Below, in pieces: positions 1-64,000 of a DNA stretch of 64,000 bases. The notes under the pieces are model-generated. The model saw only the letters and a list, made by a program, of their open reading frames with translations. It was not told the origin of the DNA and did no database searches. Position 1 is the first letter of the stretch. Every line of letters begins with the position of its first letter. A program made the position numbers and the translations under genes. Source of the DNA: Sulfitobacter sp. THAF37. GTDB lineage: Bacteria; Pseudomonadota; Alphaproteobacteria; Rhodobacterales; Rhodobacteraceae. Location: assembly GCF_009363555.1 (NCBI RefSeq), contig NZ_CP045372.1, positions 2,925,501 to 2,989,500 on the forward strand, in the 5' to 3' direction.

Positions 1-2052
1 ATAGGCTACGCCGACCGGAACGATCAGTCGGCCCACCGTATTCCCGCGGGTGTAGTTGGTGACGGTGCCGGACACGAGGTCGGCGTTGGGCACGATCACA
101 TCCGTCCGGTCGAAGGTTTCGATCCGGGTCGAGCGCACGGAAATGTCACGGACATACCCCATCTGCCCGCCCACCTCGATCCAATCCCCTTCGGAGATCG
201 GTCGCTCGATCAGCAGGATGATGCCGGAGACGAAGTTCGACACGATGTTCTGCAGGCCAAAGCCGATCCCGACCGACAGCGCCCCCGCCACGATGGCAAG
301 TGAACTGAGGTCGATCCCCGCGCCCGTGATCGCCGCAAGCGCGGCGAGGAATATCCCGACATACCCCAACCCGGAGACAATCGCATTCTGCCCCCCGATG
401 TCGATCTTGGTCTTGGGCAGCACGTTGCCCCGCAGCGCCGACTGCACCAGACGGGTCAGCACGTAACCGATGACAAAGATCACCGCGAAGGTCAGGAAAT
501 CCGCAGGTGAAATCCGGGTGTCTCCCACGGCGAAACCGCGCCCGAAGGCCTGCCAGAGTTCGGTCAGGTCCGTCACCCGTGCGCCCCAGACCAACGCCAG
601 CACCGGCAGGACCAGCAGCAGCAGAACAAGGCCGAACAGCACGGCCATCAATGTCTCCCTGGCCGCTTGCCCCTGCCCGGTCAAAGCCCCGTAGAGATCG
701 GCGAAGAACCGCTGCAGCACCATGACCAGCCCCAGCAGCACCAGCGTCATGATGTAGGGCGGCATCAGCGCGTCCACGGCCTGGAAATAGCCAGCAGCCA
801 ACAGGACCGGCGACAGGCAGCCGAGGATCACCGCCCCCGTCCCGAGCCCCCGTACCACCCGGCCCAGCGTGCTGGTCCGCACTTCGGTCAGTGTGTCATC
901 GGTGGCCGAGGACGGCTCGGTATAGCCGCGCAGCAGCACGCCGATGCGGTAGAGCATGAGGCTGGAGATCACCAGCCACGGGAATTGCAGCACCGCCAGG
1001 CTGACCGGTGCGCTTTCGCCGGTCTTCAGGATCTGGCTGATCAGTTCGGTGATGATGATCATCACCGTGATCATCCCCACATGAAACCGTGCCTCCTTGC
1101 GTTTCTCACGCGGCAGCAGCAGCAGCGCCTCGTCGTCGTCGCGCGAAAAGATGCGTTCCGACACCCAGCGCACACCCAGCATGATCCCACCGAGCAGGCT
1201 GATCACCAGCACGATGTTCTCGCCCTTCGGGCCCAGCACCTCGGACGAGATCACCGCCAATGCCAGCGCAACCAGACCCGCCGCGGGCAGGAAGATCCGC
1301 AGCAGCGACACGAGGAACCGCCAGATGCCAAAGCCCCGCGCGCCGTAGCTTTGCAACGATCGCACGATCATCCCGGCCCAATGCCGGCCCCGCAGGATCA
1401 GAACCATCCCCAGAACGAAAAGGAATCCGACAACGGGCAGGTTGTTCCGCAGTGCCGTCCAGGTGCGCGCGTCGGCGGCATTCGGCGTCTCGTCGCGCAG
1501 GTCCGTTACCGCGACGGTAAAGTCCGAGATGGCCGGTGGCCAGTAGGCCGGGTTCAACGGCGACGGTGTCACCGTCAGCAGCTTTTGCGCCTGCCTGTCG
1601 CGCAGGATCGTGTCGATCTGTCCCACCAGGCTGTCCGCGCGGACGAACTCCGTTTCGGCCTTCTGGCCCGGCACCTGCAATCGGCTCAGTTCCTCGTTCA
1701 GCGCCTCGCGCTGTGCCGCGACATCGGCCGGCTCGGCCGGTGCGTTCTCGCCCTCCGGCGGCGGGCCGAGGGCGGCGATCTGTTCGCGCACCGTACGGAT
1801 CCGCGCGGCATTGATGTCGCGCGCATTGTCGAACTCGGTGCGGAACTCCGCGATCCGGCTGCGCATCGCCATCAGCGTCTCGTCCGTGCCGCTGTTGTTG
1901 TCGATCGCGTTCTCGGCCTCGCGCGCAAGGCCTTCCCACCGGTCGAAGGACGGCACCGCGGTTTCGAGCGTCGTGTCCTGCGCCTGCACCGTGCCTGTCG
2001 CCAGACACAGCACGACAGCCAGGAGCGTGAAGAACCGGGCCAGCAAGCGCAT
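1..2052 (-). CDS. MscS-family mechanosensitive channel with DUF3772 region (3' end missing)
   Basis: Predicted inner-membrane channel that would release solutes on hypo-osmotic shock. About 684 residues are visible and the reading frame stays open at the left edge, so the C-terminus is missing. A signal peptide of about 25 residues ends in VQAQ. A periplasmic, partly coiled-coil region follows (about 40-190, the part matching DUF3772). Many membrane helices run from about residue 205, and the MscS pore and beta-domain start near 590 with FGLQNIVSNF and then ERPISEGDWIEV. The ATG overlaps the TGA of cysK by one base, so translation is probably coupled and the gene is the last visible member of the trgA-trgB-cysK operon. 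Family assignment is firm; physiological role and gating are inferred. Confidence 0.9.
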   Translation of the reverse strand, partial: MRLLARFFTLLAVVLCLATGTVQAQDTTLETAVPSFDRWEGLAREAENAIDNNSGTDETLMAMRSRIAEFRTEFDNARDINAARIRTVREQIAALGPPPEGENAPAEPADVAAQREALNEELSRLQVPGQKAETEFVRADSLVGQIDTILRDRQAQKLLTVTPSPLNPAYWPPAISDFTVAVTDLRDETPNAADARTWTALRNNLPVVGFLFVLGMVLILRGRHWAGMIVRSLQSYGARGFGIWRFLVSLLRIFLPAAGLVALALAVISSEVLGPKGENIVLVISLLGGIMLGVRWVSERIFSRDDDEALLLLPREKRKEARFHVGMITVMIIITELISQILKTGESAPVSLAVLQFPWLVISSLMLYRIGVLLRGYTEPSSATDDTLTEVRTSTLGRVVRGLGTGAVILGCLSPVLLAAGYFQAVDALMPPYIMTLVLLGLVMVLQRFFADLYGALTGQGQAARETLMAVLFGLVLLLLVLPVLALVWGARVTDLTELWQAFGRGFAVGDTRISPADFLTFAVIFVIGYVLTRLVQSALRGNVLPKTKIDIGGQNAIVSGLGYVGIFLAALAAITGAGIDLSSLAIVAGALSVGIGFGLQNIVSNFVSGIILLIERPISEGDWIEVGGQMGYVRDISVRSTRIETFDRTDVIVPNADLVSGTVTNYTRGNTVGRLIVPVGVAY

Positions 2053-3080
2053 CACACGTCCTCGAACACACCCGGAATGGAGGCAGGCGCCTGGTCAAGC
2101 CAGCCGGGCGTCGGCAGGCCCTTTTCGCGCAGGAAGTCGGGGTTGAAGAGCTTGGACTGATACCGCGTGCCGGAGTCGCACAGGATCGTCACGATGGTAT
2201 GGCCCGGCCCCATTTCCTTTGCCATGCGCACGGCCCCGGCCACGTTCACGCCGCTGGAGCCGCCAAGGCAGAGCCCTTCTTCGGACAAGAGGTCAAAGAC
2301 AACCGGCAGCGCCTCTTCGTCGGGAATGCGGTAGACCATGTCAGGGGTGAACCCTTCGAGATTGGCGGTGACGCGGCCCTGCCCGATGCCTTCGGTAATG
2401 GAATCGCCGCCGGGATCCTCGCCCGTGTAGATCTTGGTCATGCCGGACCCGCCCGGATCGGCCAGCGCCACTTTCACGCCCTTGGGCTGCAGCGCCATGC
2501 CCATGCCGGCCAGCGTGCCGCCGGTGCCGATGGCGCAGACAAAACCGTCGACCTTGCCATCTGTCTGGGCCCAGACCTCGGGGCCCGTGCCCTCGATATG
2601 GGCCTGACGGTTGGCGGTGTTGTCGAACTGGTTTGCCCAGATCACACCCTCGTTGCTGTTGCGCGCCATGGTCTTGGCCAGGCGTTCGGAATAGCGGATG
2701 TAGTTGTTGGAGTTGCTGTAGGGCGCGGCGGGCACCAGCACCAGTTCGGCCCCGGCCAGGCGCAGCATGTCCTTTTTCTCCTGGCTCTGCGTCTCGGGCA
2801 TGACGATCACGGTCTTGAACCCCATCGCCGCGCCCACCAGCGCCAGACCGATGCCGGTGTTTCCGGCGGTGCCCTCGACGATGGTGCCACCGGGTTTCAG
2901 CTCGCCCCGTTCAATTGCATCGCGGATGATATAAAGCGCCGCACGGTCCTTGACCGACTGGCCGGGGTTCATGAACTCGGCCTTGCCAAAGATCTCGCAC
3001 CCGGTCTGCTCGCTGGCCTTGCGCAGTTTGATGAGCGGTGTGTTCCCGATGGCCTGTGCCAGATCAGATGCAACGTGCAT
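2052..3080 (-). CDS. cysK: Cysteine synthase A (O-acetylserine sulfhydrylase)
   Basis: PLP enzyme that makes cysteine from O-acetylserine and sulfide in the cytoplasm. It has 342 residues, a little longer than the roughly 310 of E. coli CysK because of a C-terminal extension. The PLP lysine is K44 in NPGQSVKDRAA, the substrate loop is EGTAGNTGIG (about 69-78), and the phosphate-cradling glycine loop is GTGGTLAG further on. The gene lies 15 bp downstream of trgB and overlaps the channel gene, so it sits inside one minus-strand operon. A cysK adjoining trgAB is the arrangement described for a tellurite-resistance locus in Rhodobacter sphaeroides (from memory of the literature). Related PLP enzymes such as cystathionine beta-synthase are less likely because no CBS domains are present. 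Confidence 0.92.
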   Translation of the reverse strand: MHVASDLAQAIGNTPLIKLRKASEQTGCEIFGKAEFMNPGQSVKDRAALYIIRDAIERGELKPGGTIVEGTAGNTGIGLALVGAAMGFKTVIVMPETQSQEKKDMLRLAGAELVLVPAAPYSNSNNYIRYSERLAKTMARNSNEGVIWANQFDNTANRQAHIEGTGPEVWAQTDGKVDGFVCAIGTGGTLAGMGMALQPKGVKVALADPGGSGMTKIYTGEDPGGDSITEGIGQGRVTANLEGFTPDMVYRIPDEEALPVVFDLLSEEGLCLGGSSGVNVAGAVRMAKEMGPGHTIVTILCDSGTRYQSKLFNPDFLREKGLPTPGWLDQAPASIPGVFEDV

Positions 3081-3095
3081 GGATGCCCCCAGAGG

Positions 3096-4229
3096 TTATG
3101 TCGCCTCCGGTGTATCGCCCGTATCTGACAACCTCAAGCGGTCCCTGTGCCGCGCCAGCCAGAAGGCCGCCAGCCCAAGCGGCGCATTAGCCGCGCCAAA
3201 TCCGTCGACCAGGTCCATCAAAGCATCGAAGGACAACACATGCGCGCGGATGTCCTCACCTTCTTCGGGCAGCCCGCCAATGCCTTCGGCGGCGTCGGGA
3301 AGATCGGCAATCCCCAGAAAGATATAATAAAATTCGGTCGAATTGCCGGGGCTGGCATAGACCTCGGCAATCGGTTCGATCGCCTGCAGGGTCAGCCCCG
3401 CCTCCTCTCTGGCCTCGCGGATCGCGGCGTTGCGCGGGGCTTCGCCGGGGTCGATATGCCCCGCGATGGGTTCCAGCTGCCAGACCGTTCTGTCACCGCG
3501 TGCCAGCGGCCCCATGCGCATCTGCTCCACCAGCAGGACCCGGTCCCGCCGGGGATCATAAGGCAACACGAGCGCGGCATCGGCTGCGATAAAGACCGCG
3601 CGGTCCGCCACCGGCGACATGCTGCCGTCGAAATGTTCGAATCGCACCTTCATGTCGTCGAGCGCAAAGAAATGCGCATAGGACCGCTGCCGTTGCTCGA
3701 TGACCGTGCGGCCCGGCTTGGTCAGCGTCCCGTGGCGCGACTGCCGCGCATTGAGCCGCGACTGCGCCCGCTTGCGGATCATCGGAAACATCCCAGCCAC
3801 CTCAGCGCCGCTGCGCTGGCCGAAATACCCCATCACCTCGCGCGCCGCCTCGCAGGTCAGCGCGGCCCACTGCGCCTCCCACTCCGCCAGCGACCAGGGG
3901 CCAGCCGGGGTCCAGCGGTCGGGTTCGGACAGATACACCAGGGCGTTCTGGCCGTCGGCCAGCATCATCTCCACCAGCTCATAGCCGAAACCGGCCTCGT
4001 AGAAATCCAGCCGGGCCACCTCGGCATCCGTCAACCCACGGACCAGAATGCCATGCGCAGCGCCCTCGGCACTGGGCCGGGCCACGGGAAACGGCGCGCC
4101 CTCGACGGCAAAGGTCGCATATCCCGGAAGAACGGCGGACGCCATGTCGAGTTTGTCCGCCGACCGGTCGAGCACGATTTCAAGCAGGGGCTGATGGCGC
4201 AGGCTTCCGTAGAAGAACAGGCTTCTCAT
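3096..4229 (-). CDS. trgB: TrgB-like protein: gamma-glutamylcyclotransferase-type domain fused to a Nudix hydrolase
   Basis: Two-domain cytoplasmic protein of 377 residues. Residues 1 to about 130 look like the GGCT/AIG2 fold, with YGSLR at 7-11. Residues about 190-370 form a Nudix hydrolase whose box starts at G257 (GHIDPGE) and continues with REAREEAGL at 271-279, so all metal-binding acidic positions are present. The C-terminal half resembles ADP-ribose pyrophosphatases. I chose the ATG at 4229, four bases after the trgA stop with GGAAA upstream, rather than an in-frame TTG at 4256 lying inside trgA. Neighbours trgA and cysK support the name. Substrates of either domain cannot be read from sequence. 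Confidence 0.85.
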   Translation of the reverse strand: MRSLFFYGSLRHQPLLEIVLDRSADKLDMASAVLPGYATFAVEGAPFPVARPSAEGAAHGILVRGLTDAEVARLDFYEAGFGYELVEMMLADGQNALVYLSEPDRWTPAGPWSLAEWEAQWAALTCEAAREVMGYFGQRSGAEVAGMFPMIRKRAQSRLNARQSRHGTLTKPGRTVIEQRQRSYAHFFALDDMKVRFEHFDGSMSPVADRAVFIAADAALVLPYDPRRDRVLLVEQMRMGPLARGDRTVWQLEPIAGHIDPGEAPRNAAIREAREEAGLTLQAIEPIAEVYASPGNSTEFYYIFLGIADLPDAAEGIGGLPEEGEDIRAHVLSFDALMDLVDGFGAANAPLGLAAFWLARHRDRLRLSDTGDTPEAT

Positions 4230-4233
4230 GGGA

Positions 4234-4674
4234 TCATTTCCAATGATTGCTGGCAAATTCCGTCACCAGCCCGGCCACGACAGCGCCGATGACGAGAGCC
4301 AGCCCAATCTGCATGGTCGCGATGATCACGGCGTATTCCGCCCCGATCTGAAACACCGCCACGATCGCCTCGAAGGCGTTGTCGTACCGATTGCGCATGG
4401 CAAGGCGCACCATTTCATTGGCCGCCTGAATGCCGACGCCCCAGAGCATCAGCACGAAAACCCCGGTAAAGCCGTTGTTGATCGCCGCGGTGGTGCCCCG
4501 ACCGGCACGCGGGCCCATCACGATCCAGCCACAGGCCAGCCCAAGCAGGATGTTGACCGGGATGAAATACCCAAAGTCGGTACTTTCGGGCATCAGTGGC
4601 ATGACCATGATCGAAATGACATAGGCCAGAGCCGCCAGCGCAACGGCAGCGACGAGTCTTGCGGCGGTCGGCAT
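4234..4674 (-). CDS. trgA: TrgA-like integral membrane protein
   Basis: Protein of 146 residues with about four hydrophobic helices and short loops, placed in the inner membrane. Length, topology and position directly before trgB match TrgA, described as contributing to tellurite resistance together with TrgB in Rhodobacter. No catalytic motif is visible and the molecular function is unknown. The stop codon is four bases before the trgB start, which implies translational coupling. The trgA start lies only about 15 bp after the cfa stop, so cfa, trgA, trgB, cysK and the channel gene may be co-transcribed. Confidence 0.8.
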   Translation of the reverse strand: MPTAARLVAAVALAALAYVISIMVMPLMPESTDFGYFIPVNILLGLACGWIVMGPRAGRGTTAAINNGFTGVFVLMLWGVGIQAANEMVRLAMRNRYDNAFEAIVAVFQIGAEYAVIIATMQIGLALVIGAVVAGLVTEFASNHWK

Positions 4675-4689
4675 CCTTGTTCCTTCAGA

Positions 4690-5901
4690 TCAACCCGGTC
4701 GCCTGATCGTAATCTGCGTTACATCGCAATTGCCACTGTCAAATGTCGCTGCACAGGAGGTGAGGTAAAAATTCCACATCCTGCGGAACCGCTCGTCAAA
4801 GCCCATCTCCCTGATCTCGTCCCACTTCGCGTTGAAGCTTTCGTGCCAGCGGCGCAGGGTGATGTCGTAGCTTTTGCCGAACTCCACCGACTTGTCGACG
4901 ATCAGGCCCGCTTTCTCGACCTGTTCGCGCAGGATCGTGGGGCTGGGCAGCATACCGCCCGGAAAGATGTATTTCTGAATGAAATCCACGCCACGCTTGT
5001 AGACCGGCCACCGGCGGTGATCGACGGTGATGATCTGAAGCGTCGCCGCCCTGCCGGGTTTGAGCCGGTCGCGCACGGTCTGGAAATAGATCGGCCAGTA
5101 TTGCTCGCCCACCGCTTCGAACATCTCGATGCTGGCGATGCCGTCGTAATGGCCACGCTCGTCGCGGTAATCCTGCAGCTTGAATTCCACAAGACCGGAA
5201 AGACCCGCCTTTTCAATGCGTTCCCGGGCATACTTCAACTGCTGCTCGCTGATGGTCAGCCCAGTGACCCGCAGGCCGCGCTCTTTCGCCGCGTATTCGG
5301 CGAAGCCGCCCCAGCCGCAGCCGATCTCCAGCACGTGATCGCCGGGCTGCACGCCCATCTGGTCAACCATGCTGCGATATTTCTCGATCTGCGCGGCCTC
5401 CAGCGACGCCTGCGCGCCGTCGGGGAACAGGGCGGAGGAATAGGTCATCGTGTCGTCCAGCCAAAGGGCGTAGAAATCGTTGCCCAGATCGTAGTGATAG
5501 CTGATGTTCTTGCGCGCCTGCCCACGGCGGTTGCGTTGCAGCCAGAAGCGGAACTTTTCGAACGCCCTTACCAGCCCCTGTCCAGGAAAGCCGTCATAGA
5601 CGTTTTCGTTGCCCGCATGGACAAGGTCCATGAAGGCCTGCAAATCGGGGGTGGACCAGTCGCCATCCAGGTAGGCATCGCAGAAACCCAGGTCCCCCTC
5701 GCGGATCAGCCGTGCGAACAGGTCGTCGCTGTGAATGTGCAGCTCCGCCACCGGGCCGGGGTTTGCCCCCTCGGCGCGGAACACCCGGCCATCGGGCAGG
5801 TGAAAATCGCAGCGCCCGTTCTGCATCTGCTGGGCCATGCCAAAGACATGGGCAAAATATCGCGGCAGGCCGGTCTGGCCCTCGATGCTGGTATGGATCA
5901 T
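4690..5901 (-). CDS. cfa: Cyclopropane-fatty-acyl-phospholipid synthase family methyltransferase
   Basis: SAM-dependent enzyme of about 403 residues that adds a methylene bridge to double bonds of membrane phospholipid acyl chains, or a close relative of it. SAM motif I is VLEIGCGWGG (about 190-199). Upstream lies the family signature SYHYDLGNDFYALWLD (about 134-149). The N-terminal domain of about 115 residues and the C-terminal RRWHESFNAKWDEI segment fit the CFA synthase family. I prefer the ATG at 5901, which has GGAG five bases upstream, over a GTG at 5907. The gene lies between phrB and trgA on the same strand. Family members of similar length in alphaproteobacteria can be other fatty-acid methyltransferases, so the exact product is not certain. 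Confidence 0.88.
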   Translation of the reverse strand: MIHTSIEGQTGLPRYFAHVFGMAQQMQNGRCDFHLPDGRVFRAEGANPGPVAELHIHSDDLFARLIREGDLGFCDAYLDGDWSTPDLQAFMDLVHAGNENVYDGFPGQGLVRAFEKFRFWLQRNRRGQARKNISYHYDLGNDFYALWLDDTMTYSSALFPDGAQASLEAAQIEKYRSMVDQMGVQPGDHVLEIGCGWGGFAEYAAKERGLRVTGLTISEQQLKYARERIEKAGLSGLVEFKLQDYRDERGHYDGIASIEMFEAVGEQYWPIYFQTVRDRLKPGRAATLQIITVDHRRWPVYKRGVDFIQKYIFPGGMLPSPTILREQVEKAGLIVDKSVEFGKSYDITLRRWHESFNAKWDEIREMGFDERFRRMWNFYLTSCAATFDSGNCDVTQITIRRPG

Positions 5902-5958
5902 ATCCACTCCACAGGATTGACCGTCCGATATTACCCGGAGCGGCGGGATTCACAATTC

Positions 5959-7383
5959 TTAAAAGTCTCGGTTCTCATAGGCTTGCAGCGCGCGGTGCCG
6001 CCCGTCCGAGGCGCTGACGATAGGATCGGGGTAGTCGTCGTCGGGCCTCAGCCCCCAATGGCGCGGCATCGCGTCAAAGAACTTCAGCGCGTCCTCGTGC
6101 GGGTTCGCGCGGCCTTCGGCGATCCAGCGGCTGACATAGGTGCGGTCCTTGTCGAAGCGATCGATCTGGGTCTCGGGGTTGAACACCCGGAAATAGGGGG
6201 TCGCATCGGGGCCGGACCCTGCCGACCACTGCCACCCCAGGGCGTTGCTGGCCGGGTCCCAGTCAATCAGGCAATCCTCGAACCACTCCAGCCCGATGCG
6301 CCAGTGGGTCATCATATGTTTGGTCAGGTAGCTGGCCACGATCATCCGGCCCCGGTTGTGCATCCGTCCGGTCACATAGAGTTCGCGCATGGCGGCATCG
6401 ACGAAGCGGATCCCGGTGCGCCCCTTTTTCCAGGCCCAGACCTCGCTGGCGCGCGCATCCTCCTGCCAGGGGAAGGCATCCCAGTCCTCGCGCCAGTTGT
6501 CGGTCAGCAGCCGCGGCGTATGGTGCATGAGGTGATAGGCGAACTCGCGCCAGACGAGTTCCTTGAGAAAGGTCTCCGCCCCGGCCTTGCCTTCCTCCCG
6601 CGCGCGCAGGCCCGCGTGCCAGCACTGAAAGGGTGAAATTTCACCCAGCGACAGGTTCTCCGACAGGTTCGACGTGCCGTCGGCACCCGGAATGTCGCGG
6701 CTTTCATCGTAGCCTTCGACGATATGAGCCATGAAACTGCCCAAGCGGGATTGCGCGGCGCTTTCTCCCAGCCGGACGAAGGGGCGCACGACGTCGGCCC
6801 CCCGATCCATCGCGGCGCCCATGTTCCAGTCGTCGAGGTTGTCGCTGCCCGGCCATGCATCCGGCGCGGGGATCTTGCCCGGTGTGCTGCGCGGGGCGTC
6901 CATGTCCCTGCCCTTCACGTTGTTCCAGAACGGCGTGTAGACCTTGTAGTAATCGCCCTGCTGCGTCTCCACCGTCCAGGGTTCGCACATCAGGTGCCCG
7001 CCAAAGGATCGCGCCTCGATCCCACGGTCTTTCAGGGTTTCCTTGATCCGGCTGTCGCGCGCCACGCTGTCGGGATCGTATAGCCGTGACCAATACACCG
7101 CCCCGGCGCCGGTTTCCTCAATCAGGTTCTCCAGCGCGGCCTGCGCGTCGCGTTCCCGCCGCAGGATCAACCGGCTGCCCTTGTCCTTCAGCGTTTCGGC
7201 CAGATGCCCCACGCCCAGACCCAGCCGCCACTTGGGCGCGGCCTTCAGCCCTTCGGACAGCGCATCGTGGACAAACACCGGGATCACCGGGCGTCCGCTG
7301 TCGCAGGCGGCGGTCAGGGCCGCGTGGTCGCTCAGCCGCAGGTCGCGGCGAAACCACATCAGGATCGGGGAGTTGTCGCTCAT
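5959..7383 (-). CDS. phrB: Deoxyribodipyrimidine photolyase (class I CPD photolyase)
   Basis: Light-driven, FAD-dependent repair enzyme for cyclobutane pyrimidine dimers, 474 residues from the chosen ATG. The N-terminal Rossmann-like antenna domain starts with LMWFRRDLRLSDH. The FAD-binding domain carries WREFAYH, then TGRMHNRGRMI, and the conserved run DPASNALGWQWSAGSG followed by PYFRVFNP. The ATG at 7383 has AAAGG upstream; a TTG at 7410 would add nine residues. It lies just upstream of cfa on the same strand. A 6-4 photolyase or cryptochrome is less likely because the class I motif set is complete. Confidence 0.93.
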   Translation of the reverse strand: MSDNSPILMWFRRDLRLSDHAALTAACDSGRPVIPVFVHDALSEGLKAAPKWRLGLGVGHLAETLKDKGSRLILRRERDAQAALENLIEETGAGAVYWSRLYDPDSVARDSRIKETLKDRGIEARSFGGHLMCEPWTVETQQGDYYKVYTPFWNNVKGRDMDAPRSTPGKIPAPDAWPGSDNLDDWNMGAAMDRGADVVRPFVRLGESAAQSRLGSFMAHIVEGYDESRDIPGADGTSNLSENLSLGEISPFQCWHAGLRAREEGKAGAETFLKELVWREFAYHLMHHTPRLLTDNWREDWDAFPWQEDARASEVWAWKKGRTGIRFVDAAMRELYVTGRMHNRGRMIVASYLTKHMMTHWRIGLEWFEDCLIDWDPASNALGWQWSAGSGPDATPYFRVFNPETQIDRFDKDRTYVSRWIAEGRANPHEDALKFFDAMPRHWGLRPDDDYPDPIVSASDGRHRALQAYENRDF

Positions 7384-7450
7384 GTCAGCCTTTGTGTTGC
7401 TCTCTCTCAAGGAGAGTTAGGGCAGACACGGGTGAAGCAAGGCTTTGGTT

Positions 7451-8677
7451 TCACAAAACATCGTCGAGCGCGTTCAGCAGCTGGTCGATCTCGGCCCGGG
7501 ACGTGTAGTGGGTAAAGCTCAGCCGCAGGACACCCTTGTCCGGGTCCACGCCCATTGCTTTCAGTGCGCGGCCCGCGTAGAAATCGCCGCCCCCCGCCAT
7601 GATCCCGTGGCGCGCAAGATCGGCCGCCACGTCGGCTCCCGGCCGTGTCAGGGCCAGCGCAACCGTGGGCGCGCGGCCCGCGGCGGTGTCCGGGCCGATC
7701 AACCGCACCGAGTTTCGGCTTTTCATCGCATCCAGCAGGGGCTGCAACAATGCTGTCTCATGGGCGCGCATCAGGTCATGCACCGCCCCCGCCCGCGCGA
7801 CCGGAGCCGCCTCGCCGCCAACGTGGTGGCGGTAGGTCGCGTCGAGGTAATCCGCCATCCCGGCACAGGCCGCGATCTGCGCGTGGTCCGGCCCCGCAGG
7901 CGTGAACCGCTTGTAGAGCGTATCGCCATTGAAGACATGGCCCTGATTGGGCAGCAGCTCGCCCAAGGCCCGGCGCATCACCATCACCCCCTGATGAGGT
8001 CCATAGGTCTTGTAGGCGGAAAAGAGATAGATATCGGCCCCCATCGAACCCACATCGACAAAGCCATGCGGGGCGTAGGAAACGCCGTCGACGCAGACGA
8101 AAGCCCCGGCGGAATGGGCAAGTGCCGTCACCTCGACCACCGGGTTCACCTGCCCCACGACGTTGGAGCAGTGCGGAAAGCAGACCAGACGCACATTGTA
8201 GTCCAGCAGGTTTTCCAGATCGTCGGGGTTCAAAGCGCCGGTATCGCGATCGACGCACCATTCGCGCACCTCGATGCCGCGGTCGGCCAACCGGCGCCAG
8301 GGGCCGGAATTGGCCTCGTGATCCTGATTGGTGACAACGATCGCCTCCCCCTCTTCCATCAACTGTCCGAACGCATTTGCCAGCACATAGGTGTTCTGCG
8401 TGGTGGAGGGGCCAAAGCTCAGCTCGTCCGTCTCGACGCCGAGAAGTGCCGCCAGCCGTTGCCGCGCTTCATCCATCTCGGCGCCCGCCAGCCGGCTCGC
8501 CTCGTAGGGGCCATAGGGCTGCACCTTGCGTTGGGTATAATACCGCGTCAGCCGGTCGATCACCGGTTGGCAGGTATAGGACCCCCCCGCGTTCTCGAAA
8601 AAGGACTGCCCCTGCAGGGATGGTTCTGCAAAGGCGGGAAACTGTGAGCGGACCCAGGCGGTATCAAGGTGTGTCAT
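7451..8677 (-). CDS. Class V aminotransferase-fold PLP enzyme (cysteine desulfurase-like)
   Basis: Fold-type I PLP protein of 408 residues from the ATG at 8677; a TTG at 8713 is possible but lacks a clear ribosome site. Early FFENAGGSY, then FGPSTTQNTY, TNQDHEAN, the aspartate in VCVDGVSYAPHG, and the PLP lysine in SAYKTYGPH all fit the class V aminotransferase/NifS family. The C-terminal active-site cysteine loop of real cysteine desulfurases is not evident: the matching stretch reads AGGGDFYAGRAL. The protein is therefore better described as a desulfurase-like enzyme of unknown substrate. It stands alone between phrB and a BCCT transporter with its own upstream region. Confidence 0.85.
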   Translation of the reverse strand: MTHLDTAWVRSQFPAFAEPSLQGQSFFENAGGSYTCQPVIDRLTRYYTQRKVQPYGPYEASRLAGAEMDEARQRLAALLGVETDELSFGPSTTQNTYVLANAFGQLMEEGEAIVVTNQDHEANSGPWRRLADRGIEVREWCVDRDTGALNPDDLENLLDYNVRLVCFPHCSNVVGQVNPVVEVTALAHSAGAFVCVDGVSYAPHGFVDVGSMGADIYLFSAYKTYGPHQGVMVMRRALGELLPNQGHVFNGDTLYKRFTPAGPDHAQIAACAGMADYLDATYRHHVGGEAAPVARAGAVHDLMRAHETALLQPLLDAMKSRNSVRLIGPDTAAGRAPTVALALTRPGADVAADLARHGIMAGGGDFYAGRALKAMGVDPDKGVLRLSFTHYTSRAEIDQLLNALDDVL

Positions 8678-8723
8678 GCGGCCAGAGTTCGCCGCCGGGA
8701 CGGACAAGGTCAAGCCGAAACGA

Positions 8724-8752
8724 AAAGGGGCACCCCGGCGGGATGCCCCTTT
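8724..8752 (-). terminator. Rho-independent terminator after the first BCCT gene
   Basis: A 9-bp perfect stem (AAAGGGGCA with TGCCCCTTT) closes an 11-base GC-rich loop, and on the minus strand it is followed by a further T. It lies 20 bp past the stop of the BCCT gene that ends at 8772 and also separates that transcript from the downstream aminotransferase-fold gene. Confidence 0.75.
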
Positions 8753-8771
8753 GTTGTTCTTGTGCCGGTGG

Positions 8772-10418
8772 TCAGCGCGTTTCGGCGCGTTCGCTCTGCA
8801 GGCCGCGGAAGATGCAGAAGCACATCAGCAGCAGCACCAGGGTAAACAGCAACCCGGTTGAGATCACCATGGATTGCAGGGCGGCCAACCCGCCCCCCAG
8901 CAGCAGCGCGATGGCGACAGCGCCTTCGAAGATGCACCAGAACACCCGCTGCGGCAGCGGCGCGTCGATCTTGCCGCCCGCCGTGATCGTGTCGATCACG
9001 AGGCTGCCCGAGTCGGATGAGGTTACGAAGAACACGATCACCAGCACGATGCCGATGAAGGACGTGATCGACGCCAGCGGCAGTTGTCCCAGCATCTGGA
9101 ACAGCTGGCGCGGCAGCTCCGCGTCCTGTGCGCCGGTGAAGCCGTCGGTCAGCACCTGATTGATCGCCGTGCCACCAAAGATCGACATCCAGACCACGCA
9201 CACCATCGACGGGATCAGCAGCACGCAGATGATGAATTCACGCACGGTCCGGCCCCGGCTGACCCGGGCGATGAACATGCCCACGAAAGGCGACCAGCTG
9301 ATCCACCACGCCCAGTAGAAGGCTGTCCAGCCCTGGGAGTAGTTGATGTCTTCCCGGCCAAAGGGGTTGGACAAGGCGGGCAGGTATTCGACATAGGCTT
9401 TCAGGCTGTCCCAGAAGAACGACAGCAGAAAGGCCGTCGGCCCCACCAGCAGCGTGAACAGCGCCAGCAGACCGGCAAGCCCCATGTTGACCTCGGACAG
9501 GACCTTGACCCCGCCATCCAGGCCCCGCACGACCGACACCAGCGCCACGGCGGTGATCGCCGTGATCAGGATGACCTCGGTGGTGTTGCCGATAGGAATG
9601 CCGAAAAGCTCGTTCAGGCCCGCATTCGCCTGCGTCGCGCCGAAGCCCAGCGAGGTGGCCAGACCGAAGAGCGTCGCAAAGACGGCGATGATGTCGATCA
9701 CGTGACCGGGCCAGCCCCAGATACGCTCACCCAAAAGCGGATAGAACGCCGAGCGGATCGTCAGCGGCAAGCCCTTGTTGTAGGTGAAAAGCGCCAGCGC
9801 CAGCGCGACGGTCGCATAGATCGCCCAAGGGTGCAGGGCCCAGTGATAGATCGTGGCAGCCATCCCGAGCCGTACGGAACCCGGTTCATCCCCGGTGGCG
9901 GCCCCCAGCGGTGCCCAGTCCGTGCGCAGCCCGTCCTCTCCGATGGCGGTTTCGCCGAATGAGGTCGAGAAATGGGTCAGCGGTTCGGATACGCCGTAGA
10001 ACATCAGCCCGATGCCCATACCGGCTGCAAACAGCATCGCAAACCAGCCAAGGTACGTATAGTCGGGCGCCGCATCGACCCCGCCCAGCCGCACGGACCC
10101 GAAGGGCGTGACGATCAGCAAGAGCGCAAAGATGACCACAAGGTCGGCGGCCCCGATCAGGAACCAGTCAAAGTTCTTGGTGGTGAAATCGAACATCGCG
10201 GAAAAGGCACCGGACGCCTGTTCGGGCAAGGCCAGCGTGTAGAAAACGAACGCGATGATCGCGACAGCCGAGACCGCGAAAACCGGGTTGTGAATGTCGA
10301 AATACAGACGACCGAAAGAGCCGTCGATATTGTCCTGTCCAATCTCGTAGTCCGTTTCGATGACGTCTGACGCGCCGTCGGGCTCGGGTATGCCCTGGTT
10401 TGTGGTTTCATCAACCAT
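8772..10418 (-). CDS. BCCT-family betaine/choline/carnitine transporter
   Basis: Secondary transporter of 548 residues with about twelve membrane helices, predicted to import a quaternary ammonium or sulfonium compound. The glycine-rich helix reads GMGIGLMFYGVSEP, like sodium-coupled BetP. The aromatic substrate-box helix reads FYWAWWISWSPF with all three tryptophans, followed by ARVSRGRT. The acidic hydrophilic N-terminus is about 50 residues. AGGGGG lies before the ATG. It is in tandem, 119 bp downstream of a second BCCT gene. Substrate (glycine betaine, choline or DMSP) cannot be decided from sequence. Confidence 0.93.
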   Translation of the reverse strand: MVDETTNQGIPEPDGASDVIETDYEIGQDNIDGSFGRLYFDIHNPVFAVSAVAIIAFVFYTLALPEQASGAFSAMFDFTTKNFDWFLIGAADLVVIFALLLIVTPFGSVRLGGVDAAPDYTYLGWFAMLFAAGMGIGLMFYGVSEPLTHFSTSFGETAIGEDGLRTDWAPLGAATGDEPGSVRLGMAATIYHWALHPWAIYATVALALALFTYNKGLPLTIRSAFYPLLGERIWGWPGHVIDIIAVFATLFGLATSLGFGATQANAGLNELFGIPIGNTTEVILITAITAVALVSVVRGLDGGVKVLSEVNMGLAGLLALFTLLVGPTAFLLSFFWDSLKAYVEYLPALSNPFGREDINYSQGWTAFYWAWWISWSPFVGMFIARVSRGRTVREFIICVLLIPSMVCVVWMSIFGGTAINQVLTDGFTGAQDAELPRQLFQMLGQLPLASITSFIGIVLVIVFFVTSSDSGSLVIDTITAGGKIDAPLPQRVFWCIFEGAVAIALLLGGGLAALQSMVISTGLLFTLVLLLMCFCIFRGLQSERAETR

Positions 10419-10537
10419 CTTAGTCCCCCTTCTTTTTGGTTTGAACCAGGAGACCTATCAGGTGAGGCACTGAAGGCAACCCGGTAGCGGCAGAACGGGC
10501 CGGACGATTTGTCAGGCCCGCCCTTGTTTTCAAAAGC

Positions 10538-12202
10538 TTATTCCGCCGGGGTTGCGCCCACATCCTCGGAATAGGCGTTCACGCCCGACGCCATCCGCTT
10601 GCCGTCGTTGAAGATCGCCTTGATCAAAGAGACCGCCATCAGCACCATCACCAACGAGAACGGCAATGCCCCGATGACCATGGCCGTCTGAATGGCGCCG
10701 ATCCCGCCGATCAGCAACAGCGCCGCCACGACAGCCCCCAGCGCGACACCCCAGAAGATGATGTGGGGCCGTGCCTTGGGGCCTTCGTCGCCCGCGGCAT
10801 TGATGGTGTTGACGATCAGCACCGCAGAGTCCGCAGAGGTGACGAGATAGGTCATCAGCAGGATCACGATAATCACCGCCATCAGCCAGCCCAGCACGCC
10901 ACTGCCCAGAAGAATGTCGGTCATGGCAAAGATCTTGCCGCCGTCGGTGGCCTCGAAGATGCGGCCCCCCGCCTCGCCGGTCAGCTCCAGGTCGATGGCC
11001 GTGCCGCCTGCCCAGGCAAACCAGACAAAGCACATCAGCGCGGGCACAAGCACTGCGCCCAGCACGAACTCCCGGATCGTGCGGCCCCGGCTGATGCGCG
11101 CCAGGAACAGGCCCACGAAGGGCGCAAAGGCCACCCACCACGCCCAGTAGAAGACCGTCCAGGACCCCTGCCAACCGGCCAGATCCTGATCCACCGGATT
11201 TTCTCCGCCGTAGATGGTGAACATCATGCCGGGCAGCGCGATCACGTATTCCCAGATTCCGACAAAGAAGGTGTAGAAACCGAAGAAGGTCGCGCCGAAG
11301 AGCATGAGGAAGCCGAGCAGGAAGATGGAAAGCGCCATGTTGATGTTCGACAGCCACTTGATGCCCTTGCCCACACCCGAAAGCGCCGACAGGGTCGATG
11401 CCCCCATGATCACCACGATGGAGAAGATGATCCCGAGGGAGGAAGGCTGTCCTTCCGCGTCGATCAGCCAGTCACCGATGCCGATGCGCGCCAGACCATC
11501 CACGAACTGATTGACGCCGAAACCCAGCGTCTGCGCCACGCCTAGGATCGTCGCGACCACCGCGACGATGTCTATGATGTGACCGAATGGCCCTGACAGC
11601 GACTTGCCGAACAGCGGCGTCAGCGACGACCGGATGGTCAGCGGCAACCCCCGCCGATACGCAAAATAGCCCAGGCCCAGACCGGCAATCGCGTAGGACG
11701 ACCAGGCGGTGAAACCCCAGTGCAGATAGGACCACTTGTAGGCGTTGAGAATGTTGTCCTCGCCCTTGCCCGATGCAAAGCCCTGGATCACGTCCGGGTT
11801 ATTGCCAAAGTGATAGATCGGCTCCGCCACGGCCCAGGTCAGCATCCCGACACCGATCCCGGCGCCGAACATCATGGAGAACCACGAAAAGTTGCCGAAT
11901 TCGGGCTTGTCATCGGGCAGCCCCATCTTGAGCTTGCCCGCCGCCGGCCAGACCGCCAGCACGATGCAGGTGATCACGAACAGCGCCATCACCCAGACAT
12001 ACCAGGTGGCAAAGTTGGTCAGGATGAAGCCGTTGAATTCCGACAGGACACGGCCAGCCTGCTCGGGAAAGGCGACGGCCCAAATCACGAGCAGACCAAT
12101 GATGATCTTGGCCGTGATGGTCACATCAATACTGAAACCCCGATAAAAACCGCTGTCGGCGGTCTTGATCGGCAGTTTCATCAGTGGAGGTTTGAGTGCC
12201 AT
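10538..12202 (-). CDS. BCCT-family transporter, second paralogue
   Basis: Transporter of 554 residues with about twelve membrane helices, clearly homologous to its neighbour but divergent. The unwound glycine helix reads GAGIGVGMLTWAVAEP. The aromatic-box helix reads FYWAWWVAFAPF, so the third tryptophan of the BetP-type box is phenylalanine and the following serine is alanine. This suggests a different substrate or coupling ion from the downstream copy. Upstream lies a 254-bp region before the HIT gene containing a long inverted repeat. Both copies may share a promoter, but the 119-bp gap and a weak stem (10496-10520) allow separate transcripts. Confidence 0.92.
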   Translation of the reverse strand: MALKPPLMKLPIKTADSGFYRGFSIDVTITAKIIIGLLVIWAVAFPEQAGRVLSEFNGFILTNFATWYVWVMALFVITCIVLAVWPAAGKLKMGLPDDKPEFGNFSWFSMMFGAGIGVGMLTWAVAEPIYHFGNNPDVIQGFASGKGEDNILNAYKWSYLHWGFTAWSSYAIAGLGLGYFAYRRGLPLTIRSSLTPLFGKSLSGPFGHIIDIVAVVATILGVAQTLGFGVNQFVDGLARIGIGDWLIDAEGQPSSLGIIFSIVVIMGASTLSALSGVGKGIKWLSNINMALSIFLLGFLMLFGATFFGFYTFFVGIWEYVIALPGMMFTIYGGENPVDQDLAGWQGSWTVFYWAWWVAFAPFVGLFLARISRGRTIREFVLGAVLVPALMCFVWFAWAGGTAIDLELTGEAGGRIFEATDGGKIFAMTDILLGSGVLGWLMAVIIVILLMTYLVTSADSAVLIVNTINAAGDEGPKARPHIIFWGVALGAVVAALLLIGGIGAIQTAMVIGALPFSLVMVLMAVSLIKAIFNDGKRMASGVNAYSEDVGATPAE

Positions 12203-12325
12203 GAAAATTGTCCCTGTTTTGTTGTTATGCCATCGAGCCTATGGCCCGATGCCGAAACGACAAAGCAAAAGAATCAATGTTATTTCAAATCCTTGGCACT
12301 CATGGTCGATGACCCGGTGCCCGGG

Positions 12326-12366
12326 CCACCGGCAAATGCGGCTATTTTCGGCGCATTTGCCGGTGG
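12326..12366. repeat. Perfect 15-bp inverted repeat in the HIT-BCCT intergenic region
   Basis: CCACCGGCAAATGCG at 12326-12340 and its exact reverse complement at 12352-12366 flank an 11-base AT-richer loop. It has no adjoining T-run on either strand, so it is not a textbook terminator. It lies downstream of the HIT gene and 124 bp upstream of the BCCT start. It could be a transcript-end structure or a protein-binding palindrome. Confidence 0.7.
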
Positions 12367-12456
12367 TGCGACGGCCCATGCACGCTGCCGCGATGGCGCT
12401 CAAGGTCGCCGGATGGTCGGTATCGGCCTACGATTCGCGGCCCCTGGAGCGCGGCG

Positions 12457-12876
12457 TCAGCTCAGCGCCGCCGCGATCCGCTCTGCGTTGGCCTTGATCT
12501 GATCCATGTCGCCCTGCTGCCCCGGCGGGCGCATCTGCACGCCCTCGTGGCGGGGATGGATATGGAAATGAAGGTGAAAGACCTCCTGCCCGCCTGCCGC
12601 TTCGCTGAATTGCTGAAGCGTGATGCCATCGGCGTCAAAGGCCTTTTTGGCCGCGTTCGCCACCTTGCTGACCGTGGCCATGCAGGCGGCAAGCTGTGCG
12701 GGTGTCGCATCCAGGATGTTGCGGCAGGGCGTCTTGGGGATCACCAGACAATGCCCGTCCGTGCGCGGCATGATGTCCATGAAACACAAGGTTTCGTCGT
12801 CTTCGAAGACCTTGAAGCTGGGGATCTCTCCGCGCAGGATCTTGGCAAAGATATTGTCGTCGTCATAGGCGGTCAT
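12457..12876 (-). CDS. HIT-family nucleotide-binding protein
   Basis: Protein of 139 residues of the histidine-triad hydrolase family, which act on nucleoside phosphoramidates or dinucleoside polyphosphates. The triad is FHLHFHIHPR (about 99-108), with the catalytic histidine in HFHIH. The N-terminal part has FAKILRGEIP and a conserved MPRTDGHCLVIPK strand, typical of the Hint branch. It is a stand-alone gene with a start close to the upstream intergenic region. The exact substrate is unknown. Confidence 0.92.
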   Translation of the reverse strand: MTAYDDDNIFAKILRGEIPSFKVFEDDETLCFMDIMPRTDGHCLVIPKTPCRNILDATPAQLAACMATVSKVANAAKKAFDADGITLQQFSEAAGGQEVFHLHFHIHPRHEGVQMRPPGQQGDMDQIKANAERIAAALS

Positions 12877-12915
12877 TCTGGCACTCCTTGAATTGCCTGA
12901 TTGATAGGCCAGTGC

Positions 12916-13395
12916 TCAGGGCAAGCGCAAGCGCCGCTCCGCCAACCGCAGCAGCGCCCGGGAATAGAAGCGGTGCAGCGGCGTGAGCACCCGCGTGATG
13001 GCCCCGAGCGGCCTGTCATCCCGCGCCACGACAGCGGAGCCGAAGGTCAGCCGGGTCGCTCCGCCCTCCTTGGGCGACACGGCGAGCCACGACCGCGTCG
13101 CCCCGGCGCGCAACAGTATCTGCCCCTCGCCCCGATCCTCGACCCGCCAGGCGGCAAAACTGTCGGCGCCCTCGGCCAGTGCGGCAACCTCGCGGTCCGT
13201 GATCCGGCGGCGCAGGGCGACCGACAGCACCAACCGCTCCAGCCGGAACAGCCATGTGGTGTAGAATGCCGTGATGAATGCGTGCAGATCGACCTCGAAG
13301 GGCGACATCACCTCAAAGGCATCGGTGTAGGTTGCCCCCTGCCCGACATACCGCTGCAACAGCGCGTCTTTCGGCACGGATACGGCACGCGCCAT
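12916..13395 (-). CDS. Uncharacterised protein, possibly DUF2867-like
   Basis: Protein of 159 residues from the ATG at 13395; a GTG immediately before it is an alternative. There are no membrane helices or signal peptide. Features are an early YTDAFEV segment, an FITAFYTTWLFRLER helix, and a later SWLAVSPKEGGATRLTFGS strand pair. The general pattern (aromatic helix, then beta strands ending in FGSAVV) recalls DUF2867 or polyketide cyclase-type folds, but the resemblance is weak. The C-terminus is very arginine-rich. It is 40 bp upstream of the HIT gene on the same strand. Function is not recognised. Confidence 0.6.
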   Translation of the reverse strand: MARAVSVPKDALLQRYVGQGATYTDAFEVMSPFEVDLHAFITAFYTTWLFRLERLVLSVALRRRITDREVAALAEGADSFAAWRVEDRGEGQILLRAGATRSWLAVSPKEGGATRLTFGSAVVARDDRPLGAITRVLTPLHRFYSRALLRLAERRLRLP

Positions 13396-13489
13396 CACGG
13401 TCTTGTCACCGCGACCAGGGCGGTATCCCCAAAGGGGGCAGCGGTTGGTGCCCGCCGGCCCTCACTGACACCACGCCCGACCAACAGCT

Positions 13490-13527
13490 CCGGCACCCGT
13501 TGCGGGGTGCCGGTACGCCGCAACGGG
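13490..13527 (-). other. Two mutually exclusive hairpins in the acuI 3' region
   Basis: CCGGCACCC (13490-13498) pairs perfectly with 13505-13513, and CCCGTTGCGG (13496-13505) pairs perfectly with 13518-13527. The two stems share bases, so only one can form at a time. No T-run follows. The element lies 23-60 bp past the acuI stop codon on its transcript. Confidence 0.55.
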
Positions 13528-13549
13528 CATGGCCGGTCCTTGGCATGGC

Positions 13550-14533
13550 TCAGGCGTTGACGTCCACGACGACGCGGCCCTTGACCTGCCCGTTGAGGAT
13601 ATCCGCGCCCAGTTTCGGCAGATCGTCCAGCGTCGCGGGCTGTACCATTGCCTCCAGCTTGTCCATCGGCAGGTCCTTGGCGATGCGCTGCCAGGCGCGG
13701 AGGCGATTGTCATAGGGCTGCATCACGCTGTCGATGCCCAACAGGTTCACTCCCCGCAGCAGGAAGGGAATCACCGTGGCGGGCAAGGCGGCACCACCCG
13801 CCAGCCCGACGGCGGCAACCGAGGCGCCGTATTCCATCTGACCCAGCACGCGCGCCAGCATGGCACCGCCCACGGCGTCCACGCAGCCGCCCCATGTTTC
13901 GCCTTCAAGCGGCCGCTTGGTTGTCTCGTTGATCTCTTCGCGCGGGACGATCCGGCTGGCGCCGAGGCTTTTCAGGTAGTCCTCCGTCTCGGGGCGTCCG
14001 GTAACGCCTGCCACCTCATGGCCGAGATTGGCCAGGATCGCCGTCGCAACCGACCCGACGCCGCCCGCCGCACCGGTGACGAGCACGGGGCCTTTCTTGA
14101 TCCCGTGATCCTCCAGCGCCATGACCGCCAGCATCGCGGTGAACCCGGCGGTGCCCACGGCCATTGCCTGGCGGGTGTCCAGCCCCTCGGGCAGTGGTAC
14201 CAGCCAATCGGCCTTGACCCGCGCCTTTTGCGCATAGCCGCCCCAATGCGCCTCGCCCACGCGCCAGCCGGTCAGCACGACCTTGTCGCCGGGTTTGTAG
14301 CGGTCGTCGTCCGACGCCTCGACCGTGCCGGCAAAGTCGATCCCCGGTACATGCGGATAATTCCGCACCAGCCCGCCGCCCGGTCCGACGCACAGGCCGT
14401 CCTTGTAATTGACCGTGGAATATTCCACCGCAACCGTCACATCACCCTCGGGCAGATCGTCAATGCCGATCTGCTCTACCGCGGCAGAGGTCTTGCCCTC
14501 GTCGTCCTTGTTCACAATGAGTGCGTTGAACAT
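13550..14533 (-). CDS. acuI: Acryloyl-CoA reductase-like medium-chain oxidoreductase (AcuI/YhdH family)
   Basis: NADPH-dependent reductase of 327 residues in the quinone-oxidoreductase branch of the MDR superfamily, without the zinc-binding cysteines. An N-terminal GroES-like domain has STVNYKDGL and VPGIDFAGTV, and the Rossmann nucleotide loop is VTGAAGGVGSVA (about 152-163). In roseobacters the AcuI branch reduces acryloyl-CoA from DMSP breakdown and from propionate-linked C3 metabolism, which is family knowledge. No ddd or dmd gene is adjacent, so the DMSP role is inference. GGAAGAGAT precedes the ATG. A pair of alternative hairpins follows the gene. Confidence 0.85.
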   Translation of the reverse strand: MFNALIVNKDDEGKTSAAVEQIGIDDLPEGDVTVAVEYSTVNYKDGLCVGPGGGLVRNYPHVPGIDFAGTVEASDDDRYKPGDKVVLTGWRVGEAHWGGYAQKARVKADWLVPLPEGLDTRQAMAVGTAGFTAMLAVMALEDHGIKKGPVLVTGAAGGVGSVATAILANLGHEVAGVTGRPETEDYLKSLGASRIVPREEINETTKRPLEGETWGGCVDAVGGAMLARVLGQMEYGASVAAVGLAGGAALPATVIPFLLRGVNLLGIDSVMQPYDNRLRAWQRIAKDLPMDKLEAMVQPATLDDLPKLGADILNGQVKGRVVVDVNA

Positions 14534-14721
14534 ATCTCTTCCTTCCCGGGCGCTTCGCCCTGTTGCGGCCAGATCCCTCCGGCGGCGGTCATTTCAGAAA
14601 CCGCGGCGTAAAGCCCAAAGTTTCGCTGTTTCGGATCCGCCGCAGCCTGGGACCGGGGCGGGTGATTGCCTCTTGCATCTCATCCGCCGCGTCAGAGCGC
14701 AAGGGATTGTATGCAATCTGT

Positions 14722-15231
14722 TCATGCATCTTCCGGCATGAAGCCCAGGTCGCTGACCGGGGCCGCCTGCCCGCCCGCCGTCAGCATGGCATGGACCTGC
14801 CCCCGGTGATGGGTCTGGTGATTGAACATATGCACCACGCAGAGCGCCTTGTTCGAGGTCACATGCGCTTTCTTGATGCCCGAATACCAGGTGAACGCGC
14901 CCATAAGGTCAATGTTCGACAAAGTCTCAGACCAGATGCGGATGCGACCGTCCATGCGGAACCGCGCCGCCTCCCAGTCGCCTGTGGTCTCGGTAAACGT
15001 GGTGGATTGATCCGCCCCGGTCTTTGGCGCCGGAATGTCGTCGCAGAAACGGCTCAACCACATGGTATCCCCCCACAGCAGGTGGTTCAGCGTGCCGCGG
15101 ATGCTGCTGAAGAAGGCCCCGTGATCATGGTCGAGCGCCGCATCGTCCATGTCTTTGACAATGTCCATGATCTGCCGGTTCTGCCAGGCGTTATAACGCG
15201 CCATCATCTGTACATAGCCTGTGTCGATCAC
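14722..15231 (-). CDS. DinB-family protein
   Basis: Protein of 169 residues, a four-helix-bundle metal-binding protein of the DinB/YfiT group. The three expected histidines appear as NHLLWGD (first) and FNHQTHHRGQ (second and third). Members include thiol-dependent S-transferases, but most are uncharacterised. The start ATG overlaps the stop of the DUF1326 gene by four bases, so the two are translationally coupled and the gene is the last member of the DUF2182-DUF1326-DinB operon. Confidence 0.88.
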   Translation of the reverse strand: MIDTGYVQMMARYNAWQNRQIMDIVKDMDDAALDHDHGAFFSSIRGTLNHLLWGDTMWLSRFCDDIPAPKTGADQSTTFTETTGDWEAARFRMDGRIRIWSETLSNIDLMGAFTWYSGIKKAHVTSNKALCVVHMFNHQTHHRGQVHAMLTAGGQAAPVSDLGFMPEDA

Positions 15232-15935
15232 GGTTTGGGGCCTTTCCAGTCTATCGGACAGATCTCTGCCGACATGCCGTCGAAATCCCAGACCCGGCCA
15301 TAATCGCGGACCTTGCTGCGCAGCCCCTTCGCCGCGATGATGTCCGGGCCCATCCAGTATTTGGAGTTGGAAATCATCACCGGGTGCTCCGGATCCTTAC
15401 CCGCCAGCGTCTCGATCTCGCCCTGGATCTTGCGGCCGATCTGGATCGCGCGGCGGTTGCCGTCGCGGGTGATCTGAACCGGCGCGCGTTCCGCCCCGAT
15501 GATCTCGGACACCAGCATGGTGAACAGCCCCGTGGTGCCGCCCGCCTGGCCCGAAAAGATCTGCAGGATGCCGTTGTACGCCTTGCCGCTGGCGCGTTCG
15601 TCCACATAGGCCGCGACCTTCCAGTTGCCCTCGCCCATGCGGCCCGGAATATCGACCAGCAGGCCCACGTTCAGCCCCGACAGATCCTCGCCCTCGTAGT
15701 GGCCTTCGTCGATGGCAATGGCCATCCAGGCGTGGCAATGCCCCTCGGTCGGGGGGTGCGCCCCCAGGCTGACCACGCAGGGACAGAACACCGTGCAGGA
15801 GCAGTTGAGAAACAGCTCTCCCTTGATCGCCCAGTCGGTCGGCGACATCTTGCGCCGCCCCGGATTGGGCATTCGGCTGTCGATGCGCTGCGAGATCGGC
15901 AGGCGGTCCGCCTCCGGTTTTCTGGTGAGGGCCAT
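15228..15935 (-). CDS. DUF1326 domain protein
   Basis: Protein of 235 residues with no membrane helix. The core has a cysteine cluster near the start, LFLNCSCTVFCPC, and a histidine pair in TEGHCHAWMA, which suggests metal binding. This is the hallmark of DUF1326. The chosen ATG at 15935 has a strong GGAGGATAGG immediately upstream; a later ATG at 15848 would start nearer to the domain. It follows the DUF2182 gene by one base and overlaps the DinB gene. DUF1326 and DUF2182 genes are commonly neighbours (family knowledge), and the function of the pair is unknown. Confidence 0.88.
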   Translation of the reverse strand: MALTRKPEADRLPISQRIDSRMPNPGRRKMSPTDWAIKGELFLNCSCTVFCPCVVSLGAHPPTEGHCHAWMAIAIDEGHYEGEDLSGLNVGLLVDIPGRMGEGNWKVAAYVDERASGKAYNGILQIFSGQAGGTTGLFTMLVSEIIGAERAPVQITRDGNRRAIQIGRKIQGEIETLAGKDPEHPVMISNSKYWMGPDIIAAKGLRSKVRDYGRVWDFDGMSAEICPIDWKGPKP

Positions 15936-15936
15936 C

Positions 15937-16737
15937 CTATCCTCCGTGAAGTGTTGTCGTAATCAGAGGCCAGCCCGCCACGGCACCAGCGCCGCAGATC
16001 AGGGCAAACCCCAGGGGTTTCGTCACACGATGTCCGATCTGGGGCAGCTTTTCCAGCACCATGAACAGCGTTGCCAACCCCATCCATGCCAGGTTCATCA
16101 CACCGCCCGCAAAACCCAGCAGCATGAAACCCCAGCAGCATCCGGCGCAGAACGCCCCCAGCCCCAGCCCCATGCGCAGCCCGCCCGCAAAGCCCGTCCG
16201 CCACTGGCCCAGGAAATACATCATCGGGGAATGACAGACACCGTGGCAGATCTCCTTGGTCCGGGTGAACTGGAACAAGCCGACAGCCAGAAGCAGCGCC
16301 GCCGCGAACCAGCGCGACCGGGCGATGCCCAGCATATCGATGACCCCGCCGAACAGCAGTGCCAGCTGCAGCGCGGCGATAGCGGCGGCAAAGACCAGCC
16401 AGACCGCGAAATAGCCCAGCAACACGCCGATCCATCCCGCCCGCGTGCCGTCGGCGCTGACCATCAGATCCTCGTAGCTGCGCAGGGTGGGAACCATGGT
16501 GGGCAGCATCATCGCCGCCATCATCGCCCCCCACATCACGAACAGCGGGCCGAAAGTCGCCATCGGCATGTACATGTCCATGCGCGGGTCCATGCGGCGC
16601 ATCATCTCGCCCATCTCGCCGGGACGGCCCAGCAGGTCGAGGTCCATGTCCATCGCCATGATGTACATCATCGCCCATGCCGCGAGCACCAGGCCAAAGA
16701 AGGCCACCCAGAGTGTCGAGCGCAGGATCGGAGTCAT
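15937..16737 (-). CDS. DUF2182 integral membrane protein
   Basis: Membrane protein of 266 residues from the ATG at 16737, with about six helices. It is rich in methionine in the first extracytoplasmic stretch (MAMDMDLDLL, MMRRMDPRMDMYM) and has cysteine/histidine motifs CHGVCHSPMMYF and FCAGCCWGFM. These features are typical of DUF2182, sometimes described as predicted metal-binding integral membrane proteins. The Met/Cys/His pattern resembles copper-handling proteins, but this is inference. It is the first gene of an operon with DUF1326 and DinB. Confidence 0.88.
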   Translation of the reverse strand: MTPILRSTLWVAFFGLVLAAWAMMYIMAMDMDLDLLGRPGEMGEMMRRMDPRMDMYMPMATFGPLFVMWGAMMAAMMLPTMVPTLRSYEDLMVSADGTRAGWIGVLLGYFAVWLVFAAAIAALQLALLFGGVIDMLGIARSRWFAAALLLAVGLFQFTRTKEICHGVCHSPMMYFLGQWRTGFAGGLRMGLGLGAFCAGCCWGFMLLGFAGGVMNLAWMGLATLFMVLEKLPQIGHRVTKPLGFALICGAGAVAGWPLITTTLHGG

Positions 16738-16821
16738 CGTGTCACCAAGTCGGGTCTTTTCGGGGTTTGTGCCAGACCCGGCACCCGGCGGCAAACCCAA
16801 ACGGCCACCGCCGGTGTGGGG

Positions 16822-17829
16822 TCAGTTCCGGTCGAAGGTGATCGACCCTTCGAAGCTGCCCCATTTCGATGTGGTGATCCCGTTGGCGGCGGAGCCTGCA
16901 TAGCTGTCCAGTCCCCTCAGCCGGATCGCGGTGACACTGCCGCCCTCATCCCCGACTACGCCCGCGTGGCGCGCCGCGGTGCAGATGTCGCTGTCGGCGG
17001 TATAGGGCCCGCTGCCCCAGACCGATTTGCTGATCGGCGCGTTTTCCGGGCAGACGCAAACCAGACTGTCGGTATCCGCGGGCATGGTCTCGCAGGTGCC
17101 CTGCAACGTGGTCACAGTGGCCGCCGCCGCCGCCACCTCGAAACTTTGCCCGTAAGAGCCCCAGCGGCTGGTGGTCACACCGTTCTGGCTGGTCCCTTCG
17201 TAGGCGTCCCGGCCCGGTGCCGCAGTGACCCGGACCTGACCGCCCGCCGCCGGGATCGCCCCCGCATGCACCGCCGCGCGGCAGACATCGCTGTCGCCGG
17301 TGTAGGGGCCGCTGCCCCAGACCGACCCGCCGCTGTCGCTGCCCTCGGGGCAGGAACAGGTGTAGGGTGCCAAATCCGCCGAAAAGCCGCTGCAGGCCAA
17401 CACCGGCCCGCCAGAGGGTTCAGATGCCGTCTGGCCCGCGATCTGCGCCAGCATCACGTCAAAGCTGGATTGATAGAGGCCCCAGCGTTTGGACGAAATG
17501 CCATTGGCGTCCGACGCCGTATAGGAGGTTTGCCCGGCGCGGCCCATCACCGCCAGAACGCCACCATCTTCGTCGATCACCCCGGCGTGACGCGCAGCGG
17601 TGCAGACATCGGAATGGCCCGAATAGGGACCGCTGCCCCAGACGAACCTCTTGAAGGTCGTGGCCTTGCAGCTGCAAAGCTGGACGGTCCCCTCCTCGAT
17701 CCCGCGTCCCTTGCCGCAGGCGGGCGCGGCGTCGATCTCGGCCTGGGTGAAAACGGCGGCTTCCTGCGCGTACAGCGGGGCACAGAACGCCGCCAAAGCG
17801 GCGGCAAGAGCAAAAATGGTGGGGCGCAT
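16822..17829 (-). CDS. Secreted protein with three tandem LCCL domains
   Basis: Protein of 335 residues. The signal peptide (1-22) ends in LYAQ. Three repeats of about 75 residues follow at roughly 52-128, 158-235 and 258-333. Each starts with a cysteine pair (CSC, CSC, CVC), has VWGSGPY, then SDVC or SDIC with AA.HAG, and closes with NG(I/V)xx(K/S)xWG before a short strand. This is the LCCL fold first defined in eukaryotic cochlin and Limulus factor C. The protein is probably periplasmic or extracellular; ligand and function are unknown. It is 84 bp upstream of the DUF2182 gene on the same strand and might be co-transcribed. Confidence 0.88.
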   Translation of the reverse strand: MRPTIFALAAALAAFCAPLYAQEAAVFTQAEIDAAPACGKGRGIEEGTVQLCSCKATTFKRFVWGSGPYSGHSDVCTAARHAGVIDEDGGVLAVMGRAGQTSYTASDANGISSKRWGLYQSSFDVMLAQIAGQTASEPSGGPVLACSGFSADLAPYTCSCPEGSDSGGSVWGSGPYTGDSDVCRAAVHAGAIPAAGGQVRVTAAPGRDAYEGTSQNGVTTSRWGSYGQSFEVAAAAATVTTLQGTCETMPADTDSLVCVCPENAPISKSVWGSGPYTADSDICTAARHAGVVGDEGGSVTAIRLRGLDSYAGSAANGITTSKWGSFEGSITFDRN

Positions 17830-17909
17830 GGCAAATTCCTTTGGCTGAATGAAAAGAGCCTAGCCAGCGGTGCCTCCTCTGCCAAGACATATCGCGCGCC
17901 GCGGCGCGC

Positions 17910-19322
17910 TCAGACGTTGATCTGTTCGGGCGGATGTTCCAGCAGATCCCGCAGCCGCTCCATCGCCGCCTCGAAGCTCCTGAGCGACACGGCGGCATTG
18001 ATGGCCATGCGCAGGGCATGGGGGGCATTGGCATCGCGTGCCGCGAATTCCTCCGCCGCGCGGACCTGCACGCCGACCTTTTCGGCGGCCTGGCAGAACG
18101 CGCTGGCCCGCCACCCCTGCGGCAGGTTCAGCCAGACAAAGGGCACATCGCGCCGCCAGTGCAGATCGAAGCCGCCCAGCATGTTGACCGCCACCTTGAC
18201 GTAGCGTTCCACCCCCTCGCGCGAGGCGTCCATGATGGCGGGCAGCTCCGGGTGGCGCAGCAGTTTGGCGGTCAGGTCGATCATCGGCGTCGCCAGCCCG
18301 AAAAAGCTGTGCTCGGACGTGCGGTGAAGCGCGCCCGCCAGCCCCTTGGGCGGAATGACACACCCGATGCGCAACGCGGGCGTGATGGATTTCGACAGCG
18401 AAGACACGTACCAGCCCCGCTCCGGCGCAAGCTGGCGATAGCCTTCGCCCTCGGCCCGGCCCATCCGGTAGCAGTCGTCCTCAAGAATCTGCAGATCGTA
18501 CTGCCGCGCCACCGCCACGATCTCGGCCCGCCGCTCCATGGGGGTGAACCCGCAGGTCGGGCTGTGGACCTCGGGCGAGGTGCACAGCACCTGTGCCTCA
18601 GGGTGACGTTCGGCGGCGGCGGCCAGGGCCGCGGGCACAATGCCCTGCGCATCCATTTCGATGGCGACGACATCCGCGCGCAACGCCTCGGCCGCGCGGC
18701 GGAAGCCGGGATAGCACAACGTCTCGACAAACACCGTGGGACGGCGGCCCTGCAAAACCGTCTGGAACATCAGCATGATGGCGTTCTGGCCGCCCAGGCT
18801 CAGCACGATGTCCTTTTCGTCCACCGGACCGATGGGCGTGCCCTGCAGCCAGTCCACCATGGCCTCGCGCGCCGCAAGCGCGCTGCGCCGCGACGGATAG
18901 TGCATCACACCCGATGGCGGGTCCTGCGCCACCTCGATCAACAACCGGCGGATCAGCTCCGCCTGCCCGCCGTTCGGCAGATGCGGGGAGTACAGATTGA
19001 CCTCGGTCATATCGCCGCCGGTGTTGTGCGGCACCGGGTCGATTTCGATCAGGTTCAGGGGCTGCCCGACCTCTTTGGGCGCCGCCACGAAGGTGCCGCG
19101 CCCCACCTCGGCGCGCAGGGTCCCGTCGTCGGTCAGTATGTTGTACGCGCGGGCCACCGTGCCGGGGGTAATTCCCAGTTTCCACGCAAGATCGCGGACC
19201 GGGGGCAATTTGTCATCAACCTGCAACGCCTTTGTCGCGATGCGGCTGCGGATCATTGTTACAACCGCTTTGTACTTCGGACCTGTCGCGGAAAGAGCAT
19301 CTGCCGTCCAAATTGTATCCAT
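17910..19322 (-). CDS. MocR-type regulator: GntR winged helix fused to class I aminotransferase domain
   Basis: Protein of 470 residues. Residues about 15-85 form a GntR winged helix (KLPPVRDLAWKLGITPGTVARAYNIL). Residues about 120-465 are a fold-type I aminotransferase domain with LSLGGQNAIM, the aspartate in ILEDDCYRMG and the PLP lysine in SSLSKSITPALR. MocR proteins bind PLP or amino-acid adducts and control neighbouring genes. The gene is divergent from a DUF1127 gene with only 98 bp between start codons. An operator-like dyad overlaps its own ATG, which points to autoregulation. The regulated pathway is unknown. Confidence 0.9.
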   Translation of the reverse strand: MDTIWTADALSATGPKYKAVVTMIRSRIATKALQVDDKLPPVRDLAWKLGITPGTVARAYNILTDDGTLRAEVGRGTFVAAPKEVGQPLNLIEIDPVPHNTGGDMTEVNLYSPHLPNGGQAELIRRLLIEVAQDPPSGVMHYPSRRSALAAREAMVDWLQGTPIGPVDEKDIVLSLGGQNAIMLMFQTVLQGRRPTVFVETLCYPGFRRAAEALRADVVAIEMDAQGIVPAALAAAAERHPEAQVLCTSPEVHSPTCGFTPMERRAEIVAVARQYDLQILEDDCYRMGRAEGEGYRQLAPERGWYVSSLSKSITPALRIGCVIPPKGLAGALHRTSEHSFFGLATPMIDLTAKLLRHPELPAIMDASREGVERYVKVAVNMLGGFDLHWRRDVPFVWLNLPQGWRASAFCQAAEKVGVQVRAAEEFAARDANAPHALRMAINAAVSLRSFEAAMERLRDLLEHPPEQINV

Positions 19323-19401
19323 TACAATATTTCCCTAGCGCCCAGTTTCCGCTTCTTGTACCAAAATACTGTAGCAAATGCATACATTGTGTCAATACAA
19401 T
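19312..19401. promoter_or_regulatory. Two ATTGTA-type dyads between the MocR and DUF1127 genes
   Basis: ATTGTA-N5-TACAAT at 19312-19328 covers the MocR start codon. ATTGTG-N4-TACAAT at 19386-19401 lies 20 bp before the DUF1127 start, just ahead of its AAGGAG. Another TTGTAC half-site is at 19356-19361. The repeat of the same half-site on both sides of a regulator/target pair is what an autoregulated MocR operator would look like. Confidence 0.6.
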
Positions 19402-19420
19402 TATCTGGAAGGAGTTTCCC

Positions 19421-19651
19421 ATGACACAGACAAGACCGCTGACATCCGACGCGTTGAGCATCCTCGCGCAGCCCGGCACGCCGATCACGGCACAGCTGGC
19501 GGTGGCCTTCGCTGTCTGCGTCACGAAATGGGCCACGCGCCGCCGTACCCGGCTCGCCCTCTCGCGGCTGGAGCCCTGGCAGCTGAGCGACGTGGGACTG
19601 ACACCCGGGCAAGCCGAGATCGAGGCTTCCCGCGTGTTCTGGCGGGCCTGA
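19421..19651 (+). CDS. DUF1127 small protein
   Basis: Protein of 76 residues. The C-terminal half is the DUF1127 (YjiS-like) motif: RLALSRLEPWQLSDVGL, then a short basic/acidic stretch and FW near the end. The N-terminal half has a hydrophobic stretch (TAQLAVAFAVCVT). Proteins of this type in alphaproteobacteria are small, abundant and linked to RNA or phosphate/carbon physiology. The ATG at 19421 has AAGGAG six bases upstream. It is divergent from a MocR regulator and ends with its own terminator. Confidence 0.85.
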   Translation: MTQTRPLTSDALSILAQPGTPITAQLAVAFAVCVTKWATRRRTRLALSRLEPWQLSDVGLTPGQAEIEASRVFWRA

Positions 19652-19683
19652 CGTCCCTGTGGGGCCAGCCAGACCTCTTCACT

Positions 19684-19709
19684 GGGCCGGAGCGATCCGG
19701 CCCATTTTT
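19684..19709 (+). terminator. Rho-independent terminator of the DUF1127 gene
   Basis: GGGCCGG (19684-19690) pairs with CCGGCCC (19697-19703) around a six-base loop, followed by ATTTTTC. It lies 33 bp past the DUF1127 stop. Confidence 0.85.
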
Positions 19710-19736
19710 CGTTTCAGAAGACCAGGTTGACCGGCC

Positions 19737-20165
19737 CTAGACGTCCTTGCGTGGCGGGATGGCATAGGTCAGCGTGGCACGCGCGACAGGCGCATCCATG
19801 CCCACCGAATGCAGCATCACATCCGTTACCGACAACAGCTTGCCCAGCTTCAGCAGGCGTGCATTCGCGATCAGATCCACCCCCGCCTGCGGCTTGCGCA
19901 TGAAGTCGATGGAGCAATTCGTGGTCACTGCCAACGCCTGCGGCCCGATCATCGCCAGCGTGGCAAGGTAGGCGGACACATCCGCCAGCGCGAACATCGA
20001 CGGCCCCGAGATCGTGCCGCCCGGTCGCAGGTGCCGGTCCTGTGTCAGCAACCGCATGGTCAAGCTGCCCTCGCCCACCTCGTCGATGGCAAAGTCGTCG
20101 GCGACCTGCGCAAAGACCTCTTTCATGAATCGGCTCAGATCTTCGGCGGTCATGACAACGGGCAT
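19737..20165 (-). CDS. PaaI-type hotdog-fold acyl-CoA thioesterase
   Basis: Protein of 142 residues of the hotdog thioesterase superfamily. The central helix motif is PGGTISGPSMFALADV (about 48-63), the place where PaaI/YdiI family members carry their catalytic acid or serine. The later strands TTNCSIDFMRKP and LSVTDVMLHS fit. It would hydrolyse an acyl-CoA to CoA and free acid; substrate unknown. GAGAGGA precedes the ATG at 20165. It is divergent from an enoyl-CoA hydratase gene with 57 bp between starts, suggesting a shared fatty or aromatic acyl-CoA role. Confidence 0.85.
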   Translation of the reverse strand: MPVVMTAEDLSRFMKEVFAQVADDFAIDEVGEGSLTMRLLTQDRHLRPGGTISGPSMFALADVSAYLATLAMIGPQALAVTTNCSIDFMRKPQAGVDLIANARLLKLGKLLSVTDVMLHSVGMDAPVARATLTYAIPPRKDV

Positions 20166-20222
20166 GCTTGTCCTCTCTTGCAGTGCAGGGCAAAGTTGTA
20201 GCGATTGAGACCGGAGGGCAAG

Positions 20223-21008
20223 ATGGCAATTCTCGAAACCCAGCGTCACGGCGCGGTGATGAACCTGACGATGAACGCACCCGAGCGGTTGAACGCGCTG
20301 TCGGACGAGATGCTGGCGGCGCTGACCGAAACGCTGGAGGGCTGCGCGGGCGACCCGGACATCAGGGTGATCACCCTGGCGGGCAGCGGCAAGGCGTTCT
20401 GCGCGGGCCACGACCTGCGCCAGATGACCGCCATGCGCCAGGCCGAAGATGGGGGCGCCGCCGCCTTCAAGGATCTGTTCGACCGGTGCAGCAGGGTGAT
20501 GACCCAGATCCAGGCCATGCCACAGCCGGTGATCGCGCAGGTCCACGGCATCGCCACCGCCGCGGGCTGCCAGCTGGTCGCCACCTGCGATCTGGCCGTC
20601 GCCGCCGAAGACACCCGTTTTGGCGTCAACGGCGTCAACATCGGGCTGTTCTGCTCGACCCCCATGGTCGCACTCAGCCGCAACATCCCCCGCAAGCAGG
20701 CATTCGAGATGCTGACGACGGGCGATTTCATCGACGCCGCCCGTGCCCGCGACCTCGGCCTGGTGAACCGCGTGGTTGCCGGAGATTCGCTGGCGGGGGA
20801 AACCGCCGCGCTGGCCGAACAGATCGCGGGCAAGCTGGGCGCCGCCGTCAGGATCGGCAAACAGGCCTTCTATGCTCAGCTTCAGATGCCCCTGGCCGAC
20901 GCCTATGCCTACACAGGCGACGTCATGGTACAGAACATGCTGCGCGACGACACCGCCGAGGGGATCGACGCCTTTCTGACCAAACGCCCCCCCGACTGGA
21001 AACAGTGA
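20223..21008 (+). CDS. Enoyl-CoA hydratase/isomerase family protein
   Basis: Crotonase-fold protein of 261 residues. The oxyanion-hole segments are GKAFCAGHDLRQM (about 58-70) and HGIATAAGCQLVATCDLAVA (about 105-124). The catalytic glutamate found in classical hydratases is not obvious at the second site (FGVNGVNIGLFCS), so isomerase, hydrolase or another crotonase reaction is possible. The ATG at 20223 has GGAGG five bases upstream and is preferred to a TTG at 20205. It is divergent from a thioesterase gene. Confidence 0.87.
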   Translation: MAILETQRHGAVMNLTMNAPERLNALSDEMLAALTETLEGCAGDPDIRVITLAGSGKAFCAGHDLRQMTAMRQAEDGGAAAFKDLFDRCSRVMTQIQAMPQPVIAQVHGIATAAGCQLVATCDLAVAAEDTRFGVNGVNIGLFCSTPMVALSRNIPRKQAFEMLTTGDFIDAARARDLGLVNRVVAGDSLAGETAALAEQIAGKLGAAVRIGKQAFYAQLQMPLADAYAYTGDVMVQNMLRDDTAEGIDAFLTKRPPDWKQ

Positions 21009-21014
21009 CCGTTT

Positions 21015-21110
21015 CTGCAGGACCTTGCCGCGCTGGACAAGACCGACGAAATGATCCGCATCGGTGCCGCGTGGCAGCCTCCGTGGCGCGGCCACGCGGT
21101 CTGCCGCCGG
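21015..21110 (+). pseudogene. Possible remnant of an AlkA-type DNA-3-methyladenine glycosylase C-terminus
   Basis: Immediately after the enoyl-CoA hydratase stop, one frame encodes about 32 residues including LAALDKTDEMIRIGAAW, QP and WRGHA. This resembles the last helix of AlkA-like glycosylases, where the sequence AWxPWRSxA is common. No start codon or upstream domain is present, and the frame becomes unlike the family afterwards. If correct, most of the gene has been deleted. The match is judged from memory only. Confidence 0.3.
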
Positions 21111-21239
21111 CCCTGCCTTGGTCACTTTTTCGCCCTGTCGAAACTGTTTCCAGATGCAGCTTCAATTGTTGATCGTATTTCTACTTTCAATTCTGGCCGA
21201 ATTGGGGCATAAATCAGACAGCACCTGAGGGTGCAGGAT

Positions 21240-21318
21240 ATTTGGGTCGCCGCCGGCGGAAGGTCCCTCCAGGTCAGCCTCTCACTGACCGACCATTCCC
21301 GCAGCGGCGACCCCAAAT
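21240..21318. repeat. Structured non-coding element with long terminal inverted repeat upstream of trmFO
   Basis: ATTTGGGTCGCCGC (21240-21253) pairs with GCGGCGACCCCAAAT (21304-21318), giving about 14 bp with a single bulged base. Inside, GGTCAG (21272-21277) pairs with CTGACC (21285-21290). The total length is 79 bp. It lies in the 383-bp gap between the enoyl-CoA hydratase stop and trmFO, where no intact gene is visible. It could be a structured RNA, a leader, or a small mobile (MITE-like) remnant. Confidence 0.5.
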
Positions 21319-21391
21319 CATCTGAATTTCCCGACATCCGCCTGTACCGCTGCCCATTGCGCGCGGGGCTCGCCTGGCCTACATCGCTGCC

Positions 21392-22744
21392 ATGACACAA
21401 ACACTTCACATCGTGGGTGGCGGCATGGCAGGATCCGAAGCCGCCTGGCAGGCCGCCAATTCGGGCATCGACGTGGTCCTGCATGAAATGCGGCCCGAAG
21501 TCGGCACATTTGCGCATCAGACCGGGATGCTCGGCGAGATGGTCTGCTCCAACTCTTTCCGCTCCGACGACGACGAACAGAACGCCGTGGGTCTGTTGCA
21601 CTGGGAAATGCGCGCCGCGAACGGCCTTATCATGGCCTGCGCCGACAAGCACAAACTACCGGCGGGCGGCGCGCTTGCGGTGGACCGCGAGCCCTTTGCC
21701 CAATCCGTCACCGAGGCGCTGTTGGCGCATCCGCGCGTGACCGTCGAATACGGCGAGATCACGGACCTGCCCGCCGAAGGACACTGGATCATTGCGACCG
21801 GGCCGCTGACCTCGGGCAAGCTGGCCGAAGCGATAGCCAGCCGTACCGGCGCTGAGGCGCTGGCGTTCTTCGACGCCATCGCGCCGATCGTCTATTTCGA
21901 CAGCATCGACATGAGCAAGGCCTGGATGCAGTCGCGCTATGACAAGGGCGAGACCGAGGAAGAGCGCACCGCCTATCTGAACTGCCCGATGGATCGCGAC
22001 CAGTACGAGGCGTTCATTGACGCGCTGCTGGCCGCCGAAAAGACCGAGTTCCGCGAGGGCGAGACGGCAGGCTATTTCGACGGCTGCCTGCCGATCGAGG
22101 TGATGGCCGAACGCGGTCGGGAAACTCTGCGCCACGGCCCGATGAAGCCCGTGGGCCTGACCAATCCCCACCAGCCCGAGGTCAAGGCCCATGCCGTTGT
22201 GCAGCTGCGCCGCGACAACAAGCTGGGCACGCTCTACAACATCGTGGGCTTTCAAACCAAGATGAAGTATGGCGCGCAAACTTCTGTTTTCAAAATGATA
22301 CCCGGACTGGAGAACGCCAGCTTCGCGCGCCTGGGCGGGATCCATCGCAACTCCTTCATCAATTCGCCCACGCTGCTGGACGACCGGATGCGGTTGCGGG
22401 CTCAACCGAACCTGCGCTTTGCTGGACAGATCACCGGCGTCGAAGGCTACGTGGAAAGCGCCGCGATGGGGTTGCTGGCGGGGCGCATGGCATCTGCCGA
22501 GATCCTGGGCCAGGACCTGCCACCGCCGCCCGACACCACCGCGATGGGTGCCCTGATCACCCATATCACCGGCGGGGCCGAGGCCAAGACCTTCCAGCCG
22601 ATGAACGTGAACTTCGGCCTGTTCCCTCCGGTAGAGGGACTGCGGGGCGGCAGACGCGGCCGCAAGGACCGCTACAAGGCCTATACCGACCGGGCCAAGG
22701 CCGACTGGCGCGACTGGCTGGACAGCATGGCGGTCCCGGCTTAA
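21392..22744 (+). CDS. trmFO: TrmFO, folate/FAD-dependent tRNA(uracil-54) C5-methyltransferase
   Basis: Protein of 450 residues that makes ribothymidine-54 in tRNA using methylenetetrahydrofolate and FADH2. The FAD dinucleotide-binding loop is [13 protein letters not shown] at the N-terminus, followed by LHEMRP. Then comes the family stretch [16 protein letters not shown], which includes a conserved cysteine, and [11 protein letters not shown]. Later VNFGLFPP and the C-terminal RADWRDWL segment also fit. Length equals the usual 440-470. The start is 383 bp after the previous gene and 10 bp upstream of the next, so it probably heads the trmFO-methyltransferase-gluQRS unit, two of whose members are tRNA-modification genes. 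Confidence 0.95.
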
Positions 22745-22753
22745 CCTCCGTGC

Positions 22754-23368
22754 ATGGCAAAGACATTTCTCGACAAGGCATACGGTGGCCGGGACACGGC
22801 TGACACGCGCCAATTGTACGACGACTGGGCGGCAACCTATGAGGCGGAAATCGGCGAGAATGGCTATGCCACGCCCGGCCGCTGCGCAGAGGCGCTCAAG
22901 CGGTTCGCACCGGATCCCGATGCCGCAATTCTCGATTTCGGCTGCGGCACCGGATTGTCCGGCCTGGCCCTGAAACTTGCCGGTTTCACGACGATCGACG
23001 GTATGGACCTTTCCGGCGAAATGCTGGCCGTGGCCCGCGAGAAGAACATCTATCGTGACCTGGTGCTGATCGACGGAACCGGCGCGCCGCCGGTCGCCAA
23101 GGGACACTACGCCGCAATCGCGGCCATCGGCGCGATCGGTGTCGGCGCCGCACCGGTCAGCGTGCTGGATCACCTGATGCACGCCTTGCCCAAGGGGGGC
23201 CATTGCGTTTTTTCGTTCAACGATCATGCCCTGCAGGATCCGGTCCATGAAGCGCGCGTGATGGACTGGACAGACTGCGGCGCAGCGCGGCTCCTGTTTC
23301 GCGAACACGGCGAACACCTGCCGGGAATCGGGGTGAACTCCAACGTCTATGTACTTGAAAAAACGTGA
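22754..23368 (+). CDS. Class I SAM-dependent methyltransferase
   Basis: Protein of 204 residues with a Rossmann methyltransferase fold. SAM motif I is ILDFGCGTGLSG (about 58-69) and motif II has GMDLSGEML. The N-terminal YDDWAATYEAE is typical of the Williams-Beuren/UbiE-like small methyltransferases. Substrate is unknown. It starts 9 bp after trmFO and its stop overlaps the GTG of gluQRS by four bases, so the three genes are coupled. That context makes a tRNA or translation-linked substrate conceivable, but this is inference. Confidence 0.85.
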   Translation: MAKTFLDKAYGGRDTADTRQLYDDWAATYEAEIGENGYATPGRCAEALKRFAPDPDAAILDFGCGTGLSGLALKLAGFTTIDGMDLSGEMLAVAREKNIYRDLVLIDGTGAPPVAKGHYAAIAAIGAIGVGAAPVSVLDHLMHALPKGGHCVFSFNDHALQDPVHEARVMDWTDCGAARLLFREHGEHLPGIGVNSNVYVLEKT

Positions 23369-24204
23369 CATTTCGCACCCGATTTGCCCCGTCCCCCACT
23401 GGTCCGCTGCACCTGGGCCATGCCTATTCCGCCATTCTCGCCCATGACATGGCGCGCGAGGCCGGAGGCGATTTTCTGGTACGGATGGAAAACACCGATC
23501 TGCAACGCAGCAAACCACAGTGGGAGGCGCTGATCCTTGAGGATCTCGCTTGGCTGGGGTTGACCTGGACCGAACCTGTGCTGCGCCAGTCCGACAAGCT
23601 GGACAGCTACGAGGCGTCTCTGACCCGGCTGCAGGACCTTGATCTGCTGTATCCCTGCGGCTGTTCGCGAAAAGACATCCGCGCCGCCGCCGCGGCCCCG
23701 CAGGAAGGCGCAGTTCCTGATGTCTACCCCGGCACCTGCAAGCACCGCGACATGGCAAGCCGTCAGCCCGGCGACGCGCTGCGCCTGCACATGGACCGCG
23801 CGCTGGCGATTTTTGGCGACGATCTGCCCGGCTATTCCGAAACCGGCCCGAAACACGCCGGGTATCACCGGATCGCGCCGGAGCAGGCGTTGTCGACGAT
23901 TGGAGACGTGGTCCTATACCGCAAGAACGACGGCATCATCGCCTATTTCCTTGCCTCGGCACTGGACGACGTGGCGCAGGACATCAGCCATGTGGTGCGC
24001 GGAGAGGATCTGTTCGACTTCACCGCGATACAGGTGCTGTTGCTGGCGCTGCTGGGGTTGCCCGTGCCAGCCTATCACCATCACCGGCTGATCCGGGACA
24101 AGAATGGCAAGAGGCTGGCCAAACGGGACGACGCGCGGGCAATTTCCCTGTTCCGGGCCGGTGGCAAGACACCTGGGGAAATTCGTTCTATGGTCGGCCT
24201 TTAG
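23365..24204 (+). CDS. gluQRS: Glutamyl-Q tRNA(Asp) synthetase
   Basis: Truncated glutamyl-tRNA synthetase paralogue of 279 residues that attaches glutamate to queuosine in tRNA(Asp). It has RFAPSPTGPLHLGHA (HIGH-type motif) at the start and GKRLAKRDDA as the KMSKS counterpart. Zinc ligands are seen in YPCGCSRKDI and YPGTCKHR. The C-terminal anticodon-binding domain of true GluRS is absent, as expected. The GTG start overlaps the previous stop (GTGA). Its final bases form part of a stem shared with the convergent hisI gene. Confidence 0.93.
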   Translation: MTFRTRFAPSPTGPLHLGHAYSAILAHDMAREAGGDFLVRMENTDLQRSKPQWEALILEDLAWLGLTWTEPVLRQSDKLDSYEASLTRLQDLDLLYPCGCSRKDIRAAAAAPQEGAVPDVYPGTCKHRDMASRQPGDALRLHMDRALAIFGDDLPGYSETGPKHAGYHRIAPEQALSTIGDVVLYRKNDGIIAYFLASALDDVAQDISHVVRGEDLFDFTAIQVLLLALLGLPVPAYHHHRLIRDKNGKRLAKRDDARAISLFRAGGKTPGEIRSMVGL

Positions 24205-24220
24205 GCGCCGTTCCTAAAGG
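24198..24220. terminator. Stem-loop shared by the convergent gluQRS and hisI 3' ends
   Basis: CCTTTAGG (24198-24205) and CCTAAAGG (24213-24220) form a perfect 8-bp stem with a seven-base loop. The stop codons of both genes lie within the stem arms. There is no T-run, so this may be a weak bidirectional transcript end or only a codon-constrained palindrome. Confidence 0.4.
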
Positions 24221-24570
24221 GGTTGTGCGATCTCGACCACTTCGCCGTCCCGCACAGCGCGGTAAAAACAACTGCGGCGCCCGGTGTGACAGGCCGGACC
24301 GGTCTGGCGCACCAGCACCAGCAGGCAGTCGGAGTCGCAATCGAACCGCAACTCGACCAGCTCCTGCAGATGCCCGCTGGTCTCTCCCTTGACCCAGAAC
24401 TGCGCGCGCGAGCGGCTCCAATAGGTCACGCGCCCGGTCTGCAGCGTCTGACGAATACTGTCGGCGTTCATCCAGGCCATCATCAGGACCTCGCCGGTTT
24501 CGGCGTCCTGGGCGATTGCGGGGATCAGCCCCGCGTCGTTGAAGGTCAGCGCATCGGGACTAAAGGACAT
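24214..24570 (-). CDS. hisI: Phosphoribosyl-AMP cyclohydrolase
   Basis: Zinc/magnesium enzyme of 118 residues for the third step of histidine synthesis, opening the adenine ring of PR-AMP. The motif set is complete: [30 protein letters not shown] and the zinc-ligand pair [11 protein letters not shown]. It lacks the HisE domain, as in other alphaproteobacteria. I use the ATG at 24570, which has GAGG upstream, instead of the ATG at 24597, which has none. It is divergent from the Fe-S scaffold gene and convergent with gluQRS. Confidence 0.94.
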
Positions 24571-24644
24571 GGGGACCTCGCGTAAAATTTTTTGCATCTT
24601 GGCTTGGGGTGTTTATGTAGGGGTCGAGCGGCAAAGGGAACAGC

Positions 24645-25106
24645 ATGTCGGACGAAACGGACCTGATCAAACTTTATTCCGCGCGGATTCTGGCGCTGGC
24701 TGCCGATATTCCGCATCTGGGCCGCCTGGAGACGCCGGAGGCCACGGTCAAGCGCCGCTCGCCACTGTGCGGGTCGACCGTCACCGTCGATGTGGTGATG
24801 AGGGACGGCAAGGTGGCCGAAATGGCACAGGACGTGAAGGCCTGCGCCCTGGGACAGGCCGCCGCCGCCGTGACCGGCAAGGCGGCACTCGGTGCGACTA
24901 CAGCCCAACTGATCAAGGCGCGCGATCAATTGCGTGCAATGCTGAAAGAAGACGGTCCCGTGCCGGACGCCCCTTTTGACGGGTTCGAAGTGCTGACGCC
25001 TGCGACCGCCTACAAGAATCGCCACGCCTCTATCCTGCTGTCGATCGAGGCGCTGACCGAAGCGGCGGAGACCGCCGTGACCGCGGAACGGATCGGCGAA
25101 GCCTGA
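24645..25106 (+). CDS. Iron-sulfur cluster scaffold-like protein (IscU/NifU N-terminal family)
   Basis: Protein of 153 residues resembling the NifU N-terminal/IscU fold. Two expected cysteine sites are visible, PLCGSTV (about C42) and VKACALGQAAA (about C67). The third site, usually an RxxC pattern before a conserved helix, reads NRHASILLS, so histidine stands where cysteine is expected. It may assemble or carry an Fe-S cluster with a His ligand, or have lost scaffold activity. Proteins of this type next to hisI are common in alphaproteobacteria (family knowledge). The ATG at 24645 is 74 bp from the divergent hisI start. Confidence 0.8.
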   Translation: MSDETDLIKLYSARILALAADIPHLGRLETPEATVKRRSPLCGSTVTVDVVMRDGKVAEMAQDVKACALGQAAAAVTGKAALGATTAQLIKARDQLRAMLKEDGPVPDAPFDGFEVLTPATAYKNRHASILLSIEALTEAAETAVTAERIGEA

Positions 25107-25120
25107 GCTGCTTTCATGCG

Positions 25121-25155
25121 AAAAAAAGCGCCGCACATCCAAAGGATGGCGGCGC
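25121..25155 (-). terminator. Strong rho-independent terminator of the small SOS-type gene
   Basis: GCGCCGC-A-CATCC (25128-25140) pairs with GGATG-GCGGCGC (25144-25155) around an AAA loop. Read on the minus strand it is followed by seven T residues (25127-25121). It lies 140 bp past the stop of the 42-residue gene, implying a long 3' untranslated region. Confidence 0.85.
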
Positions 25156-25294
25156 AGAGGGTGCGGTGCTCCCGTGGGACCCGGTTGCGTTCGACGGGGT
25201 GGCAAACCCCAAGGCTGGAAGGACAGGCAGAACCCCCAGCCGCATCAATTGGGACGGATGCGACGAACGTCCGGCGCGAGCGCGCAGGCAAAAA

Positions 25295-25423
25295 TCAAAC
25301 GAAAGACGGCAGGTGCAACCCCACAACCAGCATGACGACCAGCGCCGCAGCGCCCAGAGCATCCTGCAGCAGCGTGTCCTGGGACCGTGCCGCGATGGAT
25401 TTGACTGTCTTGAGCATCGTCAT
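25295..25423 (-). CDS. 42-residue single-helix membrane protein, LexA-box controlled
   Basis: Short gene with GGAGGCCAAC before its ATG. The product begins MTMLKTVKSIAARSQDTLLQ, a basic amphipathic-looking segment of about 20 residues. One hydrophobic helix follows (about 24-41: LGAAALVVMLVVGLHLP), ending SFV. It is probably an inner-membrane micropeptide. A LexA-type box covers the -35 region of a good promoter and a strong terminator closes the transcript, so this is very likely a real, SOS-regulated gene. It lies just downstream of recG on the same strand but with its own promoter. The setting recalls SOS-induced small division inhibitors such as Caulobacter SidA; no sequence homology is claimed. 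Confidence 0.8.
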   Translation of the reverse strand: MTMLKTVKSIAARSQDTLLQDALGAAALVVMLVVGLHLPSFV

Positions 25424-25458
25424 GTTGGCCTCCGTCTTTGTTGCTCCTTTGTTCTCAT

Positions 25459-25492
25459 TTTATAAACGCTCTGTAAAGAACTTTTTAAGAAC
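25459..25492 (-). promoter_or_regulatory. LexA-type SOS box over a sigma-70-like promoter
   Basis: On the minus strand GTTC-TTAAAAA-GTTC (25492-25478) matches exactly the alphaproteobacterial LexA consensus GTTC-N7-GTTC. A TATAAA -10 (25464-25459) lies downstream with a TTAAAA -35 (25488-25483, spacer 18) inside the box. Overlap of box and -35 fits repression. A second near-match with a six-base spacer lies just upstream. Confidence 0.8.
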
Positions 25493-25520
25493 ATTTGCGA
25501 ACAAAAATGGGGATTTTCAG

Positions 25521-29809
<4,289 letters not shown>

Positions 29810-30517
29810 TCAGCCTGTGGCAGCGAGGGTCCGTTCCGCTGGTTCGGGATCGCGCAGCACATATCCCCTGCCCCAGACCGTTTCGATGTAATTCTGGCCG
29901 CCGGTTGCCGCGCTCAGCTTCTTGCGCAGCTTGCAGATGAAAACGTCGATGATCTTGAGTTCCGGTTCGTCCATGCCGCCGTAAAGATGGTTGAGGAACA
30001 TCTCCTTGGTCAGTGTGGTCCCCTTGCGCAGCGACAGAAGTTCGAACATCTGGTATTCCTTGCCGGTGAGGTGAACGGCCTCCTTGTTCACGCTGACCGT
30101 TTTGGCATCCAGATTGACACAGATCGGCCCGGTTTCGATGACCGACTGCGAATGCCCCTTGGACCGGCGGATGATGGCGTGGATCCGTGCCACCAGTTCC
30201 TCGCGGTGAAACGGCTTGGTCAGGTAATCGTCGGCGCCAAATCCAAAACCCTTGATCTTGTTCTCCGTGTCGTCGGCCCCGGAGAGGATCAGGATCGGCG
30301 TGTCGATCCGGCTGACCCGCAGCTGCCGCAAGACGTCATGGCCGTTCATGTCCGGCAGATCGAGGTCGAGCAGGATCAGGTCGTAGTCATAAAGCTTGGC
30401 AAGGTCGATGCCCTCTTCGCCAAGGTCGGTGGCATAGACGTTCAGGTTGGCATGCGTCAGCATCAGTTCGATGCTGCGGGAGGTTGTAGGATCGTCTTCA
30501 ACTAGCAATACACGCAT
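29810..30517 (-). CDS. ctrA: CtrA, cell-cycle response regulator
   Basis: OmpR-type response regulator of 235 residues that binds TTAA-type sites and controls motility, gene transfer agent and cell-cycle genes in alphaproteobacteria. The start [12 protein letters not shown], the phospho-acceptor D51 in [14 protein letters not shown], and [11 protein letters not shown] of the receiver domain are diagnostic. The C-terminal winged helix has [14 protein letters not shown] and [10 protein letters not shown] use the ATG at 30517 with GGAG upstream. The C-terminus ends AATG, not the terminal AA that serves as a ClpXP signal in Caulobacter, so turnover may differ. A CtrA-like box lies upstream and sciP is the next gene up. 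Confidence 0.97.
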
Positions 30518-30571
30518 TCGCAATCTCCGGGTCTGGCTCACTTGTTAGGCATGGATCGTGAACAAAAAAGG

Positions 30572-30586
30572 TTAACCACCCGTTAC
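30572..30586. promoter_or_regulatory. CtrA-box-like site upstream of ctrA
   Basis: TTAA-CCACCCG-TTAC matches the CtrA full site TTAA-N7-TTAA with one mismatch. It lies 55-69 bp upstream of the ctrA ATG and 28 bp past the sciP stop, in the right place for autoregulation. Confidence 0.55.
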
Positions 30587-30613
30587 CGACTAAAGCAGCA
30601 TACCCCCAACAAC

Positions 30614-30892
30614 TTAAAGTTGTCTATACTTTTGAAGCGTCGTCGCCTTCAGCGCGGTCTCCCCGTGTTCGCTGACAGCCCGCAGCCATTCCAGAAACTC
30701 ATCCGGGCTCAGCTGATATCGCTCCATCGCCTCGTCGCGGGTGATCAGGCCATGGACCACCCCGCGGACCACCGCGGCCTTGCGTGACGCGACCCATCGC
30801 CGTGTGTCGGGCGCGGGCAGATCGGCGCGCGACATCACTGACCCATCCGGTAACGTGACCGCCCGCGGCCCTTCGACTTTCTTCAGGTACAT
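30614..30892 (-). CDS. sciP: SciP-like DUF1153 protein, CtrA inhibitor
   Basis: Helix-turn-helix protein of 92 residues, almost the same length as Caulobacter SciP (about 93). Diagnostic blocks are MYLKKVEGPRAVTLPDGS, then LPAPDTRRWVASRKAAVV, and ITRDEAMERYQLSPDEFLEW. SciP binds CtrA and blocks its recruitment of RNA polymerase (family knowledge). The ATG at 30892 has AGGG upstream and begins at the conserved MYLKK; a GTG at 30913 is less likely. It lies 96 bp upstream of ctrA on the same strand, so inhibitor and target are neighbours. Confidence 0.92.
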   Translation of the reverse strand: MYLKKVEGPRAVTLPDGSVMSRADLPAPDTRRWVASRKAAVVRGVVHGLITRDEAMERYQLSPDEFLEWLRAVSEHGETALKATTLQKYRQL

Positions 30893-30960
30893 CTGGTCGT
30901 TCCCTCGTTGCACCCGTCTTCTGTGCCCCTCGCCGATTTAACGTGCAGTGAAGCGCCCCC

Positions 30961-30988
30961 TTGTGAGTAGGTCGCATTTTCCTATATT
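30961..30988 (+). promoter_or_regulatory. Sigma-70-like promoter for mnmA
   Basis: TTGTGA (30961-30966) and TATATT (30983-30988) are separated by 16 bp and lie 26 bp before the mnmA ATG, which has GGAG at 31005-31008. Confidence 0.6.
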
Positions 30989-31014
30989 GCCCACCAAACC
31001 CCCCGGAGTTCCGC

Positions 31015-32157
31015 ATGCCCCTCGATCAGACGCCGCCCCTCAATTCGCTTGGCTTCGCCAAGCCACCGGCCGATACCCGCGTCGTCGTGGCCATGTCGGG
31101 CGGCGTGGACAGCTCCGTCGTGGCCGCCATGCTGGCTGAAGAGGGCTACGACGTGGTCGGCGTGACGCTTCAGCTCTACGATCACGGCGCGGCGCTGGCC
31201 AAAAAGGGCGCCTGCTGCGCCGGGATCGACATCCACGATGCCCGCCGCGTGGCCGAGGACATGGGATTTCCCCACTACGTTCTCGACTATGAGAATGTCT
31301 TCAAGGACGCGGTGATCGACGAATTCGCAGACAGCTACCTGAGCGGAGCCACCCCGGTCCCCTGCATCCGCTGCAACGAACGGGTGAAATTCAAGGACCT
31401 GCTGGAAACCGCCAGGGACCTCGATGCCGATTGCATGGCCACCGGCCACTACATCCAGCGCAAGATGGGCGCACATGGTCCGGAACTGCACGCCGCCGCC
31501 GATGCCAGCCGCGATCAAAGCTATTTCCTGTTCTCCACCACGCCCGAACAGCTGTCCTACCTGCGCTTTCCGCTGGGCCACCTGCCCAGCAAGGACGACA
31601 CCCGCGCGCTGGCCGCCAAATACGGGCTGAGCGTCGCGATGAAACCCGACAGCCAGGACATCTGCTTCGTCCCCAACGGCGATTATGCCAGCGTGATCCG
31701 CAAACTGCGGCCCGAAGCCGCCGATCCGGGCAATATCGTGGATACGAACGGCCAGGTGCTGGCCCGCCACGAGGGTGTGATCAACTACACCGTCGGTCAG
31801 CGCCGCGGCCTCGGGATCGGCGGGCTTGCCGACCCGCTCTACGTGATCAAGCTCGACCCCGAGCGCAAGGAAGTCGTGGTCGGGCCAAAATCGATGCTGG
31901 CCACCCGGACGGTTCCGGTCAAGGAAATCAACTGGCTGGGCGACGCCCCGCTGACCAGCCGCACGGAATGGCCCATCGCGGTACGGGTCCGCTCGACCCG
32001 TCCGCCGCAGGACGCCATCCTGCGCCCGCTTTCCGACACCACCGCCGAAGTTGAACTGCTCACCCCCGAACAGGGCGTCTCACCCGGTCAGGCCTGCGTC
32101 TTCTACGATCCCGACAGCAGCCGCATTTTCGGCGGCGGATGGATCCACAAAGGCTGA
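31015..32157 (+). CDS. mnmA: tRNA-specific 2-thiouridylase MnmA
   Basis: Protein of 380 residues that inserts sulfur at U34 of tRNA(Lys/Glu/Gln). The PP-loop ATPase motif is [15 protein letters not shown] (about 26-40). The catalytic cysteine lies in [14 protein letters not shown] (about 115-126) and the second active-site cysteine in [19 protein letters not shown] and C-terminal SPGQACVFY are typical. It is transcribed alone on the plus strand, divergent from the sciP-ctrA genes, with a clear promoter and GGAG. A repeat-like hairpin follows the stop. Confidence 0.96.
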
Positions 32158-32165
32158 CCCCGCTT

Positions 32166-32219
32166 TTCTTTTTGCCAAAAATACTCCGAGGAGTTTGAGG
32201 AGCGGCGCTCCTCATTCCT
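32166..32219 (+). repeat. Roseobacter-type intergenic repeat with hairpin downstream of mnmA
   Basis: CTTTTTGCCAAAAATACTCC is followed by GAGGAGC-GGC-GCTCCTC (32197-32213), a 7-bp stem with a three-base loop, then ATTCCTTCTT. The AAATACTCC core followed by a GC-rich hairpin recurs between genes in this bacterial group (from memory) and may act as a terminator for mnmA. A degenerate, inverted relative is at 50460-50545. Confidence 0.5.
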
Positions 32220-32313
32220 TCTTGGATCGAATCGCGCGTCAGCGCGGCTTTGCTTCGCGCTCTCGGGACATCGGCGATATCGGGTGATCAGGTTAAAGCC
32301 GGCGCGCTGTAGA

Positions 32314-33459
32314 TCACATCGCGTCCAGAACCGCCCGTGCCGCCCTCAAACCCGGCGCCTCGCCGCCCTTGCCCAACCGCTCCATGGTCAACGCCATTGC
32401 CGCCTCCTGCGCCTCCGGATTGGCCAGCACCGCCTGCAAACCTTCGGCAATCCCCTCCGCCGTGCAGTCGGGGCCCAGGTATTCCGGCACCACCCGTGTC
32501 TCGCTGACCAGATTGACCAGCGTCACCGTGTCGATCAGCGCAATCGCCTTGACGATGCGAAAGGTCAGCCAGTTCACCCGGTATCCGATCACCATCGGCG
32601 TCGACGCCGCCGCCAGTTCCAGCGATACCGTGCCCGAGGCCGCCAGCGCCAGATCCGCCGCACGAAACGCCGCGCGCTTGCGTGCCTTGGCATCGCCGCC
32701 ATCGCGCGGGTCCAGCACCAGCGGGGTCCCGGGCCAATCCGCCACCGCCGCGCGCACCTCGTCGGCGACCGATACCGCGGCTGGCACGACAACGCGCATC
32801 TGCGGGCGGCGCGCCAGAAGCAGCCCCAGCGCATCGCCGAACACCGCCCCCAGGCGCGCCACCTCTGCCTTGCGCGACCCCGGCAGGACCAGTACGAAAG
32901 GCGCGTCACCGATGCCGCTTTCACGGCGGAAGGCAGCGGCCTCTTCATCCGTCGCAACAGGCTCGGACACCACCGGATGACCCACGAAATCGCATTCCAT
33001 GCCCGCGGCCCGCATCAGCGCCGGCTCAAAGGGCAGCAGCGCCAGCACATGGTCGATGTGTTTCGCCATATGCGCCGCCCGGCCAGGCCGCCAGGCCCAG
33101 ACCGAGGGCGCCACGTAATGCACGGTCCTGATGGCGCTCTGCGCCTTGACCAGTTTTGCGACCCGCAGGGAAAAATCGGGGCTGTCGATGGTGATCATCA
33201 CATCCGGCTGCATCCCAAGCACCGCGTCGGCGGTCTGCCGGATCCGCGCCTTGAGTGCCCGGTACTTCGGCAGGATCTCGGCCAGTCCCATGACGCTCAG
33301 TTCCGACATGTCGAACAGGCTCTCCAGACCTTTGGCCTGCATCTCGGGGCCTCCCACACCCTCGAATGTCACATCGGGGCGCAGGGCCTTCAGCCCGGCC
33401 ATCAACGCCCCGCCCAGCCTGTCGCCCGAAGGTTCACCGGCAAGGACAAAGACCCTCAC
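32314..33459 (-). CDS. lpxB: Lipid-A-disaccharide synthase
   Basis: GT19-family glycosyltransferase of 381 residues joining UDP-2,3-diacylglucosamine and lipid X in lipid A synthesis at the inner membrane. The start VRVFVLAGEPSGD is diagnostic, followed by GVGGPEMQAKG, DSPDFSLRVAK and VAPSVWAWRPGRA, then LLPFEP and LVLPGSRKAEV. The GTG at 33459 overlaps the lpxI stop by four bases (GTGA). It is the last gene of the pyrH-to-lpxB cluster and has no obvious T-rich terminator. Confidence 0.95.
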   Translation of the reverse strand: MRVFVLAGEPSGDRLGGALMAGLKALRPDVTFEGVGGPEMQAKGLESLFDMSELSVMGLAEILPKYRALKARIRQTADAVLGMQPDVMITIDSPDFSLRVAKLVKAQSAIRTVHYVAPSVWAWRPGRAAHMAKHIDHVLALLPFEPALMRAAGMECDFVGHPVVSEPVATDEEAAAFRRESGIGDAPFVLVLPGSRKAEVARLGAVFGDALGLLLARRPQMRVVVPAAVSVADEVRAAVADWPGTPLVLDPRDGGDAKARKRAAFRAADLALAASGTVSLELAAASTPMVIGYRVNWLTFRIVKAIALIDTVTLVNLVSETRVVPEYLGPDCTAEGIAEGLQAVLANPEAQEAAMALTMERLGKGGEAPGLRAARAVLDAM

Positions 33460-34256
33460 CCCTCGCCCCCGCGCCGGGACCACAGGACAAGGCCGAATTC
33501 GTCGGCCAGACGCACGCACTCCTCGCGGTCGAGAACGATCACATCGCCTGCATCCACGATCACCCCGGCCAGACCGGCGGCATGGGCCGCGCGCAGCGTC
33601 TCGGGGCCGATGGTGGGCATGTCGATCTCGCGGATCTGTCCGGCCTTGGGTCCCTTGCAGAGAATCGCGTTCATCTCTCGCGCGCGCGGCGGCAGGGTTT
33701 CCAGCAGATGCGCCGTGCCGCCCATGGCCTCAACCCCCAGCACCTGTTCCCCGCCGATCACGCAGGCCTGCCCGATGTCGAGCGGCGCCAGCCCTGCCAG
33801 CACCGCCTCGCCCCGCGCGGCATCGCGGCGCATCTGCGCGCTGGGCCAGGCATCGGACAAAACCCCCGGCAGGGCCACCAGATCGGGCACCAGCGTGTCG
33901 GCCCCCACGACCTCGAAACCGGTCTGTTCGAAAATCTCCTTGATGACCTGCAACGCGCCGTTGTCGCCCGCCGCCAGCGCCTTTTCGAACATCGGTATCA
34001 GCGGTCTGGTCTCGTCGTCCAGCGCCGTAGGGTCAAGCGCGGGCCGGTGCACGCCACCGCAGAAACAGACCTGCGTCACCCCGCGCTGGCCAAGTTCGAT
34101 CAGCAAAGAGCCCAGCGTTTCCAGCCGGAAGGTCAGATCCACCGCCAGCGTGTCCGGCGGCGTGCCGTCCAGCGCGCAGATCAGCGGTGCGCGGTCCTGC
34201 GCCGCGACAACCTGCGCCGGCAGCCTGCCGCGCCCCGCGATGAGTGCCAGCGTCAT
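33456..34256 (-). CDS. lpxI: UDP-2,3-diacylglucosamine diphosphatase LpxI
   Basis: Protein of 266 residues replacing LpxH in many alphaproteobacteria; it hydrolyses UDP-2,3-diacylglucosamine to lipid X. Features: LIAGRGRLP at the start, VCFCGGVHRP, LVPDLVALPGVLSD, IGGEQVLGVEAMGGT, and near the C-terminus CKGPKAGQIREIDMPTIG. It overlaps lpxB downstream and lpxA upstream by four bases on each side, so the Lpx set is tightly coupled. Confidence 0.94.
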   Translation of the reverse strand: MTLALIAGRGRLPAQVVAAQDRAPLICALDGTPPDTLAVDLTFRLETLGSLLIELGQRGVTQVCFCGGVHRPALDPTALDDETRPLIPMFEKALAAGDNGALQVIKEIFEQTGFEVVGADTLVPDLVALPGVLSDAWPSAQMRRDAARGEAVLAGLAPLDIGQACVIGGEQVLGVEAMGGTAHLLETLPPRAREMNAILCKGPKAGQIREIDMPTIGPETLRAAHAAGLAGVIVDAGDVIVLDREECVRLADEFGLVLWSRRGGEG

Positions 34257-35035
34257 TTCGGTGTCAGGAAATGGCGGTCGGTCTCGGAGGTGATGAAATC
34301 CGTGATCCGGCGCACATAGTCGCTTTCGGTTTCCGCCCCCAGCCGGACCGCGCGCTCCTGAAAGGTGCCCTCGCCCTGCGCCAGCATCTGATAGGCCGCC
34401 CTGAGCGCGGTGATGTCGGCGCGCGACACGCCCTTGCGCTTGAGCCCCACCAGGTTCAGACCCTCCAGCTCACCCTTGGGGGCCTGAACCAGCGCATAGG
34501 GGATGACGTCGTTGGTGATCTTGGTCATCGCACCAATGATGGCGCCCTGGCCCAGACGCACCCATTGGTGCACGCCTGACAGCCCGCCGAGGATCACGTC
34601 GTCCTCGACCACGCAGTGCCCCGCGAGACCGGAGTTGTTCACCATGACCACACGGTCGCCCACGACACAGTCATGCGCCACGTGACAACCGGCCATATAG
34701 AGCCCGTCATTGCCCACCCGTGTCACCCCGCCACCGGCCTCGGTGCCGCAGTTCATGGTCACATGCTCGCGGATACGGTTGCGTTCCCCGATGATCAACG
34801 CGGTCTTCTCGCCGCGGAATTTCAGGTCCTGCGGGATTTCGCCGATGACGGCGAACGGAAAGATCACCGTACCCGCGCCGATCCGGGTATCCCCGGTGAT
34901 GACCACATGGCTCTTGAGCACCACGTCAGCCCCAAGCACGACCTCGGGCCCCACCGTACAATAGGGGCCGATCTGCACAGACGCGTCGATTTGCGCGCCG
35001 TCCTCGATGATCGCGGTAGGGTGGATGTTACTCAT
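34253..35035 (-). CDS. lpxA: Acyl-ACP--UDP-N-acetylglucosamine O-acyltransferase
   Basis: First enzyme of lipid A synthesis, 260 residues. It is a left-handed beta-helix of hexapeptide repeats starting [13 protein letters not shown], with the active-site histidine in [11 protein letters not shown] (about 113-123) and [13 protein letters not shown] later. A C-terminal helical domain has [10 protein letters not shown]. The ATG at 35035 overlaps the fabZ stop (ATGA). Longer upstream starts would run far into fabZ and are rejected. Confidence 0.96.
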
Positions 35036-35502
35036 GATGCCTCTTTCGGAAGATCGACCATCGCCATGAATTCGGCCTCGGCGGCCATCTCGCCTTCGAC
35101 CGTGGCAACGCCGCCAAAGCGCCAGACCTTGCCGCCCGCCTTGCCGCGCAGGGTTTTCAGATCCATCCTCAGCACGTCGCCCGGCACAACCTTGCGGCGG
35201 AATTTGCATTTGTCGATCGACATGAAGTAGATCAGCATGTCGCGGTCCATGATATCCAGCGCCACCCCCAGCATGACCCCCGCCGTCTGCGCCATCGCCT
35301 CTACGATGGTGACTCCGGGCATGATCGGGGTGCCGGGAAAATGGCCCTGAAAATGCGGCTCGTTCATCGTCACATTCTTGATCCCCACGGCAGAGGAAGT
35401 GCCGTCGATTTCCATCACCTTGTCCACCAACAGAAAGGGATAGCGGTGCGGCAGGATGCGCTGAATTGTCTGGATGTCAGCACTTTGTTTTTCTTGGTTC
35501 AT
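35032..35502 (-). CDS. fabZ: (3R)-hydroxyacyl-ACP dehydratase FabZ
   Basis: Hotdog-fold dehydratase of 156 residues for type II fatty-acid synthesis. The catalytic motif is [20 protein letters not shown], with the His and the downstream Glu in place, and [13 protein letters not shown] near the N-terminus. It balances acyl supply with LpxA in the same operon. It is 65 bp downstream of the ompH/skp gene, on the same strand. Confidence 0.96.
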
Positions 35503-35567
35503 TCGTTGTCCTTCACGTCACGTGCCGTACAGGGCTAGCAATTATGCACCCAATGGGCAACATGGGC

Positions 35568-36143
35568 TCAGCGGTCGCTGGCGCCCGACCCGTCGCCCAG
35601 CGTCTCATTCAAAAGCTCGATCGCCTCTTCAGTGATCTCGATCACCGTCGCACTGGCAAAGACGGACCGGCGCTCCAGGATCACGGCCGCCCCGGACTCG
35701 CGCATGAGCTGCTCGAAAACCGGTGCCGCCGCCTGCTGGAACTTCGTCCGCTCACGGTCGAACTCGGCGCTCAGCTCGCGCAGCTTCCTGTCCTGGGCGC
35801 TCCGGGTTTCCTGCACCTTGGCGTCGAAGGCGTCCGCCAGCACGCGGAATTCCTCCGGCGGCATTTGCGTTCTCTTTTTGGTCAGCGCGCGTTCTTCGCG
35901 CTCCAGCTGGGCCTCGATCTCGCGGTTTTCCGTTTCGAGCGCGGACAGCTTTTCGCGCTCTTCCGCCGCCACGCGTTGGCCAAAGTCGCTTTGCTGAAAA
36001 ATCCGTTCGGAATCGATGGTCAGCACGGGGCTGACGACGGCACCCCGCTCGGGGGCGGGCGCCGCCGATGGCTCTTGCGCGGCCAGCGGTGCGGCGCAGA
36101 TCAGCGCCAGCACCACGGCCAGACTATGGGCCAGCCGCCCCAT
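35568..36143 (-). CDS. skp: OmpH/Skp-family periplasmic chaperone
   Basis: Protein of 191 residues with a signal peptide (1-23, ending PLAAQ) and a coiled-coil body (about 60-150) rich in E, R, K and Q, typical of Skp tentacles that hold unfolded outer-membrane proteins. A conserved TIDSERIFQQSDFGQRV strand begins the mature domain. The C-terminus is serine/glycine-rich. The start is 4 bp after the bamA stop, so chaperone and assembly platform are co-expressed. Confidence 0.9.
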   Translation of the reverse strand: MGRLAHSLAVVLALICAAPLAAQEPSAAPAPERGAVVSPVLTIDSERIFQQSDFGQRVAAEEREKLSALETENREIEAQLEREERALTKKRTQMPPEEFRVLADAFDAKVQETRSAQDRKLRELSAEFDRERTKFQQAAAPVFEQLMRESGAAVILERRSVFASATVIEITEEAIELLNETLGDGSGASDR

Positions 36144-36147
36144 GAGA

Positions 36148-38505
36148 TCAGAATTCCGTGCGCAGCGTCAGCTCGAAGCTCTGTTCCTTGTCAAAGACTT
36201 CCTTCTTGAGGGCCTTCGAGAAGTTGAACTGCAAGGGGCCGACCGGCGTGTCCCAGAACAGCGACACACCGACAACGTGGCGGAAGGACCCGCCTTCGCC
36301 GACGACGGTACCGCCGTTGTAGTTCACGTCGCTGAGATCCCACAGATTGCCGACGTCATAGAAGACACCGCCGGAAATCCCGTATTCCTCGGGCAGGCCC
36401 AGCGGAAATTCCACATCGAACCGCGCCGCGACATACAGGTTGCCGCCCAGCGGATCGTCCGCGGCGCCGCCGATGTCACGCGGACCGATGCCGCCCGGCT
36501 CGAAGCCGCGCAGGACGGAAGGCGACAGCACAAAACGGTCCACGACCCGGTTGTTGCCGCTGCGCCAGGCCAGCGCGCCGCCTTCCAGCGTGGCACGCAG
36601 GGTCACTTCCTCGTTGAGGATGCGCTTTTCTCCGATCACCTTGGCGGTCGTCTTGATGTATTCGCTGTCGCCCCCAAGACCGGCGAAGTCCTGACCGAAC
36701 TGCAACAGCACACCCGATGTGGGATCAAGCCCGGACAGCCGCGTGTCGTAGGTATAGGTATAGCCGATCGACGAGCTGAACTGCGGCCCTGCCGCGATGT
36801 CGTCGGCAACGGTCAGACCATTGGTCGGCACCTCGCGCTGAAGCACTTCCAGCTCTTCCGCCGTGTAGCGTACCTGCATCCGGCTGTTTTCCGACAGCGG
36901 AAAGGTCAGCGACGGGCGGAAGATCAGCCGGTTGGTGTCAAAGGACGTGAACGACGAATTGGTCTCCGCATAGTCCAGCGTCAGGCCAAAGGACAGGTCG
37001 CGTCCCAGAAGCCGCGGCTCTACAAAGTTGATGCCGTAGCGGGTGGCATCCTCGGCGGTCGAGACGGTAAGCCCCAGACGCTGACCGCGGCCCAGAAAGT
37101 TCTGCTCGGCAAAGCTGACCGCGACGCCGAGACCGTCGTTGCTGGAGAACGAGCCGCCGAAATTCAGCGAGCCGGTCGGCTTTTCCTCGACGTCCACGTC
37201 GACGACGACCTGTTCGCCGCTGCTGCCCTCGCGGGCATTGACTTCGGCGGTTTCGAAATACCCCAGCGCGCGGATACGCTCCGCCGCCTGGCGGATCTCG
37301 CGCGGGTTGAAGGGATCGCCCTCGACGCTGTCGAATTCCCGGCGGATCACCCGGTCCAGTGTGGTGGTGTTCCCCTCGATGTCGATCCGTTCGACAAAGA
37401 CGCGCGGCCCGCGGCTGATGACATAGGTCACATCAAGCGTCAGGTCGCGGTCGTTGCGGTCGATCTGCGGCTCGACCCGCATGAAATCCACGCCGTCGCG
37501 GATCGCCTGCCGCTCAAGCCGGGCGATATCGTTCTCCACCTGGGTCGGCGAATAGACCGCGCCAGGCCGCACCTTGACGATGTTGCGGTAGGTCGCGGCA
37601 TCCACGCCATTCATTTCGGACACGACGTTGATGTCGCCGAACCTGAATTGCTGACCTTCGGTGATGTTGTAGGAGACGAAATAGCCGTCACGTTCCTGGG
37701 TCAGCTCACCGTTTACCGCCGTGGTACGCATATCGACATAGCCGCGGGACAGATAGAAGTCGCGCAGCAATTGCTTGTCCGCCTCGACCCGTCCTTCGAC
37801 AAATGTATCGCGCTTTACCAGGCGACGGAACAATCCGGCCTGCTTGGTCCCCAGGACGCGGCGCAGGCGCCGGTCGGAGTAGACGCGGTTGCCGACAAAG
37901 CTCAGGCGTTCGATCTCGACGTTGTCGCCCTCGAAGATTTCGAACACCAGGTCGACGCGGTTCTGGTCGCGGCGGATGATGCGCGGCTCGACCCGCGCGG
38001 ACAGCCGGCCCTCGTTGCTATAGGCTTCGGCGATGGCGGCGGCATCGGCCTCCGCCTGCGTGGGATTGAAGACGCGCCGTTCCTGCGATGAGACGAGCTG
38101 CGCCAACACCTCGTCCTTGATGCGCCGGTTCCCTTCGAAACTGACCCGGTTCAGCGTCGGCAGTTCGGTAACAGTGATCACCAGCGTTCCGCCCTGCGGC
38201 TCGATCATCACGGACTCGAACAGGCCGGAGTTCTGCAACGCCTGATAGGCATCGTTCAGCTGTCCACCGCTGACCGCCTGGCCGCGCCTGATTCCGGCAC
38301 GGGCGAGGATCGCACTGTCGCCGACCCGCTCGTTGCCGTTGATCACCACCGAATTGAAACGGTATTCCTGTGCGGTCAATTCCGCTGCGGGCGCCATCCA
38401 AGCTGCTGACAAAAGGGCATAAACCGATGCACCCCGCAAAAACGCGCCGACACGCCCTGCCCTTGTCTGCTTTTCAGGACCACCGCCCCTAGTCCTCAGT
38501 CTCAT
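36148..38505 (-). CDS. bamA: Outer membrane protein assembly factor BamA
   Basis: Central beta-barrel insertase of 785 residues. A signal region (about 1-45, ending LTAQEY after a basic start) is followed by five POTRA domains (about 46-440), visible as repeated patterns such as INGNERVGDSAIL, FEGNRRIKDEVL, FVGNRVYSDRRL and IDIEGNTTTLDRVIRREF. The 16-strand barrel ends LELTLRTEF with terminal phenylalanine. The gene is between a small membrane-protein gene and skp. A TTGACA-bearing promoter candidate is present upstream, so it may have its own transcript beside read-through from rseP. Confidence 0.96.
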   Translation of the reverse strand: MRLRTRGGGPEKQTRAGRVGAFLRGASVYALLSAAWMAPAAELTAQEYRFNSVVINGNERVGDSAILARAGIRRGQAVSGGQLNDAYQALQNSGLFESVMIEPQGGTLVITVTELPTLNRVSFEGNRRIKDEVLAQLVSSQERRVFNPTQAEADAAAIAEAYSNEGRLSARVEPRIIRRDQNRVDLVFEIFEGDNVEIERLSFVGNRVYSDRRLRRVLGTKQAGLFRRLVKRDTFVEGRVEADKQLLRDFYLSRGYVDMRTTAVNGELTQERDGYFVSYNITEGQQFRFGDINVVSEMNGVDAATYRNIVKVRPGAVYSPTQVENDIARLERQAIRDGVDFMRVEPQIDRNDRDLTLDVTYVISRGPRVFVERIDIEGNTTTLDRVIRREFDSVEGDPFNPREIRQAAERIRALGYFETAEVNAREGSSGEQVVVDVDVEEKPTGSLNFGGSFSSNDGLGVAVSFAEQNFLGRGQRLGLTVSTAEDATRYGINFVEPRLLGRDLSFGLTLDYAETNSSFTSFDTNRLIFRPSLTFPLSENSRMQVRYTAEELEVLQREVPTNGLTVADDIAAGPQFSSSIGYTYTYDTRLSGLDPTSGVLLQFGQDFAGLGGDSEYIKTTAKVIGEKRILNEEVTLRATLEGGALAWRSGNNRVVDRFVLSPSVLRGFEPGGIGPRDIGGAADDPLGGNLYVAARFDVEFPLGLPEEYGISGGVFYDVGNLWDLSDVNYNGGTVVGEGGSFRHVVGVSLFWDTPVGPLQFNFSKALKKEVFDKEQSFELTLRTEF

Positions 38506-38540
38506 GGTTCAAACCCAATTTTGCGACATCATTAAGGACC

Positions 38541-38569
38541 TGAGTACGTAGATTATCCGCCTTTGTCAA
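38541..38569 (-). promoter_or_regulatory. Candidate promoter for bamA
   Basis: On the minus strand TTGACA (38569-38564) and TACTCA (38546-38541) are 17 bp apart, 36 bp before the bamA ATG. The -35 is perfect and the -10 is weak. Confidence 0.45.
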
Positions 38570-38581
38570 AAGCACAGCACC

Positions 38582-38611
38582 AAAAAATGCACCACATCAT
38601 GCAGTGCATTT
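38582..38611 (-). terminator. Terminator of the 41-residue gene upstream of bamA
   Basis: AAATGCAC (38585-38592) pairs with GTGCATTT (38604-38611). On the minus strand the stem is followed by six T residues. It lies 38 bp past the stop of the small gene. Confidence 0.75.
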
Positions 38612-38648
38612 CAAAGTTGTAACATCATTCAGTTGTGGATGGTCGTCT

Positions 38649-38774
38649 TCAGAGCGAACCGACATAGGCGCAGGCCGCGAGTGCCACGCCGATCGTTCCG
38701 ACATAAAGGGCGCGGTCCCAGTTGAGGTCCATCAAAAGACTCAGACCGCGGTACGATTTCTGAATAGCTTGCAT
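38649..38774 (-). CDS. 41-residue single-helix membrane protein between rseP and bamA
   Basis: Short gene with AGAGGAG before its ATG. The product starts MQAIQKSYRGLSLLMDLNWD, an amphipathic basic segment, and ends in one hydrophobic helix (about 23-39, including YVGTIGVALAACAYVG) with C-terminal SL. It has its own terminator and lies in a gap of the envelope cluster, so it is likely real. It probably sits in the inner membrane. No function is recognised. An inverted GCTACG/CGTAGC repeat is in its leader. Confidence 0.72.
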   Translation of the reverse strand: MQAIQKSYRGLSLLMDLNWDRALYVGTIGVALAACAYVGSL

Positions 38775-38881
38775 GAAGGACTCCTCTCGCTACGCGGAAT
38801 ACGTAGCAAGGGATTACGACCCAATTTTGACGAATTAAGGCTATTCTGTGGCAACGCGAAAATAGTGACCCCTGCCCGGCC

Positions 38882-40222
38882 TCAGGGACAGAACAGATCG
38901 TTCCCCAGCGCAAAGACCATCAGCGAAAGGACCAGCGCAAGACCGATGGCCATCAGGATCCGCAGCGCGCCGTCGCTGGGTGGTTTGCCGGTGATCGCCT
39001 CGTAGGCGTAGAACGTCAGATGGCCGCCATCCAGCGCAGGGATCGGGAAGAGGTTGAGAAGCCCGACCGCCGTGCTCAGCACCGCGATGAAATAGATGAA
39101 TGACGTGGCGCCCTGACTGGCCATTGCGCCCGAGGCCTGCGCGATACCCACCGGACCGCTGAGATTGCAGGTGCTGATGTTGCCGATGATCATCTGCTTA
39201 AGCCCCGAGATCGAGCCGGTGATGATCCGCCAGGTATTGGCGAAACCGGACTTCAACGCCTCGCCCAGGCCGGGTGATTCCGTCGCCGGTTCAAAGGACA
39301 TTCCGCCGGCGATCCCGATCCGCAGGTTACGGACGAAGGTGCCGTCGGGCTGCGGCTCGTCCGTGGCCTTGGGCGTCATGGAGAATTCCAGTGTCTCGCC
39401 GTCGCGCCAGACGGTCAGCGCCAGCGCCGCCCCGTCGGACCCTTCGACCGCGTCCTTGAGCTGGTCAAAGGCAAAGACCGGCTGCGCGTCGATCGCGGTG
39501 ATGACGTCCCCCGATTTCAGCCCCGCCTCATAGGCAGCGGACTGCGGCATCACCTGGTTGACCAGCGGCGGCAGAATGAAGGGGCCTTCGACGCTCTGTT
39601 CGGTGCCGTTGCGGACCACGTCATAGGTCAGTTCCGGCACCACGGGAATATTGTCGAAAAACCTGCCGTAGGCCGCCGGGTCGTCCTGCGGCATCGCGAT
39701 GCCGTTGATGCCGATGATCTCGTCACCCGGCGCCAGCCCGCGCTCCGCCTGCGGCAGTGGGCGCAGCTCTCCGACCGTAAGCGGGCTGCGCTGGACCCCG
39801 GTGGTATAGGCGACGGCAAAGAAGACAAGAATGGACATGGCGAAGTTGAAGGCTGGCCCCGCGGCGACGGTCAGGGCCCGCGCCCACAGCGGCGCGCCGT
39901 GCATCGTATGGCGCAGTGCGGCCGGATCGTCCGCCAAGGCCGCCATCGCGGTTTCGTCCTTACCCGAGGCTGCGTTGGCGTCGCCCGCGAACTTGACGTA
40001 GCCGCCAAAGGGCAGCGCGGCCACCTGCCATCTGGTCCCGCGCCGGTCCATCCCGGACCACAGGACGGGTCCGAAGCCCAGGCTGAACACATCCGCCTTG
40101 ATCCCGCACCAGCGCCCGACGATGTAGTGGCCGTATTCATGGACCGCGACGATCACCGAAAGCGCCACGACAAAGGCAAGCAAAGTCCAGATCAGCCCGC
40201 CAAACTGCGGTATCAGCGCCAT
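38882..40222 (-). CDS. rseP: Site-2 zinc metalloprotease RseP
   Basis: Intramembrane protease of about 446 residues that cleaves anti-sigma factors or signal-peptide remnants. The zinc motif is AVHEYGHYIVG near the N-terminus, and the third ligand is in the NLFPIPALDGGHL motif. PDZ-type regions lie between, with DEIIGINGIAMP and KSGDVITAIDAQP. I prefer the ATG at 40222 over a TTG at 40231. It is 13 bp downstream of dxr. Length and motifs are typical. Confidence 0.95.
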   Translation of the reverse strand: MALIPQFGGLIWTLLAFVVALSVIVAVHEYGHYIVGRWCGIKADVFSLGFGPVLWSGMDRRGTRWQVAALPFGGYVKFAGDANAASGKDETAMAALADDPAALRHTMHGAPLWARALTVAAGPAFNFAMSILVFFAVAYTTGVQRSPLTVGELRPLPQAERGLAPGDEIIGINGIAMPQDDPAAYGRFFDNIPVVPELTYDVVRNGTEQSVEGPFILPPLVNQVMPQSAAYEAGLKSGDVITAIDAQPVFAFDQLKDAVEGSDGAALALTVWRDGETLEFSMTPKATDEPQPDGTFVRNLRIGIAGGMSFEPATESPGLGEALKSGFANTWRIITGSISGLKQMIIGNISTCNLSGPVGIAQASGAMASQGATSFIYFIAVLSTAVGLLNLFPIPALDGGHLTFYAYEAITGKPPSDGALRILMAIGLALVLSLMVFALGNDLFCP

Positions 40223-40235
40223 AATGTCCAAAACG

Positions 40236-41411
40236 TCACCCTGCTCTTTTATTCATCGCGGCTTCTGCCGCGTTCCGTGCCAGATGGTCAATCCGAAGCA
40301 CGTTATCAAGTGTCATCGTGGCACCAATGAGGCCATCTGACGCATTTTTGTCCTCAAGCGTCTGCGCCACGATATCGGCCATGTCGGTAAATCCGATGCG
40401 GCCCGCGATAAATCCGTCCAGCGCGGTTTCCTTGGCGGCGTTGAAGACTGCGCCGGTCAGCCCACCCGCCGCGATGGTCTCTCGCGCCAGACGCAATGCG
40501 GGCCACCGCCTCTCGTCCGGGGGGCGGAATTCGAACTGCCCGATGGCCGCCAGATCCAGCCGTTCGACCGGCAGGTGGCGGCGCTGCGGATAATGCAGGG
40601 CAAAACCGATGGCGTGGCGCATGTCCGCCGGGCCGACATGCGCCATCAGCGCCCCGTCGTTGAACCCCACCAGTGCGTGGATCATCGACTGCGGATGCAC
40701 CAGCACTTCGATCCGGTCGTGAGGGGTGCCAAAGAACTCGTGGGTTTCGATGACTTCCATCGCCTTGTTGAACATCGACGCACTGTCGATGGTGATGCGC
40801 TGCCCCATGTCCCAGTTGGGGTGGTGCGACGCCTGCTCCGGCGTGGCCTGCGCCAGCCGTTCCAGGGGCCAGTCGCGAAAGGCGCCGCCGGAGGCGGTGA
40901 TGATGATCCGCTCGACCGCCGCGATGTCCTCGCCCGTCAACGCCTGGAAGATCGCGGAGTGTTCGCTGTCCACCGGCAGGATCCGCGCGCCATGGGTGCG
41001 GGCGGTGTCCATCATCAGCTTTCCCGCACAGACCAGCGATTCCTTGTTGGCCAATGCCAGTGTCTTGCCGTTGCGCAGGGCCGCCAGACCGGGTGCGAGA
41101 CCCGCCGCACCGACGATCGCCGACATGGTCCAGTCGACGGGACGCGCCGCCGCCTCGCAGATCGCCGCCGCCCCCGCCGCTGCGGCAACCCCGCTGCCTG
41201 CAAGCGCCGCGCGCAGATCCTCCAGCAGGTCCTCGCGGCCGGTGACGGCGACCTCTGCCCTCAGGTCGATCGCATCCCGCGCCAGCTGTGCGACATTGCC
41301 AGCCCCCGTCAGCGCCACCACGTCATAGTCCCGAGGCGCGCGGCGGATCAGGTCGATCGTATTCTGCCCGATGGACCCGGTGGCCCCCAGGATCGAAACC
41401 CGCCTGACCAC
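40236..41411 (-). CDS. dxr: 1-deoxy-D-xylulose-5-phosphate reductoisomerase
   Basis: NADPH enzyme of 391 residues for the second step of the MEP isoprenoid pathway. It begins VSILGATGSIGQNTIDLI, the NADPH loop. ALANKESLVCAGKL and VDSEHSAIFQAL are substrate and metal sites, and ASGGAFRDWP follows. GTG start, 3 bp after the cdsA stop. The product feeds undecaprenyl phosphate made by UppS in the same cluster. Confidence 0.96.
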   Translation of the reverse strand: MVRRVSILGATGSIGQNTIDLIRRAPRDYDVVALTGAGNVAQLARDAIDLRAEVAVTGREDLLEDLRAALAGSGVAAAAGAAAICEAAARPVDWTMSAIVGAAGLAPGLAALRNGKTLALANKESLVCAGKLMMDTARTHGARILPVDSEHSAIFQALTGEDIAAVERIIITASGGAFRDWPLERLAQATPEQASHHPNWDMGQRITIDSASMFNKAMEVIETHEFFGTPHDRIEVLVHPQSMIHALVGFNDGALMAHVGPADMRHAIGFALHYPQRRHLPVERLDLAAIGQFEFRPPDERRWPALRLARETIAAGGLTGAVFNAAKETALDGFIAGRIGFTDMADIVAQTLEDKNASDGLIGATMTLDNVLRIDHLARNAAEAAMNKRAG

Positions 41412-41414
41412 GCC

Positions 41415-42209
41415 CTAGCCCATCCCGAACGGCAGACCGATGAACTGCCCGATCACCAGCAGGAACATGGACGCCCCGAGCATCCCGTCGAAGCGGTCCA
41501 TCAGACCGCCGTGGCCCGGGATCAGGTTCGAACTGTCCTTGACCCCCATGCGCCGCTTCATGCCCGATTCCGCCATGTCGCCCATCTGCGAGGCCATGGA
41601 CAGGGCAACGGAAACGCCGACCAGTTCCAGTGACGCGCCCGTGTTGATCGAAAACAAAAGCCCCACGACCGCGGCCCCGACCCAACCCGCTGCGGTGCCC
41701 GACCAGGTCTTCTTCGGGCTGACACGGGGCCAGAATTTTGGCCCGCCGATGGCCCGACCCGCGAAGTAGCCGACCACATCGGTCGTCACCACCACAACCA
41801 CAAGCCACAGCAGCCAGCCGACACCGAAATCGTCGCGCACCATCATCAGCCCGTAGCCCGCCAGCAGGATCATCGCCGTGAAGCTGAGATAGATCGTCCT
41901 GTGCCTGTCCAGCTGGCCAAAGCCGACCAGTGCGGGGGCAAGCAGGATCGGCAGGGCAAAACCCACAGGCAGGTAGATCGATACCAGCACTGCCGCACCG
42001 GTCAGCCCCCCCAGCTTGAGCGGGGCAGATCCGTCACCGGGGCGGAGCATGCCCACCAGTTCCCAGACCATGACGCCGCAAATCAGCGCCACCAGAAGGT
42101 GGAACACATGCCCCCCCAGCCAGATGCCGATAATTCCGATCAGCACCATGACGGCACCGGCGCCCATGCGTGTCTTCAGGTCGGACCATTGATCGCTACG
42201 CTCGGACAT
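41415..42209 (-). CDS. cdsA: Phosphatidate cytidylyltransferase
   Basis: Membrane enzyme of 264 residues making CDP-diacylglycerol for phospholipid synthesis. It has about seven hydrophobic helices. The CDS signature is seen at the C-terminal side: SPKKTWSGTAAGWVG and later HGGLMDRFDGML. GGGAGGGG lies ahead of the ATG at 42209. It sits between uppS and dxr and supplies the substrate used by PssA elsewhere in the window. Confidence 0.95.
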   Translation of the reverse strand: MSERSDQWSDLKTRMGAGAVMVLIGIIGIWLGGHVFHLLVALICGVMVWELVGMLRPGDGSAPLKLGGLTGAAVLVSIYLPVGFALPILLAPALVGFGQLDRHRTIYLSFTAMILLAGYGLMMVRDDFGVGWLLWLVVVVVTTDVVGYFAGRAIGGPKFWPRVSPKKTWSGTAAGWVGAAVVGLLFSINTGASLELVGVSVALSMASQMGDMAESGMKRRMGVKDSSNLIPGHGGLMDRFDGMLGASMFLLVIGQFIGLPFGMG

Positions 42210-42227
42210 GTCTCTTCACCCCTCCCA

Positions 42228-42965
42228 TCAGGTCTTTACCGCGCCAAAACGTCGGTCGCGTCCGCCGTAGGCCGCGCAGAGTCTGCCGAATTCGGCCTTG
42301 CTGAAATCCGGCCACAGCGTGTCGATGAACTCGTACTCGGCATAGGCCGACTGCCACAGCAGGAAATTGGAAATCCGCGCCTCGCCACTGGTGCGGATCA
42401 CCAGATCCGGGTCCGGCAACACATGCGTATCGAGATAGCGCGGCAGGGTTTCCTCGTCCACGTCGTCGGGGTCCAGCCGCCCCTCGGACACATCCCGCGC
42501 CAGGCGCTGGGTGGCGCGCGCCACCTCGTCCCGACCGCCGTAGTTCAGCGCGATGGTCAGATGCACGCGGGTGTTGTGGGCGGTCGCGACCTCCAGCTCG
42601 TTCATCAGCCGGATCAGCTTGTCGTCCAGCCGGACCCGGTCGCCGATGAACCGCACCCGCACCCCGAATTCGCTCAGGCTGCGAGTCTCTTTCGAGATGT
42701 AGCGCCGGAAAAGGCTCATCAGACCCGCGACCTCGACCTGCGTGCGTTTCCAGTTCTCGGTCGAGAACGCAAAGATCGTCAGGTATTCCACGCCGAAGTC
42801 GGGACAGGCCTCGACGATCTCGCGCACCCGCTTGGCCCCGGCGTGATGCCCGAACAGCCGCGGCCTGCCGCGCTGCGTCGCCCAACGGCCGTTGCCATCC
42901 ATGATGATCGCCACGTGACGCGGCCCGCCTGCCGCGGCAAGGTCTGGTTCTGGCTGTGGGGTCAT
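42228..42965 (-). CDS. uppS: Isoprenyl transferase (undecaprenyl diphosphate synthase)
   Basis: Cis-prenyltransferase of 245 residues making the C55 lipid carrier for peptidoglycan. The N-terminal signature HVAIIMDGNGRWATQRG, the YLTIFAFSTENWKR segment, and the C-terminal DLVIRTSGEARISNFLLWQ and DTLWPDF are all present. It is 160 bp downstream of frr and 18 bp upstream of cdsA on the same strand. Confidence 0.96.
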   Translation of the reverse strand: MTPQPEPDLAAAGGPRHVAIIMDGNGRWATQRGRPRLFGHHAGAKRVREIVEACPDFGVEYLTIFAFSTENWKRTQVEVAGLMSLFRRYISKETRSLSEFGVRVRFIGDRVRLDDKLIRLMNELEVATAHNTRVHLTIALNYGGRDEVARATQRLARDVSEGRLDPDDVDEETLPRYLDTHVLPDPDLVIRTSGEARISNFLLWQSAYAEYEFIDTLWPDFSKAEFGRLCAAYGGRDRRFGAVKT

Positions 42966-43124
42966 GCGCGGGCTTTCATGGGCTGGTCCTTGTGCTCAAG
43001 CCGCGATGCGCCTTGATCGCGAATTTTATCCTGTGCAGCGGCACCCGGGGCGCCGCCCCGCCAATACGCGCCCCTTCCCTGGAAGGAACGTCCCGCGCCG
43101 GACGCGGAAAAAAGCGAACAGGCG

Positions 43125-43688
43125 TCAGACCTGCATGATCTCTGCCTGTTTGGTCTCCAGCGTATCGTCGATCAGGGCGATATACTTGTTGGTCAGGTCC
43201 TGCATTTCGCCTTCCCACAATTTCTGATCGTCCTCGGACATGCCGTCTGCCTTGGCCTTTTTGATCTGGTCCATGCCGTCGCGGCGGATGTTGCGGATCG
43301 ACACGCGGGCATGTTCGGCGTAATTGCCCGCCACCTTGGTCAGCTGGGTGCGGCGTTCTTCGTTCAATTCGGGGATCGGCAGCATGATGATCGTGCCGTT
43401 CATCTGCGGATTGATCCCCAGCCCGCTCTCGCGGATCGCCTTTTCCACCTTGTTGACCAGCCCCTTGTCCCAGACATTGATCGTGACCATCCGCGGCTCC
43501 GGCACGTTGACGGTGCCGACCTGATTGATCGGCGTGGGCGTGCCGTAGGCCTCCACCATCACGGGTTCCAGCATGGATGCCGACGCGCGTCCGGTGCGAA
43601 GCGATGCGAATTCGGTTCTCAGCGACGCGATGGCGCCCTTCATGCGCCGCTCAAGGTCATCGGTGTCGAGCATAAAGTCGTCAGACAT
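43125..43688 (-). CDS. frr: Ribosome recycling factor
   Basis: Translation factor of 187 residues that splits post-termination ribosomes with EF-G. Motifs: [33 protein letters not shown], and [16 protein letters not shown] with the C-terminal helical part. Length is exactly typical. CCGGAGATCCC precedes the ATG. It normally follows pyrH directly, but here a kinase gene of opposite orientation separates them. Confidence 0.97.
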
Positions 43689-43831
43689 GGGATCTCCGGT
43701 GGTGGATTGGTCAATTCACGTTTCGGACCCGATATAACGTCAACCGCCACGGATTGTATAGATGCACCGGCACCTGCCCGCCGCCTGCAAGAACTGCGTC
43801 CCTTCATGGGCGCACCGTATCAACGGCCAAG

Positions 43832-43860
43832 TTGCCTAACCCTGGCAAATCTGGGATACA
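43832..43860 (+). promoter_or_regulatory. Candidate promoter of the LOV histidine kinase
   Basis: TTGCCT (43832-43837) and GATACA (43855-43860) with a 17-bp spacer, 47 bp before the GTG start. Confidence 0.45.
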
Positions 43861-43906
43861 GTCAGTGACCGACGAAACGGATATTGTCTGAGAGGAACGT
43901 GTCAAA

Positions 43907-44947
43907 GTGGCAGACGGCGAGAAAATTCCGGTAAACAGGATGCCCACGAATGTGGCCGTGGATGCCCTGACACGGGCGCCGTTCGCGCTGGTGCTGACCA
44001 ATCCGCAGCTGCCCGACAATCCCATCGTCTATGTCAACCGCGCCTTCGAAGAGATGACAGGCTACCACAGCGACATCGCATTGGGGCGGAACTGCCGCTT
44101 TCTGCAGGGCGATGACACCGATCAGCTTGGTGTCCGGAAACTGCGCGAAGCCATCAAGAACCGCGAAGAGGTGACTGTCATTCTGCGCAACTACCGCGCG
44201 GATGGCAGCAAGTTCATGAACCGGCTCATGATCGCCCCTCTTACCGACGGAGAGGATCAGGTCCCCTACTTCATGGGGGTTCAGACCGTTTACACGGACG
44301 ACGAACCGGAAAACGAGGACACGCTGCAGGCTCTGGCAGAGGTCCAGCACAGGGTGAAGAATCATCTGTCCATGATCATCGGCATGATCCGCATGCAGGC
44401 CCGCGGTTCCAAATCGACCCCGCAGGCCGAATTCGACACCCTCGCGCGGCGGATCGAGACACTGCAACTTCTGTACGAAGAGATGAGCGATTCCACCGGC
44501 GACCGCAACACGGGCAAGGATGACATCGACCTTGGCGCGTATCTGACGCGGGTGGCCAATGCCATCGCCTACATCAACGGGCGCCAGGGCGTGCGTGTGA
44601 ACATCGACGCCGACAGGGTGACTGTGCCGATCCAGACCGCGACCCAACTGGGGCTGGTATTGTCCGAAGTGATGACCAACGCCATGCAGCACGCCTTCGA
44701 AGACCGCGAGTCGGGCCTGGTCGATGTCCGGCTCCAGGAGTTGAGCGACGGCATGATCCGCCTTCATGTCGCCGATGACGGCAACGGGATTCCCGAAGGC
44801 GTGGAATGGCCGAAAAGCGACTCGCTGGGTGGGCGCATCGTGGCTGAGCTGGTGCGCAGCCTCGATGCAAAGATATCGGTGGATCGTGATATCTCGGGCA
44901 CGATGATCGTGGTCGATATTCCCGCCAATCACACCGTCACCGAGTGA
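43907..44947 (+). CDS. LOV-domain blue-light sensor histidine kinase (HisKA_2/HWE type)
   Basis: Soluble kinase of 346 residues. A LOV-type PAS domain covers about 25-130, with the flavin-cysteine motif GRNCRFLQG (reactive C63), NRAFEEMTGY before it, and ILRNYRADGSKFMNRL after it. The kinase part starts with VQHRVKNHLSMIIGMI (phospho-acceptor H148). An ATP lid region follows, with SEVMTNAMQHAF (N258) and DDGNGIP. There is no membrane segment and no response regulator next door, so it is orphan. The GTG at 43907 has AGAGGA upstream. It lies between frr and pyrH on the opposite strand. Confidence 0.9.
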   Translation: MADGEKIPVNRMPTNVAVDALTRAPFALVLTNPQLPDNPIVYVNRAFEEMTGYHSDIALGRNCRFLQGDDTDQLGVRKLREAIKNREEVTVILRNYRADGSKFMNRLMIAPLTDGEDQVPYFMGVQTVYTDDEPENEDTLQALAEVQHRVKNHLSMIIGMIRMQARGSKSTPQAEFDTLARRIETLQLLYEEMSDSTGDRNTGKDDIDLGAYLTRVANAIAYINGRQGVRVNIDADRVTVPIQTATQLGLVLSEVMTNAMQHAFEDRESGLVDVRLQELSDGMIRLHVADDGNGIPEGVEWPKSDSLGGRIVAELVRSLDAKISVDRDISGTMIVVDIPANHTVTE

Positions 44948-44971
44948 TCGGCCCGCAAACGGCTGGTCCCG

Positions 44972-45703
44972 CTAGCCCTGAACGCGGGTATAGGTCCCCT
45001 CGCCGGCGAGGATCCCCTTGAACCCGCCAGGCTCGTCCAGCGAAAACACGATGATCGGCAGGTTGTTGTCCCGTGTCAGCGCGATGGCCGAGGCGTCCAT
45101 CACCGCCAGCCGCTTTTGCAGCACATCGTCGTAGCTGATGGTATCGTAACGCTTGGCATCGGCAAATTTCTTGGGGTCCTTGTCGTAGACCCCGTCGACA
45201 CCGTTCTTGCCCATGAAAATCGCCTCGCAGGCCATTTCATTGGCCCTGAGCGCGGCGGCGGTATCGGTCGTGAAATAGGGATTGCCGGTGCCCGCGGCAA
45301 AGATACAGACCCGCTTTTTCTCAAGGTGGCGCACGGCGCGGCGGCGGATATAGGGCTCGGCGACCTCGTTCATGGTGATGGCCGAAATCACGCGGGTATG
45401 AATGCCCAGGCTTTCCAGAGCGGATTGCATCGCCAGCGCGTTCATCACCGTCGCCAGCATCCCCATGTAATCCGCCGTTGTCCGCTCCATCCCCTGTGCG
45501 GACCCCTGCAATCCGCGAAAGATGTTGCCGCCGCCGATGACCATGCAGATCTCAACGCCAAGCTCATGGACGCTTTGGACTTCGTGGGCGATCCGTTCCA
45601 CCGTCGGCGGATGCAGGCCGTACCCCTCGTTCCCCATGAGCGCCTCACCGGATATTTTCAGCATCACACGTTTGAAGGTGACGTTGGACGCGTCTTGGGG
45701 CAT
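44972..45703 (-). CDS. pyrH: UMP kinase
   Basis: Hexameric bacterial UMP kinase of 243 residues (aspartokinase-type fold). Motifs: [36 protein letters not shown] and [17 protein letters not shown]. The ATG at 45703 is used, with GAAAGG upstream; a longer form from 45781 would run into the divergent gene leader. It is divergent from miaA with 77 bp between starts, and is separated from frr by the LOV kinase gene. Confidence 0.96.
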
Positions 45704-45780
45704 GTGCGAACCTTTCGGGGGGCTGACTTCATCGGCGGTTTCACTTCCGCGCAAAATGTCGCAAATGAAGGAAAGGTTCA

Positions 45781-46680
45781 ATGCACGGCAGAGGGTTCCG
45801 ACAAGAAATGTTGTCTACCGAGATGCTGGGCGATCTGCCTGCCGACATGCCGGTGCTGATCGCCGGTCCGACGGCCAGCGGGAAAACCGCGCTGGCGTTG
45901 CAGATCGCCCGCGACCACGGCGGGGTGATCGTGAACGCCGACGCAAGCCAGGTCTACGCCTGCTGGCGCGTCATCACCGCCCGCCCCTCGCCCGAGGAAG
46001 AGGCGCAGGCGCCGCACCTTCTTTTCGGTCATGTCGCCGCGACGCAGCCCTATTCGACGGGGCATTGGCTGCGCGAGGTCGCTGCGATCCTGAAGAGCGG
46101 GGCGCGGCCCATCATCACCGGGGGGACCGGGCTGTATTTCAGGGCGCTGACCGAAGGGCTGGCCGAGATCCCCGCGACACCGCCGGCGATCCGCGACGCG
46201 GCCGACGCGCTGGACCTCGACACGTTGCTGGCAGGATTGGATGCGCGCACCGCGCGGGGCCTCGACACCGGCAACCGCGCCCGCGTTCAGCGCGCCTGGG
46301 AGGTGTTGCAGGCCACCGGTCGCGGCCTGTCCGACTGGCAGGCGGAAACCGGCGCGCCGCTGCTGGCGCCCGACCGTGTCCGGCGCATCGTGTTCGATGT
46401 CGGACGCGACTGGCTGAACGCCCGCATCGCACGGCGCTTTGACCTGATGCTGGACCAGGGTGCGCTGGACGAGGTGCGGCGCGTCGCGCCCGACTATGAC
46501 CCCGCCCTGCCCGCGCACCGGGCCATCGGCGTGCCGGAGCTGATGGCGCATCTCGCAGGCAGGATGACGCTCGATCAGGCGCGGGAACGGGCCGTCATCT
46601 CGACCCGGCAATTCGCCAAACGGCAACGGACCTGGATGCGCTCCAAGATGGCCGACTGGCATCGGATCACACCCCACTGA
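45781..46680 (+). CDS. miaA: tRNA dimethylallyltransferase
   Basis: Protein of 299 residues that adds an isopentenyl group to A37 of tRNAs reading U-starting codons. The P-loop is [14 protein letters not shown] (about 27-40), followed by [18 protein letters not shown] and [26 protein letters not shown] is the conserved late motif. The ATG at 45781 has GGAAAGG; shorter in-frame ATGs (45808, 45823) would still retain the P-loop. It uses DMAPP from the MEP pathway encoded nearby by dxr. Confidence 0.94.
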
Positions 46681-46765
46681 CACCGCACTGCTTTTCATTT
46701 TACAACTTTCCAAGTCCTTTTTTGGGTGTAAGACTACGGCTGACTAAAACAAACGCGACCCCGGA

Positions 46766-47596
46766 ATGAGCTTTGCCCTCTCAGACATCAAGGTGATGAC
46801 CCTGCCGCAGCTGACCGGCGGGCAGGACTGGCGACTGCATCTTGCGCAGGATCGGCCGCATCACCTGCTGATCTGGATCACCCGCGGGCAGGGCCGCACC
46901 CTGCTGGACGGACTGCGGCGCGGCGTGGGCACGCACAACGCGCTCTGGGTGCCGCAGGGGTCGCTGTTTGCGCTGGACCTCGGGCGTCAGGGCATGGCGC
47001 AGGCGGTGGTGATCCCGCCCGGGTCGGCGCTGCGCCTGCCCGAAATCCCGCGTCACCTGCGCATCCGCGATGTGGCGGTACAATCGGAACTCAGCGGGCT
47101 GATCGAAGCCGCCGCGCGCGAGCAGCAGCAGGATCGTCCCCTGGCGCAGGACGCCGCAGAGGCGCACGCGGCGCTGATCTCTGTCTGGTTGCGGCGCCAG
47201 ATCATGCTGGACGAACACGTACCACCGCGCCGCAACGCCGCCGCACGGCTCAGCAAGCTGTACTGCGATCTCTTACCGCACCGCTTTTGCAGTGGCGCGC
47301 CGATGTCGGCCTATGCCCAGACGCTGAACGTCACCCCCACCCATCTGACCCGCGCGGTCAAGGCCGCCACCGGCAAGACCGCGGCGGACCTGCTGACCGA
47401 GCGTGTCCTGGCCGAGGCCCGCCGCCTGCTGATAGAAACTCGCCAGCCCGCACAGGACATCGCACGCCATCTCGGGTTCGGCTCCGCCGCATATTTCACC
47501 CGCTTCATCCAGCAGCACACCGGCCAGCCGCCCAGCAAGCTGCGCCTCCCCCTGCGCCAGGGTCAGGACCCCAGGACCCCGGCAACAGGCCTTTGA
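46766..47596 (+). CDS. AraC-family transcriptional regulator
   Basis: Protein of 276 residues. Residues 1 to about 160 form an effector domain of the cupin-like type with GQGRTLLDGLRRG. The C-terminal HTH pair (about 175-265) has FCSGAPMSAYAQTLNVTPTH, then AEARRLLIETRQPAQDIARH and FGSAAYFTRFIQQHTGQPPS, the AraC signature. It lies 276 bp upstream of a peptide-type ABC transporter operon on the same strand, so it may regulate it; this is inference from position only. Confidence 0.88.
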   Translation: MSFALSDIKVMTLPQLTGGQDWRLHLAQDRPHHLLIWITRGQGRTLLDGLRRGVGTHNALWVPQGSLFALDLGRQGMAQAVVIPPGSALRLPEIPRHLRIRDVAVQSELSGLIEAAAREQQQDRPLAQDAAEAHAALISVWLRRQIMLDEHVPPRRNAAARLSKLYCDLLPHRFCSGAPMSAYAQTLNVTPTHLTRAVKAATGKTAADLLTERVLAEARRLLIETRQPAQDIARHLGFGSAAYFTRFIQQHTGQPPSKLRLPLRQGQDPRTPATGL

Positions 47597-47872
47597 AGGT
47601 CGCATTCGGCGAATATCCGTGTCGCAAAAAGACAAACAAGTGCCGGATCACGACATTGACCTTTGGGGCGGCTTCATGCCTTCATGGCGTCGCTGATGAT
47701 GCGCAAGATACAAAGCAAACGGTGGGATTTTGCGGTCGCGCCGGGGACCAAGCCGCAATAGCGCCCTCCCCGCGCGGACTTCGGGACCGGCCGTTCGCGC
47801 CACCAAAAAGGCCGCAAGGCCAAAACAAGAACCGGCGGGGCAAACCCGCTGCGCCACCAACAGGGGCACCCA

Positions 47873-48958
47873 ATGGGACTATTCATCTTACGTCGACTGG
47901 GCGTGATGTTGCTGACGGCGCTGTGCCTGACGTTCATCGTGTTCTGGCTGACAAACCTATACCCGAACCTCGAAAAACTGGCGAAGACCCAAGGCAACTT
48001 CCGCATGTCGGACGAGGCCGTGACGTCATACCTCGAAAACCGCGGCTACCTGCAGCCGCTGCCGGTCAAGTTCGGCCAGTGGCTGGGCGTGCTGCCCGGC
48101 TGGGTGACTGAACGTCCCGAAGGCGAGACATTCGGGCGCTGCTTTGCCGCCGGAACGCCCGAGATCGCGCGCCCCACCCGCTGCGGCGTGTTGCAGGGCG
48201 ACTGGGGATATTCCACCGTGTTCAAGGAGCCGGTCGGTGAAACGGTGCTGACCCGGCTTGCGCTGACCGGCAAGCTGATGCTCTGCGTGCTGCTGCTCAT
48301 GGTGCCCTCCGCCCTGCTGGTGGGGGTGCTGGCGGGCATGCGCGAAGGGTCAAAGCTGGACCGGTCGCTCTCCACCTTCTCCATCGCCACCACGGCAACG
48401 CCGGAATACGTCTCCGGCGTGATCTTCATCGCGGTGCTGGCCTCTTCACGCTTCGGTCTTTCGCCGCTGCTCAACGACTGGGGGCTGATCGACAGCAAGA
48501 CCCTGTTCCTTGGGTCGGCCACCTCTGCCATGGCGGATGCGACCTTCTGGAACTTCTTCCTGCCGGTGCTGACCATTTCGCTTTACGGCATGGGCTATAT
48601 CGCGCGCATGACCCGCGCCTCCATGACCGAGGTGATGACGGCGCAATATATCCGTACCGCACGGCTGAAGGGGGTCAAGTTCAGCGACATCGTCCTGAAA
48701 CACGCGCTGCGCAACGCGCTGATCGCGCCCTTCACCGTGATCATGCTGCAGATCCCCTGGCTGCTGAACGGCGTCGTGATCGTGGAGACCCTGTTCAACT
48801 ACAAGGGCTTCGGCTGGTTGCTGGTGCAGGCCGCAGGCAACAACGACATCGAACTGCTGTTGGCGGTCTCGGTGGTTTCGGTCGCGGTGGTGCTGATGAC
48901 GCAGCTGATATCGGACATCGGCTACGTCTACCTGAACCCGCGCATCCGCATCTCGTAA
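47873..48958 (+). CDS. Peptide/nickel-type ABC transporter permease (DppB-like)
   Basis: Inner-membrane permease of 361 residues of the BPD_transp_1 family, with a start MGLFILRRLG typical of the first permease. About six helices are separated by an extended periplasmic loop (about 65-120). The EAA-like motif region is YIRTARLKGVKFSDIVLKHA, which contacts the ATPase. It is 12 bp upstream of a second permease. The 276-bp region before it shows no binding-protein gene, and there is a repeated GCGCCACCAA motif in the leader. Confidence 0.9.
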   Translation: MGLFILRRLGVMLLTALCLTFIVFWLTNLYPNLEKLAKTQGNFRMSDEAVTSYLENRGYLQPLPVKFGQWLGVLPGWVTERPEGETFGRCFAAGTPEIARPTRCGVLQGDWGYSTVFKEPVGETVLTRLALTGKLMLCVLLLMVPSALLVGVLAGMREGSKLDRSLSTFSIATTATPEYVSGVIFIAVLASSRFGLSPLLNDWGLIDSKTLFLGSATSAMADATFWNFFLPVLTISLYGMGYIARMTRASMTEVMTAQYIRTARLKGVKFSDIVLKHALRNALIAPFTVIMLQIPWLLNGVVIVETLFNYKGFGWLLVQAAGNNDIELLLAVSVVSVAVVLMTQLISDIGYVYLNPRIRIS

Positions 48959-48970
48959 AGGAGCTTTGAC

Positions 48971-50437
48971 ATGGAACCATTGACATGGACGGGCGCGCTT
49001 TCGGGGCTCAACATCGTCTTCTATCTGCTGACCGGGCTGCTTGCGGCGGCGATCGTCGTGCAGATCCTTGCCTCCTTTGTGCCGGACCGTTCCGCGCGGG
49101 CGGTCAGCGCGGACGGCACGCTGGCAGGCAACACCGGCTTTGCCGGCCTGCTGAACCAGATCATCGGCTGGCTGTTCTACGGCGTGATCGCGCTGATCCT
49201 CGTCTATCTGGTCGGCGGCATCTTCATGGGCCCCGGAGCCGGGATCATCGGCGGCATGGCACAACAGATGATCCCTGTCTGGATCGCGCTGGTCGTCACC
49301 TTTGCGGTGTCGATCACCTACAAGCGCAGGCTGGGCCTTTATGGCAAGCTCTTTGACAGCACCGTGGGCATGATCGGCTTTGCCATCGTGATGTTCTGGG
49401 TGTTCACCGGGGTCTTTGGCGGCGCCTTCGACCTGCTGGTCACACATGACAGTCTGAGCCAGGTCTCGGGCATGAAGAACGAGCTGCCGGGCACGCCATT
49501 GGCCCGCGCCGAGGAAGGCGATTACCCCTGGTTCCTACTGGGCGGCGACAACCTGGCACGAGACGTCTTTTCCCGGCTCATCAAGGGGTCCTGGGTGGTG
49601 GTCAAGATCGCCCCCTTCGCGACCCTCTTTGCCTTCATGGTGGGGATCACTCTGGGCCTGCCGGCGGGCTACTACGGCGGGCGGCTGGACACGATCCTGA
49701 GCTTTCTGGCCAACCTGATCCTGGCGTTCCCGGTGATCCTGCTGTTCTACCTGCTGGTCACACCCGAGATCGTGCTGACCGGCATCCCGAACTACATGGC
49801 GCTTTTCCTGTTCGTCTTTCCGCTGATCTTCCTCGCGGTGCTGCTGAACTCGCGCTACTACACGCAGCCGTCCTTTCGCACGCCGCTGCTGATCGTCGTG
49901 CTGGGTGTCGGGGTCTGGTTCTACCTGGCCATGGTGTCGAGCGGCGGCACCATCGTCGAGACGCCCACCTACACCATTCCGGGATTGCCCACCTATCTCG
50001 ATCCCTTCGATCTGGGGCCGGGGATCCTGGTGGTCTTTGTCTCGGTCGTCTTCGTGAACGCGCCCACGGTTTTCCGGATCGTACGGGGCCTCGCGCTCGA
50101 CATCAAGACACGCGACTACGTGGCGGCGGCCCAGACCCGGGGCGAAGGCCCGTGGTACATCATGCTGTGGGAAATCCTGCCCAACGCACGCGGGCCGCTG
50201 ATCGTCGATTTCTGCCTGCGCATCGGCTACACCACGATCCTTCTGGGCACATTGGGTTTCTTCGGGCTGGGCCTGGAATCGGAAAGCCCGGACTGGGGCA
50301 GCACGATCAACGCCGGACGACGCCTGCTGTCGCTTTATCCGCATGCGGCTATTGCCCCTGCGCTGGCTTTGCTGACGCTGGTGCTGGGACTGAACCTGCT
50401 GGCGGATGGCTTGCGTGAAGAAAGCCTGAGGGACTGA
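48971..50437 (+). CDS. Peptide-type ABC transporter permease (DppC-like, enlarged)
   Basis: Permease of 488 residues, longer than the usual 280-320. An additional N-terminal region of about 190 residues has about four hydrophobic helices before the standard core. The core includes a conserved ATPase-contact loop, YVAAAQTRGEGPWYIMLWEI, and ends ADGLREESL. It would pair with the preceding permease. The enlarged form is seen in some roseobacter transporters (from memory). AAAGGAGC lies before the ATG. The next operon member, the ATPase gene, is separated by a 145-bp gap with repeat-like sequence. Confidence 0.9.
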   Translation: MEPLTWTGALSGLNIVFYLLTGLLAAAIVVQILASFVPDRSARAVSADGTLAGNTGFAGLLNQIIGWLFYGVIALILVYLVGGIFMGPGAGIIGGMAQQMIPVWIALVVTFAVSITYKRRLGLYGKLFDSTVGMIGFAIVMFWVFTGVFGGAFDLLVTHDSLSQVSGMKNELPGTPLARAEEGDYPWFLLGGDNLARDVFSRLIKGSWVVVKIAPFATLFAFMVGITLGLPAGYYGGRLDTILSFLANLILAFPVILLFYLLVTPEIVLTGIPNYMALFLFVFPLIFLAVLLNSRYYTQPSFRTPLLIVVLGVGVWFYLAMVSSGGTIVETPTYTIPGLPTYLDPFDLGPGILVVFVSVVFVNAPTVFRIVRGLALDIKTRDYVAAAQTRGEGPWYIMLWEILPNARGPLIVDFCLRIGYTTILLGTLGFFGLGLESESPDWGSTINAGRRLLSLYPHAAIAPALALLTLVLGLNLLADGLREESLRD

Positions 50438-50459
50438 TTGAAACGGCGGGACCGGGGAC

Positions 50460-50545
50460 CCGCCCGTCGCGCCTGAGGCGGGCTTGAAAATACGGGAGGA
50501 TGCGCCGGGGGCGCGACCCCTCGGTGTATTTGAGGAACAATGAAA
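50460..50545 (+). repeat. Intergenic hairpin and AAATAC-type repeat between the permease and ATPase genes
   Basis: CCCGCC and GGCGGG form a hairpin around GTCGCGCCTGA. A further GC-rich hairpin-like stretch ends in GTATTTGAGGAACAATGAAAG. Reverse complemented, this reads CTTTCATTGTTCCTCAAATAC, similar to the element after mnmA. It lies inside an operon, so it might modulate the ratio of permease and ATPase. Confidence 0.4.
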
Positions 50546-50582
50546 GCAGGGGCGGTGTCGCCTTTGCGAGCGGGAGACGAAA

Positions 50583-52673
50583 ATGGCAAAAGAGAAATAC
50601 GACGGCCCGATCCTGGAGATCGACAAGCTGTCGATCTCGTTTTTCACCCGGTTGCGCGAAATCCCCGCGGTGATGGATTTCTCGGCCAGCGTCATGCCGG
50701 GCGAGGCCTTGGGCCTGGTCGGCGAATCCGGCTGCGGCAAATCCACCGTGGCGCTGGGGGTGATGCAGGATCTGGGCAAGAACGGTCGCATCGTCGGCGG
50801 CTCCATCAAGTTCAAGGGGCGCGATCTGGGCGAGATGAGCGATGACGAACTGCGCGACATCCGCGGCAGCGAGATCGCGATGATCTACCAGGAGCCGATG
50901 GCATCGCTGAACCCCGCCATGCGCATTGGCAAGCAGCTGATGGAAGTGCCGATGATCCACGCGGGCATGTCCGAAAAGGAGGCTTATGACCGCGCGTTGC
51001 AGGTGGTCACGGACGTAAAGCTGCCGGACCCGGAACGCATCCTCAAGGCCTATCCGCATCAGTTGTCGGGGGGTCAGCAGCAGCGCATCGTGATCGCCAT
51101 GGCCCTGATGTCCGAGCCGTCGCTGTTGATCCTGGACGAGCCGACGACCGCGCTCGACGTGACCGTCGAAGCGGCGGTGGTGGAACTGGTCAAGGACCTG
51201 GGCAAGAAATACGGCACCTCGATGCTGTTCATCAGCCACAACCTTGGCCTGGTGCTGGAGACCTGCGACCGGATCTGCGTGATGTATTCCGGCGAGGCGG
51301 TCGAACGCGGCAGCATCGAAGATGTGTTCGACGAAATGCAGCACCCTTACACACAGGCGCTGTTCCGGTCGATCCCCCTGCCCGGCGCGGACAAGAACGC
51401 GCGCCCGCTGATCGCGATCCCCGGCAACTTTCCCCTGCCGCACGAACGCCCGCAGGGCTGCAACTTCGGTCCCCGTTGCGACTACTTCGAAGCCGGCCGC
51501 TGCGACCAGGGCAACATTCCGATGTTCGTGGTCGACGGCAACGACCGTCACCATACCCGCTGTCTGCGCTACGAGGAAATCGACTGGTCCGCCCCGCCGC
51601 AGGTGGCCGACACCAAGCAGAAGGGCGAGGTCGGTGATGTCGTCCTCAAGATGGACAAGCTCAAGAAATACTACCAGGTCGCGGCCAGCGCCATGTTCGG
51701 CGGTGGTGACACCAAGGTGGTGAAGGCCAACGAGGAACTTTCTTTCGAGGCGCGCGAAAGCGAGACCCTGGCCATCGTGGGCGAGTCAGGCTGTGGCAAA
51801 TCCACCTTCGCCAAGGTGCTCATGGGGCTGGAAACCGCAACCGAAGGTCAGATCCTGCTGGACAACCAGAACATCGGCGACGTGCCCATCGAAAAGCGCA
51901 GCACAAAGAACGTGGCGGATGTGCAGATGGTGTTCCAGAACCCGTTCGACACGCTGAACCCGTCGATGACCGTAGGGCGGCAGATCGTCCGGGCGTTGGA
52001 AATCTTCCGCATCGGCAAGAATGAAAAGGACCGCTGGCAAAGGATGCTGGAACTGCTGGATCTGGTGAAACTGCCGCGGGAATTTGCCACCCGGATGCCG
52101 CGCCAGCTTTCTGGCGGGCAGAAGCAGCGGGTGGGCATCGCCCGCGCCTTTGCCGGGGATGCGCGGATCGTGGTGGCGGACGAACCTGTCTCGGCGCTGG
52201 ACGTGTCGGTGCAGGCGGCGGTGACGGACTTGCTGATGGAAATTCAGCGCAACCAGAAGACCACGCTGCTGTTCATCAGCCATGACCTGTCCATCGTGCG
52301 CTATCTCAGCGACCGGGTGATGGTGATGTACCTGGGCCATGTGGTCGAACTGGGCACCACCGACCAGGTCTTTGCCCCGCCCTATCATCCCTATACCGAG
52401 GCGTTGCTGTCTGCCGTGCCCATCGCCGACACGCGGGTCAAGAAGAAACACATCGTGCTCGAAGGCGATGTGCCCTCGGCGATGAACCCACCGCCGGGCT
52501 GTCCGTTCCAGACCCGGTGCCGCTGGAAAAGCAAGGTCCCCGGCAACCTGTGCGAAACCGAAGTGCCACCGCAGCGCAGAATGGCAAACGGACATCAGAT
52601 CAAGTGCCATCTGTCCGACGCCGAATTCGACGCGATGGAGCCGGTTATCGAGGTGGGCGTCGCCGCCGAATAG
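50583..52673 (+). CDS. Fused double ATPase of a peptide-type ABC transporter (DppD-DppF fusion)
   Basis: Cytoplasmic protein of 696 residues with two complete ABC domains. Domain 1 has Walker A GESGCGKST (47-55), signature LSGGQQQR (about 161-168) and Walker B LLILDEPTTALDV. Domain 2 has Walker A GESGCGKST (about 400), signature LSGGQKQRVG (about 510), and VADEPVSALDV. Each is followed by an oligopeptide-transporter C-terminal segment with cysteine-rich loops such as GCPFQTRCRWKSK. Usually DppD and DppF are separate. The protein drives the two permeases upstream. Confidence 0.94.
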   Translation: MAKEKYDGPILEIDKLSISFFTRLREIPAVMDFSASVMPGEALGLVGESGCGKSTVALGVMQDLGKNGRIVGGSIKFKGRDLGEMSDDELRDIRGSEIAMIYQEPMASLNPAMRIGKQLMEVPMIHAGMSEKEAYDRALQVVTDVKLPDPERILKAYPHQLSGGQQQRIVIAMALMSEPSLLILDEPTTALDVTVEAAVVELVKDLGKKYGTSMLFISHNLGLVLETCDRICVMYSGEAVERGSIEDVFDEMQHPYTQALFRSIPLPGADKNARPLIAIPGNFPLPHERPQGCNFGPRCDYFEAGRCDQGNIPMFVVDGNDRHHTRCLRYEEIDWSAPPQVADTKQKGEVGDVVLKMDKLKKYYQVAASAMFGGGDTKVVKANEELSFEARESETLAIVGESGCGKSTFAKVLMGLETATEGQILLDNQNIGDVPIEKRSTKNVADVQMVFQNPFDTLNPSMTVGRQIVRALEIFRIGKNEKDRWQRMLELLDLVKLPREFATRMPRQLSGGQKQRVGIARAFAGDARIVVADEPVSALDVSVQAAVTDLLMEIQRNQKTTLLFISHDLSIVRYLSDRVMVMYLGHVVELGTTDQVFAPPYHPYTEALLSAVPIADTRVKKKHIVLEGDVPSAMNPPPGCPFQTRCRWKSKVPGNLCETEVPPQRRMANGHQIKCHLSDAEFDAMEPVIEVGVAAE

Positions 52674-52688
52674 GGCTTTGCGCAAAAA

Positions 52689-52719
52689 GGGCGCAAACCG
52701 GGGGGATCGGTCTGCGCCC
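52689..52719 (-). terminator. Rho-independent terminator of the secreted unknown gene
   Basis: GGGCGCA...ACC pairs with GGT...TGCGCCC (one mismatch), and on the minus strand the stem is followed by TTTTTG. It lies 68 bp past the stop at 52787 and, being palindromic, could also end the ABC operon on the plus strand. Confidence 0.6.
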
Positions 52720-52786
52720 GAGGCTCGGGGAAGCCCCTGATCAGACGGGCGCGGGACAGCGCGCCAATCTGAATGCGATGGTGGCG

Positions 52787-53314
52787 TTACTTGCTGACAG
52801 TATCGCCACTGGTGTTGACGTTGCCCAGCTCGACCGCGACGCGGTCCGCGAATGCCGCGATCATGACGTTATAGAAGTCTTCGGTTGAAGGCTCGATAAC
52901 ATAAGTGCCTTCCGGGACCGGCGTGTCAGCAGCAAGTGCCGCGATGCTCACGGGGAACGACCTGTTGCCGCTGCTGGTGCTGGGGTCCGTGATCGACACG
53001 ACGCCTTCGATCTCGTTGAACTCACCGGCATCGTTCAGCATCATGTCGCCGTTAAGCGAAATCTTGCGAACATCGACGTCGATCCGCGGATCGCCCGCGT
53101 CGGTGGAGGTCGGCACGCGCTCGGCGATGGCGGCCTGAAGGTCCGTCGCGATTTCCGGGAACTTCTCGGCCGCGTTGGTATCGGTCGCGGCGGCATATGT
53201 CGTGCCCACCTCAATCTCTGAGATCGGCGGCAGCTCCGCTGCAGTGGCATAGCTGGAAAGGGCAAACAGGCTCACGCCCGCTGCAAGACCGAGTTTTTTC
53301 ATTTTGTCGAACAT
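52787..53314 (-). CDS. Secreted protein of unknown function
   Basis: Protein of 175 residues. The signal peptide (about 1-25: basic start MFDKMKK, hydrophobic core, cleavage after ATA-A) is clear. The mature part is acidic, with regular strands such as IDVDVRKISLNGDMML and VEGVVSITD-like blocks and serine/threonine-rich turns. No cysteines are visible in the mature part and no known domain is recognised. GAGGAGCACAAG precedes the ATG at 53314. It lies between the ABC operon and the transglycosylase gene, with its own terminator. Confidence 0.72.
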   Translation of the reverse strand: MFDKMKKLGLAAGVSLFALSSYATAAELPPISEIEVGTTYAAATDTNAAEKFPEIATDLQAAIAERVPTSTDAGDPRIDVDVRKISLNGDMMLNDAGEFNEIEGVVSITDPSTSSGNRSFPVSIAALAADTPVPEGTYVIEPSTEDFYNVMIAAFADRVAVELGNVNTSGDTVSK

Positions 53315-53472
53315 CTTGTGCTCCTCAGTTTTCTGCGCGTTACGGGCCGGGTCATCCGGTTCCGTGGCGCTCTGAGCAGACAACACCGTCCAGATCACAA
53401 AGGTTCCCCCGCCGGAATCCTTGCGGATCACAGTGCTGAAACATTCAGTAATTTTTCAGCAAAAGCAGAAGG

Positions 53473-54069
53473 TTACTTGCCGTAGATAACCTTGACGTAG
53501 TTCCGCGTCTCGGCATAGGGCGGCACGCCGCCGTATTTCTGCACGGCACCGGGGCCCGCATTATAGGCCGCCAGCGCCAGACGCCAATCGCCGAAAGTGC
53601 TGTACTGTTGCTTGAGGTATCGTGCCCCGCCTTCGAGGTTCTGCACCGGATCGGCGGGATCGACCCGCAAACGGGCGGCCGTGCCCGGCATCAGCTGCGC
53701 CAGCCCCAGCGCACCCTTGTGCGACACCGCCTTGTGGTTCCATCCGCTTTCCTGCTGGACCAGCCGCAGGAACAGATCAACCGGGACGCCATGACGGCTC
53801 GCCGCCTCGCGCGCGATGACCAGAAACTGACCCTTGTATTTGCCGGTGTATTTCGGCGTGTCCCATTTCGTGGGCGTGTTCACCGTGGGCGGCTGCAATC
53901 GTACCGAGGCGGAATATTGCTTGGACGCGCGGTTATCCAGAAGGCTTTTCTGCGACTTGAACAGCGCACGCCGGTTGCTGGAAGAAAACACATCGGCATT
54001 CGCCAGCGGCACATGGCCAAGCACGAGGACGGCAGCGCCGACAGCCGCCACAAAAATCGTTCTGCGCAT
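53473..54069 (-). CDS. Lytic transglycosylase domain protein
   Basis: Periplasmic or lipid-anchored muramidase-like protein of 198 residues. A hydrophobic N-terminal signal ends about residue 25. The Slt-type catalytic domain (about 85-190) has the glutamate in [14 protein letters not shown], then [16 protein letters not shown], and later [17 protein letters not shown] and TRNYVKVIY. It cleaves peptidoglycan glycan strands to 1,6-anhydro ends. It is divergent from ssb with 204 bp between starts. Confidence 0.9.
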
Positions 54070-54273
54070 TCACCCGCGCTCCCGCCTGTTTGGTTGGCCA
54101 ACCCTATACCAAACGAGGGCACAGGTTCCACCCCTTCTTTTGGGGGGCCTTGCCGGGACGTGGGCGCGAAACGTGATGTTAACCACGATCCAGCCAGTTT
54201 ATAAGCGACCAACGGCCCCTTGCGGATTCGCAATCGGGCATGCGACACAGGCTGCGACAACAAAGGGGGCAAC

Positions 54274-54783
54274 ATGGCCGGCTCAGTGAACAAAGTGATC
54301 CTTATCGGCAATCTGGGGCGCGATCCCGAGGTGCGGTCGTTCCAGAACGGCGGCAAGGTCTGCAACCTGCGGATCGCCACGTCGGAAACCTGGAAGGACC
54401 GCAATACCGGCGAGCGCCGCGAAAAGACCGAATGGCATTCGGTGGCCATCTTTCAGGAAGGTTTGGTGCGCGTCGCTGAGCAATACCTGAAAAAAGGGTC
54501 AAAGGTGTATATCGAAGGCCAGTTGCAGACGCGCAAGTGGCAGGACCAGTCGGGTCAGGACCGCTATTCCACCGAAGTTGTCCTGCAAGGTTACGGCGGC
54601 ACGCTGACCATGCTGGACGGCCGCGACGGCGGCGGATCGGGCGGCGGCTACGGCGGCGGGTCCTCCTCCGGCGGGGATTACGGCGGCGGTTACGAGGGCG
54701 GCAACTACGACAGCGGCCCATCGTCGGGCGGCGGCGGTGGCGGCGGCTCATCGCGCGACCTGGACGACGAAATCCCGTTCTGA
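54274..54783 (+). CDS. ssb: Single-stranded DNA-binding protein
   Basis: Protein of 169 residues. The OB-fold (about 1-110) starts [17 protein letters not shown], with WHSVAIF and [15 protein letters not shown] flexible tail is very rich in glycine and serine with tyrosines. The C-terminal tip DDEIPF is a conservative variant of the DDDIPF peptide that recruits repair proteins. AAAGGGGGCAAC precedes the ATG. It is divergent from the transglycosylase and followed directly by a GNAT pseudogene. Confidence 0.95.
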
Positions 54784-55032
54784 TGCAGATGCCGTTGTCC
54801 GCGCGCTTGGTATCGCGGACGCGGCACAGGCTCTGACGCTTTACAATGAACTGACCACCGGGCCCGAGGCATCGGACCCGGCGGGTTTCGGGCCTGTTGT
54901 CGATCATCCCGGCACGCAGGTGCCTGAAAGATCATGCTAATGACGGGTGTCGGGCGCGATGCGGTCGGCCTCTATGAAGCCTGCGGGTTCTCCGCCGAGG
55001 GCAAGACGGCGATGGTGTTGCGCCGACCTTGA
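54782..55032 (+). pseudogene. GNAT acetyltransferase pseudogene with an internal deletion
   Basis: After the ssb stop one frame reads ADAVVRALGIADAAQALT and continues to VVDHPGTQV, like the N-terminus of GNAT acetyltransferases. It then stops at about 54940. From a shifted frame the sequence reads KIMLMTGVGRDAVGLYEACG and ends in MVLRRP, the typical C-terminal strand-helix of GNAT. The middle, including the acetyl-CoA loop, is missing and the start codon is lost. The layout is a deletion of about 60 codons plus a frameshift. Confidence 0.7.
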
Positions 55033-55040
55033 AGCCCGGC

Positions 55041-56153
55041 TTATCGGGCCGCCAGCGCATCCTGCAGCAGCGCCAGGACATTGTCACGCGGCACGTCGCC
55101 GGTCACAAAAGCATCGCCGATGCCCCGCGCCAGGATGAACCGCAGTTGGCCATCGACCACCTTCTTGTCCTGGCCCATCAGGTCCAGCAAGGTGTCCGCG
55201 TCCGGCAGATCGCCCTCTATGTCAGCCAGGTCGGTCTTCATCCCCATCGCCTTGAGATGGGCACGCACGCGGCTGGGATCTTCCTGCGGGCACAGACCCA
55301 GCCGCGCGGACAATTCAAACGCCAGCGCACAGCCGATCGCGACCCCCTCTCCGTGCAGCAGCCGGTCACCGTAGCCCGTCGCGGCTTCCAGCGCGTGGCA
55401 GAAGGTATGGCCAAGGTTCAGCAGCGCCCGGTCGCCCTGCTCTGTCTCGTCGCGGATCACGATGTCGGCTTTCATCTGAACCGCCCGCCGCACCGCAGCC
55501 ACCCGCGCCGCGCCGTCGCCGCGGGCCAGGGCCGGCCCCTGCGCCTCAAGCCAGTCGAAGAAAGCCGCATCGCCCAGCAGCCCGTACTTTACCACTTCGC
55601 CGTAGCCTGCGAGGAAATCGCGCTGCGTCAGCGTATCCAGCAGCGCCGTATCGGCCAGCACCAGCGACGGCTGATGAAACGCCCCCACCAGGTTCTTGCC
55701 ATGGGCCGTGTTGATGCCGGTCTTGCCGCCGACCGAACTGTCCACCTGTGCCAGCAGCGAGGTGGGGATCTGGACAAAGCGCACGCCGCGCCGCAGGACG
55801 GCGGCGGCAAACCCCACCAGATCTCCGATCACCCCCCCGCCAAAGGCTATCACCACATCGCGCCGCTCGACCTTCTGTGTCAGCAGCCAGTCGACACAGC
55901 GGGTCAGGTTTTCCCAGCTCTTGGTGCCTTCGCCCGGCGGCAGAGCCAGTGCTTCCATCCCGATCCCCTCTGCCGCCAGCCCTGCGCGCAGGCTGTCCAG
56001 ATGCAGATCCGCGACTGTCTCATCCGAAATGACCGTGACCCGTTTGCGTCCCAGATGCGGCGCGATCAGCGCGCCCGCCTCGGCCAGCAGACCGGGGCCG
56101 ATCACCACGTCATAGGCGCGCCCGGGCAGGGCGACATTCACCGTCTCACGCAT
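55041..56153 (-). CDS. aroB: 3-dehydroquinate synthase
   Basis: NAD/metal enzyme of 370 residues, second step of the shikimate pathway. It contains LPPGEGTKSWENL, VIAFGGGVIGDLVGFAAA, PTSLLAQVDSSVGGKTGIN, and KNLVGAFHQPSLV, plus the metal histidine HGEGVAIG near 2/3 of the length. Its start overlaps the aroK stop by eight bases, so the two genes are translationally coupled. No terminator of note follows. Confidence 0.96.
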   Translation of the reverse strand: MRETVNVALPGRAYDVVIGPGLLAEAGALIAPHLGRKRVTVISDETVADLHLDSLRAGLAAEGIGMEALALPPGEGTKSWENLTRCVDWLLTQKVERRDVVIAFGGGVIGDLVGFAAAVLRRGVRFVQIPTSLLAQVDSSVGGKTGINTAHGKNLVGAFHQPSLVLADTALLDTLTQRDFLAGYGEVVKYGLLGDAAFFDWLEAQGPALARGDGAARVAAVRRAVQMKADIVIRDETEQGDRALLNLGHTFCHALEAATGYGDRLLHGEGVAIGCALAFELSARLGLCPQEDPSRVRAHLKAMGMKTDLADIEGDLPDADTLLDLMGQDKKVVDGQLRFILARGIGDAFVTGDVPRDNVLALLQDALAAR

Positions 56154-56742
56154 CGCGGGCCTCCATCACGTCGGGTCGGGACTTCAGCGCGTCGATCACC
56201 CGCAGCGCCATTGCATCAATGCTCAAGGACGGATCGCAAACCACGGACATATCGGCCTTTTCATAAATCGGCACCCGCGCACGATAAAGCGCGGCCAGCG
56301 TACCATAAGGATCAACCGTGCGCAGCAGCGGGCGGCTGTCCTTGTGCCGCACACGCTGCCACAGCAAGGACAGTTCCGCGTTCAGCCACATCGACACCCC
56401 ATGGCGCGAAATCTGCGCCCGGTTCGCCTCCGCCAGAAAGGCACCTCCGCCGGTGGACAGGATGCAGCATTCCTGCTGCAGGAGCCGCGAAATCACCTCG
56501 GTTTCGCGCTTGCGAAAGAACGCCTCGCCGTCGCGCTCGAAAATCTCCGGCACGCTGAGGTTTGCCGCCGTCTCGATCTCGGCATCGCTGTCCAGGAAAG
56601 GCACCCCCAGCCGCGCGGCAACCGCGCGGCCAACCGCCGTCTTGCCTGCGCCCATCATGCCAACCATGACGACCGTCTTTCTGAGCCTGTATTCCGGATG
56701 TGTCCTTTCGCCGTCGGCCATGCTTTGCTCAATCCCGATCAT
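56146..56742 (-). CDS. aroK: Shikimate kinase
   Basis: P-loop kinase of 198 residues phosphorylating shikimate. Walker A is VGMMGAGKTAVGRAVA (about 27-42), then DSDAEIE, and STGGGAF. The C-terminal adenine-site segment includes SRPLLRT and RVPIYEKAD. The ATG at 56742 has AAGGAAAA upstream; an internal ATG at 56721 lacks a clear site. It overlaps aroB by eight bases and is divergent from a small membrane protein gene. Confidence 0.95.
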   Translation of the reverse strand: MIGIEQSMADGERTHPEYRLRKTVVMVGMMGAGKTAVGRAVAARLGVPFLDSDAEIETAANLSVPEIFERDGEAFFRKRETEVISRLLQQECCILSTGGGAFLAEANRAQISRHGVSMWLNAELSLLWQRVRHKDSRPLLRTVDPYGTLAALYRARVPIYEKADMSVVCDPSLSIDAMALRVIDALKSRPDVMEARDA

Positions 56743-56822
56743 TTTTCCTTGAATGACGTGATCTTGACCAAAAGGCCATATATAGATTGCACAACAATTC
56801 GGGAACCGAGCAGGCAAATACC

Positions 56823-56972
56823 ATGGGCAGATTGATCAAGTTTTTGATATTTCTACTAATCGTCGGATTTATCGGGCTGGTTGGCTATGCCTATCTTGGT
56901 CCCTTCTTCGGGGCGGAGTTTGCACCACCCCCGGTAGAAACCCGCGAACCCGTGACCCTGTCCGGTGAGTAA
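56823..56972 (+). CDS. 49-residue single-helix membrane protein upstream of the xerD unit
   Basis: Short gene encoding a start MGRLIKFLIFLLIVGFIGLV, one membrane helix (about 5-27), and a proline/acid-rich tail ending PVTLSGE. GCAGG lies upstream of the ATG. Its stop overlaps the GTG of the next gene by eight bases, so the two are coupled. This is good evidence that it is translated. It probably sits in the inner membrane. No function is recognised. Confidence 0.7.
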   Translation: MGRLIKFLIFLLIVGFIGLVGYAYLGPFFGAEFAPPPVETREPVTLSGE

Positions 56973-58557
56973 CGCAGTGTCGGCTGCGGTGCGCCGGATC
57001 GGCACGCTCGGGATGGCGGCGTTCTGCGCGGGGCTGGCGCCGGGCCTGTCGGCGGCGCAGGGCAGCGCGTCGGACTCGCCGCTTTCCGTGATCGACTGGC
57101 TGGGCACCCAGTTGGCACCGCAGCCGCCTGCGCGCGCGCCCGCACCCGGCGCTGATCCGGAAGAGGCACCGGTTGCGACCTCGGCCCTGCCCCCCAAAGT
57201 CACGGTCGCGCCGCTTGGCGCCGGCTCTCCCCGCGCGATCGGTCTGGTCCCAAATACCGTGACCGGTTTGCCGCAGGACCTGTGGTCGGGCAGCGAGGCA
57301 GAGGCGCTGATCCGCCAGATCGACGACTTGCGCGACCTGAACCTGCCCGCCGCGCAATCGCTGCTCTACACCGTGCTTCTGGCGGAAGCCTATGCGCCGC
57401 AGGGTGACAGCAGCGCCGGTGACGCGCTGGCCCGCGCGCGCGTGAAAAAGCTCATGCAGCTTGGCGCGCTGGACCCGGCCCTGTCGCTGATCGAACAGGC
57501 AGGGGTCGCCACGTCGCCCGAGAATTACGATCTGTGGATGGACATCAGCCTGCTGACCGGAACCGAGGATCGCGCCTGCGACGTTCTGGGTGCCGCGCCC
57601 CATCTCACGCGCAACTACGCCACACGAATCTTCTGCGCCGCGCGTGCGGGCGATTGGGACAATGCCGCGCTGACCTTCGGCTCGGCGCAGGCGCTGGGAT
57701 TGCTGCCGGACGAACAGCTGGCGTTGCTGGACCGCTTTCTGCACCCCGAGAGCTTTGAAGGCGCGGACCCGTTGCCGGTGCCGCGCGCCATGGACCCGCT
57801 GAGCTTCCGGCTGTTCGAAACGATCGGCGAACCGATGCCCACCGGCACCCTGCCCCGTGCCTTTGCCGTCGCGGACCTTCGCGACATCGCGGGCTGGAAA
57901 GCACAGCTCGAAGCGGCGGAACGGCTGACCCGCGCCGGTGCCCTGCCCGACAATCGGCTTCTGGGTCTTTACACCGACCGTGAGGCTGCGGCCTCCGGCG
58001 GGGTCTGGGACCGGGTGCGCGCCCTGCAGCGGTTCGAGACCGCGCTCGATACCGGCAGCGCCGATGCGGTGGCCAAGACGCTGCCCCCGGTCTGGATCGC
58101 CATGCAGGAGGCGGGGCTGGAAGTCGCCTTTGCCGGGCTTTTCGCAGAACGTCTGGCGCCCCTGCAGCTCGAAGGCCGCGCCGCCCGGATCGCCTTTGAG
58201 GTCTGCATGCTATCGCCGATTTACGAGACGGCCGCGGCCGATCCGTCAAGAGATGTCGCGAATACCGCCATGCTGAGCAGCATCGCCATGGGCGAAGCCC
58301 CGGCCACACGCCCCTCCGGCGCGTTGCCCGGCGCGGTGTTCGACGCATTCAACGGGGCCGCGCCGCGAGAGCGGCTGATCGCGACGGCACGTGACGGTCG
58401 CTTGGGCGAGGTCATTCTCGAAACCCTGGCGATGCTGCAAAAGGGGTCCCAGGGCGACACCACCGCGATGCGGGACGCCCTGGCGACGCTGCGTGCCCTG
58501 GGGCTGGAAGACACGGCCCGCCGTGCGGGGCTGCAAACCCTCCTGCTGGAGCGTTGA
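56965..58557 (+). CDS. Secreted, alanine-rich unknown protein, probably helical-repeat
   Basis: Protein of 530 residues. The GTG start overlaps the preceding small gene. A signal peptide (about 1-31, ending LSAAQG) is followed by a proline/alanine-rich linker (about 50-80), then a long alpha-helical region with repeated patterns such as LARARVKKLMQLGALDPALS and WDNAALTFGSAQALGLL, resembling a TPR/Sel1-type or other solenoid. It is probably periplasmic. Its stop lies just before the xerD start. Function is not recognised; the coupling to xerD is conserved-looking but its meaning is unclear. Confidence 0.78.
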   Translation: MSNAVSAAVRRIGTLGMAAFCAGLAPGLSAAQGSASDSPLSVIDWLGTQLAPQPPARAPAPGADPEEAPVATSALPPKVTVAPLGAGSPRAIGLVPNTVTGLPQDLWSGSEAEALIRQIDDLRDLNLPAAQSLLYTVLLAEAYAPQGDSSAGDALARARVKKLMQLGALDPALSLIEQAGVATSPENYDLWMDISLLTGTEDRACDVLGAAPHLTRNYATRIFCAARAGDWDNAALTFGSAQALGLLPDEQLALLDRFLHPESFEGADPLPVPRAMDPLSFRLFETIGEPMPTGTLPRAFAVADLRDIAGWKAQLEAAERLTRAGALPDNRLLGLYTDREAAASGGVWDRVRALQRFETALDTGSADAVAKTLPPVWIAMQEAGLEVAFAGLFAERLAPLQLEGRAARIAFEVCMLSPIYETAAADPSRDVANTAMLSSIAMGEAPATRPSGALPGAVFDAFNGAAPRERLIATARDGRLGEVILETLAMLQKGSQGDTTAMRDALATLRALGLEDTARRAGLQTLLLER

Positions 58558-58562
58558 ACCCC

Positions 58563-59537
58563 ATGCAGACGTCAACCTTCCACTGGATTTCCACCTTTCT
58601 CGAAGCGCAGGCCGCCGAACTGGGGGCCGCCACCAACACCCAGCTTGCCTATGGTCGTGATCTGAAGGACTTCGACTGTTTTCTTGCGCGGGAACGGCTC
58701 GATTTCCTCTCCGCCACCCGCGCCGCGGTCGAAAATTACCTGATCTATTGCGACGCGCAGGGGCTGGCGAAATCCACCCGCGCCCGCCGCCTGTCGGCGA
58801 TCAAGCAGCTGTACCGATTTGCCTTCGAGGAAGGGCTGCGCAGCGATAACCCGGCGATCCAGATTTCCGGCCCCGGCCAGGACAAACGCCTGCCCAAGAT
58901 CCTGTCGGAGACCGAGGTCGACGCCCTTCTGGAGGCTGCGCGTGCCTCGGGGCGGTCGCAGTCTGATCAGACCCGCAACACCTGCCTGATGGAACTGCTT
59001 TATGCCACGGGCATGCGGGTCAGCGAGCTGGTAAGCCTGCCCATCGCCGCAACGCGGGGCGATCCGCGCCTTCTGCTGATCATGGGCAAAGGCGGCAAGG
59101 AACGGATGGTCCCGCTGTCACCGCCTGCGCGGACGGCGCTGGCCGAATGGCTGGTGCTGCGCGACAGGCTGGACGAACAGGCCCGCATGCGCAGGCAGCC
59201 CCCCTCGCGTTTCCTGTTTCCGTCGCGCGGAAAGCTGGGGCATCTGACCCGGCACAGGTTCTACCTGCTGATCAAGGAATTCGCCGTTGCCGCAGGGGTC
59301 GATCCCAAGAAGGTCACGCCGCATACGCTGCGGCACGCGTTTGCGACGCACCTGCTGGCCAATGGCGCGGATCTGCGGGCGATCCAGACCATGCTGGGCC
59401 ACGCCGACGTTGCCACGACCGAGATTTATACGCATGTGCTGGAAGAACGGCTGTCAGAGCTGGTGCTTGAGCATCACCCGCTCGCCGCTGGACCGCCACC
59501 CGGCCCTGTCGGCAAGGCAACCGGCGACGGACACTAA
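58563..59537 (+). CDS. xerD: Site-specific tyrosine recombinase XerD
   Basis: Tyrosine recombinase of 324 residues resolving chromosome dimers at dif with XerC. An N-terminal SAM-like domain (about 5-90) precedes the catalytic domain. Catalytic residues: R in TGMRVSELVSLP, the beta-hairpin lysine in MGKGGKERMVPL, H-x-x-R in HTLRHAFATHLL, and the histidine and tyrosine in LGHADVATTEIYTHV. I use the ATG at 58563; a TTG at 58554 overlaps the previous stop. It is the last gene of a three-gene unit. Confidence 0.94.
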   Translation: MQTSTFHWISTFLEAQAAELGAATNTQLAYGRDLKDFDCFLARERLDFLSATRAAVENYLIYCDAQGLAKSTRARRLSAIKQLYRFAFEEGLRSDNPAIQISGPGQDKRLPKILSETEVDALLEAARASGRSQSDQTRNTCLMELLYATGMRVSELVSLPIAATRGDPRLLLIMGKGGKERMVPLSPPARTALAEWLVLRDRLDEQARMRRQPPSRFLFPSRGKLGHLTRHRFYLLIKEFAVAAGVDPKKVTPHTLRHAFATHLLANGADLRAIQTMLGHADVATTEIYTHVLEERLSELVLEHHPLAAGPPPGPVGKATGDGH

Positions 59538-59640
59538 CTCTGGACCCGGGTTTGTTGCCCAACCGTTCCGCCTGCCCTTGAACGGGGCAGCGCGGGCCAT
59601 CATACTTTGACAAACGCATTAACTGGACATCAATTCGCAA

Positions 59641-60948
59641 ATGGACACTGGCACCACGATGATTGACGGCGCATTCTGGATCAGCTGCGGCATCATCCTG
59701 TTTCTTCTTGTGCTTTCGGGCTTCTTTTCCGGCTCGGAAACCGCGTTGACCGCCGCGTCGCGCGGCAAACTGCGTGCGCAGGCCGACAAGGGGTCGCGCG
59801 GGGCGGAACGGGCGCTCAAGATCACCGAGGACAACGAACGGCTGATCGGGTCGGTTCTGCTGGGCAACAACCTGGTGAACATTCTCGCCGCCTCGCTGGC
59901 GACGGCGCTGTTCACGCGCCTGTTCGGGGAAAGCGGCGTGGCCCTGGCGACGCTGGTGATGACACTGCTGGTGCTGGTCTTTGCCGAGGTGCTGCCCAAG
60001 ACCTACGCCATCACCAACGCAGAAACCGCCGCCGCACTGGTGTCCCGGCCCATCGCGCTGGTCGTGCTGGTGTTCTCGCCCATGGTCACAGCCGTGCGGT
60101 TCTTCGTGCGCGGGGTGCTGCGGCTCCTGGGCGTACAGGTGGACCCGGACAGCAACATCCTCGCGGTGCGCGAAGAGATCGCGGGCGCGCTGCAACTGGG
60201 CCATTCCGAAGGCGTGGTCGAAAAGGAGGACCGCGACCGCATCCTGGGCGCTCTGGACCTGCGGGAACGGGTGGTCGAAGAGATCATGCTGCACCGTTCA
60301 GGGATCGAAATGATCGACGCCGACATGCCGCCCGAGGAAATCCTGAGCCAATGTCTCGAATCCAACCACACCCGCCTGCCGGTCTTTCGCGACGACCAGG
60401 AAAACATCATCGGCGTGATCCACGCCAAGGATCTGCTGCGGGCGATGTACAAGCTGATCGGCGGGCCCGAAGGCGATGCATCGGCGTTGAAGAACTTCGA
60501 CGTCTCGACCGTTGCGATGAAGCCTTACTTCGTCCCCGAAACCTCGACACTCGACGAGCAGATGCGCCAGTTCCTGCGCCGCCGAACGCATTTCGCGCTG
60601 GTGGTGGACGAATACGGGTCACTCCAGGGGTTGATCACGCTGGAGGACATCCTGGAAGAGATCGTGGGCGAGATCACGGACGAGTTCGATCCCGACGCGG
60701 ATCACCCTCTGGCCCCGGGCGAGGACGGGCACTACTACGTCGACGGGGCGATGACGATCCGCGACCTGAACCGGGCAACCGACTGGTCGCTGCCGGATGA
60801 CGAGGCCAACACATTGGCGGGGCTGGTGATTCACGAGGCCCAGATGATCCCGACACCGGGGCAGGTGTTCTCGTTCCACGGCTTCCGCTTCGAAGTCATG
60901 GCGCGCGACGGCAACCGCATCACGCAGCTCAAGATCCGCCCCCTCTAG
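59641..60948 (+). CDS. CorC/HlyC-family membrane protein with CNNM, CBS and CorC domains
   Basis: Membrane protein of 435 residues. A DUF21/CNNM region (about 1-190) has SGFFSGSETALTAASRGKLR and about four helices. A CBS pair (about 210-345) includes VFRDDQENIIGVIHAKDLL and LVVDEYGSLQGLITLEDILE. A CorC/HlyC domain (about 350-435) closes the chain. Proteins of this type are linked to magnesium/cobalt homeostasis or membrane damage (family knowledge). It follows xerD by 103 bp on the same strand. Confidence 0.92.
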   Translation: MDTGTTMIDGAFWISCGIILFLLVLSGFFSGSETALTAASRGKLRAQADKGSRGAERALKITEDNERLIGSVLLGNNLVNILAASLATALFTRLFGESGVALATLVMTLLVLVFAEVLPKTYAITNAETAAALVSRPIALVVLVFSPMVTAVRFFVRGVLRLLGVQVDPDSNILAVREEIAGALQLGHSEGVVEKEDRDRILGALDLRERVVEEIMLHRSGIEMIDADMPPEEILSQCLESNHTRLPVFRDDQENIIGVIHAKDLLRAMYKLIGGPEGDASALKNFDVSTVAMKPYFVPETSTLDEQMRQFLRRRTHFALVVDEYGSLQGLITLEDILEEIVGEITDEFDPDADHPLAPGEDGHYYVDGAMTIRDLNRATDWSLPDDEANTLAGLVIHEAQMIPTPGQVFSFHGFRFEVMARDGNRITQLKIRPL

Positions 60949-61023
60949 CCGGTCCTCATCGCGGTGGGGGCAGAAATGGCAATTGACCTTGCCCCCCGCG
61001 CTGAGCGCGATAGGTCTGCACCC

Positions 61024-61128
61024 ATGAGAAAAGTGAAGGGCAGGATGATCAGTTTCGCCACCTTCGGCAAACAAGCCGAGCAGTCGACCACGCCGGGTGC
61101 CCCGTGCATCGGAATGCCGTGCGCATGA
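61024..61128 (+). CDS. Possible 34-residue leader ORF overlapping pssA
   Basis: An ATG at 61024, with AGG nine bases upstream, opens a frame encoding a basic start MRKVKGRMISFATFGKQ. It stops in ATGA at 61125-61128, overlapping the pssA start by four bases. The coupling looks deliberate, but the peptide is not recognised and may be only a translational leader or a chance frame. Confidence 0.35.
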   Translation: MRKVKGRMISFATFGKQAEQSTTPGAPCIGMPCA

Positions 61129-61889
61129 ACGATTCTTCGTCCTCCCCGACCCGCGACGTCTCGTTGCTGCAGCTTTTGCCCAACATCCTCACGGTCACGG
61201 CGATCTGCGCGGGGCTCTCGGCCATCCGCTTTGGCGTGCAGGGCAATTACGTGCTGGCGGTGCAGCTGATCGTGGCGGCCTGCGTGCTCGACGGGGTGGA
61301 CGGTCATCTGGCCCGGTTGCTCAAGAGCGACAGCAAGATCGGCGCAGAGCTCGACTCCCTCGCGGACTTCGTGAACTTCGGCGTCGCGCCGCCGCTGGTT
61401 CTGTATTTCTGGGCGTTGCAGGACGTGCGCAGCGCCGCCTGGCTGGCGGTGCTGTTCTACGCCATCTGCTGCGTGCTGCGGCTGGCCCGGTTCAACGTGG
61501 CGGCGCGCGAACCGCAGGCCGCCGACCCGCAGGTGCCGCCGGGGTATTTCACCGGCATCCCCTCGCCCGCGGGTGCGCTGCTGGTGTTGCTGCCTCTCTC
61601 GATCTCTTTCGCCTTTGCCAATGGGCCGCTTCTGCCCGACGTCGTGATCTGCCTGCACATGGTGGTGATCGGCCTGCTGATGATCAGCCGGGTGCCGACC
61701 TGGTCGATCAAGGCACTGCGCATTCGCCGCGCACAAATACCCTACGTGACACTCGGCGCCGTGCTGCTGGCCGCTGCACTGCTGACCTTTGCCTGGATCA
61801 CGATGGTGACATTGTGCCTTGCCTATATCGCCATGGTGGTCTGGACCCTGATCGCCGGATCACCCCCCTCTTCCCGGAAGGAGAGCTGA
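61125..61889 (+). CDS. pssA: CDP-diacylglycerol--serine O-phosphatidyltransferase
   Basis: Membrane CDP-alcohol phosphatidyltransferase of 254 residues making phosphatidylserine from CDP-DAG and serine. The signature DGVDGHLARLLKSDSKIG followed by AELDSLADF (about 54-80) is complete. About eight hydrophobic helices are present. The start ATG at 61125 overlaps a possible leader ORF; a GTG at 61104 is an alternative. No phosphatidylserine decarboxylase gene precedes it, although that is a common order. It is followed with a one-base gap by pmtA, which methylates phosphatidylethanolamine. Confidence 0.93.
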   Translation: MNDSSSSPTRDVSLLQLLPNILTVTAICAGLSAIRFGVQGNYVLAVQLIVAACVLDGVDGHLARLLKSDSKIGAELDSLADFVNFGVAPPLVLYFWALQDVRSAAWLAVLFYAICCVLRLARFNVAAREPQAADPQVPPGYFTGIPSPAGALLVLLPLSISFAFANGPLLPDVVICLHMVVIGLLMISRVPTWSIKALRIRRAQIPYVTLGAVLLAAALLTFAWITMVTLCLAYIAMVVWTLIAGSPPSSRKES

Positions 61890-61890
61890 A

Positions 61891-62511
61891 ATGGAACTTG
61901 ACGCCGTCACCCGCTCCTACGCCCGCTGGGCTCCCGTGTATGACCGAACCTTCGGTGCCATCACACAGGCTGGCCGAAGGCGTGCCGTCGCCCATATCAA
62001 CAAGCGCACCGGCAGCGTGCTGGAGGTGGGCGTGGGAACCGGGCTGTCGCTGGAGAAATACGCGCCTCACCTGTCGGTCACGGGCATTGATTTCTCGGAG
62101 GACATGCTGGAAAAAGCCCTCAAGCGCGTGGATACCGAGCGCCTCGACCATGTGACCGAGCTGCGGCAGATGGATGCGCGGCAGCTTGACTTCCCCGATG
62201 CCTCCTTCGACACGGTGGCGGCGATGCATGTGCTGTCCGTCGTGCCGGAACCCAAGCGCGTGATGGCCGAGATCGCGCGGGTCCTGAAGCCCGGCGGCCA
62301 GGTCGTGATCACCAATCACTTCACCCGCGAGAGCGGCGTGCTGGGCAGGATCGAGCGCATTTCAGCCCCCTTTGCCGATACGCTGGGCTGGCATTCGGAT
62401 TTCTCGATCGACACCGTGCTGCAACAGCCCACCCTGCGCATCGTGGCGCAGGACGGGCTGCCGCCGCTTGGGATGATGACTTTCCTGGTGCTGGAAAAGG
62501 CAGACAGCTGA
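61891..62511 (+). CDS. pmtA: Phosphatidylethanolamine N-methyltransferase-like (PmtA-type) SAM methyltransferase
   Basis: SAM-dependent methyltransferase of 206 residues close in length to Rhodobacter-type PmtA. Motif I is VLEVGVGTGLSLEKY (about 44-58), motif II GIDFSEDML, and motif IV-like MHVLSVVPEPKRVM. The N-terminal SYARWAPVYDRTFG is typical. GGAGAG lies before the ATG. It starts one base after pssA, so phosphatidylserine and phosphatidylcholine synthesis may be co-expressed. Small ubiquinone-type methyltransferases are an alternative, but the context favours PmtA. Confidence 0.8.
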   Translation: MELDAVTRSYARWAPVYDRTFGAITQAGRRRAVAHINKRTGSVLEVGVGTGLSLEKYAPHLSVTGIDFSEDMLEKALKRVDTERLDHVTELRQMDARQLDFPDASFDTVAAMHVLSVVPEPKRVMAEIARVLKPGGQVVITNHFTRESGVLGRIERISAPFADTLGWHSDFSIDTVLQQPTLRIVAQDGLPPLGMMTFLVLEKADS

Positions 62512-62562
62512 CAGCTGGCCCCGGCGTTCTCCGGGACCTTTGCGCCAGAGCCTTCGGCCAGG

Positions 62563-64000
62563 TCATGCGCGCAGCCGCGTGCCCGCGGGGTCGAAGGGGG
62601 GCGCGTCAAGCACGGTGGCGCGGTGCGGCTGGCCCAGGACCATCACCTCTACCGCGTCGCCCGGACCGGCGTCGCGGACAAACCCCAGCGCCAGGGATTT
62701 GCCGACCGAGTAGCCATAGGCGCCCGAGCTTACCCGCCCGATGCCCCTGCCATCCTTGAAGATCGGCTCGCCGCCCGTCGCATCCGCGTTGGACGCGTCG
62801 GTCTGAGCGCCGTCCAGCTCCAGGATGACCAGATGTTCCCGCGCAGGCTTGGCCAGGGTCAGCATCACCGCCTCCTTGTTCAGGAAATCCTTGTCCATCT
62901 TGCACAGCCGGTCCAGCCCGACCTCCTGCGGCCAGTACTCCGGCGAATACTCGCGGCTCCACGATCCGTATCCCTTTTCGATCCTCAGCGACATCAGGGC
63001 GCGGCTGCCGACCGGGCCTGCCCCCATGTCGCGCCCCGCCGCCAGCAGCGCCTGCAGCAGGCGGGGCTGATCGGCAGTGGCGCAATGCAGCTCCCAGCCC
63101 AGATCGCCGGTAAAGGACACCCGCAACGCCAGCACATCGATCCCCGCCAGGGTGATCCATTTCGACCGCATGAAGGGGAAATCGGGCGTCGCCAGCGAGG
63201 TGTTGGTCAGCTTTTGCAACAGATCCCGCGATTTCGGCCCCGCGACGTTGAAGCCGCAGATGTCCACCGTCAGGCTGTCGAATGTCGTGCCCTCCGGCAG
63301 GGGCAGCGCGCCGAAGAACCGTTGGTGATAGCGTTCGGCCATGCCGGATCCGATGATCCAGAATTCATCCTCCGCCAGCCGCGTCACGGTGAAATCCCCG
63401 GCGATCCCGCCCCGCGTGCCGATCAGCGGGGTCAGACAGGACCGCCCCACGGCCTTGGGCATGGTATTGGCGAAGAGCGCGTTCAGCCAGCTTTCCGCGC
63501 CCGGCCCCTTGCAGCGGTATTTGGCGAAGTTCGAAATGTCGATGATGCCTGCATGTTCACGCAGCATCCGCGCCTCGCGGCCCACCTGATCCCACCAGCC
63601 CTGGCGGGTGAAGCCGTGGGTTTCGTCCTCTGACCCCACCGGCTGGCCATAATACAGCGGATGTTCCCAGCCGTAGTTCAGGCCAAACACCGCCCCAAGC
63701 TCCCGCTGCATCTGATAGGCCGGGCGCATCCGCATGGGGCGGCCCGCGCTGCGTTCCTCGCCCGGAAAATGGATTTTGAAGCGGTTGGCATATTGGTCGC
63801 CCACCCGCGCCCTGGTAAAGGCCGCATCGGCCCAGTCCCCGAACCGGGCCATGTCCCAGGCGAACATGTCATACCGTGTCTCGCCGCTGACGATCCAGTC
63901 GGCGGCCAAGAGCCCCATGCCGCCCGATTGCGAGAATCCCGGAATGATCCCGTTGCAGCAGAAGTAGTTGCGCAGTTCCGGCACCGGGCCGAACAGCACG
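62563..64000 (-). CDS. Dimethylglycine/sarcosine dehydrogenase-like flavoprotein, 5' part missing
   Basis: The frame is open at the right edge, so the N-terminus is not seen. About 479 residues are visible. The first roughly 30 residues have GIIPGFSQSGGMGLLAADW, the end of a DAO-type FAD domain. A GcvT-like folate-binding aminomethyltransferase domain follows (about 130-470), with IIDISNFAKYRCKGPGAESW, VSFTGDLGWELH and SLRIEKGYGSW. The full protein is probably about 800 residues, oxidising a methylated amine such as dimethylglycine and passing C1 units to folate. It would fit a bacterium that breaks down glycine betaine, for which BCCT importers exist in this window. The exact substrate is not clear. 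Confidence 0.85.
   Translation of the reverse strand, partial: VLFGPVPELRNYFCCNGIIPGFSQSGGMGLLAADWIVSGETRYDMFAWDMARFGDWADAAFTRARVGDQYANRFKIHFPGEERSAGRPMRMRPAYQMQRELGAVFGLNYGWEHPLYYGQPVGSEDETHGFTRQGWWDQVGREARMLREHAGIIDISNFAKYRCKGPGAESWLNALFANTMPKAVGRSCLTPLIGTRGGIAGDFTVTRLAEDEFWIIGSGMAERYHQRFFGALPLPEGTTFDSLTVDICGFNVAGPKSRDLLQKLTNTSLATPDFPFMRSKWITLAGIDVLALRVSFTGDLGWELHCATADQPRLLQALLAAGRDMGAGPVGSRALMSLRIEKGYGSWSREYSPEYWPQEVGLDRLCKMDKDFLNKEAVMLTLAKPAREHLVILELDGAQTDASNADATGGEPIFKDGRGIGRVSSGAYGYSVGKSLALGFVRDAGPGDAVEVMVLGQPHRATVLDAPPFDPAGTRLRA

Follow-up and report, generated by a model that had tools for sequence, protein, structure and literature searches.

A Small Gene Behind recG

The locus described here lies on the minus strand of the window, by which we mean the whole 64-kb stretch of DNA that was analysed. 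Behind recG follow a promoter region, a short open reading frame (ORF), a structured RNA and an intrinsic terminator. The individual features are:

25521–27611, minus strand: recG, the constant upstream neighbour of the micropeptide gene
25478–25502, minus strand: three GTTC repeats, spaced by N6 and N7, which lie upstream of the −35 element and abut it
25478–25492, minus strand: exact GTTC-N7-GTTC box (GTTCTTAAAAAGTTC), inside the three-repeat array
25472–25477, minus strand: probable −35 element TTTACA, with TTTAC 99–100% conserved over 135 promoters
25448–25457, minus strand: invariant block TGAGAACAAA, 98–100% conserved per column and at a fixed distance
25451–25456, minus strand: probable −10 element GAGAAC, assigned with less certainty than the −35 element
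25439–25443, minus strand: CAACA near the probable transcription start, 92–99% conserved per column
25429–25433, minus strand: ribosome binding site GGAGG, as read from the sequence, 5 nt ahead of the ATG
25295–25423, minus strand: micropeptide ORF of 42 codons with ATG start, directly 3′ of recG
25156–25293, minus strand: conserved structured RNA, an outer stem closing three hairpins, starting at the stop codon
25121–25155, minus strand: intrinsic terminator, a GC-rich bulged hairpin (25155–25128) and seven T (25127–25121)

Further upstream, a ligA-like gene (27608–29722) and a gene for a ctrA-like response regulator (29810–30541) are collinear with recG on the minus strand (25521–30541 for all three); both of these labels come from reading the ORF list.

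The Micropeptide and Its Conservation in the Rhodobacteraceae

The original prediction had placed a 42-codon ORF with a GGAGG 3′ of recG, and had ascribed to its product a basic start and a single membrane helix. The ORF and its GGAGG are present as described, and the properties of the product were borne out by calculation: hydropathy analysis gave one membrane span (best 19-residue mean of 2.15, residues 18–36), and the net charge of residues 1–16 is +2. An AlphaFold2 model consists of a single helix spanning residues 3–41 (mean pLDDT 83, pTM 0.43). A comparison of 33 divergent homologs showed Asp21 in every sequence and Gly24 in nearly all of them.

A search of 98 genomes detected the ORF in 56 of the 58 genomes of the genus, the own genome included; the two genomes without it are 64% and 87% complete. 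Forty genomes, each representing another family of the class, gave three matches, none better than an E value of 0.27, and the named relatives of the micropeptide belong to Sulfitobacter and other Rhodobacteraceae. Within the family, a query built from an alignment of 28 homologs found the micropeptide in 338 of 394 genomes (E ≤ 0.01), nearly always with one match per genome. All 56 genus orthologs have 42 codons counted from the ATG, and the 80 named orthologs have lengths of 39, 40 or 42. Sixteen of the 80 named loci coincide with genus loci, and both sets together comprise 120 distinct loci.

Among the codons of the ORF the third positions are the most variable (entropy 1.35 versus 0.58 and 0.29). 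The median dN/dS was 0.12 (328 usable pairs of 400 drawn), which demonstrates that the ORF is under purifying selection as a protein. Conservation of the frame and the box in related genomes had been named beforehand as a test on which the prediction could fail, and both are conserved.

recG was found at all 164 micropeptide loci that were inspected (56 genus, 80 named and 28 family loci, duplicates included), and in the sampled rows it ends just upstream of the micropeptide gene on the same strand. At 20 further loci, all but one picked for a promoter pattern with few or several changes, recG lay upstream on the same strand in 18 cases, and L287 and L289 gave no recG match. One genus genome contains a weak second micropeptide match (L057; G057:C1:1953536–1953634, plus strand; E 0.006, 52% identity), which is without the recG-type promoter element and is possibly a distant paralog.

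Neither a known protein family nor a solved relative could be assigned, since nothing of weight was found in Pfam, NCBIfam, PHROGs or the PDB: the micropeptide of the window had no match in Pfam, NCBIfam or PHROGs, a comparison of the 33 homologs with protein families returned scattered matches of one or two members each (best E 0.005), and the PDB yielded one match with an E value of 3.1. Judged from its sequence, the gene probably encodes a conserved, unannotated single-span membrane micropeptide that has its own promoter and is translated.

Architecture of the Promoter

The promoter alignment comprised 135 of 136 sequences (duplicates included), with one promoter of shortened spacer omitted. 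Its conserved words are, in order, GTTC-N6-GTTC-N7-GTTC-TTTAC, 15 nt, TGAGAACAAA and CAACA; the outer GTTC repeat is 96–99% conserved and the inner two are 99–100% conserved. We assigned TTTAC as the −35 element because TTGAC replaces it in a few genomes, and with the −35 element placed there, the −10 element is most likely GAGAAC. TATAAA, which had originally been taken for the −10 element, had to be given up: it is not conserved, the invariant words being TTTAC and TGAGAACAAA. A plain sigma-70 scan reported no promoter within 25080–25560.

The composite promoter pattern occurs once in the own genome when up to three mismatches are allowed. With at most two mismatches it was found in 279 of the 394 family genomes, as compared to 2 for the reversed control, and in 251 of the 347 genomes of at least 90% completeness. 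Among the matches listed, no family genome has more than one. At L289–L292 the profile search had missed the peptide, yet a diverged peptide sits behind the promoter pattern.

A Structured RNA Starts at the Stop Codon

The sequence behind the stop codon has a common layout at these loci: TTTCTGCCTGCG and the stem CTCATG...CATGAG come first, then three inner hairpins and a GTCCCA bulge, and finally a GC-rich hairpin with a T run behind it. The CTCATG...CATGAG stem shows clear partner changes between loci. All six helices upstream of the terminator covary, and the unpaired words are conserved too. TGCCTG is exposed at the 5′ end of the RNA and in one loop. A first copy is present in 134 of 136 loci, at a distance of 3–90 nt from the stop codon (median 5), and only 93 of the 136 have two copies.

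Two covariance models were built, the first from 20 genus sequences and the second from 76 sequences of named loci. In the window, the sole significant match had 111.5 bits and covered 25293–25156, the next best having an E value of 0.17. The RNA was detected in all 56 genus loci (training sequences of the model included) and in 76 of the 80 named loci (the misses being L178, L192, L205 and L217), and it is present in 60 of the 64 named loci outside the genus set. Tritonibacter mobilis (L199), Pseudosulfitobacter pseudonitzschiae (L159) and Ruegeria halocynthiae (L184) are among the named relatives whose locus has it. When 48 further micropeptide loci were searched at E ≤ 0.01, the first model found it in 30 and the second in 37; at this threshold 11 of the 48 had no match, including the nearly closed, LexA-less genome G246. 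Six of these loci duplicate named ones, and L136 coincides with L294; after removal of duplicates the RNA is found in 31 of 41 distinct further loci. None of 109 control loci (27 + 82) matched the models at E ≤ 0.01.

Each of the 34 pairs has changed on both sides among 73 distinct sequences, and 87.9% of the cells pair. Cells with changes on both sides numbered 541, compared to 169.7 ± 12.7 after shuffling and 66–138 with slid partners; these counts lean towards the structure, since the alignment was fitted to a fold that had been set manually on the basis of folds of single sequences; the excess is large nonetheless. RNAalifold on plain MAFFT alignments recovered the outer stem only in part or gave a result that depended on the scoring. 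G-U cells outnumber A-C cells (162 versus 59), and this excess, together with the T run behind the hairpin on the minus strand, places the RNA on the strand of the peptide.

6S RNA, tmRNA and other catalogued RNAs were rejected on the outcome of Rfam 15 and ARAGORN searches. For 25080–25600 Rfam 15 returned only a spurious match on the plus strand (E 0.28), and ARAGORN found no tmRNA in 24000–27000. At seven other loci the only Rfam 15 matches were to Ysr141, below the cut-off and on the other strand (L012:123–382, minus, and L174:1633–1870, minus; 39 and 32 bits as compared to a cut-off of 196); the L174 match is located within recG, in antisense orientation. The RNA may be among the small RNAs listed for Ruegeria pomeroyi in PMC4809877.

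Terminator and Linkage of the Two Parts

The hairpin behind the RNA and its T run form the intrinsic terminator, with a folding energy of −24 kcal/mol for a 60-nt stretch. A pattern search recognises it in 124 of 136 loci, with duplicates counted; a simple terminator scan missed the hairpin because of its bulge. The strong terminator proposed for the micropeptide gene is thus real, but its place had to be corrected: it lies about 140 nt past the stop codon, behind the structured RNA, which had been overlooked.

The close distance between stop codon and RNA, and a terminator that follows only after the RNA, are most simply explained by one transcript. Going by this arrangement, a single transcript probably carries both the peptide and the RNA, and a separate start for the RNA would be compatible with it.

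The extent of the RNA, from the stop codon to the terminator, would also suit a gene whose sole functional product is the peptide; the RNA would then be a 3′ untranslated region and serve to shield the message or to terminate transcription. Six covarying helices and conserved unpaired words exceed the needs of a stabiliser, however, and we consider this explanation unlikely. We rather lean, with some reserve, towards one transcription unit with two products, a dual-function RNA gene. It is directly supported by purifying selection on the ORF, the conserved promoter, the covarying RNA, the fixed order and strand of the parts, and the terminator; from these we infer a single transcript, insertion of the peptide into the membrane, a small-RNA role and processing.

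The GTTC Box and Its Possible Regulators

An exact GTTC-N7-GTTC box over the promoter was part of the original prediction, and it is found at 25478–25492 on the minus strand. The motif occurs once in the 64-kb window, whereas 1.66 occurrences are expected from shuffles, and 121 times in the whole genome, as compared to 64 for the reversed pattern. On its own the box does not exceed chance, so the case for it rests on comparison across genomes: it is exact in 54 of the 56 genus loci and in all 80 named loci, which amounts to 118 of 120 distinct promoters. The expected number per window would also be in line with ORF and box being chance features, but this view is refuted: frame, length, promoter and position are conserved throughout the family, and the dN/dS of the ORF speaks against it as well. 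Its probability is practically nil.

The surroundings of 20 boxes were examined in the own genome. The motif is found close upstream of lexA and recA; other boxes precede frames assigned by Pfam to UvrD-type helicases, a radical SAM protein and a metallophosphoesterase, and another one precedes a frame read as imuA from its sequence. Because the motif adjoins lexA, recA and repair-type genes, GTTC-N7-GTTC can plausibly be taken for a LexA box in this species. In addition, a 468-codon frame of the own genome that has no Pfam match (L093:142–1545, minus) begins at a GTTC-N7-GTTC box with a matrix score of 18.6 and is a possible unnamed SOS gene.

On this basis the gene could be an SOS gene, in which LexA represses by binding to the box over the −35 element and DNA damage leads to synthesis of a peptide that delays division or alters the membrane in the manner of SidA. 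The exact box overlapping the −35 element in 118 of 120 distinct promoters and the same motif upstream of lexA and recA are in agreement with this, as is the precedent of SidA, an SOS product of 29 residues in the inner membrane with FtsW as its target (PMC4211646). Such a role concerns the regulator and is compatible with a gene of two products.

As a reference we used 37 exact boxes from across the family, found ahead of lexA at 17 of 30 loci and ahead of recA at 14 of 30 loci, and built a LexA matrix from them. The reference boxes reached a median leave-one-out score of 20.6 with a minimum of 14.1 (n = 37). For the 134 micropeptide boxes, a number that includes duplicates, the median was 16.2. 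Random GTTC-N7-GTTC sequences had a median of 8.5, a 90th percentile of 14.8 and a 99th percentile of 19.7. Boxes beside repair-type genes in the own genome scored 9.7 to 19.3, and two of them (11.3 and 9.7) lie below the micropeptide median. The score of the micropeptide box thus overlaps the low end of real LexA boxes and is compatible with LexA. A single base stands against this: the position before the second GTTC (spacer position 7) is T in 34, C in 3 and A in none of the 37 lexA/recA boxes, but A in all 118 distinct exact boxes of the micropeptide promoters. In the wider family survey with the composite pattern, six of the matches listed have T before the second GTTC (G137, with locus L299, G227, G294, G338, G394 and G422), and micropeptide promoters with T in this position would be textbook LexA boxes. 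A LexA box also leaves the third repeat at N6 spacing and the TGAGAACAAA/CAACA block unexplained.

The presence of LexA was surveyed with the domain PF01726 in the 394 family genomes, with at most 15 candidates scored per genome, and the domain was found in 375. A second search with the full LexA protein covered 23 genomes, including the 19 without a PF01726 match. It revealed fragments of LexA in G329 and G218, both from these 19, and short C-terminal similarities only in G421, G155 and G246, and it returned nothing for the remaining PF01726-negative genomes. G165 has a weak PF01726 match and gave nothing with the full protein. Eight LexA-less genomes are at least 95% complete (G126, G155, G165, G246, G254, G256, G263 and G397), and the promoter pattern is kept in five of these (G165, G246, G254, G256 and G397), mostly fragmented assemblies, but not in G126, G155 and G263. 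Where the sequence was read, the box is intact, namely in G165, G246, G254 and G256 and in the less complete G125, G292, G421 and G431; G246, an assembly of 3 contigs, has lost the outer GTTC repeat. Since most LexA-less assemblies are fragmented, a missing lexA may reflect incompleteness. The LexA-less genomes that keep the promoter lean against an exclusive role of LexA, though weakly. In G110 the LexA match (L304 and L310; G110:C1:3113079–3113770, minus) consists of two pieces around one in-frame TGA, and this LexA may be frameshifted or restarted.

Retention of the promoter in LexA-less genomes would be expected if an OmpR-type response regulator or another factor that binds tandem sites activates the gene, the likeness to a LexA box then being coincidental or secondary. 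Three GTTC repeats at 10 and 11 bp that end on the −35 element, and the invariant A, fit such a factor, and OmpR-type regulators bind direct repeats of similar spacing (PMC9275681). CenR and ChvI were considered for the GTTC array, but neither the published CenR motif (TGA-N8-TGA) nor the published ChvI motif fits. It would also be strange for the site to match the LexA consensus exactly by mere chance, and some lexA promoters of the family also have three GTTC repeats, with N7 spacing (those of L223, L224, L228, L242, L245 and L246 contain two overlapping GTTC-N7-GTTC boxes, with three repeats at exact N7). Weighing these points, we regard control by LexA as possible at less than even odds, and we place control by an OmpR-type or other tandem-site regulator in the same range.

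Proposed Function of the Locus

We propose that a tightly conserved, regulated promoter behind recG would give rise to a transcript of roughly 325 nt. A regulator would bind to the GTTC repeats; this could be LexA, or it could be a tandem-repeat regulator, for example of the OmpR type, and we hold each of the two for possible without assuming it. Translation of the 5′ part would yield a peptide of 40–42 residues whose start is basic and whose single helix sits in the inner membrane, and the conserved Asp and Gly at the helix entry would be the likely partner-binding face. The 3′ part would fold so that TGCCTG is exposed, and would end in a terminator with a U run. It would act as a regulatory RNA, probably via base pairing, and perhaps once it has been cleaved off at the U-rich junction that follows the stop codon.

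A wider interpretation, to which we give a little short of an even chance, is that this is a core gene of the family, in which a new micropeptide family and a new family of multibranched regulatory RNAs jointly serve as a stress or division checkpoint. A single-copy locus whose promoter is almost the same in most of the genera sampled points to a core function, one that is unnamed in the sources searched; no description of the peptide or the RNA was found among the open-licence papers that the literature search covered. The locus allows a link between DNA damage or other stress and the control of membrane or division to be tested, and the peptide and the RNA are separable genetically, by mutation of the start codon versus mutation of a stem. 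It also illustrates how a micropeptide noticed in bare sequence may turn out to be only the coding half of an RNA gene that is larger. The host family includes many marine bacteria and some laboratory models.

Comparison with Known Systems

Dual-function RNAs are already known as a kind. RNAs of the SgrS/SgrT type are single terminated transcripts whose 5′ part contains an ORF of about 43 codons and whose 3′ part is a functional RNA. The locus behind recG resembles them in having a short 5′ ORF followed by an RNA, on what would likewise be one terminated transcript. In contrast to SgrS/SgrT, its RNA is multibranched with an outer stem, and its peptide and RNA families, conserved over most of the genera sampled, are absent from the libraries searched.

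The 6S RNA reported for R. pomeroyi has 158 nt and was recognised through Rfam (PMC4809877). The RNA described here is similar in being a structured RNA of about 140–160 nt from the same bacterial family, but it is without an Rfam match.

SidA of Caulobacter, 29 aa long and situated in the inner membrane (PMC4211646), shares with our micropeptide the very small size, the inner-membrane location, predicted in our case, and a possible LexA box. The micropeptide differs from SidA in its 42 aa, its conserved Asp and Gly and the structured RNA attached to it, and a SidA-like effect on division is suggested by analogy only. A single-span peptide under possible SOS control is also reminiscent of the SOS membrane toxins TisB and DinQ (for DinQ, PMC3567139). 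Unlike DinQ and TisB, the micropeptide is encoded at a family-wide chromosomal locus behind recG, and its RNA is on the same strand.
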